Source: an uncultured beta proteobacterium (lineage in GTDB: Bacteria; Pseudomonadota; Gammaproteobacteria; Burkholderiales; Rhodocyclaceae). Taken from it: DNA of 34,031 bases. Made by a program: the position numbers and the translations under genes. Shown piece after piece: positions 1-34,031 of this stretch. The stretch is from NCBI GenBank assembly GCA_903959855.1, contig CAJBYR010000162.1, positions 1 through 34,031 of the forward strand, given 5' to 3'. A model generated the notes under the pieces. It worked only from the letters and a program-made list of their open reading frames with translations. It searched no databases and was not told the DNA's origin. Each line of letters opens with the position of its first letter. Within the stretch, counting starts at the first letter, position 1.

Positions 1-1164
1 CTGGTCGGCGCGCGCGACATGACCAAGGACGTGCTCGACGACTGGTTCCGCTACTACAACCAGTGTTCCGAGTGCCGCCGCTGTTCCGTGTTCTGCCCCT
101 ACGGCATCGACACCGCCGAGGTCACCATGGCGGCCAAGGAAATCATGCACAGCGTCGGTCTCGGCCACAAGTATGTGAACGAGATCATCGGCAAGGTGCA
201 CAAGATCGGCAACAACCTCGGCCTGCCCGGCCCGGCGCTGGAAAACACGCTGGAAGGCCTGGAAGAGGACGTGCTGGAAGAAACCGGCGCGGCCGTCAAG
301 TACCCGCTCGATGTCAAGGGTGCCGAAGTGCTGCTGGTCACACCCTCGGCCGACTTCTTCGCCGAGCCGCATGTCGACAGCCTGATCGGTTACGGCAAGG
401 TGTTCCACGCCGCCGGCATTTCCTGGACGCTCTCCAGCAAGGCCTCGGAAGCCGGCAACTTCGGCATGTTCATCGGCAACTACGAGCAGATGCAGAAGAT
501 CGCCATGCGCGTGCGCGAAGCCGCGCTGGAACTCGGCGTCAAGCGCATCGTGGTCGGCGAATGCGGCCACGCCTGGCGCGTCGCCTATGCCTTCTGGAAC
601 ACCCTGACCGGCATCGGCGCCGGCGCCAACGATCCGTTTGCCATCCAGTTGCAGAAGCAGCTCGACCCGAACTACAAGCAGCCCTCGCACATCTGCGAAG
701 TGACGTGGGACCTGATCCAGGCCGGGCGCCTGAAATTCAACAAGGAAGCCAACGATCACCGCATCGTCACCTTCCACGATTCCTGCAACGTCGCCCGCGG
801 CTCGCGCATGGGTGACTATGCCGGCGGCCAGTTCGACATCCCGCGCAACATCATCCGCGCCGTGGTCAACCACTATGTCGACATGTCGGAAGCCACCACC
901 CGCGAAAAGACCTTCTGCTGCGGCGGCGGTGGCGGCCTCCTGACCGACGAACTGCTCGACCTGCGCGTCAAGGGCGCCCTGCCGCGCATGGAAGCGCTGA
1001 ACCGGATCGTGCAGGACAACGGCGTCAATTTCATGGCCACCATCTGCGCCATCTGCAAGGCGCAATTCACCAAGGTGCTGCCCTACTACGGTTTCAAGAT
1101 GAGCATGGTTGGCGGTGTGCACCAGTTGGTCAGCACCGCAATCGTGCTCAAAAGCGAACAATAA
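1..1164 (+). CDS. dsrK: DsrK, sulfite reduction-associated heterodisulfide reductase-like subunit (5' partial)
   Basis: Catalytic-type subunit of the DsrMKJOP transmembrane complex, facing the cytoplasm and thought to exchange electrons and sulfur/thiols with DsrC. The frame is open from base 1, so the N-terminus lies outside the window; the first ATG at 19 is internal. Visible motifs are a CxxCxxCxxxCP [4Fe-4S] site coded at 64-96, a HDSC segment near 778, a CCGGGGG segment near 915 and a late CxxC near 1045. The last three are the CCG-type cysteine motifs of HdrB/HdrD/DsrK proteins, which bind a special [4Fe-4S] cluster. The gene ends 18 bp before dsrL, which has its own GGAG site. Identity rests on the motifs and on the downstream L-J-O-P-N-R order. 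Confidence 0.93.
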   Translation: MVGARDMTKDVLDDWFRYYNQCSECRRCSVFCPYGIDTAEVTMAAKEIMHSVGLGHKYVNEIIGKVHKIGNNLGLPGPALENTLEGLEEDVLEETGAAVKYPLDVKGAEVLLVTPSADFFAEPHVDSLIGYGKVFHAAGISWTLSSKASEAGNFGMFIGNYEQMQKIAMRVREAALELGVKRIVVGECGHAWRVAYAFWNTLTGIGAGANDPFAIQLQKQLDPNYKQPSHICEVTWDLIQAGRLKFNKEANDHRIVTFHDSCNVARGSRMGDYAGGQFDIPRNIIRAVVNHYVDMSEATTREKTFCCGGGGGLLTDELLDLRVKGALPRMEALNRIVQDNGVNFMATICAICKAQFTKVLPYYGFKMSMVGGVHQLVSTAIVLKSEQ

Positions 1165-1182
1165 TTTTTACTGGAGACCCGC

Positions 1183-3144
1183 ATGTCCGCCACCACCGAC
1201 ACCCAGACCGAAAAGCTGACTTTCCGCCGTTACAAGGATGGCGATGTCAAAGTGAAGCGCTGGCAGGACGAGATCTTCCAGGCCAGCTATAGCCACAAGT
1301 GCCCGACCTACATCCAGTCGACCCCGCCCTGCCAGGGTTCCTGCCCGTCCGGCGAAGACATCCGCGGCTACCTCAACATCGTGCGCGGCATAGAAAAGCC
1401 GCCCGTCGGCGCCGACGGCAAGCCGGTCATGCCCTGGCAGGAATACGCCTGGCGTCGCCTGACCGAAGCCAATCCTTTCCCCTCCGTGATGGGCCGTGTC
1501 TGCCCGGCGCCCTGCGAAACCGGTTGCAATCGCAATGAGGTGGAAGACCACGTCGGCATCAACTCGGTCGAGCACTTCCTCGGTGAGTATGCAATCAACA
1601 ACAAGCTGCAATTCAAGGCTCCGGAGCAAAAGACAGGCAAGAAAGTCGCCGTCCTCGGCGGCGGCCCGGCCGGCTTGTCGGTCGCTTACCAACTCGCCTT
1701 GAGGGGCCATGGCGTCACCGTGTTCGACGACCACGAATACCTCGGCGGCATGATGCGCTACGGCATCCCGGGATACCGCACGCCGCGCGATGTCCTCGAC
1801 GCCGAAATCCAGCGCATCCTCGACCTCGGCGTCGAAGTACGGCTCAAGACCAAGGTCGGTGTCGACGTCTCGATGGAACAGATCAACCAGGAATTCGACG
1901 CAGTGTTCCTCGGCCTCGGCGCCCAGGGTGGCCGTGCCCTGCCAGCCGAAGGCGCGGACAACGTTTCCAATGTGGTCACCGCCACGTCCTTCCTCAAGGC
2001 CTTCAATGATGGTCGCCTGCAGCACGTCGGCAAGCGCGTGGTGGTGGTGGGCGGCGGCGATACCTCGATGGACGTGGCTACCGTGGCCCGCCGCCTCGGC
2101 CATATCGAGCACTCCAAGCCGACCGACTGGGAAGCCGCCATCGCCGGCCAACTGGCCCAGGATGCCGCCGACGTTTCGCGCCGGCAGGGCGCCGAGGTCA
2201 CGCTCACCACCGTCTATATGATGGCCAGCAAGCAGGAGATCGAGCACGCCGAGTCCGAGGGCATCACCATCATGGGCGGTTGGATGCCGGTCGCCGTACT
2301 CAAGGGCGCCGACGGGCGTGCCACGGCCCTGCGCGTCATGCAGTGCGAAGCCAAAATGATCGGCGGCCGCCTCGACATCAAGAAGATTGAAGGCACCGAA
2401 AAGGACCTGCCGGCCGACCTGATCGTTTCCGCCATCGGCCAGACGGTCGATCTCACCGGCCTCGAAGTTTTCAGCAACGGCAAGGGCGCTGTCTCAGCCG
2501 ACAAGAATTACCAGGTTGCCGGCAAGCCAGGCGTGTACGCCGGTGGTGACGTGATCCGTCCCCACCTGCTGACCACCGCCATCGGCCACGGCGCGATTGC
2601 CGCCGACGGCATCGACCAGTTCCTCGCCGGCATCGAGCCGGGCCGCCGTCCCAAGATCGACGTGCACGGTTTCGACCTGATGCGCAAATACGTCGAAAAG
2701 GGTGTAAAGCTCGGCGAGATCAAGGATTATCAGACCGGCACCGATGCCAACAAGAACGCGGTACATAACTTCGACAACCGCTCCGAGCGCTACGTCATCC
2801 CGCACGACCAGCTCTTCCTCGGCCACTTCCAATACACCGCACGCAACCGGCGCCACATCACGCACCTCAACAAGGACAGCGCGCTGGGCAACTTCGAAGA
2901 GCGCCTGGAGGCCCTCTCCGAGCAACAGGCGGTCGGTGAAGCCAAACGCTGCATGAGCTGCGGCATGTGTTTCGAGTGCGACAACTGCGTGGTGTATTGC
3001 CCGCAAACTGCGGTGTTCAAGGTCAAGAAAACCGAATCCATGACCGGCCGCTACGTTGCCACCGACTACGACAAGTGCATCGGCTGCCATATCTGCGCCG
3101 ACGTATGCCCGACTGGCTATATCCAGATGGGATTGGGCGAGTAA
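1183..3144 (+). CDS. dsrL: DsrL, iron-sulfur flavoprotein NAD(P)H:acceptor oxidoreductase
   Basis: Cytoplasmic partner of DsrAB; in sulfur oxidisers it passes electrons from sulfite formation to NAD(P)+. The 653 residues match the family length. An N-terminal cysteine region (CQGSCPSGEDIRGY and GRVCPAPCETGCNR) resembles the GltD/glutamate synthase small-subunit fold. It is followed by an FAD-binding VAVLGGGPAG motif near residue 157, a second nucleotide-binding VVVVGGGDTSMD motif near residue 288, and a C-terminal two-cluster ferredoxin domain (CMSCGMCFECDNCVVYCP and CIGCHICADVCP). The ATG at 1183 follows a GGAG ribosome site. The next gene, dsrJ, starts 7 bp after the stop. Presence of dsrL next to dsrJOPN fits the oxidative (reverse) Dsr pathway, although the direction cannot be proven from this gene alone. 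Confidence 0.95.
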   Translation: MSATTDTQTEKLTFRRYKDGDVKVKRWQDEIFQASYSHKCPTYIQSTPPCQGSCPSGEDIRGYLNIVRGIEKPPVGADGKPVMPWQEYAWRRLTEANPFPSVMGRVCPAPCETGCNRNEVEDHVGINSVEHFLGEYAINNKLQFKAPEQKTGKKVAVLGGGPAGLSVAYQLALRGHGVTVFDDHEYLGGMMRYGIPGYRTPRDVLDAEIQRILDLGVEVRLKTKVGVDVSMEQINQEFDAVFLGLGAQGGRALPAEGADNVSNVVTATSFLKAFNDGRLQHVGKRVVVVGGGDTSMDVATVARRLGHIEHSKPTDWEAAIAGQLAQDAADVSRRQGAEVTLTTVYMMASKQEIEHAESEGITIMGGWMPVAVLKGADGRATALRVMQCEAKMIGGRLDIKKIEGTEKDLPADLIVSAIGQTVDLTGLEVFSNGKGAVSADKNYQVAGKPGVYAGGDVIRPHLLTTAIGHGAIAADGIDQFLAGIEPGRRPKIDVHGFDLMRKYVEKGVKLGEIKDYQTGTDANKNAVHNFDNRSERYVIPHDQLFLGHFQYTARNRRHITHLNKDSALGNFEERLEALSEQQAVGEAKRCMSCGMCFECDNCVVYCPQTAVFKVKKTESMTGRYVATDYDKCIGCHICADVCPTGYIQMGLGE

Positions 3145-3151
3145 TTCCATC

Positions 3152-3544
3152 ATGAAGCTGCTGCGTCTCGTCGCCACCCTGCTATTCGCGGCCATCGCCG
3201 TGTCGCCAGCGCCGACTCTTGCGGGCGAGGGCGGGCGCACGCCCAAGCCCGCGGTCTCGATCGAGAACCCGGGCAAATGCGTGGCACCGGCCGAAGAGAT
3301 GCGCCGCAACCACATGGAGATGCTCAAGCATCAACGTGACCGCACCATGCGTGACGGCATACGCGGCGAGCCGGCCTCGCTGAATGCCTGCATCGAATGC
3401 CATGCCGGCAAAACAAGCGGCTCCGTGCTGGGAGACGGCAAGGCCTTCTGCCAGGGCTGCCATGACTATGCCGCGGTCAAGCTCGACTGTTTCGAATGCC
3501 ACCAGCCCAAGCCGAAATTCAAGGCCGCAGGATTGAAACCATGA
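3152..3544 (+). CDS. dsrJ: DsrJ, periplasmic triheme cytochrome c
   Basis: Periplasmic haem subunit of DsrMKJOP. The 130-residue product has an N-terminal signal or membrane-anchor segment (residues 1-24) and three CxxCH haem sites: CIECH, CQGCH and CFECH. Cys43, in the GKCV segment, is outside any CxxCH. A. vinosum DsrJ has been described with one haem carrying an unusual His/Cys ligation, and Cys43 is the candidate for that ligand here. I chose the ATG at 3152 because it directly precedes the signal peptide; an upstream in-frame ATG at 3056 would lie inside dsrL. The stop overlaps the dsrO start by 4 bp (ATGA), implying translational coupling. The codons for the end of the signal peptide coincide with a dispersed ~27-bp repeat at 3194-3222. 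Confidence 0.93.
   Translation: MKLLRLVATLLFAAIAVSPAPTLAGEGGRTPKPAVSIENPGKCVAPAEEMRRNHMEMLKHQRDRTMRDGIRGEPASLNACIECHAGKTSGSVLGDGKAFCQGCHDYAAVKLDCFECHQPKPKFKAAGLKP
3194..3222 (+). repeat. Dispersed intragenic ~27-bp repeat, copy 1 (in dsrJ)
   Basis: This 29-bp stretch contains the core CGCCAGCGCCGACTCTTGC and matches copy 3 in the PFOR gene at 28 of 29 positions. In dsrJ it is read in the sense frame as the end of the signal peptide (I-A-V-S-P-A-P-T-L-A). Its complement would read RVGAGDTA, the peptide actually encoded by the copies in the PFOR and rnfG genes. Confidence 0.7.
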
Positions 3545-4305
3545 ACGCGCCCGATCGCAATCCCCGCCGCGCCTTCATCGCCGCTGCCGGTGCCGGCGTA
3601 GCCGGACTCGGCTTCACCGCCATTGCCCCCGGCCTCCACCTGATGGCCGTTGGCGAGGCTAATGCAGCCACGGCGACCGCCCGCCCCGCCGGCACCGCAG
3701 CTTCTCCGGCCGTGCGCTGGGGCCTGCTGATCGATGCCACCAAATGCGCCCCCGGCTGCACCAAGTGCATCGACGCCTGCCACGAAGAAAACGGCGTCAG
3801 CGAACAGCTTCCCGATCCGCGCCAGAATTCGCAGTGGATCCGCAAGATTGAGCTGGTCGACCGCCGCAACGGCCGCGTCACCACCCTGCCGATGATGTGC
3901 CAGCACTGCGCCAATCCGCCCTGCGTGGACGTCTGCCCCACCGGCGCCTCAATGAAACGCGCCGACGGCATCGTGCTGGTCGACCGCCACACCTGCATCG
4001 GCTGCCGCTACTGCATGATGGCCTGCCCCTACAAGGCGCGCTCGTTTGTTCACAGCAACCTGACCGAGCAGAATCCCGAGGTTCCGCGCGGCAAGGGCTG
4101 CGTCGAATCCTGCACGCTCTGCGTGCATCGCGTGGACAAGGGCCAGCAACCCGCCTGCGTCGAAAAATGTCCGGAAGGCGCCATGAGCTTCGGCGACCTC
4201 AACGACCCCAACAGCGCCATTTCCAAACGCATCGCCAGCGTCCCCACCACCCAGGTGCGCTCCGACCTGCGCCTGGATCTAGGCGTGCGTTACCAGGGAA
4301 TCTGA
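3541..4305 (+). CDS. dsrO: DsrO, periplasmic iron-sulfur subunit of DsrMKJOP
   Basis: Electron-transfer subunit of the NrfC/DmsB type that pairs with the membrane protein DsrP. The 254-residue product begins with a twin-arginine signal (NPRRAFIAAAGAG, residues 7-19), so it should be exported folded by Tat with clusters inserted. Four cysteine groups follow: CAPGCTKCIDAC, CQHCANPPCVDVCP, CIGCRYCMMACP and CTLC...ACVEKCP. I chose the ATG at 3541 because it gives the Tat signal and a 4-bp ATGA overlap with dsrJ; the longer frame from 3496 only extends into dsrJ. The stop lies one base before the dsrP start. Confidence 0.94.
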   Translation: MNAPDRNPRRAFIAAAGAGVAGLGFTAIAPGLHLMAVGEANAATATARPAGTAASPAVRWGLLIDATKCAPGCTKCIDACHEENGVSEQLPDPRQNSQWIRKIELVDRRNGRVTTLPMMCQHCANPPCVDVCPTGASMKRADGIVLVDRHTCIGCRYCMMACPYKARSFVHSNLTEQNPEVPRGKGCVESCTLCVHRVDKGQQPACVEKCPEGAMSFGDLNDPNSAISKRIASVPTTQVRSDLRLDLGVRYQGI

Positions 4306-4306
4306 C

Positions 4307-5509
4307 ATGGCCACATTGAATCCGCGTCACGAAGAAGGCCTGTTTTACCTGATCGCCGCCCTTGGCGGCCTGGTTGCCGCCGTAGGCGTCGGTGCCGCGC
4401 TCTACATGGAGCACACGGGCCACGTAGTCACCGGCATGAACAACCAGATCGTCTGGGGCCTGCCGCACGTTTTCGCCATCTTCCTGATCGTTGCCGCCTC
4501 CGGCGTGCTCAACGTCGCCTCGATCGGCTCGGTGTTCGGCAAGAAAGCCTACAAGTCGCGCGCGCCGCTCTCCGCCCTGCTCTGCATCGCCATGCTGACC
4601 GGCGGCCTGGCCGTGATCATGCTCGACCTCGGCCGCGCCGACCGATTGATGGTGGCCGCCACCCACTTCAACCCGACCTCGGTGTTCGGCTGGAACGTGA
4701 TCCTCTACCCCGGCATGTACGCCATCGTCGCGGTCTATCTGTGGACCCTGATGGAGCGGCGCATGAACCCGTATTCGAAGGTTGCGGGCCTCACCACCTT
4801 CATCTGGCGCATCCTGCTCACCACCGGTACGGGTTCCATCTTCGCCTTCCTCATCGCCCGCCAGGCCTATGGCAGCGCGCTGCTCCCGGCCATGTTCATC
4901 ATCATGTCTTTCGCCTGGGGTCTGGCCGTATTCATGATCGTGCAGAAAACCATGTTCGGCTGGAATGACATGACGCTGCACCCGGCGATCCGTTCCCGCA
5001 TGAAAAATCTGCTCGGCACCTTCATCGCCGCGGTGTTCTACTTTGTTGCCACCTATCACCTGACCAACATCTACTTCGCCAAGCAAACCGCCTTCGAGGA
5101 ATTCATCCTGCTGTCGGGCGGCATTTTCCCGACGCTGTTCTGGGTTGGCTACGTGCTGATCGGCACCATTGTCCCGCTGCTGCTGATCTACGTACCGGAC
5201 CTCAACCGCTTCCGCGGGTCGGTATTCACGGCGTCAGTCCTGGTTATCGTCGGCGCCTTCTGCCTGCTCTACGTCTTCATCATCGGCGGCCAGGCCTTCC
5301 CGCTGGAGATTTTTCCCGGCTACGACGTCAAGAGCAGCTTCATGGACGGTGCCATTGACCACTACAGCGCCAGCCTGCCGGAAACCCTGCTTGCCGTCGG
5401 CGGCCTGGGCATCGCCTTCACCATCACCACCATCGGTGTCCGCGTGCTGCGCTTCCTGCCGCAGGACGATATCGCCGAACTCGAAGCCGCCGGCAGCATC
5501 GTCGACTGA
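4307..5509 (+). CDS. dsrP: DsrP, NrfD/PsrC-type integral membrane quinone-reactive subunit
   Basis: Membrane subunit that exchanges electrons between the quinone pool and DsrO in the DsrMKJOP complex. The 400-residue protein is very hydrophobic, with about ten predicted transmembrane helices. The first follows the short N-terminal segment LNPRHEEGLFYLIAALGG, and the last is near residues 360-380. It has no cofactor-binding cysteine motif, as expected for NrfD-family proteins. The start lies 1 bp after the dsrO stop, implying coupled translation. Length and position agree with DsrP of phototrophic and chemotrophic sulfur oxidisers. Confidence 0.93.
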   Translation: MATLNPRHEEGLFYLIAALGGLVAAVGVGAALYMEHTGHVVTGMNNQIVWGLPHVFAIFLIVAASGVLNVASIGSVFGKKAYKSRAPLSALLCIAMLTGGLAVIMLDLGRADRLMVAATHFNPTSVFGWNVILYPGMYAIVAVYLWTLMERRMNPYSKVAGLTTFIWRILLTTGTGSIFAFLIARQAYGSALLPAMFIIMSFAWGLAVFMIVQKTMFGWNDMTLHPAIRSRMKNLLGTFIAAVFYFVATYHLTNIYFAKQTAFEEFILLSGGIFPTLFWVGYVLIGTIVPLLLIYVPDLNRFRGSVFTASVLVIVGAFCLLYVFIIGGQAFPLEIFPGYDVKSSFMDGAIDHYSASLPETLLAVGGLGIAFTITTIGVRVLRFLPQDDIAELEAAGSIVD

Positions 5510-5529
5510 GTGCCGAGCCACGGCGGGCC

Positions 5530-6936
5530 ATGCATCGCTTCCTGATTTCGGCCGCCCACAAGTCCTCGGGCAAGACCACCGTCAGCATCGGCCTCGCGGC
5601 GGCGTTGCGTCAGCGCCGACTCTCGGTGCAGCCCTACAAGAAGGGCCCGGACTACATCGATCCGCTGTGGCTGTCGGTGGCCGCCGGCCGGCCCTGCTAC
5701 AACCTTGACTTCTTTCTTTCGCCCGACGGCGAGCTGCGGCAGCAATTCGCCCGCCATGGCCACGATGCCGATGTCTGCCTGGTCGAGGGCAACAAGGGCC
5801 TCTACGACGGTCTCGACCTCGAAGGTTCCAACAGCAACGCCGCGCTGGCACGATTGCTCGACCTGCCCGTGGTCCTGGTGCTCGACGCCCGCGGCATGAC
5901 GCGCGGTATCGCGCCGCTGATCCTCGGCTACAAGGCCTTCGATCCGCAGATCCGGATTGCCGGCGTGATTCTCAATCGCCTCGGCGGACGCCGTCATGAA
6001 TCCAAGCTGCGCGCGGTGATCGAGCACTACACCGATGTCCCGGTGATCGGCGCCGTTCAGGAGGACGCCGAACTGGCCCTCGTCGAACGCCATCTGGGGC
6101 TGATGCCGGCCAACGAGACGGCGCAAGCCGGACGCCATGTTGCCGCCATCGCCCAACGCATTGCCGACCAGGTCGACCTTGACCGCCTGCTTGCTATCAG
6201 CGTCAGTGAGGTGAAACTCGCGCCACCACCGATGCGGCCACCAACCCGCACTGAACCGGTGCGCATCGCCATTGCCCGCGACGCGGCCTTTGGCTTCTAC
6301 TATGCTGATGACCTCGACGCACTGGCCGCGGCCGGCGCCGAACCGGTGTTCTTCGATACCCTGCGCGACCCGAAGCTCCCGCCCTGCGACGGCCTGCTGA
6401 TCGGCGGCGGCTTTCCCGAATGTTTCCTCGAACAACTGGAAGCCAACCGCTCCCTGCGCAGCGACATCCGCAACGCCATCGAGCAGGGACTGCCCACCTA
6501 TGCCGAATGCGGCGGCCTTATGTACCTCGCTCGCGGCATCGAATGGAAGGGGCGTCAGGCAGAGATGGTCGGTGCAATTCCGGGCGATATCCGCATGCAT
6601 GCCAAGCCCGTCGGTCGCGGCTACGTGATCCTCGAAAGCAATACCGACCACCCCTGGCGCGCCAGCGGTACCTCGTACGGCGGTGCCGAGCTGCACGGGC
6701 ATGAATTCCACTACTCCGACATCGGCGGATTGCCCGCCGACACGCGTTACGCCTATGCGATGCGCCGCGGACATGGCATCGATGGCACCAACGACGGCAT
6801 CCTGCGCCACCGGATGCTCGCCTCCTACACCCACCTGCGCGCCACGGCCGGCTGCGACTGGCCGGCCAAGTTCGTCCAGTACGTGCGCAGTTGCAAGAAT
6901 CCCGATTTGAAGGAATTTCCCGCATGTTCACTCTGA
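5530..6936 (+). CDS. dsrN: DsrN, glutamine-dependent siroheme amidase (CobB/CbiA-like)
   Basis: Homologue of cobyrinic acid a,c-diamide synthase. In dsr operons it is proposed to amidate siroheme to siroamide, the prosthetic group of dissimilatory sulfite reductase. The 468-residue protein has an N-terminal dethiobiotin-synthetase-like ATPase domain with a P-loop-like SSGKTT motif at residues 12-17, and YKKGPDYIDP near residue 36, typical of CbiA. A class I glutamine amidotransferase domain covers about residues 240-450, with the nucleophile Cys in TYAECGGLMYL near residue 328. It starts 20 bp after dsrP. Its last 13 bp overlap the chosen dsrR start. A partial match to the dispersed repeat core lies at 5611-5625. 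Confidence 0.92.
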   Translation: MHRFLISAAHKSSGKTTVSIGLAAALRQRRLSVQPYKKGPDYIDPLWLSVAAGRPCYNLDFFLSPDGELRQQFARHGHDADVCLVEGNKGLYDGLDLEGSNSNAALARLLDLPVVLVLDARGMTRGIAPLILGYKAFDPQIRIAGVILNRLGGRRHESKLRAVIEHYTDVPVIGAVQEDAELALVERHLGLMPANETAQAGRHVAAIAQRIADQVDLDRLLAISVSEVKLAPPPMRPPTRTEPVRIAIARDAAFGFYYADDLDALAAAGAEPVFFDTLRDPKLPPCDGLLIGGGFPECFLEQLEANRSLRSDIRNAIEQGLPTYAECGGLMYLARGIEWKGRQAEMVGAIPGDIRMHAKPVGRGYVILESNTDHPWRASGTSYGGAELHGHEFHYSDIGGLPADTRYAYAMRRGHGIDGTNDGILRHRMLASYTHLRATAGCDWPAKFVQYVRSCKNPDLKEFPACSL

Positions 6937-7262
6937 CTCCCCTGGCGGCCGAAGAGATTTCGCGCGCTGCCGCCTCCGAACCCGACGGCCAACCCATGCT
7001 GCGGGTGGCCGCCAAGATCGACGAAGATGATGGTGAGCTGGTGTATGGCATGGGCTTCGACGACGAACGCGAGGACGACCTGGTCATCGACGGTCCCGGC
7101 GTCGCGGTACTGATTTCCCCGCGCAGCCTGCCGCTGCTGGAAAACACCACATTGGATTTCGCCGAAGTGCAACCGGGTGAATTCCAGTTCATCTTCCGCG
7201 CCGGTTGCACCACCCCACCCACGTCCGGCGGTTGTGGAAGTTGCGGTGGTGGTTGTTCCTGA
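6924..7262 (+). CDS. dsrR: DsrR, IscA/HesB-like protein with Cys-rich C-terminal tail
   Basis: A-type (HesB/IscA-fold) protein of dsr operons, 112 residues. A. vinosum DsrR has the IscA fold without the cluster-binding cysteines and affects dsr expression. The region around residues 25-45 (MLRVAAKIDEDDGELVYGM) has no equivalent of the first IscA cysteine. The C-terminus is unusual: AGCTTPPTSGGCGSCGGGCS carries four cysteines in a Gly-rich tail rather than the standard CGCG motif. I chose the ATG at 6924 because an AAGGA site lies 8 bp upstream and homology begins there; an in-frame start at 6891 would extend further into dsrN. Family assignment relies on fold-like sequence features and operon position. 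Confidence 0.88.
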   Translation: MFTLTPLAAEEISRAAASEPDGQPMLRVAAKIDEDDGELVYGMGFDDEREDDLVIDGPGVAVLISPRSLPLLENTTLDFAEVQPGEFQFIFRAGCTTPPTSGGCGSCGGGCS

Positions 7263-7301
7263 TCAATTTTGCCCTCTGCGACCTGAGCTAGTATTTCGTC
7301 C

Positions 7302-8057
<756 letters not shown>

Positions 8058-8070
8058 TCGGGGAAGTCGG

Positions 8071-8100
8071 CGCCGGCTAGAACGTTTTATCTAGCGCCGG
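8071..8100. terminator. Imperfect hairpin after the dsr-cobA operon
   Basis: CCGGCTAG at 8073-8080 can pair with CTAG...CCGG at 8091-8100 (8 pairs with a 2-nt bulge) around an AT-rich loop. It sits between the convergent cobA and Tae4-like genes, where a bidirectional terminator would be useful. There is no clear T-tract, so the role is tentative. Confidence 0.3.
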
Positions 8101-8110
8101 ACGGATACCC

Positions 8111-8836
8111 CTACGGCAGCAATTTCACTGAGGCTTTCGGTACGAACTGGCCGTCTCCGATCCGGTAAAAGTTGCCGGTAGAGCCTAGTATCGTCACAAC
8201 CGTTCCACGCGGCCGTTGCCCCAGTATCTGGGCGGATGTACTCGGCTCGGCGCGGACATTGGTTGTCATAACGAATTCCCCCTGATTTGACTGCACTTTG
8301 GGTGGGCGGGATTCCCACAGATAGACCTGCTTGGCGAGTTCAAACATACCCTTGCCGACAACCCGCTGACCATCCCAAAGATCAATATGATCGCTGTTAT
8401 CGGACCGTCCGGTATCTACAAAAACGATGATGCCTTTTCTCCCCGCCAACGCTTGCGGCGCCTTGCCATAGGGACCGGCCTTGAATTGCATGGTCGGCTG
8501 ACCATACTTTGCGACCATCCAGCTTTTTAATTCATTTACGTTGTACGCGTAGTTGAGTTTGTCTCCTCCCCTGAACGTATGCAAGCCAGCGACGTTCGCG
8601 CCCGGGCCTGCAGGAATCGGCGCTCCTGAAAGGTTGAAGGCGCGCGACATCCGGATTGCGTTGGTATTTTTAACTGCGCCGCTGTTCACGTGGCCACCAA
8701 TCGCGGCTTTAACCTCGGCGTCGCTACCGGTCGGGTAGTTCTTGATCAGCAGGTCGACATTCGGAATGGCCGCGGCAACGGCAGAGAAAAAGCTAGCTAC
8801 GAGTGCCAACAGAATGCTTGAGATCCAGCGCTGCAT
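8111..8836 (-). CDS. Secreted Tae4-like amidase-fold protein with C-terminal SH3 domain, probable catalytic Cys lost
   Basis: 241-residue protein. Residues 1-23 (MQRWISSILLALVASFFSAVAAA) form a signal peptide. Residues about 27-175 resemble type VI secretion amidase effector 4 (Tae4), an NlpC/P60-related DL-endopeptidase fold: NTNAIRMSRAFN near residue 57, a KGIIVF strand near 134, HIDLWDG at 150-156 and a final WESRP. Residues about 187-241 look like a bacterial SH3 domain (NVRAEPSTSAQILGQRPRGTVVTIL). In Tae4 the segment reads N-x-C-A-x-R-x-S with Cys as nucleophile; here residue 59 is Asn (codon AAC). His150 is kept. The ATG at 8836 has GGAGG about 9 bp upstream, so the longer frame from 8953 is unlikely. 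A signal peptide plus SH3 domain suggests action in the cell's own periplasm. No T6SS gene or immunity partner is nearby. Confidence 0.7.
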   Translation of the reverse strand: MQRWISSILLALVASFFSAVAAAIPNVDLLIKNYPTGSDAEVKAAIGGHVNSGAVKNTNAIRMSRAFNLSGAPIPAGPGANVAGLHTFRGGDKLNYAYNVNELKSWMVAKYGQPTMQFKAGPYGKAPQALAGRKGIIVFVDTGRSDNSDHIDLWDGQRVVGKGMFELAKQVYLWESRPPKVQSNQGEFVMTTNVRAEPSTSAQILGQRPRGTVVTILGSTGNFYRIGDGQFVPKASVKLLP

Positions 8837-9140
8837 GACCAATCCTCCCAAGTTGAACTTCAGTGGATTTTCTGCGGCAAGAACTGACAAAATACCCGGC
8901 AGACACCAGCGGCGCAGTGGGAAAAGTGTATTGATTTCCACCCGATCAGGCAAGTAACAATGCCGCCTCGCGGAGGCAATTCATACCGCATTACAATTGG
9001 AATCTTGAGATTTCTTTCATCCGGCGCCTTGCCGCGCCGGCTATTGAAACGCCGTCATGAATGAGGCCACCCAAGCTTAGAATGGGCGCTGAAGCAAACT
9101 TGGCTGGAAAGCGTCTTCAGCATACAAAACAGAGGAAGTC
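8837..9140. promoter_or_regulatory. Divergent intergenic region
   Basis: 304 bp between two divergent starts, so promoters for both directions must lie here. The visible structures are a 7-bp hairpin at 9021-9040 (CCGGCGC, loop CTTGCC, GCGCCGG) and a smaller GCCTC/GAGGC hairpin near 8972. Neither is followed by a T-tract. I see no convincing sigma-70 pair and no coding frame with a ribosome site. An AGAGGAAG ribosome site precedes the ATG at 9141, and GGAGG precedes the leftward start at 8836. Confidence 0.4.
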
Positions 9141-10154
9141 ATGCGATACAACGACAGCGCTGAAAAGAGCGCTGAATTTCTCAGGCTGGCACTGCCGCTG
9201 ATGGCAAAGCAGCGTGCGGCCACACACCCGGTAAGCTATGCCCTCTGGTATGAGTACGTGTCAGGTGCAAATTCAGCATTGCGGGCAGCCATTGATGCGC
9301 GGCGAGCGGACACTGACACGCTGGATGAAAACGCGACCTACGAGCTGTATCAGAAGTACGTCGCCGAAATCAATGAGGACGTTGCGCGCCAGATCGCCGC
9401 GGGCTTTCAGAAAATAAGGGCCGACATGTCGATGTCGGCGGCACAGGCCGGCGATCAGGCAAGCCATTTTGGCGATGCCCTCGGCAAACTCAGCTCGACT
9501 CTCTTGCCCGCCAATGCCAGCGAGGGCGTCGGTACCGTACTGGCGCTGACCCGTGAGATGCAAAGCTCCATCGTGACCCTCAAGGGACGCCTCGACGAGA
9601 GCCGCAGTGAAATTGAACAACTGCGCATCGAGGTCGTCAAGGCACGCACCGAAGCCCGCACCGATGGACTGACCGGCCTCCTGAATCGCCGCGGCTTCGA
9701 GATGACGATCGCTGCATGCCTGGCCGACACCACCGCCACGGAAAGCGGGCCCAGCCTGTTGATGGTCGATATTGACCATTTCAAGCAGGTGAATGACAAC
9801 TACGGCCACGTTTTTGGCGACAAGGTGTTGCGCGCTGTAGCGCAAATCCTTCAGGACAACGTAAAAGGCAAGGACACCGCAGCCCGCTATGGCGGCGAGG
9901 AATTCGTCGTGCTATTGCCGGATACGCCGCAGGAAGGCGCACTCCAGCTTGCAGAGCGGATCCGCGGCATTGTCGAACGCTGCCGAATCAAGCGCTCGAC
10001 GGATCAGGGTGCCGTGGCCAATATCATGGTATCCGTTGGCGTCGCCGGTTTCCGTGCCGGCGAAGCCGTATCCGACTTCGTTGCCCGCGCCGACGCCGCA
10101 CTGTATGCCTCAAAGACCAACGGGCGCAACCGGGTCACGGTCGCCACCAGTTAG
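9141..10154 (+). CDS. Cytoplasmic GGDEF diguanylate cyclase
   Basis: 337 residues. Makes c-di-GMP from two GTP. The C-terminal GGDEF domain (about 175-335) starts with the usual DGLTGLLNRRGFE and contains DIDHFKQVNDNYGH and the active-site YGGEEF (GGEEF at 251-255). The allosteric I-site position, five residues before GGEEF, reads KGKD rather than RxxD, so product inhibition may be weak or absent. The N-terminal 170 residues are soluble and helical, with HPVSYALWYEYVSG near residue 30 and a likely coiled coil before the catalytic domain. I do not recognise this part as a named sensor. No membrane segment or signal peptide is visible. Confidence 0.9.
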   Translation: MRYNDSAEKSAEFLRLALPLMAKQRAATHPVSYALWYEYVSGANSALRAAIDARRADTDTLDENATYELYQKYVAEINEDVARQIAAGFQKIRADMSMSAAQAGDQASHFGDALGKLSSTLLPANASEGVGTVLALTREMQSSIVTLKGRLDESRSEIEQLRIEVVKARTEARTDGLTGLLNRRGFEMTIAACLADTTATESGPSLLMVDIDHFKQVNDNYGHVFGDKVLRAVAQILQDNVKGKDTAARYGGEEFVVLLPDTPQEGALQLAERIRGIVERCRIKRSTDQGAVANIMVSVGVAGFRAGEAVSDFVARADAALYASKTNGRNRVTVATS

Positions 10155-10241
10155 TCCAGGCGCTTGAGTCTGCCAGCTCGACACGTATTCACCTTTCATC
10201 GATTCGCCACGAACACACCGGTACCCTGAGCCACAAACCCC

Positions 10242-12863
10242 ATGACGGCAGAGTTTCCACTCAAGCCCAAACCCGGGAACCCGGAACATCTATCGCTGCA
10301 GTGGGAGCCATCGCAGGCTTTCATGCACTTCACTGTGCTATTGCTGCTCGCCGGCTCGGGCGTCTCGCTGGTTTCCACGCTGATCTTTGCCCCCGACCAG
10401 ACTCTAAGGGCCGCCGTTCAGGCATTACTCGCCATCACGGCCATGATCGCCTGGTATTGCCTCAAGCGCGGCTGGAACCGGCCGGCCATCTACATACTGA
10501 TCATCGGATCCTGGCTGACAACCGCGGCAATCGCCTCATTCACCGGTGGGGTGCGAGGCCCGGTGGTAATTGCGTTTCCGATCATTGCAGTATTCGCTGG
10601 CTGGCTGATTGGGCGACGGGCGGCACTGATAACGGCGACCATAACCGCAATGTGCATTGCCGCCCTGGTCGCCGCAGAGTCTTTCCACGTTCTAGCGACG
10701 CCGCTCCCCAGCCCTGTGGTGATGCAGGGCACGCTGCAAATCATCATCCTGGCCATGGCAACCGCACTCATCATGTTTGTGATATCGGCCTACCAGGAGC
10801 GGCTATCAGAACTCCATCGGCTGAGCCAGGATCTCGCCCAGCGCACGATGGCCCTTGAGGTCAGCAAGTCGGAACTGGACCAGGCCCAGTCCGTTGCCAA
10901 CGTCGGCAGTTGGGCCTATGACTTGAAGGCGGACACGATGTCCCTCTCGGCTGAAACCTGCCGCATCTTCGGTCTGCCGTTGGGTACCACCGGAAGCCAC
11001 GACAGCTATTTGTCGCGCGTCCACGCCGATGACCGCAACGAATTGGATGCGCGATGGCAGGCGGCACTCGCGGGCGCCGCCTTCGACCATGTGCATCGCA
11101 TCCTTGTTGCCAAATCGACCCGCTGGGTCCGACAGAAGGCCGAGTTCGAACGGGGTACAGACGGCACGCCACTGCGCGCAATCGGGATCGCGCAGGACAT
11201 CACGGAACGCAGACTGGCGGAAGAGAAGCTGCGCAGCTCCGAGGAACGGTTTTCCATCGCCTTTCGATCCAGTCCTCTGGCAGCCTCGATCGCCACTATG
11301 GATGATGGAAGATTCATCGATGCCAACCTGAATTACGAACGCTATTTCGGCTGGGGACGCAATGAACTGATCGGCCGCACATCGGTGGAGTTGGGAATCT
11401 GGCCCAGCGACGAAGCTCGCCGCACATGGATGAAAACGCTACAGCGGGATGGACGCGTCATCGACTGGGAAACAGTATGGCGCCACCATAACGGCGAACT
11501 CCGTCAGATCAGCATCTCAGCCGAAGTCACCATAATGAATGGCGAGCAGTGCATTTTGGCGCACATCACCGACATCACCGAACGCAAGCTCGCCGAAAAG
11601 GAACTGGAACTGTATCGACGTCATCTCGAGGATCTTGTCCAGTCGCGCACCACCGATCTGGCGGCGGCGCGCGATGCCGCCGAGGCGGCCAGCCGCGCCA
11701 AAAGCATATTCCTCGCCAACATGAGCCACGAACTGCGCACGCCAATGAATGCGATCATGGGCATGACCCGCATGGCACAGCGCCGGGCCAGCGATCCAAA
11801 GCTACTGGACTGGCTGGGCAAGAGCATGGAGGCGTCGCAGCATCTGCTGGATTTGATCAACGACATCCTCGATATTTCGCGTATCGAGGCCGGCCGCATG
11901 TCGCTCGAGGAATCCAGTTTCTCGCTGTCCGCGTTAATCGACGAAGTCCTGCATATGCAATCCGAATCCGCCAATGGCAAAGGGTTGTATCTGCGCTCCG
12001 AGGTGTCACCAGACCTTCCGCAATTGCTCTGCGGAGACGCCATGCGTCTGCGTCAGATTCTGCTCAACTTCATTGGCAATGCCGTCAAGTTTTCCGATCA
12101 CGGTGAAGTTAGGGTGCGTGCATTCCCCCTGGATCGCGACGACGCGAGCCTGTTGCTGCGCATCGAAGTCAGCGACCAGGGCATAGGCATCAGTGCTGAG
12201 CAGCAGGCAAGACTGTTTCATCCGTTCACCCAGGCAGATGACTCGATGACCCGTCGCTATGGTGGCGCCGGCCTTGGCTTGGTGATCTCGCGACGCATCG
12301 CCCGCTTGATGGGGGGCGATGTCGGCGTCAGCAGTACAGAAGGGGTCGGCAGTCGCTTTTCCGCCGATGTCCGCCTGCGGCTGGCAGCACCGATGGCTGC
12401 CACGGCGACCGAGGCTGTGGACGATTCGTCAGGCAAGGCTTTGCGACATAGCCATGCCGGTCGCCGCATCCTGGTGGTTGAGGACGAACCGCTCAACCAG
12501 GAGGTCGTCCGCTTCATGCTGGAAGATGCGGGACTTGTCCCGGAGTTCGCCAGCGACGGATCCCTGGCTGTGGCACTGGCCAAAGAGCGCGATTTCGATC
12601 TGATACTGATGGATATGCGGATGCCAGTGATGAATGGACTCGATGCAACTCGCGCCATCCGCCAATTGCCGGGCAAGGCGACTGTTCCCATCCTGGCCAT
12701 GACCGCCAATGCCTTTGGCGAGGACCGCGATGCTTGCTTGGCTGCCGGAATGGATGCGCATATCGGCAAACCGTTTACCCCCGGTGTGCTTTACGAAAAT
12801 CTCTTGCTCTGGCTTTCGAAATCAGACCTGCCGGAGCCTCCGCCGGGCGTCCGCTCCGGGTAG
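10242..12863 (+). CDS. Membrane-bound hybrid sensor histidine kinase with two PAS domains and a receiver
   Basis: 873 residues. About six N-terminal transmembrane helices (residues 28-182) form a MASE-like sensor. A short coiled coil and PAS1 follow (about 213-325, with PAC end ITERRLAEEKLRSSEERF), then PAS2 (about 335-455). A HisKA domain carries phospho-acceptor His496 in NMSHELRTPMNAIMG. The HATPase domain has an N-box LLNFIGNAVKF, DQGIGI and GGAGLGLVISRRIA. The C-terminal receiver (about 745-865) begins ILVVEDEPLNQEVV, has phospho-acceptor Asp791 in LMDMRMPVMNG and ends with IGKPF. There is no HPt domain, so a separate phosphotransfer protein is expected. It starts 87 bp after the GGDEF gene and ends only 4 bp from the convergent GGDEF-EAL gene. 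The signal and target are not evident. Confidence 0.9.
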   Translation: MTAEFPLKPKPGNPEHLSLQWEPSQAFMHFTVLLLLAGSGVSLVSTLIFAPDQTLRAAVQALLAITAMIAWYCLKRGWNRPAIYILIIGSWLTTAAIASFTGGVRGPVVIAFPIIAVFAGWLIGRRAALITATITAMCIAALVAAESFHVLATPLPSPVVMQGTLQIIILAMATALIMFVISAYQERLSELHRLSQDLAQRTMALEVSKSELDQAQSVANVGSWAYDLKADTMSLSAETCRIFGLPLGTTGSHDSYLSRVHADDRNELDARWQAALAGAAFDHVHRILVAKSTRWVRQKAEFERGTDGTPLRAIGIAQDITERRLAEEKLRSSEERFSIAFRSSPLAASIATMDDGRFIDANLNYERYFGWGRNELIGRTSVELGIWPSDEARRTWMKTLQRDGRVIDWETVWRHHNGELRQISISAEVTIMNGEQCILAHITDITERKLAEKELELYRRHLEDLVQSRTTDLAAARDAAEAASRAKSIFLANMSHELRTPMNAIMGMTRMAQRRASDPKLLDWLGKSMEASQHLLDLINDILDISRIEAGRMSLEESSFSLSALIDEVLHMQSESANGKGLYLRSEVSPDLPQLLCGDAMRLRQILLNFIGNAVKFSDHGEVRVRAFPLDRDDASLLLRIEVSDQGIGISAEQQARLFHPFTQADDSMTRRYGGAGLGLVISRRIARLMGGDVGVSSTEGVGSRFSADVRLRLAAPMAATATEAVDDSSGKALRHSHAGRRILVVEDEPLNQEVVRFMLEDAGLVPEFASDGSLAVALAKERDFDLILMDMRMPVMNGLDATRAIRQLPGKATVPILAMTANAFGEDRDACLAAGMDAHIGKPFTPGVLYENLLLWLSKSDLPEPPPGVRSG

Positions 12864-12867
12864 GGCT

Positions 12868-15447
12868 TCAGCCAGGGGAGGGTCGCCCCTGCATCGCCTT
12901 GGCCAGAGAAATATTCGGCCGACAAATATGGAAGCCCTGCGCCAGATCAATTCCTTGCGCAACGACCTGCCGGAACACGGCTTCGTCTTCGACGTATTCC
13001 GCAACGGTACGAATGCCCAGGTCGTGGCTTAGCGATACGATGCTGCGAACCAGGGCCCGGTCCTTCTCGCTGTTCTTCATGCCGAGGATGAATTCGCCCT
13101 CGATCTTGAGGAAGTCGATCGGGAAACGCTTGACGTAGTGGAAGGACGAAAAACCCGAGCCGAAGTCATCGATCGCCAGCTTGAAGCCCTCGTTGCGCAG
13201 CGTGGAAATGAAGCGTTCCAGCAATGCCATGTTCTTGATCGTCTCGCGCTCGGTGATTTCAAACACCAGCCGCGTCGGATCGATGTTGAAACGACTGCTG
13301 ATGCGCCGCGTCTCCTGGACGAAGTCATTGAGCACCAGCGCGCGCGGCGACATGTTGATGAACAGCAGGCCGCCATAGCCGGTTTCCTCGACGGCCTCGA
13401 GGGTCTTTTCCAGCTGGATGAAATCGAGCTTGTGCATCACGCCCATCTTCTCGGCGATGGCCACGTACTCCTCGGCGATCACGAAACTGCCGTCCTCCAT
13501 GCGGATGCGCGACAGCACCTCGATGGCCTCGACCTGCCCCCCGGCAACATTGATGATTGGCTGGAAGAAGGGCACCACGCTGCGCTTCTCGACCGCATTC
13601 AGGATCATCATGCTTTTCTCGCCCATGGTGCGGAAGACTTCCACCACGTCATCGTCGCTGGGCACCATCACCCGGTTCTTGCCCTCGGCCTTGGCCCGAT
13701 ACATCATGTTGTCGGCCACCAGGAACAGGTCCTTCATGCCCTTGGCGTGGTCAGGAAAAGTCGCGATGCCGATCGATACCGAACTGGTGATCGCCGCACC
13801 GTCTGGGGCCGCCATGCTCACCGCCGCCACCGCGTCAAGGATGCGCCGCGCCACGACCTCACCGGCCGCCATGTCGGTCTCGGGCAGGATGGCCGCGAAC
13901 TCGTCACCGCCATACCGCGAGAGCAAGTCATCGTCGCGAATCGCGGACCGGATCGCTGCCACCACCCTCTGCAGCAGGCTGTCGCCGGCACCGTGGCCAT
14001 AGCTGTCATTCACCGACTTGAAATTGTCGGCATCGATCAACAGCAGGCTGAACTTGTCACCGTGGCGCGACGAGCGCAGCACTTCGCTTTCGATCAGTTC
14101 CCAGAACACGCGCTGGTTGTACAGGTTGGTAAGCGGATCGCGCGTCGCGTAGTACTCCAGGTCCTTGGTATATTTATCGATCGCCTTGACCGAGCCGACC
14201 ACGTTGAGCAGCGTGGCGAGAATGCTCTCCACCACCAGCAGCCGCATCGGATCCATCTCGTGCTGCGGCTGCATGCCGATGCCGACGATACCGCCGATCT
14301 TGGGCGAACTGACGAGCAGCGACTTGATCTGCACCTCGATATCCTCCTCGCGCAAGGCATCGACCACCAGGCCATTGTCGGCAACGTTGTGGCGGACCCG
14401 TATTGCCAGTCCGCTCTCGAATTCCTGCGAGCGCTTCAGCAGTTGCTGCAGGCAGTTCTCGAATACGCGCTTGACCGGTTCTGTCGGTCGTCCGCGCCAG
14501 AAAATCTCCAGGTCGTAGGCCTCATCTCCGACCTTGAACAGCGAAAACATGGTGTAGGCCGGCACCACCGAATCAATATCGAGAATCAACTGGTTCACAT
14601 ACTCGCGCCAGTCCTTGATCACCTCGGTGGTGAGGATGAATTTCTCCAGCAGGCGGATCTCGAACTCGAGCATGTCCTTGTCCACCGCGATGGAACGGAT
14701 GCGCTCCGTCAGTTGTCGAACTTCGTCCGCGACCGAGTTGAACTCGGAAAAGCCAAGATCCTCCTTGCGTGCGACCAGCGCGCGCAAGTCGGCGATACGG
14801 TTCACGGCCCGGATGTCGCGGGCAAGGGTTTCGATCGGCCCTTTCAGACGCCGCTGAATGTAGAGCACCATGATCAGCGTAACGACCAGCATCACCGGCA
14901 CAATGGGGGCAAAAGCCCAGGTGAAGCGCGCCCGGTGCGAGGCAATGTTCTCGCCGACATGCTGCGTCACGTCGATCACGCCCAGGACGTCATCGGCGGC
15001 CGCATTGACGTGGCACTTGAGGCAAACCTCCTGCGCCCGCAGGGGATACACAACGCGAATCATGTCGCCCGACTCGGTATGCCGCCGCTCACCATCCTTC
15101 AGGGCGCGCAGGATTTCCGCATCCGGGGTCTTCTGGGCGATCTCGCCGAACAGTTCGCTGACCTTCGGCCCGCGGTAAATGTCGATCTGGCGCTGAGTGT
15201 GGTCCACGGACTTCTGGATTGCCCGCACATAGGCCTCCATCTGCTGCCGGTTCCAGCCGGTGCTCATCAGTTCGAACATCGCATTGAAGGTCAACTCGGC
15301 AAAGGACGATGCGTCCTCGACCGCATCATCGCGGACCGAGCGATCGTAAATTCCCGAAACCACGAAAATCGTCGCCGCGAATATCGCTATCGAGAAAACG
15401 GCGCCAGCGGCGAGAAGCAGGCCCTTGATGCTGCGAACGGGATTCAT
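12868..15447 (-). CDS. Membrane GGDEF-EAL c-di-GMP protein with haem-type CxxCH periplasmic sensor
   Basis: 859 residues. TM helix 1 spans about 8-30. The periplasmic region (about 31-175) contains VVYPLRAQEVCLKCHVN with a c-type haem motif at 142-146, a pattern of DUF3365/Tll0287-like sensors. TM helix 2 is near 178-200, followed by a HAMP-like linker. A GAF-like region (about 270-430) precedes the GGDEF domain (active site GGDEF at 513-517), which has an RDDD I-site five residues before it. The EAL domain (about 610-859) keeps ExL as E643-V-L, FINMSPR, FEITERET, IDDFGSGFSSF, FLKIEGEF, AEYVEDE and AQGF. Both domains therefore look potentially active. A redox- or ligand-sensing c-di-GMP switch is inferred. 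It is convergent with the kinase gene and divergent from the small gene at 15622. Confidence 0.88.
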   Translation of the reverse strand: MNPVRSIKGLLLAAGAVFSIAIFAATIFVVSGIYDRSVRDDAVEDASSFAELTFNAMFELMSTGWNRQQMEAYVRAIQKSVDHTQRQIDIYRGPKVSELFGEIAQKTPDAEILRALKDGERRHTESGDMIRVVYPLRAQEVCLKCHVNAAADDVLGVIDVTQHVGENIASHRARFTWAFAPIVPVMLVVTLIMVLYIQRRLKGPIETLARDIRAVNRIADLRALVARKEDLGFSEFNSVADEVRQLTERIRSIAVDKDMLEFEIRLLEKFILTTEVIKDWREYVNQLILDIDSVVPAYTMFSLFKVGDEAYDLEIFWRGRPTEPVKRVFENCLQQLLKRSQEFESGLAIRVRHNVADNGLVVDALREEDIEVQIKSLLVSSPKIGGIVGIGMQPQHEMDPMRLLVVESILATLLNVVGSVKAIDKYTKDLEYYATRDPLTNLYNQRVFWELIESEVLRSSRHGDKFSLLLIDADNFKSVNDSYGHGAGDSLLQRVVAAIRSAIRDDDLLSRYGGDEFAAILPETDMAAGEVVARRILDAVAAVSMAAPDGAAITSSVSIGIATFPDHAKGMKDLFLVADNMMYRAKAEGKNRVMVPSDDDVVEVFRTMGEKSMMILNAVEKRSVVPFFQPIINVAGGQVEAIEVLSRIRMEDGSFVIAEEYVAIAEKMGVMHKLDFIQLEKTLEAVEETGYGGLLFINMSPRALVLNDFVQETRRISSRFNIDPTRLVFEITERETIKNMALLERFISTLRNEGFKLAIDDFGSGFSSFHYVKRFPIDFLKIEGEFILGMKNSEKDRALVRSIVSLSHDLGIRTVAEYVEDEAVFRQVVAQGIDLAQGFHICRPNISLAKAMQGRPSPG

Positions 15448-15621
15448 GATCTACGGACACCCCTGCAATTGCGGTCAGGATGGGATTACCCTGAACGCTT
15501 TTCAACTGCCACGTACCCCGCTTCCGGGAAAATTCGGCGGAATCACAATCAAAACGCCCAATAAACTTGCAAGATTCAAGCCAGCAATACGAATCTTTGC
15601 GCCAACTGATATGATTCCGCC

Positions 15622-16053
15622 ATGAATACCTTGCGCCGGGCAGCGCTGCTGCTCCTGCTCATTGCCGGCAGCTCATTTGGCCAGACAGCGGAAGCCCCGT
15701 TGCTGACGGTGGGACTCGATTGCTGGGTCGGGCGGGACGGGCCGCCGTTCTTCACGAACTTCATCCGTTGCATGGTGGATCGCGACCTGCCCTATCCCAC
15801 GCTCGCCGACCAGCACCTGGATGCCTTTCTCGGCAGTTTGCACACGGAGCTGCACAGCAAATCGGGCGCCGATGCAGAACGCATGTACAAGGCAAACATC
15901 GAGCTGGTACGGGAGAGCGTCTCGGTGTGGAATATCCGCATCTTTAGCTACCCCTACGAGTGGTCCTGGGCCGAGGGGCTACCGCAGCAACTGGTGCGCT
16001 CGGTGCTTTGCCCGCGCGACGTTTCCTGCACCGTAAACGTCTATTCGCGTTAA
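15622..16053 (+). CDS. Small secreted protein of unknown function
   Basis: 143 residues; I do not recognise a family. A signal peptide is clear (NTLRRAALLLLLIAGSSFGQT, cleavage near residue 21-23). The mature part has four cysteines (34, 50, 130 and 136) that could form two disulfides, and many aromatic residues (DCWVGRDGPPFFTNF, FSYPYEWSW). It is probably periplasmic or secreted. It faces away from the GGDEF-EAL gene across a 174-bp AT-richer spacer with a TATGAT box close to the ATG. The stop codon is followed immediately by a strong hairpin. Coding status is supported by the signal peptide and the terminator-like structure. Confidence 0.65.
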   Translation: MNTLRRAALLLLLIAGSSFGQTAEAPLLTVGLDCWVGRDGPPFFTNFIRCMVDRDLPYPTLADQHLDAFLGSLHTELHSKSGADAERMYKANIELVRESVSVWNIRIFSYPYEWSWAEGLPQQLVRSVLCPRDVSCTVNVYSR

Positions 16054-16086
16054 GCATCCGGAGCCGGCGTTCGCCGGGCCGGATGC
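16054..16086. terminator. Strong stem-loop after the small secreted-protein gene
   Basis: GCATCCGG at 16054-16061 pairs with CCGGATGC at 16079-16086. After a small internal mismatch, CCGGCG pairs with CGCCGG around a TT loop, giving about 14 base pairs. The stem begins right after the TAA stop and lies between convergent genes. There is no T-tract on either side, so it may act as a 3' stabiliser or Rho-assisted end rather than a classic intrinsic terminator. Confidence 0.5.
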
Positions 16087-16199
16087 CGCCTTGGTCGCAG
16101 ATCTACTTGCTCAGCGGAAACTGATCGTCACGACTGAGCACCTCTGCCGTCAACTGCTCGGTGCTGGTGCAAGCCGGGAAGACCATCGCGTCGTTACGG

Positions 16200-17057
16200 T
16201 CAGTAGAGCACCTCGCTCCAGCGACCGCTGGACTTCAACGCATTTTCGACGCGCATCCAGTTGCCACCGGAACCGGCCAGCTTGATCATGGCCTGCTCGA
16301 CCACCGGCAGCAGGTTGGCCGTCCCGGCAACAAAGACGCGGGTATTCGCCCGTTGCACCATGTTCCAGACTTCGGACGCATTATGTTCCAGCGCAGCACC
16401 GAGTGCCACCGGCGCATCCAGTGCCGGACGCGGGCTGACGGCCTGGAAGGCCTTGAAGGTCGGCTGGTCGAAATAGTTGGCGAGGTCGCTGTTCTCGTCG
16501 TTCATGTAAAGCATTTCCAGCGGGCTGCGGGCGCCGTAGAACAGCCTCACCCTGCCCTCCCAGCGACCGACTTTTTCGTAGATCTGCCGGATCAGGGTGC
16601 GGAAGGGCGCGATGCCGGTGCCCATGCCAAGCATCAGGATGTCCGAGGTCTTGTCCTCGGGAATCACGAAGGGGTAGCCCACCGGTCCGGCAAATTCGAC
16701 GCTGTCGTCGGGACGCAGGTCGCACAGGTAGTTGGAGGCAACGCCCTTGTATTCCTCGCCGTTGAAATCGTCGATGTAGCTGCAGCGGCGCACGCAGATG
16801 GCGAACTCGGTACCGGCCTTACCCCTTTCCAGGTCCATGATCGAATACAGGCGGGCATGGCTGCGGTTGCCGAACTGGCCCGGCGCCATGACGCGGATCA
16901 GGTTGCCCAGCGTGGCGTCGAAGGACAGGTCGCCGGTACTGAAAACCAGATGGCGGACTTCCTCACGCGAGGCCGGCGGCGTGATGCGGCGCGACTGCGT
17001 CAGGGTCGCGGTGTAGGTACGGGCGGGTGGCGCGGCGGGCGGAGTGGTGGGCTGCAT
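16200..17057 (-). CDS. Plant-type ferredoxin/flavodoxin-NADP+ reductase
   Basis: Transfers electrons between ferredoxin or flavodoxin and NADP(H). About 285 residues from the ATG at 17057. The FAD domain has ARLYSIMD (RxYS motif) and a following CVRRCSYID segment. The NADP domain has LMLGMGTGIAPFRTLI. The protein ends in tyrosine (WSEVLY), which stacks on the flavin in plant-type FNRs. I chose 17057 because a TGGAG site lies about 8 bp upstream and the preceding residues of the longer frame (from 17132) look unstructured and non-homologous. It lies downstream of the rnf operon on the same strand but separated by about 170 bp with a hairpin, so it may be a separate transcript. Context suggests a role in the same ferredoxin pool as Rnf and the PFOR. 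Confidence 0.88.
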   Translation of the reverse strand: MQPTTPPAAPPARTYTATLTQSRRITPPASREEVRHLVFSTGDLSFDATLGNLIRVMAPGQFGNRSHARLYSIMDLERGKAGTEFAICVRRCSYIDDFNGEEYKGVASNYLCDLRPDDSVEFAGPVGYPFVIPEDKTSDILMLGMGTGIAPFRTLIRQIYEKVGRWEGRVRLFYGARSPLEMLYMNDENSDLANYFDQPTFKAFQAVSPRPALDAPVALGAALEHNASEVWNMVQRANTRVFVAGTANLLPVVEQAMIKLAGSGGNWMRVENALKSSGRWSEVLY

Positions 17058-17111
17058 GGCATATGCTCCAGTTGGATTAGCGTGAAATGCGCGAACAAGT
17101 GCGCCCTGTGA

Positions 17112-17180
17112 CATTCGAGCGCAGCGAGCCAATCAATAGCCTCCCCGCGAGGGGAGGATGGGAGGGGCGGGCGTTCAATT
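17112..17180. repeat. REP-like hairpin element, copy A
   Basis: An AGCGCAGCGAGC block is followed by CCTCCCC-GCGA-GGGGAGG (perfect 7-bp stem, 4-nt loop, 17140-17157), and then by ATGGGAGGGGCGGGCG. The same layout (hairpin, then ATGGG plus a G-rich tail ending GGGCG) appears at 21943-21980. It lies between the end of the rnf operon and the FNR gene. Confidence 0.45.
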
Positions 17181-17231
17181 CGCCTTTGCGTTGTTTCATT
17201 GAGAGAGGTGCAGTTAGTGGCGGCATGAGCA

Positions 17232-17426
17232 TTAGCATGGTGTCGGTTCGGTGCTGCAGGTGGTATCGCAGCCGCTGCCGGCGGAACAGCAGCCGCACTT
17301 GCCGGGGTCGCGGAAAGGCCCGAGCTGCGGATTGCGTGCGGCGAAGCGGCGGTAGATGCGGTCGATCAGGATCCCGCCCAGGGCGAGGCTGAAGATGGAG
17401 GCCATGGCCACGAGATAGGTTGTCAT
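17232..17426 (-). CDS. Small Cys-rich single-TM protein at the end of the rnf operon
   Basis: 64 residues. One N-terminal transmembrane helix (TTYLVAMASIFSLALGGILI) is followed by a basic stretch (DRIYRRFAARNP) and a C-terminal cysteine cluster (KCGCCSAGSGCDTTC plus a final Cys). The start ATG shares one base with the rnfA stop (TGATG), so it is translationally coupled to rnfA. The layout resembles FeoB-associated Cys-rich membrane proteins and, more loosely, NqrM, a small Cys-containing protein needed for maturation of Na+-NQR. A role in metal delivery or maturation of Rnf is inference. The Met start, coupling and membrane/Cys design make it very likely a real gene. Confidence 0.75.
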   Translation of the reverse strand: MTTYLVAMASIFSLALGGILIDRIYRRFAARNPQLGPFRDPGKCGCCSAGSGCDTTCSTEPTPC

Positions 17427-18004
17427 CAGCCACCCAATCCGGCAAAGCCCATGAAGGACAGCGAGAGGATGCCGGCCAGCATCAGCGACAGGGCCGTGCC
17501 CTGCGCCAGGTCGGGCACGTTGGACAGCGTCAGGCGTTCGCGCACGCTGGCCATCAGCACCAGCGCCAGGGTAAAGCCGGCGCCGCCGCCAAAGCTGAAC
17601 ACCATTGATTGCACGAAGTCGTATTCGCGCGCGGTCTGGAACAGCGCGACGCCGAGCACGGCGCAGTTGGTGGTGATCAGCGGCAGGTAAATGCCCAGCG
17701 CGCGGAACAGCGCCGGGCTGTATTTCTTCAGCACCATCTCGACCAGTTGCACCGACGAAGCAATGATCACGATGTAGGAAATCAGGCGCAGGAATTCGAG
17801 GTGGAAGGCGGTCAGCAACAGGTTGAGTCCATAGGCGCAGAGTGAGGCGACGAGCATCACGAAGGTGGTCGCCACGCCCATCGGGAAGGCCGTGTCGAGC
17901 TTGCCCGAGACGCCGAGGAAGGGGCACAGGCCGAGGAACATCGCCAGCACGAAATTGTTGGCCAGCAGTGCATTGACGAAGATCTGGAACGCGGATTCAG
18001 ACAT
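17426..18004 (-). CDS. rnfA: RnfA, Rnf complex membrane subunit
   Basis: 192-residue integral membrane subunit of the ion-translocating Rnf complex, homologous to NqrE. Six hydrophobic helices are visible. Signatures are NNFVLAMFLGLCPFLGVSGK near residue 15 and LITTNCAVLGVALF near residue 105; the cysteines in these half-helices bind the membrane [2Fe-2S] centre in Rnf/Nqr structures. It overlaps rnfE by 8 bp upstream and the small Cys-rich gene by 1 bp downstream. Confidence 0.95.
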   Translation of the reverse strand: MSESAFQIFVNALLANNFVLAMFLGLCPFLGVSGKLDTAFPMGVATTFVMLVASLCAYGLNLLLTAFHLEFLRLISYIVIIASSVQLVEMVLKKYSPALFRALGIYLPLITTNCAVLGVALFQTAREYDFVQSMVFSFGGGAGFTLALVLMASVRERLTLSNVPDLAQGTALSLMLAGILSLSFMGFAGLGG

Positions 18005-18644
18005 GTTGACCGGCCTCCGTGGGTTGTGCCGCGCGGCGCAGCTTGCGCCGCTCCAGCCAGGCGAAGAACAGCAGCCAGGCGCCGAGGACGAAGAAGCCGC
18101 CGGGCGGCAGCACCATGATCACCCAGGGCTGGAAGCCGGCGCCGAACAGGGTGATGCCGAACAGCGTGCCGGCGCCGAGGATCTCGCGCACCACGCCCAG
18201 CGCCAGCAGGCCGATGGTGAAGCCGACGCCCATGCCGGTGGCATTGATCATCGCCGACATGGGCGGATTCTTCGCGGCGTGCGCCTCGGCGCGGCCGAGG
18301 ATGATGCAGTTCACCACGATCAGCTGGATGAAGGCGCCCAGCGCATCGTAGAGCGCCAGGCTGATGGCCTGGATCGCGTAATCCACCGCTGTAACGAAGG
18401 TGGCGATGATCACGATGTACACCGCGATGCGCACTTCTTTAGGCGTCAGCTTGCGCATCAGCGACACCAAGCCGCAGGAGCAGACCAGCACGAACAGCGT
18501 CGCCACGCCCATCGATATGGCATTGATTGCCGAGACCGTGACGGCCAGCGTCGGGCACATGCCCAGCACCATGACGAAGACAGGGTTCTGGCGCCAGACG
18601 CCCTCCATGAACTCGTCCCAGGTGTTTGCCGTGCTTGGATTCAT
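17997..18644 (-). CDS. rnfE: RnfE, Rnf complex membrane subunit
   Basis: 215-residue membrane subunit, homologous to NqrD and to RnfA. It has six hydrophobic helices, with RQNPVFVMVLGMCPTLAVTVSAINAISMG near residue 18 and IQLIVVNCIILGRAEAHA near residue 108. The two half-helix cysteines pair with those of RnfA at the membrane iron-sulfur site. I chose the ATG at 18644 because it gives an ATGA overlap with rnfG and starts the conserved region; the longer open frame simply runs into rnfG. Confidence 0.95.
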   Translation of the reverse strand: MNPSTANTWDEFMEGVWRQNPVFVMVLGMCPTLAVTVSAINAISMGVATLFVLVCSCGLVSLMRKLTPKEVRIAVYIVIIATFVTAVDYAIQAISLALYDALGAFIQLIVVNCIILGRAEAHAAKNPPMSAMINATGMGVGFTIGLLALGVVREILGAGTLFGITLFGAGFQPWVIMVLPPGGFFVLGAWLLFFAWLERRKLRRAAQPTEAGQHV

Positions 18645-19357
18645 GATTTTCCCGCGACTTTGTCGAGATTCGGCAGCAGGCGCGGCAGTAGCGCCTGCGC
18701 CGAATCGTTGATGGCCTTGCCCACGGCGCGCGAGGTGATCGTGGCGCCGGAAATGGCGTCGATCTGCCAGGCGCTGGCCTTGCTGCCGTGCTTGACCGCC
18801 TTGACCTCGTTGGCCAGCGACGAAAGGTCGGCCTTGAGCTTGAGGTCGAGCGCCGTGAAGTTGGCGAGGAATTCCTTGTCGGTGATGATCTTGTCGCCGA
18901 TGCCCGGGGTCTCGCGCATCGACACCACGCCGATGCCGACCACGCACTGGCAGTCCGGCTGGTAGCCGAACATGATGCGCACGTTGTCGGCATAGCCCTT
19001 GCCCACACCCTCGGCGGCGATGCCGGCGAGCTTGCCGGACTCGTCGTAGGCAGCGAAGAACTTGACCGCGCCGGGCGGAATCGCCGTCTCGCCAGCGCCG
19101 ACTTTCGAAACGCCACCACCCGGCTGGGCGACGAATTCCGCGATCGACTTCGCCGCCGGGATCACCTTGAATACCGCACGCTCGGTGGCGATGCGCTTGT
19201 TGGCGGCGACCGCGTCGTAGGTGCCCTGGTAGGCGCCGACGATGATCAGGCCGCAGATGGCCGAGACCAGGCCGAGCGTACGGATCATCGCGCCGGTCGG
19301 CGATTCGGGCGGTGGCGAAGCCTGCTCAACGATGGGGATCACACGATGGTCGCTCAT
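18641..19357 (-). CDS. rnfG: RnfG, FMN-binding subunit of Rnf complex
   Basis: 238-residue subunit with one N-terminal transmembrane anchor (IRTLGLVSAICGLIIVGAYQGTY) and a periplasmic domain. FMN is attached covalently to the Thr in the SGATITS motif near residue 210. GIGVVSMRETPGIGDKI near residue 140 is also a family signature. The ATG at 19357 shares one base with the rnfD stop; a GTG at 19360 is an equally close alternative. A linker near residues 85-95 (SKVGAGETAI) is encoded by copy 2 of the dispersed repeat. Confidence 0.94.
   Translation of the reverse strand: MSDHRVIPIVEQASPPPESPTGAMIRTLGLVSAICGLIIVGAYQGTYDAVAANKRIATERAVFKVIPAAKSIAEFVAQPGGGVSKVGAGETAIPPGAVKFFAAYDESGKLAGIAAEGVGKGYADNVRIMFGYQPDCQCVVGIGVVSMRETPGIGDKIITDKEFLANFTALDLKLKADLSSLANEVKAVKHGSKASAWQIDAISGATITSRAVGKAINDSAQALLPRLLPNLDKVAGKS
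19080..19107 (-). repeat. Dispersed intragenic ~27-bp repeat, copy 2 (in rnfG)
   Basis: Shares the core CGCCAGCGCCGACT and the preceding ATCGCCGT with copies 1 and 3 (one variable base inside the first 24). In rnfG it reads KVGAGETAI, in the same frame as the PFOR copy (RVGAGDTAI). It lies in the linker between the membrane anchor and the FMN domain. Confidence 0.7.
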
Positions 19358-20502
19358 CACTTTTTCGGCTTCTTCGGCAGGAAGCGCTTCTTCGGCGTCA
19401 CCGCGCTGGCTTCTTCGCGCGAGATGTAACCCGGGTTCAGCGGATAGGTGGCGCGCTTCTTAACCCGGTCGAGCACGCCGCGGCCGAAGGGCACCGGCTG
19501 GGTGACTCTCTCGATCAGTGGCGAAGCCGCATTGGCGATCAGGATCGCGTACATCACGCCTTCCGGCAGGCCGCTGTAATAGCGGATCACCACGGTCAGC
19601 AGGCCGATCAGCGCGCCATACACCCACATGCCCTTGGGCGTCACCGGCGAAGTCGCCATGTCGGTCGCCATGTACACCGCGCCGAGGACCAGGCCGCCGG
19701 AGAACAGCATGAAGAAGGGATTCGGATAACGCGCGGCATCGAAGGCGAACAGCAGCCAGGCCGTCAGCGCCGCGCTGCCCAGCACCGCCAGCGGGATGCG
19801 CCAGTCCATGAAACGCCGCGCCGCGAGGTAAGCGCCGCAGAGCAGGATCAGCAGGGGTGACGGCCCGACTGCCATGTTGCCGGAAAGCGAAGTCAGCAGC
19901 TCGTCGGCATTGACCAGCACGCCGTCGAACTTCCACTTCGCCAGCGGCGTCGCCCCGGCCAACGCATCCAGGCTCTTGGCCTTGAGCCAGGGCAAGGGAT
20001 CGGCCGGGATCATCAGCGGCCAGGCCAGCGTCGACGGGATGAATTCGCTGAAGCGCCCGGGCAGGAAGGATGGCGTATAGGTCGCGATCGCCGTCGGGAA
20101 AGCCGCCTGGACGAAGGCGCGGCCGACCAGCGCCGGGTTGAAGACATTGAAGCCGATGCCGCCAAACAGAGCCTTGCCCAGGGCGATGGCGACGAGGCCG
20201 GCCACGGCGCCCATCCACAGCGGGAAGCCCGGCGGCAGCGTCAGCGCCAGCAGCAAGCCGGTGATGACGGCGGAGTAATCCGACAGGCGTCCGGCCTGGG
20301 TGCCGGTACCGACGAAGAAGCGCTCGGTGAGCAGGCAGGCGCCCGTCACCACGACGATCGAGAACAGCGCCGAGATGCCGTACTGGAACACGTAGAAGGC
20401 GCAGATCGGCAGCAGCGAGTACACCACGTTGCGCATGATGGTCTCGACCGTTTTCGCGGCCTGCACATGCGGTGCCGAGCGGATCTCGATCGGAGTGGTC
20501 AT
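19357..20502 (-). CDS. rnfD: RnfD, FMN-binding membrane subunit of Rnf complex
   Basis: 381-residue membrane subunit, homologous to NqrB, with a covalently bound FMN and a role in ion translocation. The N-terminus (SAPHVQAAKTVETIMRNVVYSLLP) is the family's SPH-type start. SLDALAGATPL near residue 185 holds the threonine expected to carry FMN. About ten hydrophobic helices are visible, and the C-terminus is Lys-rich (KKRFLPKKPKK). I chose the ATG at 20502 for its 4-bp ATGA overlap with the rnfC stop. Confidence 0.95.
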   Translation of the reverse strand: MTTPIEIRSAPHVQAAKTVETIMRNVVYSLLPICAFYVFQYGISALFSIVVVTGACLLTERFFVGTGTQAGRLSDYSAVITGLLLALTLPPGFPLWMGAVAGLVAIALGKALFGGIGFNVFNPALVGRAFVQAAFPTAIATYTPSFLPGRFSEFIPSTLAWPLMIPADPLPWLKAKSLDALAGATPLAKWKFDGVLVNADELLTSLSGNMAVGPSPLLILLCGAYLAARRFMDWRIPLAVLGSAALTAWLLFAFDAARYPNPFFMLFSGGLVLGAVYMATDMATSPVTPKGMWVYGALIGLLTVVIRYYSGLPEGVMYAILIANAASPLIERVTQPVPFGRGVLDRVKKRATYPLNPGYISREEASAVTPKKRFLPKKPKK

Positions 20503-21869
20503 GCGGCTTTTTCTCTGAGGATCTGCTTGGCGACGCGGAACTGCTGCACCAGCGGAATGTTGGACGGGCAGACATAGGTGCAGCAGCCACACTCGAAGCA
20601 GTCGCCGAGGTAGTACTGCTCGCCCATCAGCTCGTATTCGCGCTTGGCGGCCAGCATGCCCAGGGTCGAGGGATTGAGTCCCATCGGACAGGACTCGACG
20701 CACTCGCCGCACTTGATGCAGGGATAGGTCTGGCGCGATTCGCGCTCCAGCATGTCCTCGCGACGAAACACCAGCACGCCCGACACGCCCTTGGTGATCG
20801 GCACGTCGAGCGAGCCGATGGCCTGGCCCATCATCGGCCCGCCGAGGATCACCTGCCGTGCGTCGAGGGCATCGACCGCCGGCACGCCGGCATAGTCGAG
20901 CACGAACTTGAGCGGCGTGCCGAGGATCACGCGGTAATCGCCGGGCTTGGCCACGCCGGAGCCGGTCACCGTCACCACGCGCTCGGTGAGGCCCTGCCCC
21001 GCCGGTAGCAGCCTGCCCAGCGCGGCCAGCGTGCCGACGTTGCTGACCACCATGCCCAAGGCGATCGGCAGCCCACCGGCCGGCATCTCGGCGCCGAACA
21101 GCGCCATGATCAGCATCTTTTCGGAACCCTGCGGATACTTGGTCGGTACCGCCTCGACGTGGATCTCTTCGGTTACGCCCGCAGCATGCGCGTCGGCGAT
21201 GGCCTGGCGCAGCACCAGCACGGCATCCGGCTTGTTGTCCTCGACGCCGATGATGGTACGCACCGCACCGGTGGCGCGCATGGCATAGCGGATGCCGGCG
21301 ATCAGGTCGGCGGCGTGTTCGATCATGACGCGATGGTCGCAGGTGAGGTAAGGCTCGCACTCGCAGCCGTTCACCACCAGGGTATGCACCCTGGCCTGCT
21401 TCGGCACCGAAAGCTTGGCGTGGGTCGGAAAGGCCGCACCGCCCAGGCCGACCATGCCGCTGTCCCAAATCGCCTGCAGGATGTCCTGCCCTGTGGCCTG
21501 CGACAGGTCGCGCGGCCGGCCCCAGAGGTCTTCCTGAGTCGCCCCCGGATGGGCGCGGATGACGATGGATTCGATCCAGGTGCCGCGCATGCCCGGCCGC
21601 AGGCCGATGAACTCGACCACGCCCGACAGCGGTGCGTGGTGCGGCACTGACAGCCACTCGTCGCTCCTGGCAATGGGCTGGCCGCGCACCACTTCCTGGC
21701 CGACGCGCACGACGGGGCGCGGCAGCTTGCCGATGTGCTGCGACAGCGGCACCGTCACCCGGTCGGGAAAGGGCAGGCGACGGATCTTGCGCTCCGCCGT
21801 CAGCTTGCAACTCGGCGGATGCACGCCGCGCTGGAAGGCTTCGCCGCGGAAATAGGAGACGAGTTTCAT
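20499..21869 (-). CDS. rnfC: RnfC, NADH-interacting iron-sulfur subunit of Rnf complex
   Basis: 456-residue peripheral subunit that exchanges electrons with NAD(H). Family features are GVHPPSCK near the N-terminus, the FMN/NADH-binding region GLGGAAFPTHAKL near residue 135 as in NuoF, an SLBB region, and two [4Fe-4S] motifs: CIKCGECVESCPMG and CFECGCCTYVCPSN near residues 365-415. It lacks the long Ala/Lys-rich C-terminal extension of E. coli RsxC. The ATG at 21869 has GGAGG just upstream; the frame could extend to 21893 but without a ribosome site. Confidence 0.94.
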   Translation of the reverse strand: MKLVSYFRGEAFQRGVHPPSCKLTAERKIRRLPFPDRVTVPLSQHIGKLPRPVVRVGQEVVRGQPIARSDEWLSVPHHAPLSGVVEFIGLRPGMRGTWIESIVIRAHPGATQEDLWGRPRDLSQATGQDILQAIWDSGMVGLGGAAFPTHAKLSVPKQARVHTLVVNGCECEPYLTCDHRVMIEHAADLIAGIRYAMRATGAVRTIIGVEDNKPDAVLVLRQAIADAHAAGVTEEIHVEAVPTKYPQGSEKMLIMALFGAEMPAGGLPIALGMVVSNVGTLAALGRLLPAGQGLTERVVTVTGSGVAKPGDYRVILGTPLKFVLDYAGVPAVDALDARQVILGGPMMGQAIGSLDVPITKGVSGVLVFRREDMLERESRQTYPCIKCGECVESCPMGLNPSTLGMLAAKREYELMGEQYYLGDCFECGCCTYVCPSNIPLVQQFRVAKQILREKAA

Positions 21870-21942
21870 GCTACCTCCGCCGGGCCGTCCCAAGGAGGTA
21901 GCGAGTCACAACTCCGGAAGACGCGAAGCGTCTGAACCGAAG

Positions 21943-21981
21943 TCACCTCCGCCCTCGGGGCGGGGGATGGGGGGTGGGCGT
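21943..21981. repeat. REP-like hairpin element, copy B
   Basis: CCTCCGCCC-TCG-GGGCGGGGG (9-bp stem with one mismatch) is followed by ATGGGGGGTGGGCG, the same layout as copy A at 17140-17175. A small palindromic GACGCGAAGCGTC precedes it, comparable to AGCGCAGCGAGC before copy A. It lies in the 123-bp gap between the PFOR gene and rnfC and splits the operon. Confidence 0.45.
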
Positions 21982-21992
21982 ATCTCATGGGC

Positions 21993-24900
21993 TCAGTTGA
22001 ACTTGGCGGCCCTTGCCATGAGTTTCTCTATGCCCGGCTCGCTCATGTTCCAGGGCGTGCCGGGATGGATGCAGCCGGCCGTGCACTTCTCGGCCGACTT
22101 GACGATGTCGGCGAACTTCGCGCCCTTGGGGTTGATCACCACGGCCAGCTTCTGGTCGTTGTAGGCGAAGGTCTTCGGCGCCAACGTGGTGCATTCGTCG
22201 CAGGCCGTGCATTCGGGCGACTCGACCCAGACCGGCTCGTAGTCGCCGTCTGCACTCGAAATCGCCGTATCGCCAGCGCCGACTCTTGCATCGCCGCCCG
22301 CTGGCACCATGGAAGCGCCCTGCCCCAGCGCCGCGCTGATCTTCGCCAGCATATCTTCGCGCACCCGTGACTCGACCTCTTCCATGTCCGTCCCTTGCGC
22401 GCCGATGCCGGCCAGGCCGCGCAGTTGCCGCCAGAAGTGCAGCCGCTCCTCGGCCGACTTGATGAGTTCCTTGGTCACCAGCAGGCGCATCAGGCGGTTC
22501 TTCTTGTCCACCGCCCAGATGAAGGGGAACTTTCCTTCGCGCTCGTCGGCATCGAGTTCGAGGAACTCGGCCACCGGCACCATGGTTTCGTTCCAGGTCT
22601 CGGGCGGTGCCTTGCGGAAATGCTTGAGGAAGCGCGCCTCGGTCGCGGCGAAGTCGGCGAAGGTCAGCGGCAGGGTCATGCTCTGCTGGGCGCCGGCCTC
22701 ATCGATGTACTTCAGCGCATAGGTCGGCCAGTCCGTATCGAGCGAGGGATTGCCTTCCAGGCTGACGCATTCGGCGAAGGTGGTGCCCGCATCCGGGTCG
22801 AAGCGGAACAGCGGATAGGCGCGGCCCTCCACCGCCAGCTTGCTCTGGTCCACGCTCTTGTCGTCGCCGACGCCATGCTCGGGCGGACACACGGCGTAGA
22901 TGTTGAACAGCGCCGGGCGGCGGCTGTTGAGGCCGTCGATGTAGCTTTCGATCAGGTGATTGACATGCGCGATGGTGCCCGACATCACGTAGGAGGTGCG
23001 GTGCGCCATGCCGATCAGGCTGATCTCCTTCCTCACCTCCTGCTTGCCGCGCTGGGCGTCGCCCCAGGGCGCCATGTCCGAGACCTGGCTGATGAAGCCC
23101 GAGGTGCAGGCCTGGCCGCCGGTGTTCGAATACACCTGGGTATCGACCACCAGGATCTTCACCGGCATGCCCGACATCAGCACGCGCGACAGGTTCTGGA
23201 AGCCGATGTCATACATCGCGCCGTCGCCACCGATCGACACCACCGGCGGGCAGAGATGCCACTCGTCGGCCGAGAACTGCTGCCAGTTGAAGCGGCGGAA
23301 GAAATCGTCGTCGCGGTCCGGCAGGTAGTCGCCGACGAGTTCCTGCTCCGCCTTGCGCACGGCCTTGAAGCCGTCGGCCATCTTCGCCATGTGGCCCTCG
23401 AAAATGCCCATCGCCACCGAAGGCGAATCCTGAAAGAGATGCGAGGTCCACGGGAAGGGATAGGGATGGAAGGGATAGGTCGAGCCCCAGACCGAGGTGC
23501 AGCCCGTGGAGTTGATGATGCCCATCTCGGCGCGGCCGCGCTTGGTCGGTCCCTCGACGTAGCGCCACTTGAGGTCCTTCAACTTTTCCAGCAGTTGCGC
23601 GGTGTTCTTCACCCAGGCCGGATCGAGCAATTGCGAAGGCTTGTCGGCGTTCAGCTTGTTGGCCAGGTTCGACAGCGTCAGATCGTGCTGGCCGGTCGAC
23701 TCGACCGCGCGTATCACGGCACTGGCATCGGTGAGATCGACGGCCGAAGCCAGCTTGACGCGCATGTGTTGTTCCAGGCGCGTGACCAGGTCGTCGATCT
23801 TTTCGACGAACGCGGCAACGCGCGGCTGCATCAGTGCCGTCACGGTCGACGTGAACAAGTGGATCGCGGTCTTCTCGCCGCAACCGAGGCAGGCGCCGTC
23901 GCCGCAGTTCATCGAACCGTAGTTCTTCTTGTCCAGCAGCAGGGTTTCCAGCGCGCCGATCTTCTCGTCGAGGCTGTCGATGCGGCTGTATTCCTTGGGC
24001 GTGGTCGGCAGTTCCAGCCAGGTGTTCCAGTCGCGGCGCAGACGCTCGACGGAGTCTTCGGTCTGGGTCACCATCTTCAGCGCATTGTCCTCGCAGACCG
24101 TCACGCACAACGCGCAGCCCTTGCAGGTATAGGGGTTGACGGTGATCGAGAACAGGCCGCCGCTGCCCTTGGCCTTCTTCTCGCGGTTGCCCCAGTAGGG
24201 CTTGGTGGCGGCGAACTGGAAGCCGCCGAGATGGATCTGCAACTGGGTGAATTCAGCGGCGAGGCCGGCACGCTCGGCTTCCGGCGTTTCGGCCAGCACC
24301 GCATCCATGGCGCGGTCGAACAGCGGACGCACATAGCCGCCTTCGTTGTCGACCAGCGTACGCAGCTTCTTCTCGATGGATCGCGCGGCGCGGCGCAGGT
24401 AGCGCGTCGGCGTGCCGCCGGTCTCGATGCGGGTGATCGCCGTGTTGAGCACATCGCCGATCGAGCTGACCAGGCCGGGGATCGCCGAGTCCGGGCATTC
24501 GACGTAGCAGTTGCCGCAGGCCGTGCAGTTCTCCGCGATCCATTCCGGATGCTCGAAACGGATGCCGGTCATGTCGCGGAAGACGCCGGTCGCGGCCGGC
24601 ACCAGCGAAGCGCCGATGAAGGGATCGACGATGTTGTCGTTGCCGCGGCCAGTCAGGTAGAAGTGGCCGGTCTGTTCCCAGAAGCGGTGGATGTCGCCGA
24701 CCTTGCCCGACTGGGCCTCGCCCACCACCGGCAGTTGCCTGAGCATGATCGGCAGCCCGGCATCCTTCTTGACGAAGCCCTTGCGCGTGAGGCCGACTTC
24801 CTTTTCGGTGATCTCGGTCAGCTCGGTGAAGCCGCGGCGCACCACGCGCAGGTTGTCCGCCACCACGCGCGCGCCCTTGCCGCCGAACTTGGATTGCAAC

Positions 24901-26951
24901 TGGGCCTCGATCGCGGTGAACAATGCGTCCTCGGTCAGGCCGGCATTGGCCATGGTCGGGCTGGCGGCGAAGAAGGCGCCCTGGAAGGCGATGCCCTGCA
25001 TGCGCAGTTGCAGTTCGGCCGCGCCGGCTTCCTCCCGTGCGATCTGGAAGGCGTCGAGATGGAAGACGCGGATCTCGTTATCGGCGATGAACTTCTGCGC
25101 CCAGAGCGGGAAGCTGGCCCAGGTTTCGCTGCCGAGGTTGGACTGGATGATGAAGAAGCCGCCGCGCTTCAATCCCGACAGCGGGTTGCTATGGCCGAAC
25201 ACCGCCGGGTCGGGCGAGAGCACGACATCGACATAGGTGTATTCGCAGTTGATGCGGATCGGCTCCGGCGCCGCCGAGAGGTAATAGGTGGTCGGCTGGC
25301 CCTTCTTCTCCGAGCCGTATTTCGGATTGGCCTTGATGTCCCAGCCCAGCAACTCGAACAGGGTCATCGCCAGGTTCTTGCCGGTGGTGATGGCGCCCCA
25401 GCCGCCGACCGAATGCATGCGCACCGTTATCGCGCCCTTCGGCAGCAGGTTGGGATTCTCGGAGCCGCGCACGCCCAGCGCGCGGATCTGCGGGTACTTG
25501 TCGGCGATGTCCTGCTGATGCACCTCGTCCTTGGGATTCAGCGGATCGCGCGCGAAGTCGATCGAGAGGTAGAAGAACTTGCGCTGCGTACCGTTGGGCA
25601 ACATGTTCTCGATGGTGCCGATCAGCGCTTCCGGTTGCAGGTCTCGGCTACCCAGGCCGTAACAGCCGGAATACAGGCGCGGCATCTCGGCGGCGGCATA
25701 CACCGCATAGCCGGCGTAGGGAGCATCCTTCTGCCCCTGGGCAATCGCCATGCCGTTCTCCACGCACTTCATCAACGTGGCGCGCACTTCGCGCATCAGC
25801 GGCAGGTCTTCGGCCAGCGGCTGGTCGGTGCGCTCCAGCACCGCCACGCCCTTCTTGCCGCGCAGCACCTCGCCCAGCAGGTCGCCGGGGAAGGGACGGA
25901 ACATGGTGAGGTTCACCACGCCGACCTTGAGCTTGCGCGTCTCGCGCAGGTAGTCGGCGACGGCCTCGGCCTGCACGATCATGCTGCCCATGCCGAGGAT
26001 GATGTAATCGGCATCCTCGGTCTTGAAGCCGGAGACGCGCTGGTAGCGGCGCCCGGTCAGCGCGGCGAACTCGTCCATGCAGCCGTCGGCGAGAGCCGCG
26101 ACGTGGTCGAAGAAATACGGCCGCTGGCCGGCGGTGGCCTGCATGTAGGCATCCTGGTTCTGCACCGAGCCCGACAGCAGCGGCAGGTCCACATCCCAGA
26201 TCGCCGGAACGCGACGGCGCCTGGGGCCGTAGAGCATCTGCTGCGCCGGCGTCGGCGAGTCGATCAGATCGTCGGGACGGCCGAGGTATTCGGCAACCAG
26301 TTCGCGCTCGGGCAGCACGCAGGATTCGATCAGGTGGCTGGTGAGGAAGCCGTCCTGGCCGACGATGGCCGGCGTTAGCGAAAGCTCGGCGGTCTTGCGC
26401 GCGACCAGGTTCAGGTCGGCGGCCTCGGTGGCATTCTTCGCCATCATCTGGATGAAGCCGGTGTCATCGACGCAGTGGTAGTCGTCGTGGCCGGCATGCA
26501 CATTGAGAGAGGCCTTGGTGATGGCGCGGCAGCCCATGTTGAGTACGTAGGGCAGGCGCTTGCCGACCGCGGCGTAGAGCGACTCGTGCATGAAGGCCAC
26601 GCCCTGCGCCGAGGAAAAGTTGGTCGCGCGCAGGCCCGTCATGGCCATGCCGGCGGTGACGCCGGCGGCGGCGTGCTCGGACTCGGGCTCGATGAAAATC
26701 AGCGGCTTGTCGGAAATGTTGAGGTGGCCCTTGGCGACCTCCTCGGCCCAGTACTCGCCCATCTGCGTCGAGGGCGTGATCGGGTAGGCACCGGCGGCGT
26801 CCGACGACTCGCGCTCGACGTGGATAACGGCGGTGTTGCCGTCGACCGCGTCGCGCAGCCCGGGGTACTTGACCTTGCCCGCGGCGACACCCGCGCCGGT
26901 TTGCGGCAGCAGTCCGTTGGAGAACATCTTTTTGATCATCGAGAGTGTCAT
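21993..26951 (-). CDS. Large single-chain pyruvate/2-oxoacid:ferredoxin oxidoreductase
   Basis: 1652 residues, against about 1170-1200 for NifJ-type PFOR. Oxidative decarboxylation of a 2-oxoacid (probably pyruvate) to acyl-CoA with reduction of ferredoxin. Domains in order: the alpha/TPP-pyrimidine region with AYPITPSTQMGEYW near residue 48; the gamma-like region with VGGWGAITTGKNLA; [4Fe-4S] motifs CTACGNCYVECP (about 807) and CKGCALCVTVC (about 942); the beta/TPP region with CGDGACLGCGEKTA (about 1012) and GGDGAMYDIGFQNL to DTQVYSNTGGQ (about 1243-1280); and a C-terminal one-cluster ferredoxin-like domain (CTACDECTTLAPKTF, CTAGCIHPG). The ATG at 26951 has GAGGAAG upstream. The gene lies 22 bp after rnfB and 123 bp before rnfC. 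Copy 3 of the dispersed repeat encodes part of the linker before the last domain. Substrate specificity is not readable from the sequence. Confidence 0.88.
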   Translation of the reverse strand: MTLSMIKKMFSNGLLPQTGAGVAAGKVKYPGLRDAVDGNTAVIHVERESSDAAGAYPITPSTQMGEYWAEEVAKGHLNISDKPLIFIEPESEHAAAGVTAGMAMTGLRATNFSSAQGVAFMHESLYAAVGKRLPYVLNMGCRAITKASLNVHAGHDDYHCVDDTGFIQMMAKNATEAADLNLVARKTAELSLTPAIVGQDGFLTSHLIESCVLPERELVAEYLGRPDDLIDSPTPAQQMLYGPRRRRVPAIWDVDLPLLSGSVQNQDAYMQATAGQRPYFFDHVAALADGCMDEFAALTGRRYQRVSGFKTEDADYIILGMGSMIVQAEAVADYLRETRKLKVGVVNLTMFRPFPGDLLGEVLRGKKGVAVLERTDQPLAEDLPLMREVRATLMKCVENGMAIAQGQKDAPYAGYAVYAAAEMPRLYSGCYGLGSRDLQPEALIGTIENMLPNGTQRKFFYLSIDFARDPLNPKDEVHQQDIADKYPQIRALGVRGSENPNLLPKGAITVRMHSVGGWGAITTGKNLAMTLFELLGWDIKANPKYGSEKKGQPTTYYLSAAPEPIRINCEYTYVDVVLSPDPAVFGHSNPLSGLKRGGFFIIQSNLGSETWASFPLWAQKFIADNEIRVFHLDAFQIAREEAGAAELQLRMQGIAFQGAFFAASPTMANAGLTEDALFTAIEAQLQSKFGGKGARVVADNLRVVRRGFTELTEITEKEVGLTRKGFVKKDAGLPIMLRQLPVVGEAQSGKVGDIHRFWEQTGHFYLTGRGNDNIVDPFIGASLVPAATGVFRDMTGIRFEHPEWIAENCTACGNCYVECPDSAIPGLVSSIGDVLNTAITRIETGGTPTRYLRRAARSIEKKLRTLVDNEGGYVRPLFDRAMDAVLAETPEAERAGLAAEFTQLQIHLGGFQFAATKPYWGNREKKAKGSGGLFSITVNPYTCKGCALCVTVCEDNALKMVTQTEDSVERLRRDWNTWLELPTTPKEYSRIDSLDEKIGALETLLLDKKNYGSMNCGDGACLGCGEKTAIHLFTSTVTALMQPRVAAFVEKIDDLVTRLEQHMRVKLASAVDLTDASAVIRAVESTGQHDLTLSNLANKLNADKPSQLLDPAWVKNTAQLLEKLKDLKWRYVEGPTKRGRAEMGIINSTGCTSVWGSTYPFHPYPFPWTSHLFQDSPSVAMGIFEGHMAKMADGFKAVRKAEQELVGDYLPDRDDDFFRRFNWQQFSADEWHLCPPVVSIGGDGAMYDIGFQNLSRVLMSGMPVKILVVDTQVYSNTGGQACTSGFISQVSDMAPWGDAQRGKQEVRKEISLIGMAHRTSYVMSGTIAHVNHLIESYIDGLNSRRPALFNIYAVCPPEHGVGDDKSVDQSKLAVEGRAYPLFRFDPDAGTTFAECVSLEGNPSLDTDWPTYALKYIDEAGAQQSMTLPLTFADFAATEARFLKHFRKAPPETWNETMVPVAEFLELDADEREGKFPFIWAVDKKNRLMRLLVTKELIKSAEERLHFWRQLRGLAGIGAQGTDMEEVESRVREDMLAKISAALGQGASMVPAGGDARVGAGDTAISSADGDYEPVWVESPECTACDECTTLAPKTFAYNDQKLAVVINPKGAKFADIVKSAEKCTAGCIHPGTPWNMSEPGIEKLMARAAKFN
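22261..22289 (-). repeat. Dispersed intragenic ~27-bp repeat, copy 3 (in PFOR gene)
   Basis: 28 of 29 positions equal copy 1 in dsrJ (core CGCCAGCGCCGACTCTTGC on the + strand). In the PFOR frame it reads ARVGAGDTAI, in the linker just before the C-terminal ferredoxin-like domain. Confidence 0.75.
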
Positions 26952-26973
26952 GGCAGCTTCCTCAAATGCAAAT

Positions 26974-27813
26974 TCAGACGTGCAACGGCAGCGGCTCGTT
27001 GCGCAGGATCTTTTTGGCCGCCGCGCCCTTGGCGGCGCGGTCGGCGGTTTCGAACCAGACGATGGCGCCGGTCGGGCAGCGCTCGATGGGTTCGCGCGTG
27101 GCCTGGTCGTTCCAGTCGTAATTGACCACGGCCAGGTTGCCGGCAAGCTGCATCAGCTTCAGCGGCGCGTCGGCGACGCACTTGCCGCAGGCGGTGCAGG
27201 CCACCTCGCAGGCGGCCTCGGCGGTGTCGCCGTCCGCCTGGTTCTTGCAGGCCACCCAGAGGCGGTGGCTGACCGACTCGAGGCTGAACAGGCCCTTCGG
27301 ACAGACCTCGACGCAGTCGTTGCAGGCGGTGCATTTGGCGCTATCGACCACCGGCAGGCCGTGCATGTCCATGTGGATGGCATCGAAGGTGCATACGTTG
27401 GCACAGTCGGCGAGGCCAAGGCATCCCCAGGCGCATTCCTTGCCACCGCCCGAGACCACGGCCGCCGCCCGGCAGGTCTTGAGCCCCTCATAGCGCGCGC
27501 GCAAAAACGCCACATGACGACCGCCACCGCAGGCCAGCCGTGCCACCTGCTTTTCCACCGTGCCGGCGGCGACGCCGAGCAGGTCGGCGATGCCCTGGCG
27601 CTGCTGCGGCGAACTCACCGTGCATTTGGCGGGGATGGTGTCGCCGCCCACCACCTTCTCGGCGAAGTCACGGCAGCCGGCCTGGCCGCAGGCACCGCAA
27701 TTGGACTTGGGCAGCAGGTCCTCGACCTGGCCGATGCGCGGGTCCTCGAAGACGTAGAGCTTTTTGTTGGCGATGGCGAGCAGCAGGGCGAGCAGAACGC
27801 CCAGCCCGGCCAT
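26974..27813 (-). CDS. rnfB: RnfB, multi-cluster ferredoxin subunit of Rnf complex
   Basis: 279-residue subunit that takes electrons from soluble ferredoxin. An N-terminal transmembrane anchor (MAGLGVLLALLLAIANKK) is followed by a 4Fe-S domain (NCGACGQAGCRDFAEKVV ... KC, near residues 36-66) and ferredoxin-type motifs: CAWGCLGLADCANVC, CTACNDCVEVCP and CEVACTACGKCV. It ends in a domain with CPTGAIVWF. The ATG at 27813 has AGGAGG 5 bp upstream and begins the anchor; a longer frame from 27873 lacks support. It is the first gene of the rnfB-PFOR-rnfCDGEA block and is separated from the other rnf genes by the PFOR gene, which is unusual. Confidence 0.93.
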   Translation of the reverse strand: MAGLGVLLALLLAIANKKLYVFEDPRIGQVEDLLPKSNCGACGQAGCRDFAEKVVGGDTIPAKCTVSSPQQRQGIADLLGVAAGTVEKQVARLACGGGRHVAFLRARYEGLKTCRAAAVVSGGGKECAWGCLGLADCANVCTFDAIHMDMHGLPVVDSAKCTACNDCVEVCPKGLFSLESVSHRLWVACKNQADGDTAEAACEVACTACGKCVADAPLKLMQLAGNLAVVNYDWNDQATREPIERCPTGAIVWFETADRAAKGAAAKKILRNEPLPLHV

Positions 27814-28205
27814 GAAACCTCCTGCTACCGCGAGATTCGTCAACGACTCCAAAGCTGCCCGCCCCTCCGTCACGCGATTTCGTTTTCACCCAATCAAAAC
27901 CGTAACCTGAACATGGTTTTCGCTACGACCCGCTTGGAGGCGAATGTGCAAAAGCACAAGCGCCGGCCAATCGTGGTCAAGCGATTCAAGAAGCGCCGGC
28001 TGCGGCCTTGAGGGCGGACACCGTCGCTTCGATCACGTCGCAATCGGGGGTTATTCCCCGCCTGCAAGGAGGAACCGGCGCGTTGGCACCGGTTCGGGCG
28101 TGCGATCAGGCCAGGGTTTCGACCGGATCGCGTGTGACGAGCCAACTATAAGACTATCGACCCTTCAAACCTTATGGATATTTTTGATTTCCATATTCGC
28201 CGAGT
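27814..28205 (-). promoter_or_regulatory. Leader/promoter region upstream of rnfB
   Basis: 392 bp with no convincing gene, between the hydrolase stop and rnfB, both on the minus strand. Around 28140-28200 the base composition is AT-rich, as expected for a promoter. Two adjacent hairpins lie at 28072-28095 (GAACCGG, 10-nt loop, CCGGTTC) and 28045-28060 (CGGGG/CCCCG around an AT-rich loop). An AGCGCCGGC sequence is repeated directly at about 27959 and 27991. I could not match it to a known riboswitch class. Short open frames here (32 codons from 27913 +) lack ribosome-site support. Confidence 0.35.
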
Positions 28206-29075
28206 TCATTTGCCGAGACAAGCGGCAGCATGAGCCCGCACCCAGGCCAGCAATTCCGCCGCCACGGCCTCGCGCTCGAGGTCGTTCAATGTTTCGTGGC
28301 GGCTGCCCGGCCACAGCCTCAGCGTCTTGTCGGCCCCGCCCCAGGCAGCGTAAATCTCACGGCTGCCCTCCGGGTCGGTCAGGCGGTCGGCGTCGCCATG
28401 GAACAGATACACGGGCAGCGCAAGCCCCGCCGCCGCCGTGCGATTGACATCCATTGCGGCCAGCAATTCGGCGCCGGTGCGCGCCGGCGGCGCCTTCAGG
28501 CTGACCAGCGGATCATTCATGTAGGCGGCCACCTGCGTCGAGTCGTTGCTGATCAGCGCCGGGTCGAGCCGCGTGCCCCGCAGGTGCGGCAGCCAGCGTG
28601 AGAGCAGCGGGGCCAGCGCGATAAGCAGGCGCGGTACGTCGCTACCGATTTTCAGCGCAGCAGAGGACAAGATCAGTCCGGCCATGCTCTGCCGTCGCTG
28701 CGCCGCCCAGCGCAGCGCGATCGCCCCGCCCATGCTGTGCCCCATGAGGAACAGCGGCCGGCCCGCCGCCAGTTCACCCGCCCGCGCCCACAGCGCGTCG
28801 ACATCCAGCAGGTAATCGTCGAAACGCTCGACGTACGAGCGCTCACCCGGAGAGCGACCGTGGCCGCGCAAATCCACCGTCACCATACCAAGGCCTAGCG
28901 CGCAGGCCTGTTGCGCCAGCCAGGCATAACGTCCGCCGTGCTCGGCGATGCCGTGAACCACGGCGATCACCGCCTCGGCCTGGGCCGGCATCCAACTCCG
29001 CCCGGCCAGATTGACACCATCGGCGGTTGCGAGCGAAAGCCCGAGGCCCTCGCCGGAACCCTGCATTTGCGTCAT
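28206..29075 (-). CDS. Alpha/beta hydrolase, monoacylglycerol lipase-like
   Basis: 289-residue serine hydrolase of the lysophospholipase/monoacylglycerol lipase (Hydrolase_4) group. Visible features are the oxyanion region VVHGIAEHGGRYAWLA near residue 36, DLRGHGRSPGERSYV near residue 70, the nucleophile elbow GHSMGGAIALRWA near residue 113, an acid in YLFHGDADRLTDPEGS near residue 222, and the catalytic His in GSRHETLNDLE near residue 256. There is no signal peptide, so it is probably cytoplasmic. The ATG overlaps the previous gene's stop by 4 bp, with AGGAG 10 bp upstream. It is the last gene of the small-gene chain. Natural substrate unknown. Confidence 0.88.
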   Translation of the reverse strand: MTQMQGSGEGLGLSLATADGVNLAGRSWMPAQAEAVIAVVHGIAEHGGRYAWLAQQACALGLGMVTVDLRGHGRSPGERSYVERFDDYLLDVDALWARAGELAAGRPLFLMGHSMGGAIALRWAAQRRQSMAGLILSSAALKIGSDVPRLLIALAPLLSRWLPHLRGTRLDPALISNDSTQVAAYMNDPLVSLKAPPARTGAELLAAMDVNRTAAAGLALPVYLFHGDADRLTDPEGSREIYAAWGGADKTLRLWPGSRHETLNDLEREAVAAELLAWVRAHAAACLGK

Positions 29076-29554
29076 TTGCGTATCGCTCCTTTTGCCACGT
29101 CGTAACAGGCATCGATGTGCGAATTGCCCAGGTAGATCATCGCCGACACGCTGAGTGCCGCGGCGGCGGCCTGGCCGGCGAAGGGCAGGTACTTCAGGAC
29201 CTGTTTGGTCGCCAGGCGCACGCCGACCTGCTTCAGCGCCGCCAGCACCAGTTGCTTCGTCACCTCCCGCCCGATCATGCCGGTGCCGACCTTCTTCAGC
29301 ATCGCATACACCATCACCCGGTGCGTGGTATCGAGTTGCTCGATCTGCTCCGGCGTCAGGCCGAACTTGCGGTTGATCGCCGGGATCAATTCCATGAGCA
29401 TCGCCACGTCGCCGGCAATGTCGATGCCCGGCAGCGGCACCAGGGTCAGGCCCCCCGAGGTTGCGGCGCGGCGCCTGACCATGCTGCGGCAGGCCTTGCG
29501 TGCGCGATCGAGTTCATCGACCGTGCCCGGCAGCAGTTCGGCGGGCTTGCTCAC
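29072..29554 (-). CDS. Unrecognised 160-residue protein with amphipathic/hydrophobic helices
   Basis: I do not recognise a named family with certainty. From the GTG at 29554 the product is 160 residues. A basic helix (ELDRARKACRSMVRRRAATSGG) precedes a hydrophobic Pro/Gly-rich segment (LTLVPLPGIDIAGDVAMLMELIPAINRKFGL), then helices ending in a hydrophobic stretch (YLPFAGQAAAAALSVSAMIYLG). The LVPLPGID pattern followed by hydrophobic helices resembles the membrane part of DUF697/YcjF-type proteins. I chose the GTG because it overlaps the GFA gene stop by 4 bp (GTGA), matching the other overlaps in this chain; an upstream ATG at 29602 would lie within the GFA gene. Confidence 0.7.
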   Translation of the reverse strand: MSKPAELLPGTVDELDRARKACRSMVRRRAATSGGLTLVPLPGIDIAGDVAMLMELIPAINRKFGLTPEQIEQLDTTHRVMVYAMLKKVGTGMIGREVTKQLVLAALKQVGVRLATKQVLKYLPFAGQAAAAALSVSAMIYLGNSHIDACYDVAKGAIRK

Positions 29555-29949
29555 GGCTTGCGCTGCGGGTAGTGAGGGTGGCCATCGCCGATCTCCCACC
29601 ACGGCGCTTTCGAGTCGGTGAAGATGTGGAAGATGTCGGTGCAGGTGAAGGGCGTGTCCACCGAACCCAGGCGCAGGCGCAACACACCGGGGACATCGTC
29701 CTTGGCACTGTAGATCGGACTGCCGCAGACCTTGCAGAAAGCGCGCACCTTGTCCGGCGATGAGCGGTACTCACTGATCAGATCAGCGCCCGAAAGCAAG
29801 TGAAATCGATCTTTCGCCACCGGCGCCACCGTGGCGAATGCCGAGCCCTGCGCCTTGCGGCATTGCGCGCAATGGCAGACCGAGATGTGCTCGATCGCGC
29901 CCTCGTAGCGGTAGCGGATCCCCCCGCACAGGCAACCGCCTTCGATCAT
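29551..29949 (-). CDS. GFA/CENP-V family zinc-binding protein
   Basis: 132-residue protein of the glutathione-dependent formaldehyde-activating enzyme-like (Gfa/CENP-V) fold. Zinc-site cysteines are visible as GGCLCGGIRYRY (residues 5-16), CHCAQCRK near residue 25 and FCKVCGSPIY near residue 72. Many family members are not formaldehyde enzymes, so only the fold and metal binding are supported. It overlaps the SRPBCC gene upstream and the 160-residue gene downstream, each by 4 bp. Confidence 0.85.
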   Translation of the reverse strand: MIEGGCLCGGIRYRYEGAIEHISVCHCAQCRKAQGSAFATVAPVAKDRFHLLSGADLISEYRSSPDKVRAFCKVCGSPIYSAKDDVPGVLRLRLGSVDTPFTCTDIFHIFTDSKAPWWEIGDGHPHYPQRKP

Positions 29950-30482
29950 GCCTCGCCCCTTTCCGCCACCGTCTTGAGGGCTACCAGGCCCTGCTCGAAT
30001 TGCGCGCCGACCAGTTTGTCCATGTTGAAGAACAGCCCCATCACTTTCGAGAGGAAATTATTGGGGCCGTACATGGCCCAGGTGAATTCTGTTTCACCGC
30101 CACTCTCCGCCAGCAGGTACTCGGCCATGTTGTGGGCTTCGAAGGGCTTGAGGAAATCCAGTTTGATCAACACGCGTTCCGGCGCCACGGCCTCAGCGAT
30201 CTCCATGCGCCCGTGGCCGACCTTGTTGTTGCCCTGCCATTCGTAGCCCGCGCCGACGCCGCTGGCCGCGCCGGAATGCGTCTTGCGCATCGCCGGATCG
30301 AGCGGCGCCCATGGCGACCAGGCATCGAAGTTGTGCAGGTCGCTGACATAGGCGAACAGCTTCTCGCGCGGCGCGGCAATGCGTATCGAGCGCTGGATGC
30401 GGAAACTCGCCGGTCGCGTGGCAACGTAGAACATCAGGCCTGCCAGCAGCAATGCGACGACAATCAGCATTATCTTCACCAC
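29946..30482 (-). CDS. SRPBCC (START-like) family protein with N-terminal membrane anchor
   Basis: 178 residues. One hydrophobic anchor (KIMLIVVALLLAGLMFYVATRP) is followed by a polyketide-cyclase/START-like domain that begins IQRSIRIAAPREKLFAYVSDLHNFDAWSPW, a typical SRPBCC signature. The start is a GTG at 30482 with an A-rich AGGAG site 6 bp upstream; a second GTG follows directly. The ligand is unknown. It lies 30 bp after the exporter gene and overlaps the GFA gene by 4 bp. Confidence 0.85.
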   Translation of the reverse strand: MVKIMLIVVALLLAGLMFYVATRPASFRIQRSIRIAAPREKLFAYVSDLHNFDAWSPWAPLDPAMRKTHSGAASGVGAGYEWQGNNKVGHGRMEIAEAVAPERVLIKLDFLKPFEAHNMAEYLLAESGGETEFTWAMYGPNNFLSKVMGLFFNMDKLVGAQFEQGLVALKTVAERGEA

Positions 30483-30512
30483 GGTGAACTCCTTTTTTTG
30501 CGAACCTGATTC

Positions 30513-31139
30513 TCAGCCCGGCCGCCGTGCCAGCAGGGCCCAGATCCCCGCCATCGCCAGCAGTGTGCCACCACCAAGATTGAAGCCACGGCGCGCCCGC
30601 GCCGAGGCCAGGAAATGATGCGCCACCGCCGCAAAGCGCGCATACAGCGCAGCATTGATGATCGCCATGGCGACGAAGGTGACTGCCAGGATCCACATCT
30701 GCGGCGCCACCGCGCCGCCCGGCGTGATGAACTGCGGCAGGAAGGCGACGAAGAAGACAATGCCCTTGGGATTGAGCGCCGTCACCAGCCAGGTGTTGGC
30801 GAACAAGCGCCACAGTGAATCGGGCGCCGCCGGCAGCGCCACCTCGGCCGGCCCCACCCCGGCGCGCAGCATGCGCCAGCCAAGCCAGACCAGGTACAGG
30901 CCGCCCACCGTCTTGACCGCCGTGAACCACCAGGCCGAGGCCGCCAGCAAAGCGCCCAGGCCCAACAAGGACAGCGCCAGCGCGGTGGAATCGCCCAGCG
31001 CCACGCCCGCCACCAGCGCCACGTTCGCCCGCCGCCCGTGAGCCAGCGAATAGCCGATCACCGTGAGGATGGTCGGCCCCGGGATCACCAGCAGCACCGC
31101 CACCGTCAGCACATAGGCCAGCCAGAGTTCGAGGGACAT
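30513..31139 (-). CDS. LysE/RhtB family amino-acid or metabolite exporter
   Basis: 208-residue inner-membrane exporter with about six helices. Family features are VIPGPTILTVIGYSLAHGRRANVALVAGVALGDS near residue 20, the LxWxGxxxL-type segment YLVWLGWRMLR near residue 77, and NPKGIVFFVAFLPQFI near residue 123. Substrate not predictable from sequence. Confidence 0.9.
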   Translation of the reverse strand: MSLELWLAYVLTVAVLLVIPGPTILTVIGYSLAHGRRANVALVAGVALGDSTALALSLLGLGALLAASAWWFTAVKTVGGLYLVWLGWRMLRAGVGPAEVALPAAPDSLWRLFANTWLVTALNPKGIVFFVAFLPQFITPGGAVAPQMWILAVTFVAMAIINAALYARFAAVAHHFLASARARRGFNLGGGTLLAMAGIWALLARRPG

Positions 31140-31213
31140 CGCGCACCGCCTTTTGAAAAATTGCCGCCGGTGATTCTACGGCGATGCCCTGCCGCACAGA
31201 CAGAACCCCAGGC

Positions 31214-31528
31214 CTAGTCAAGCACGGCAAACAGAACACTGAAGATGCCAAAGAACGCCGACACAAGACCCAGATGCCGCACCAACACGCGGTTGCGCTC
31301 CAGGCTGCCCGGCATGGTAACGGCCTGTACCCAGAGCCCGAGCAGGTAACCGACAAAGGTCGCCATCGAGCCCCAGACTACCGCACGCTCCGCCCATTCG
31401 CCGCCGTGACCAAACAGCACGCCTGCCAGCAAGCCCAAGGTCTGCCCGACGAGTATGGTGACGAACAACGGCCGCACCGGCTTGAGGTCTTCCCAGGAAT
31501 ACTCGAAGTCGTAGTCCGGCTGCGCCAT
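31214..31528 (-). CDS. Small membrane protein of unknown function
   Basis: 104 residues. A charged N-terminus (MAQPDYDFEYSWEDLKPVRP) is followed by three hydrophobic helices (LFVTILVGQTLGLLAGVLFG, AVVWGSMATFVGYLLGLWVQAV and LGLVSAFFGIFSVLFAV). I do not recognise a family. The ATG at 31528 has GAGGG upstream and lies 8 bp after the stop of the 28-codon frame. The longer open frame upstream overlaps the divergent quinone oxidoreductase gene and is not credible. Confidence 0.7.
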   Translation of the reverse strand: MAQPDYDFEYSWEDLKPVRPLFVTILVGQTLGLLAGVLFGHGGEWAERAVVWGSMATFVGYLLGLWVQAVTMPGSLERNRVLVRHLGLVSAFFGIFSVLFAVLD

Positions 31529-31536
31529 CGTCGCCC

Positions 31537-31623
31537 TCAGCCGCCCACGCCCTTGACCCAGTTCCAGCGGGATTGGCTGGCGGGGGTCAGGGGGTTCCAG
31601 TAGGTATTGGTGGATTTTGGCAT
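31537..31623 (-). CDS. Possible 28-residue Trp-rich microprotein
   Basis: A frame of 28 codons from the ATG at 31623 to the TGA at 31537. The peptide is polar and aromatic (MPKSTNTYWNPLTPASQSR, then WNWVKGVGG), without a membrane helix. Almost all third codon positions are G or C, as in neighbouring genes. It ends 8 bp before the next gene on the same strand, which suggests translational coupling. No strong ribosome site is visible before its ATG, so it could instead be leader sequence. Confidence 0.4.
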   Translation of the reverse strand: MPKSTNTYWNPLTPASQSRWNWVKGVGG

Positions 31624-31715
31624 GCAACCATGATACCGCCGGCGGACAGGCTGTGGCGATGCTCCCCGGTCCGCCCTGACTGCTAGACTCATGCCATCCC
31701 ACCAAGGAGCCTGCA

Positions 31716-32702
31716 ATGAAGTACATCGAACACGGCAAGGGCGGCGGCCCGGAGTGCATGACGCTGGCCGAGGGCCCCGTCCCGCAACCCGCTCCCGGCC
31801 AGATCCTGATCGAAGTCGTCTGCGCCGGCGTCAACCGCCCGGACTGCCTGCAACGCTCGGGCAGGTACCCGCCCCCGCCCGACGCCTCGCCCGTCCTCGG
31901 CCTCGAGGTCGCCGGCCGCGTCAAAGCCGTCGGCGAGGGCGTGACGGAATGGAAAGTCGGCGCTGGCGTGACGGCGCTCACGCCCGGCGGCGGCTATGCC
32001 GAGTACTGCGTGGCGGCCGCCAGCCACGCGCTGCCGATTCCCGATGGCATGGACTACGCCACGGCGGCGGCGCTGCCGGAGACCTGGTTCACCGTCTGGG
32101 CCAACCTCGTCGACCTCGGCCGCTTGAAGCAAGGCGAACGCCTGCTGGTGCATGGCGGCTCCAGCGGCATCGGCCTGGTTGCGATCCAGCTCGCCAAGCA
32201 CTTGGGCGTGGAGTGCCTCGTCACCGTCGGCAGCGAAGAGAAGGCCACCTTCTGCCGCGAGGTGGGTGCTGCGCATGCGATCAACTACCGCACCCAGGAC
32301 TTTGCCGAGGAAGTGAAGCGCATCACCGGAGGCACGGGCGTGGATGTGATCCTGGACATGGTGGGCGCGCCCTACCTGCAGCGCAATCTCGCCAGCCTGC
32401 GCCGCGACGGCCGGCTGGTGATTGTGGCCTTTCTCGAAGGCAGCAAGGGCGAGGCCGACCTGATGCCGGTGATGATCAAGCGCCTGACGATCACCGGCTC
32501 GACCATGCGCCCGCGCACCCTGGCCGAGAAGACGGCGATCCGCGACGCGCTGGCCGCCAACATCTGGCCCGCGCTGTCACGCGGCGAACTGCTGCCGCAC
32601 CTTTACGCGCGCTTTCCGCTGGCACAGGCGGCGGAGGCGCACCGGCTGATGGAATCGAGCAAACATATCGGCAAGATTGTTTTGGAGGTTCGCCCGCAGT
32701 AA
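31716..32702 (+). CDS. NAD(P)H quinone oxidoreductase, zinc-independent MDR family
   Basis: 328-residue medium-chain reductase of the QOR/PIG3 group. Signatures are VCAGVNRPDCLQRSGRYPPPP near residue 38, PGGGYAEYC near residue 90, the NADPH-binding LVHGGSSGIGLVAIQLAKHLG near residue 144, and the C-terminal SSKHIGKIVLEV. It lacks the catalytic zinc ligands of alcohol dehydrogenases. AAGGAG lies 7 bp before the ATG. Near residue 82, where relatives have VGDxVxAL, this protein has VGAGVTAL, encoded by copy 4 of the dispersed repeat. Confidence 0.92.
   Translation: MKYIEHGKGGGPECMTLAEGPVPQPAPGQILIEVVCAGVNRPDCLQRSGRYPPPPDASPVLGLEVAGRVKAVGEGVTEWKVGAGVTALTPGGGYAEYCVAAASHALPIPDGMDYATAAALPETWFTVWANLVDLGRLKQGERLLVHGGSSGIGLVAIQLAKHLGVECLVTVGSEEKATFCREVGAAHAINYRTQDFAEEVKRITGGTGVDVILDMVGAPYLQRNLASLRRDGRLVIVAFLEGSKGEADLMPVMIKRLTITGSTMRPRTLAEKTAIRDALAANIWPALSRGELLPHLYARFPLAQAAEAHRLMESSKHIGKIVLEVRPQ
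31952..31978 (+). repeat. Dispersed intragenic ~27-bp repeat, copy 4 (in quinone oxidoreductase gene)
   Basis: On the minus strand this stretch contains CGCCAGCGCCGACTTTC and differs from copy 2 at 2 positions over 27. It is inverted relative to copies 1-3. In the gene it reads KVGAGVTAL, in the same frame as the copies in rnfG and the PFOR gene. Confidence 0.6.
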
Positions 32703-32704
32703 AG

Positions 32705-32735
32705 AACAACCGGTTGTTTGTGCTATGCTTTAAAA
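32705..32735 (+). promoter_or_regulatory. Promoter/operator of the toxin-antitoxin pair
   Basis: A perfect 14-bp palindrome, AACAACCGGTTGTT (32705-32718), is followed by an extended -10-like TGCTATGCT (32721-32729). The antitoxin ATG is at 32757 with GGAG 8 bp upstream. A palindrome at the promoter is the usual site for autoregulation by Phd-type antitoxins. No good -35 box is visible. Confidence 0.5.
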
Positions 32736-32756
32736 ATGACTACTTGGAGCATTTAA

Positions 32757-33002
32757 ATGACCACTACTGCCGTCAGCGTCACGGAATTCAAAGCACACTG
32801 CCTGGACGTGATCCGCCAGGTCGAACAGGAAGGTGCCACCGTCGATCTCACACGTCACGGCAGGGTCGTGGCGCGCTTGGTGCCAACACCGCAAACATCG
32901 AAGGGAGTTGCGCCCTGGTTGCGTCTGCGCGGTCGCGGCAGGCTCATCGGCGCACCGGAAACCGGAGTACTAGACGATTCCGACTTCGACGCCTTGCGCT
33001 GA
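32757..33002 (+). CDS. Phd/YefM-type antitoxin
   Basis: 81-residue antitoxin. The N-terminal DNA-binding/dimerisation part has the Phd signature TAVSVTEFKAHCLDVIRQVEQEGATVDLTRHGRVVARLVP. The C-terminal half (LIGAPETGVLDDSDFDAL) would wrap the toxin. Expected to neutralise the adjacent PIN toxin and to repress the shared promoter. The stop lies directly before the toxin gene. Confidence 0.9.
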   Translation: MTTTAVSVTEFKAHCLDVIRQVEQEGATVDLTRHGRVVARLVPTPQTSKGVAPWLRLRGRGRLIGAPETGVLDDSDFDALR

Positions 33003-33014
33003 GTGGGTCCGGCA

Positions 33015-33422
33015 ATGCCTTTGCTGCTGCTCGATACCCACGTCTGGCTTTGGTGGCTGCATGGCCAACCTGAGCTTTCCACGGCCGAGCGAAATGCGCT
33101 GGACGCGCTCGCTGCAGCCGGTACGCCCCCGGCCATTTCCGCAATCAGCCTGTGGGAGGCGCAAATGCTCGCCAGCAAGGCGCGGCTCCAACTGGATACT
33201 CCACTAACACACTGGTTACCCACGGCGGCAGCTCCGGAGATCGTCACGGTGCTGCCGCTCGACACAGACGTAATCCTGGCGTTGGATGCCCTGCCAGCCG
33301 GATTTCATGGCGACCCGGCAGATCGAATCATTGTTGCGACCGCACGCGCTCATAGCCTGCCATTGGCCACACGCGACAGCAATATCCGCCGTTCAAGAAC
33401 CGTAAAGCTTTGGAAGCCCTGA
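33015..33422 (+). CDS. PIN-domain toxin (VapC-like ribonuclease)
   Basis: 135-residue PIN-domain endoribonuclease. Acidic Mg2+-binding residues are visible: D in LLLLDTHVWLWW (residue 7), E in SLWEAQM near residue 50, D in GDPADRIIVATA near residue 98 and the final D in LATRDSNI. I chose the ATG at 33015; a GTG at 33003 immediately after the antitoxin stop would add four residues. All expected acidic residues are present, so it looks functional. It pairs with the Phd-type antitoxin upstream. Confidence 0.88.
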   Translation: MPLLLLDTHVWLWWLHGQPELSTAERNALDALAAAGTPPAISAISLWEAQMLASKARLQLDTPLTHWLPTAAAPEIVTVLPLDTDVILALDALPAGFHGDPADRIIVATARAHSLPLATRDSNIRRSRTVKLWKP

Positions 33423-33432
33423 GGAAAGCATC

Positions 33433-34031
33433 ATGACTTTGACGATCGACGTGGTTTCCGACGTGGTCTGCCCCTGGTGCTTCATCGGCAAGCGCCACCT
33501 CGACAAGGCACTGGCGCAATGGAGAGCCGAACACCCGGACAGCATGGTCACGGTGAGCTGGCACCCCTTCTTCCTCAACCCGGATACTCCTGACGCTGGC
33601 GAGCCTTACCGTCGCTTCCTGGAGATGTAGTTCGGCGGCCCGCAGGGCCTGGCCGAGATCTGGCAGCGCGTGCGCGAGGCGGGCAAGCCCGCCGGCATCG
33701 AGTTCGCTTTCGAAAAGATCGAGCTGCGCGCCAACACGCTGGCGGCGCACCGGCTGATCCACTTCACGCAGAAGATTGATTCCGGCAAGGCGACAGCGCT
33801 CATCGAAGCGCTTTTCGCGGCGCAATTCCTCCAGGGCCGCCATGTCGGCGACCGCGCCATCCTCGCCGAGATCGCTGGCGCCTGCGGCTTCGACGCCGCA
33901 GCGGTGAAGGCCTACCTCGACAGCGACGAGGATGCCGACACGGTGAAGGAGGATGCCGACCAGTCGCGCCGCATGGGCATCAACGGCGTGCCCTTCTTCG
34001 TCTTCAACCAGAAGCTGTCAGCCTCGGGGGC
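33433..34031 (+). pseudogene. DsbA/FrnE-like thiol oxidoreductase split by an in-frame amber codon (3' partial)
   Basis: The frame starts at the ATG at 33433 (GAGGAAAG upstream) with TLTIDVVSDVVCPWCFIGKRHLD, the CPWC redox motif of FrnE-like DsbA-family proteins. After residue 65 it meets TAG at 33628-33630, then continues open in the same frame to the window end with family-like sequence: FGGPQGLAEIWQRVREAG, LRANTLAAHRLIHF and GINGVPFFVFNQKLS. At the stop the sequence reads GAG ATG TAG TTC GGC; relatives usually have Lys before F-G, so one A-to-T change (AAG to TAG) would explain it. Either a recent nonsense mutation or a sequencing error. There is no signal peptide, so the intact form would be cytoplasmic. 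Confidence 0.75.

What the first reader, a model, noticed from the sequence alone, without database searches (positions are those of the whole stretch)
22261..22289. Dispersed ~27-bp repeat inserted in-frame in unrelated genes: PFOR copy
The same motif (ATCGCCGT, one variable base, then TCGCCAGCGCCGACT) occurs in dsrJ, rnfG, the PFOR gene and, inverted and slightly diverged, in a quinone oxidoreductase gene. The PFOR and dsrJ copies match at 28 of 29 bases although the genes are unrelated and on opposite strands. Here it encodes ARVGAGDTAI in a linker before the C-terminal ferredoxin-like domain. Four copies of a 24-29-mer in 34 kb cannot be chance. It may be a spreading intragenic element, a recombination or uptake signal, or a protein linker module.
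Basis: seen in the sequence. Interest (0 to 1): 0.75.

Follow-up and report, generated by a model that had tools for sequence, protein, structure and literature searches.

The report
Genome-wide DNA-uptake-like signal in Sulfuritalea relatives
A 24-27-letter DNA word recurs hundreds of times in the genome of this bacterium and its close relatives, inside and between unrelated genes, and behaves like the tags by which a few bacteria recognise their own kind's DNA when taking up genes from outside.

Summary
The own genome (4.26 Mb) holds 360 matches to the 24-mer with up to 3 mismatches, 179/181 on the two strands; reversed-pattern control 0. All 31 genomes searched of the genus carry it, 28 to 600 each; Sulfuritalea is the commonest genus label among named hits. 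Consensus: wTCGCCGTN[TC]CGCCAGCGCCGACT[CT]T[CT], sharp-edged.

It is not an insertion: of 145 ortholog rows at 12 copies none lacks a clean motif-sized block, and rows without the motif mostly align gaplessly. Codon-wobble bases are conserved inside the motif (0.84 against 0.64 in flanks) while the N position is free (0.46), so the DNA, not the peptide, is constrained. Five of six frames are used, replication strand shows no clear bias, two other genera have dialects, one nested lineage has lost most copies, and phage contigs carry it.

Best explanation (0.6): DNA uptake sequences like DUS/USS, in a third family. Uptake itself is untested; inverted pairs, usual for DUS/USS, are rare here, and no receptor could be singled out. 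Side finding: small hairpin elements sit inside the motif at recurrent positions.

The parts
22261..22289 (+). The copy in question (motif strand +), inside the PFOR gene on the - strand; read there as ARVGAGDTAI in the linker before the C-terminal ferredoxin-like domain
   Evidence: 0 mismatches; 20 orthologues aligned, 22 ortholog rows counted
3194..3222 (+). Copy in dsrJ, coding for the end of the signal peptide (IAVSPAPTLA)
   Evidence: 0 mismatches; kept with 0-4 mismatches and no gap in 18 of 18 aligned congeners, of 29 loci fetched
19080..19106 (+). Copy in rnfG (gene on - strand)
   Evidence: 0 mismatches; orthologues
31952..31978 (-). Copy in a PIG3-type quinone oxidoreductase gene (gene on + strand), 2 mismatches
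   Evidence: gapless orthologues without the motif in G016 and G035
5598..5626 (+). Half-formed site (right half CAGCGCCGACTCTC, 5 mismatches over the 24-mer)
   Evidence: gapless orthologues without it in G007, G018 and G033
21993..27146 (-). Host gene: pyruvate:ferredoxin oxidoreductase
3152..3544 (+). Host gene: dsrJ
18641..19360 (-). Host gene: rnfG
31716..32702 (+). Host gene: PIG3-type quinone oxidoreductase
5530..6936 (+). Host gene: cobyrinate a,c-diamide synthase-like

Best explanation
The repeat is a genome-wide DNA-uptake-sequence-like word. Shown here: it is the strongest over-represented 12-mer family of the sampled genome, lies on both strands in many genes and frames, arises by base substitution in existing sequence, is kept at the DNA level at orthologous places across the genus, has dialects in two other genera, has decayed in one nested lineage, and is carried by phage contigs. 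Inferred: a surface DNA receptor of the natural-transformation machinery (by analogy a minor type IV pilin) prefers DNA with this word, so fragments of kin DNA that bear it are taken up and recombined more often, and well-matching alleles spread and are kept wherever a linker, signal peptide, surface loop or non-coding stretch tolerates them.
For: 360 copies, 179/181 by strand, control 0; closed genome G002 282/292. Dominant 12-mer CCAGCGCCGACT: 35 observed, 0.6 expected in 354 kb of G000; 40 and 0.8 in 400 kb of G002. Substitution origin: 145 ortholog rows at 12 copies, 103 with motif, 23 gapless with more than 4 mismatches, 19 gapped, no clean motif-sized absence; half-formed copy at 5598. 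DNA-level constraint: wobble identity 0.835 in motif, 0.641 in flanks, higher in 11 of 12 copies, Wilcoxon p 0.001; free position 58 of 125; holds base by base. dsrJ site kept in 18 of 18 aligned congeners. Dialects in G037 and G048. Decay in G016, nested by a ComEC tree. At least 120 viral stretches with an exact 24-base form, reversed control 0; in Pasteurellaceae lysogenic phages accumulate uptake sequences (PMC6776037, passages). ComEC in 30 of 31 genus genomes; pilin-like genes in 8 of 8. One motif-free 20-kb stretch of G002 is lineage-specific.
Against: No uptake data. Inverted pairs, common for DUS and USS, are rare: 2 in 400 kb of G002, 0 in 354 kb of G000. ComEC is also present in 30 of 30 other-genus genomes of the family, nearly all poor in the motif, and in G016, so it does not track the motif. 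No pilin group was present in all six motif-rich genomes and missing from G016 and G025. The conserved word is longer than the 9-12 nt of DUS/USS (PMC12616744 passage). Spacing is close to random. In G000 the coding share equals that of random points.
Confidence: 0.6

Rival explanations
1. A chromosome-wide binding site for a nucleoid, segregation or repair protein, selected in place for chromosome biology rather than for uptake.
For: DNA-level conservation at orthologous places and even genome-wide cover (20-kb counts with variance/mean 1.02) would also follow.
Against: No clear orientation bias along the replichores (37 leading against 32, or 40 against 29 if the first stretch is assigned by its own skew); copies in at least 120 viral stretches; presence inside many coding sequences. 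None of these excludes it.
Confidence: 0.17
2. A word that spreads and is kept by biased gene conversion or recombination alone (a selfish sequence drive) without any uptake receptor.
For: Substitution origin and concerted drift into dialects need only a transmission bias.
Against: No known conversion process favours a fixed 24-27-bp word (established knowledge, recalled); decay in G016 shows that maintenance can be switched off, which suggests a specific reader.
Confidence: 0.13
3. A mobile mini-element that inserts in-frame into genes (RPE- or MITE-like).
For: Copies in unrelated genes and variable linkers; other small hairpin repeats do behave like insertions here.
Against: No clean empty site in 145 ortholog rows, although gaps of 27 and 36 nt were bridged by the same alignments; no palindrome; flanking bases show no duplication in the logo.
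Confidence: 0.04
4. A peptide linker module conserved for its protein sequence.
For: The VGAGDTAI-type frame is the most used, 28 of 65 copies with a clear frame.
Against: Other frames give unrelated peptides (14 IAVSPAPT-, 10 SALATRR-, 9 RRLASAD- and 4 QRRL-type of 65); conservation is strongest at synonymous positions; 17 of 57 and 29 of 69 copies lie outside coding-like sequence by a crude score.
Confidence: 0.02

Closest known systems
DNA uptake sequence (DUS) of Neisseriaceae
   Same: Hundreds to thousands of copies, both strands, intragenic copies in permissive regions, genus-specific dialects (PMC3630211 passages; PMC2346458 part 1 of 3).
   Different: DUS is a 10-12-mer, denser, often in inverted terminator pairs, with a known receptor (ComP); here a 24-27-bp word, few inverted pairs, receptor unknown, uptake untested, different sequence.
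Uptake signal sequence (USS) of Pasteurellaceae
   Same: A conserved core plus outer conserved positions; two dialects; phages accumulate it; lower density in strain-specific DNA (PMC7811141 passages; PMC6776037 passages).
   Different: USS has a 9-bp core with AT-rich tracts; here two GC-rich arms with a free base between them; unrelated sequence and family.
Rickettsia palindromic elements and similar intragenic mini-elements (recalled, no call)
   Same: A short repeat found inside many unrelated genes.
   Different: Those are insertions of palindromic elements; here the word arises by substitution and has no palindrome.
HIP1 of cyanobacteria (PMC4390886, seen in a search listing)
   Same: A highly iterated word within and between genes.
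   Different: HIP1 is an 8-bp palindrome; this is a non-palindromic 24-27-bp word.

Membership tests
Genome-wide DNA uptake sequences (DUS/USS) | DNA bearing the word is taken up or transforms better | not testable with these tools
   Needs an uptake assay.
Genome-wide DNA uptake sequences (DUS/USS) | Hundreds or more copies of one dominant over-represented word | tested here: met
Genome-wide DNA uptake sequences (DUS/USS) | Both strands, no general orientation bias in the genome | tested here: met
   179/181, 282/292, 37 against 32 by replichore in sampled G002.
Genome-wide DNA uptake sequences (DUS/USS) | Clade-specific dialects of one word | tested here: met
   G037 and G048 against G000/G002; congruence with phylogeny only loosely seen.
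Genome-wide DNA uptake sequences (DUS/USS) | Lower density in recently acquired DNA | tested here: inconclusive
   One motif-free lineage-specific 20-kb stretch.
Genome-wide DNA uptake sequences (DUS/USS) | Inverted pairs acting as terminators (typical, not defining) | tested here: not met
   2 pairs in 400 kb of G002, 0 in 354 kb of G000.
Genome-wide DNA uptake sequences (DUS/USS) | Competence machinery present (ComEC, type IV pilins) | tested here: met
   ComEC 30 of 31 genus genomes; pilin N-terminal motifs in 8 of 8. Not specific: ComEC is in 91 of 101 genomes.
Genome-wide DNA uptake sequences (DUS/USS) | Sequence-specific receptor | tested here: inconclusive
   No pilin tracked motif abundance.
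Mobile intragenic insertion element | Clean empty sites in orthologues | tested here: not met
   None in 145 ortholog rows at 12 copies.
Replication-oriented words (Chi, KOPS) | Strong leading-strand bias | tested here: not met
   37 against 32 (or 40 against 29) in sampled G002.

The most novel reading that the evidence does not exclude
A third bacterial family has independently evolved genome-wide, dialect-forming DNA uptake sequences with a 24-27-bp word; phages of these hosts carry the word, and small hairpin elements insert into it at fixed positions, exploiting or disabling single uptake sites.
Probability: 0.5. Interest if true: 0.87.

Novelty: new variant of a known kind. Interest (0 to 1): 0.73.

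Why it matters
[quoted passage not shown] A third case in environmental bacteria would test whether such systems depend on a mucosal host, how uptake words arise and drift, and what limits their length. It would also give a sequence tag that links uncultured phages to hosts. The near-loss in the G016/G025 lineage is a natural experiment for finding the receptor.

Tried and rejected
Insertion or MITE reading: no clean empty site. Linker module: frames and synonymous conservation speak against it. Chi/KOPS-type word: no clear strand bias. The one-sided strands seen in the listings come from truncated listings; the whole counts for G002 are 282/292.

Receptor search: ComEC, GspH and prepilin N-termini in 8 genomes gave no gene present in all six motif-rich genomes and missing from G016 and G025. 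One search grouped 104 pilin-like ORFs by reciprocal best hits; groups of fewer than 3 were not shown, and assembly gaps could hide genes.

Inverted pairs: rare. Even spacing: weak (CV 0.74 against 0.87 simulated, P 0.051; gaps under 1 kb 9 against 10.6, P 0.35).

Rows dropped: two L074 copies (1228, 1770) had no ortholog row; ortholog rows not spanning the whole motif were left out, which could hide a large indel, although indels of 27 and 36 nt were bridged. Some genomes give two rows at one copy. Only 80 of the 120 viral stretches were analysed. Contig-length identity as proof of a name failed once: G000:C66 and JAUXOM010000125.1 have equal length but share no sequence.

Papers: (DNA uptake sequence + Accumulibacter; uptake sequence + Sulfuritalea; DNA uptake sequence + Rhodocyclales; mixed terms) found no paper; in the listings I saw no title or abstract start about this motif. 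The library holds open-licence papers only.

Full report
1. Observation. The motif is real and at the stated places (four sites; no match in 100 shuffles). The window is a whole contig (C162) of a 4.26-Mb, 347-contig genome. That genome holds 360 matches with up to 3 mismatches, 179 on one strand and 181 on the other; the pattern read backwards gives 0. Among 101 genomes, all 31 of the genus (own included) have it: 28 in G016, 104 in G021, 154 in G025, 249-600 in the other 28; backward controls 0-1 per genome. Of 30 genomes from other genera of the family, 27 have 0-5; the exceptions are G037 (431), G048 (42) and G052 (17). The 40 genomes of other families of the order have 0-3.

2. Who carries it. 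By my count of their titles 39 are labelled Sulfuritalea, 31 'Rhodocyclaceae bacterium', 21 'Rhodocyclales bacterium', 10 'uncultured beta proteobacterium', 5 Rugosibacter and 11 other labels. Two unnamed relatives share contig number and length with named MAGs (G018:C81 and CAIVQO010000081, 84,264; G037:C5 and CAMDMZ010000005, 148,302); equal length alone can mislead. That the window's genus is Sulfuritalea (NCBI family Sterolibacteriaceae) is inferred, not shown.

3. Anatomy. Logos from 56 copies in 354 kb of G000 (stretches chosen around listed copies) and 69 copies in 400 kb of the closed genome G002 (evenly spaced stretches) give wTCGCCGTN[TC]CGCCAGCGCCGACT[CT]T[CT], falling to background within a few bases on either side. 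The right core GCGCCGACT and left arm CGCCGT are nearly invariant; position 9 is free. I see no palindrome. It is the top over-represented 12-mer family in both samples (CCAGCGCCGACT 35 against 0.6 expected, 40 against 0.8). Copies with 0-4 mismatches number 57 and 69; the reversed motif has none with 0-4.

4. Placement. In G002 the 20-kb counts are Poisson-like (variance/mean 1.02). Orientation does not clearly follow replication: I sum 37 leading and 32 lagging, taking the halves of the map as replichores from the GC-skew signs (40 and 29 if the first stretch is assigned by its own skew). By a crude codon score 40 of 57 (G000) and 40 of 69 (G002) copies sit in coding-like sequence, against 748 and 771 of 1000 random points: mostly intragenic, with an excess outside genes in G002 only. 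Of 126 copies 65 had a clear frame: 28 VGAGDTAI-type, 14 IAVSPAPT, 10 SALATRR, 9 RRLASAD, 4 QRRL; the sixth frame was not among the clear cases.

5. Substitution, not insertion. Twelve copies (3 in the window, 4 in L074, 5 in L071) were compared with orthologues, 145 rows. Genus without G016: 103 of 134 rows keep the motif (up to 4 mismatches, no gap), 16 exceed 4 mismatches without a gap, 15 are gapped. G016: 3 of 5 gapless without motif, 2 gapped. Outside the genus: 4 of 6 gapless without motif, 2 gapped. Of the 23 gapless rows above 4 mismatches, 11 have just 5 (weakened copies) and 12 have 6-13. Of the 19 gapped rows, 17 have indels of a few bases within the motif, and many of these still show most of it; two have 27- and 36-nt insertions in the orthologue's motif (G013, G007). 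No row shows a clean motif-sized absence. In the quinone oxidoreductase, G016 and G035 align base for base without the motif (6 and 9 mismatches). At 5598, G007, G018 and G033 have other bases, gapless, where the own genome has the right half and G008 a near version; many other congeners have a longer loop there.

6. DNA-level constraint. At these 12 copies, identity of orthologues to the own copy at wobble positions is 0.835 in the motif and 0.641 in flanks, higher in 11 of 12 copies (Wilcoxon p 0.001). First and second codon positions differ little (mean +0.034, p 0.09). The free position stands at 58 of 125. By base: C 0.94 against 0.68, G 0.85 against 0.70, A 0.60 against 0.32, T 0.87 against 0.35. 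One copy (L074 10397) goes the other way (0.67 against 0.71). Caveats: rows are related species, and own copies were chosen for matching the motif. In dsrJ the motif codes for the end of the signal peptide; all 18 aligned congeners, of 29 loci fetched, keep it gaplessly with 0-4 mismatches while much of the rest of the signal peptide differs. At the PFOR site 15 of 22 rows keep it; G023 and G021 clearly lack it.

7. Dialects and decay. G037 favours CGCCGTCCCGCCAGCACCGACTTTT and G048 TGCCGTCCCGCCAGCGCCGACTTT. Sites matching a general core with up to 2 mismatches run per Mb at 189 (G000), 188 (G002), 200 (G037), 200 (G048), 100 (G052), 66 (G016), 40 (G036), 10 (G034), 0 (G047); a Markov control over the G000 and G002 stretches gave 7 in 754 kb. 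G000, G037 and G052 stretches were partly chosen near listed copies, so their densities are inflated. On a ComEC tree of 20 genomes G016 (8 copies per Mb) pairs with G025 (37 per Mb; support 88/91, not strong) within a 10-genome group (99/98) of the genus, which points to loss rather than late gain.

8. Phages and islands. At least 120 viral-contig stretches carry an exact 24-base form (scan stopped at its limit); the reversed control gives 0. In 80 of them, 95 copies with up to 3 mismatches lie in 752 kb, most being the selected copy itself; the hosts are not known. In Pasteurellaceae almost all lysogenic phages accumulate USS (PMC6776037, passages). The only sampled G002 stretch with no copy (1.90-1.92 Mb) is lineage-specific: the longest match in 29 relatives is about 1.9 kb at 72%, whereas G000 stretches with copies match relatives over several kb at 80-90%. 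This is a single case.

9. Mechanism. The pattern fits an uptake sequence: a receptor-preferred word that spreads by uptake and recombination and is kept where tolerated. Shown: abundance, use of both strands, substitution origin, DNA-level constraint, dialects, decay, phage copies. Inferred: uptake bias, receptor, drive. Against or neutral: ComEC does not track the motif, no pilin does, inverted pairs are few, the word is long.

10. Known relatives. DUS and USS share abundance, both orientations, intragenic placement and dialects (PMC3630211 passages; PMC2346458 part 1 of 3; PMC7811141 passages). A 2025 paper names Neisseriaceae and Pasteurellaceae as the only families known for this (PMC12616744 passages). 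I found no paper joining this group with uptake sequences. I say 'works like an uptake sequence', not 'is one'.

11. Side finding. Small hairpin elements sit inside the motif at recurrent positions: GGAAGGAAGTCCC..GGGG types between the left part and GCCGACT (own genome L089:18653-18703 minus and L090:15059-15112; also L143, L335); CAGCGCTCTGCGTCCCTGCGGGA types before ACT (L047, L066, L186; similar in L287); and a 36-38-nt TACCTGCCCGCGAAGCGG..CAGGTACGCAGAGCG type after CGCCGT (L044, L091, L105, L342; inverted in L166). The last also occurs away from the motif (L270, tandem in L303). They may target the motif; mobility is not shown.

Noticed in passing
L089:18653-18703 (-), L090:15059-15112 (+) of the own genome; L143, L335, L047, L066, L186, L287, L044, L091:8336, L105:1430, L342, L166: Small hairpin-forming elements (three types) lie inside the 27-bp motif at recurrent positions; possible mobile elements that target it.
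   Followed up: partly
L368:880-2240 (viral contig IMGVR_UViG_3300009945_000063): Five motif copies at about 316-bp spacing in an array that looks like integron cassettes with attC-like ends (recalled resemblance: GCCTAAC...GTTAGGC).
   Followed up: no
L303:1896-1990 (G016): The CCTGCCCGCAAAGCGG..CCAGG hairpin repeat occurs three times in tandem with a 36-bp period in the motif-poor genome.
   Followed up: no
L106:19149-19197 and L110:1777-1826 (G002): Two inverted motif pairs, 25-26 bp apart, form near-perfect hairpins; the only such pairs in 400 kb.
   Followed up: partly
window 3152-3230 (dsrJ 5' end) and L628, L629, L631, L636, L639, L640: The start of dsrJ upstream of the motif differs strongly between congeners, in L631 and L640 with a CTCTGCGCCTCTGCG-type repeat just upstream, while the motif itself is kept.
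   Followed up: no
G002:C1:1900001-1920000 (L101): A lineage-specific 20-kb stretch without any motif copy, in the part of the map where the GC skew changes sign.
   Followed up: partly
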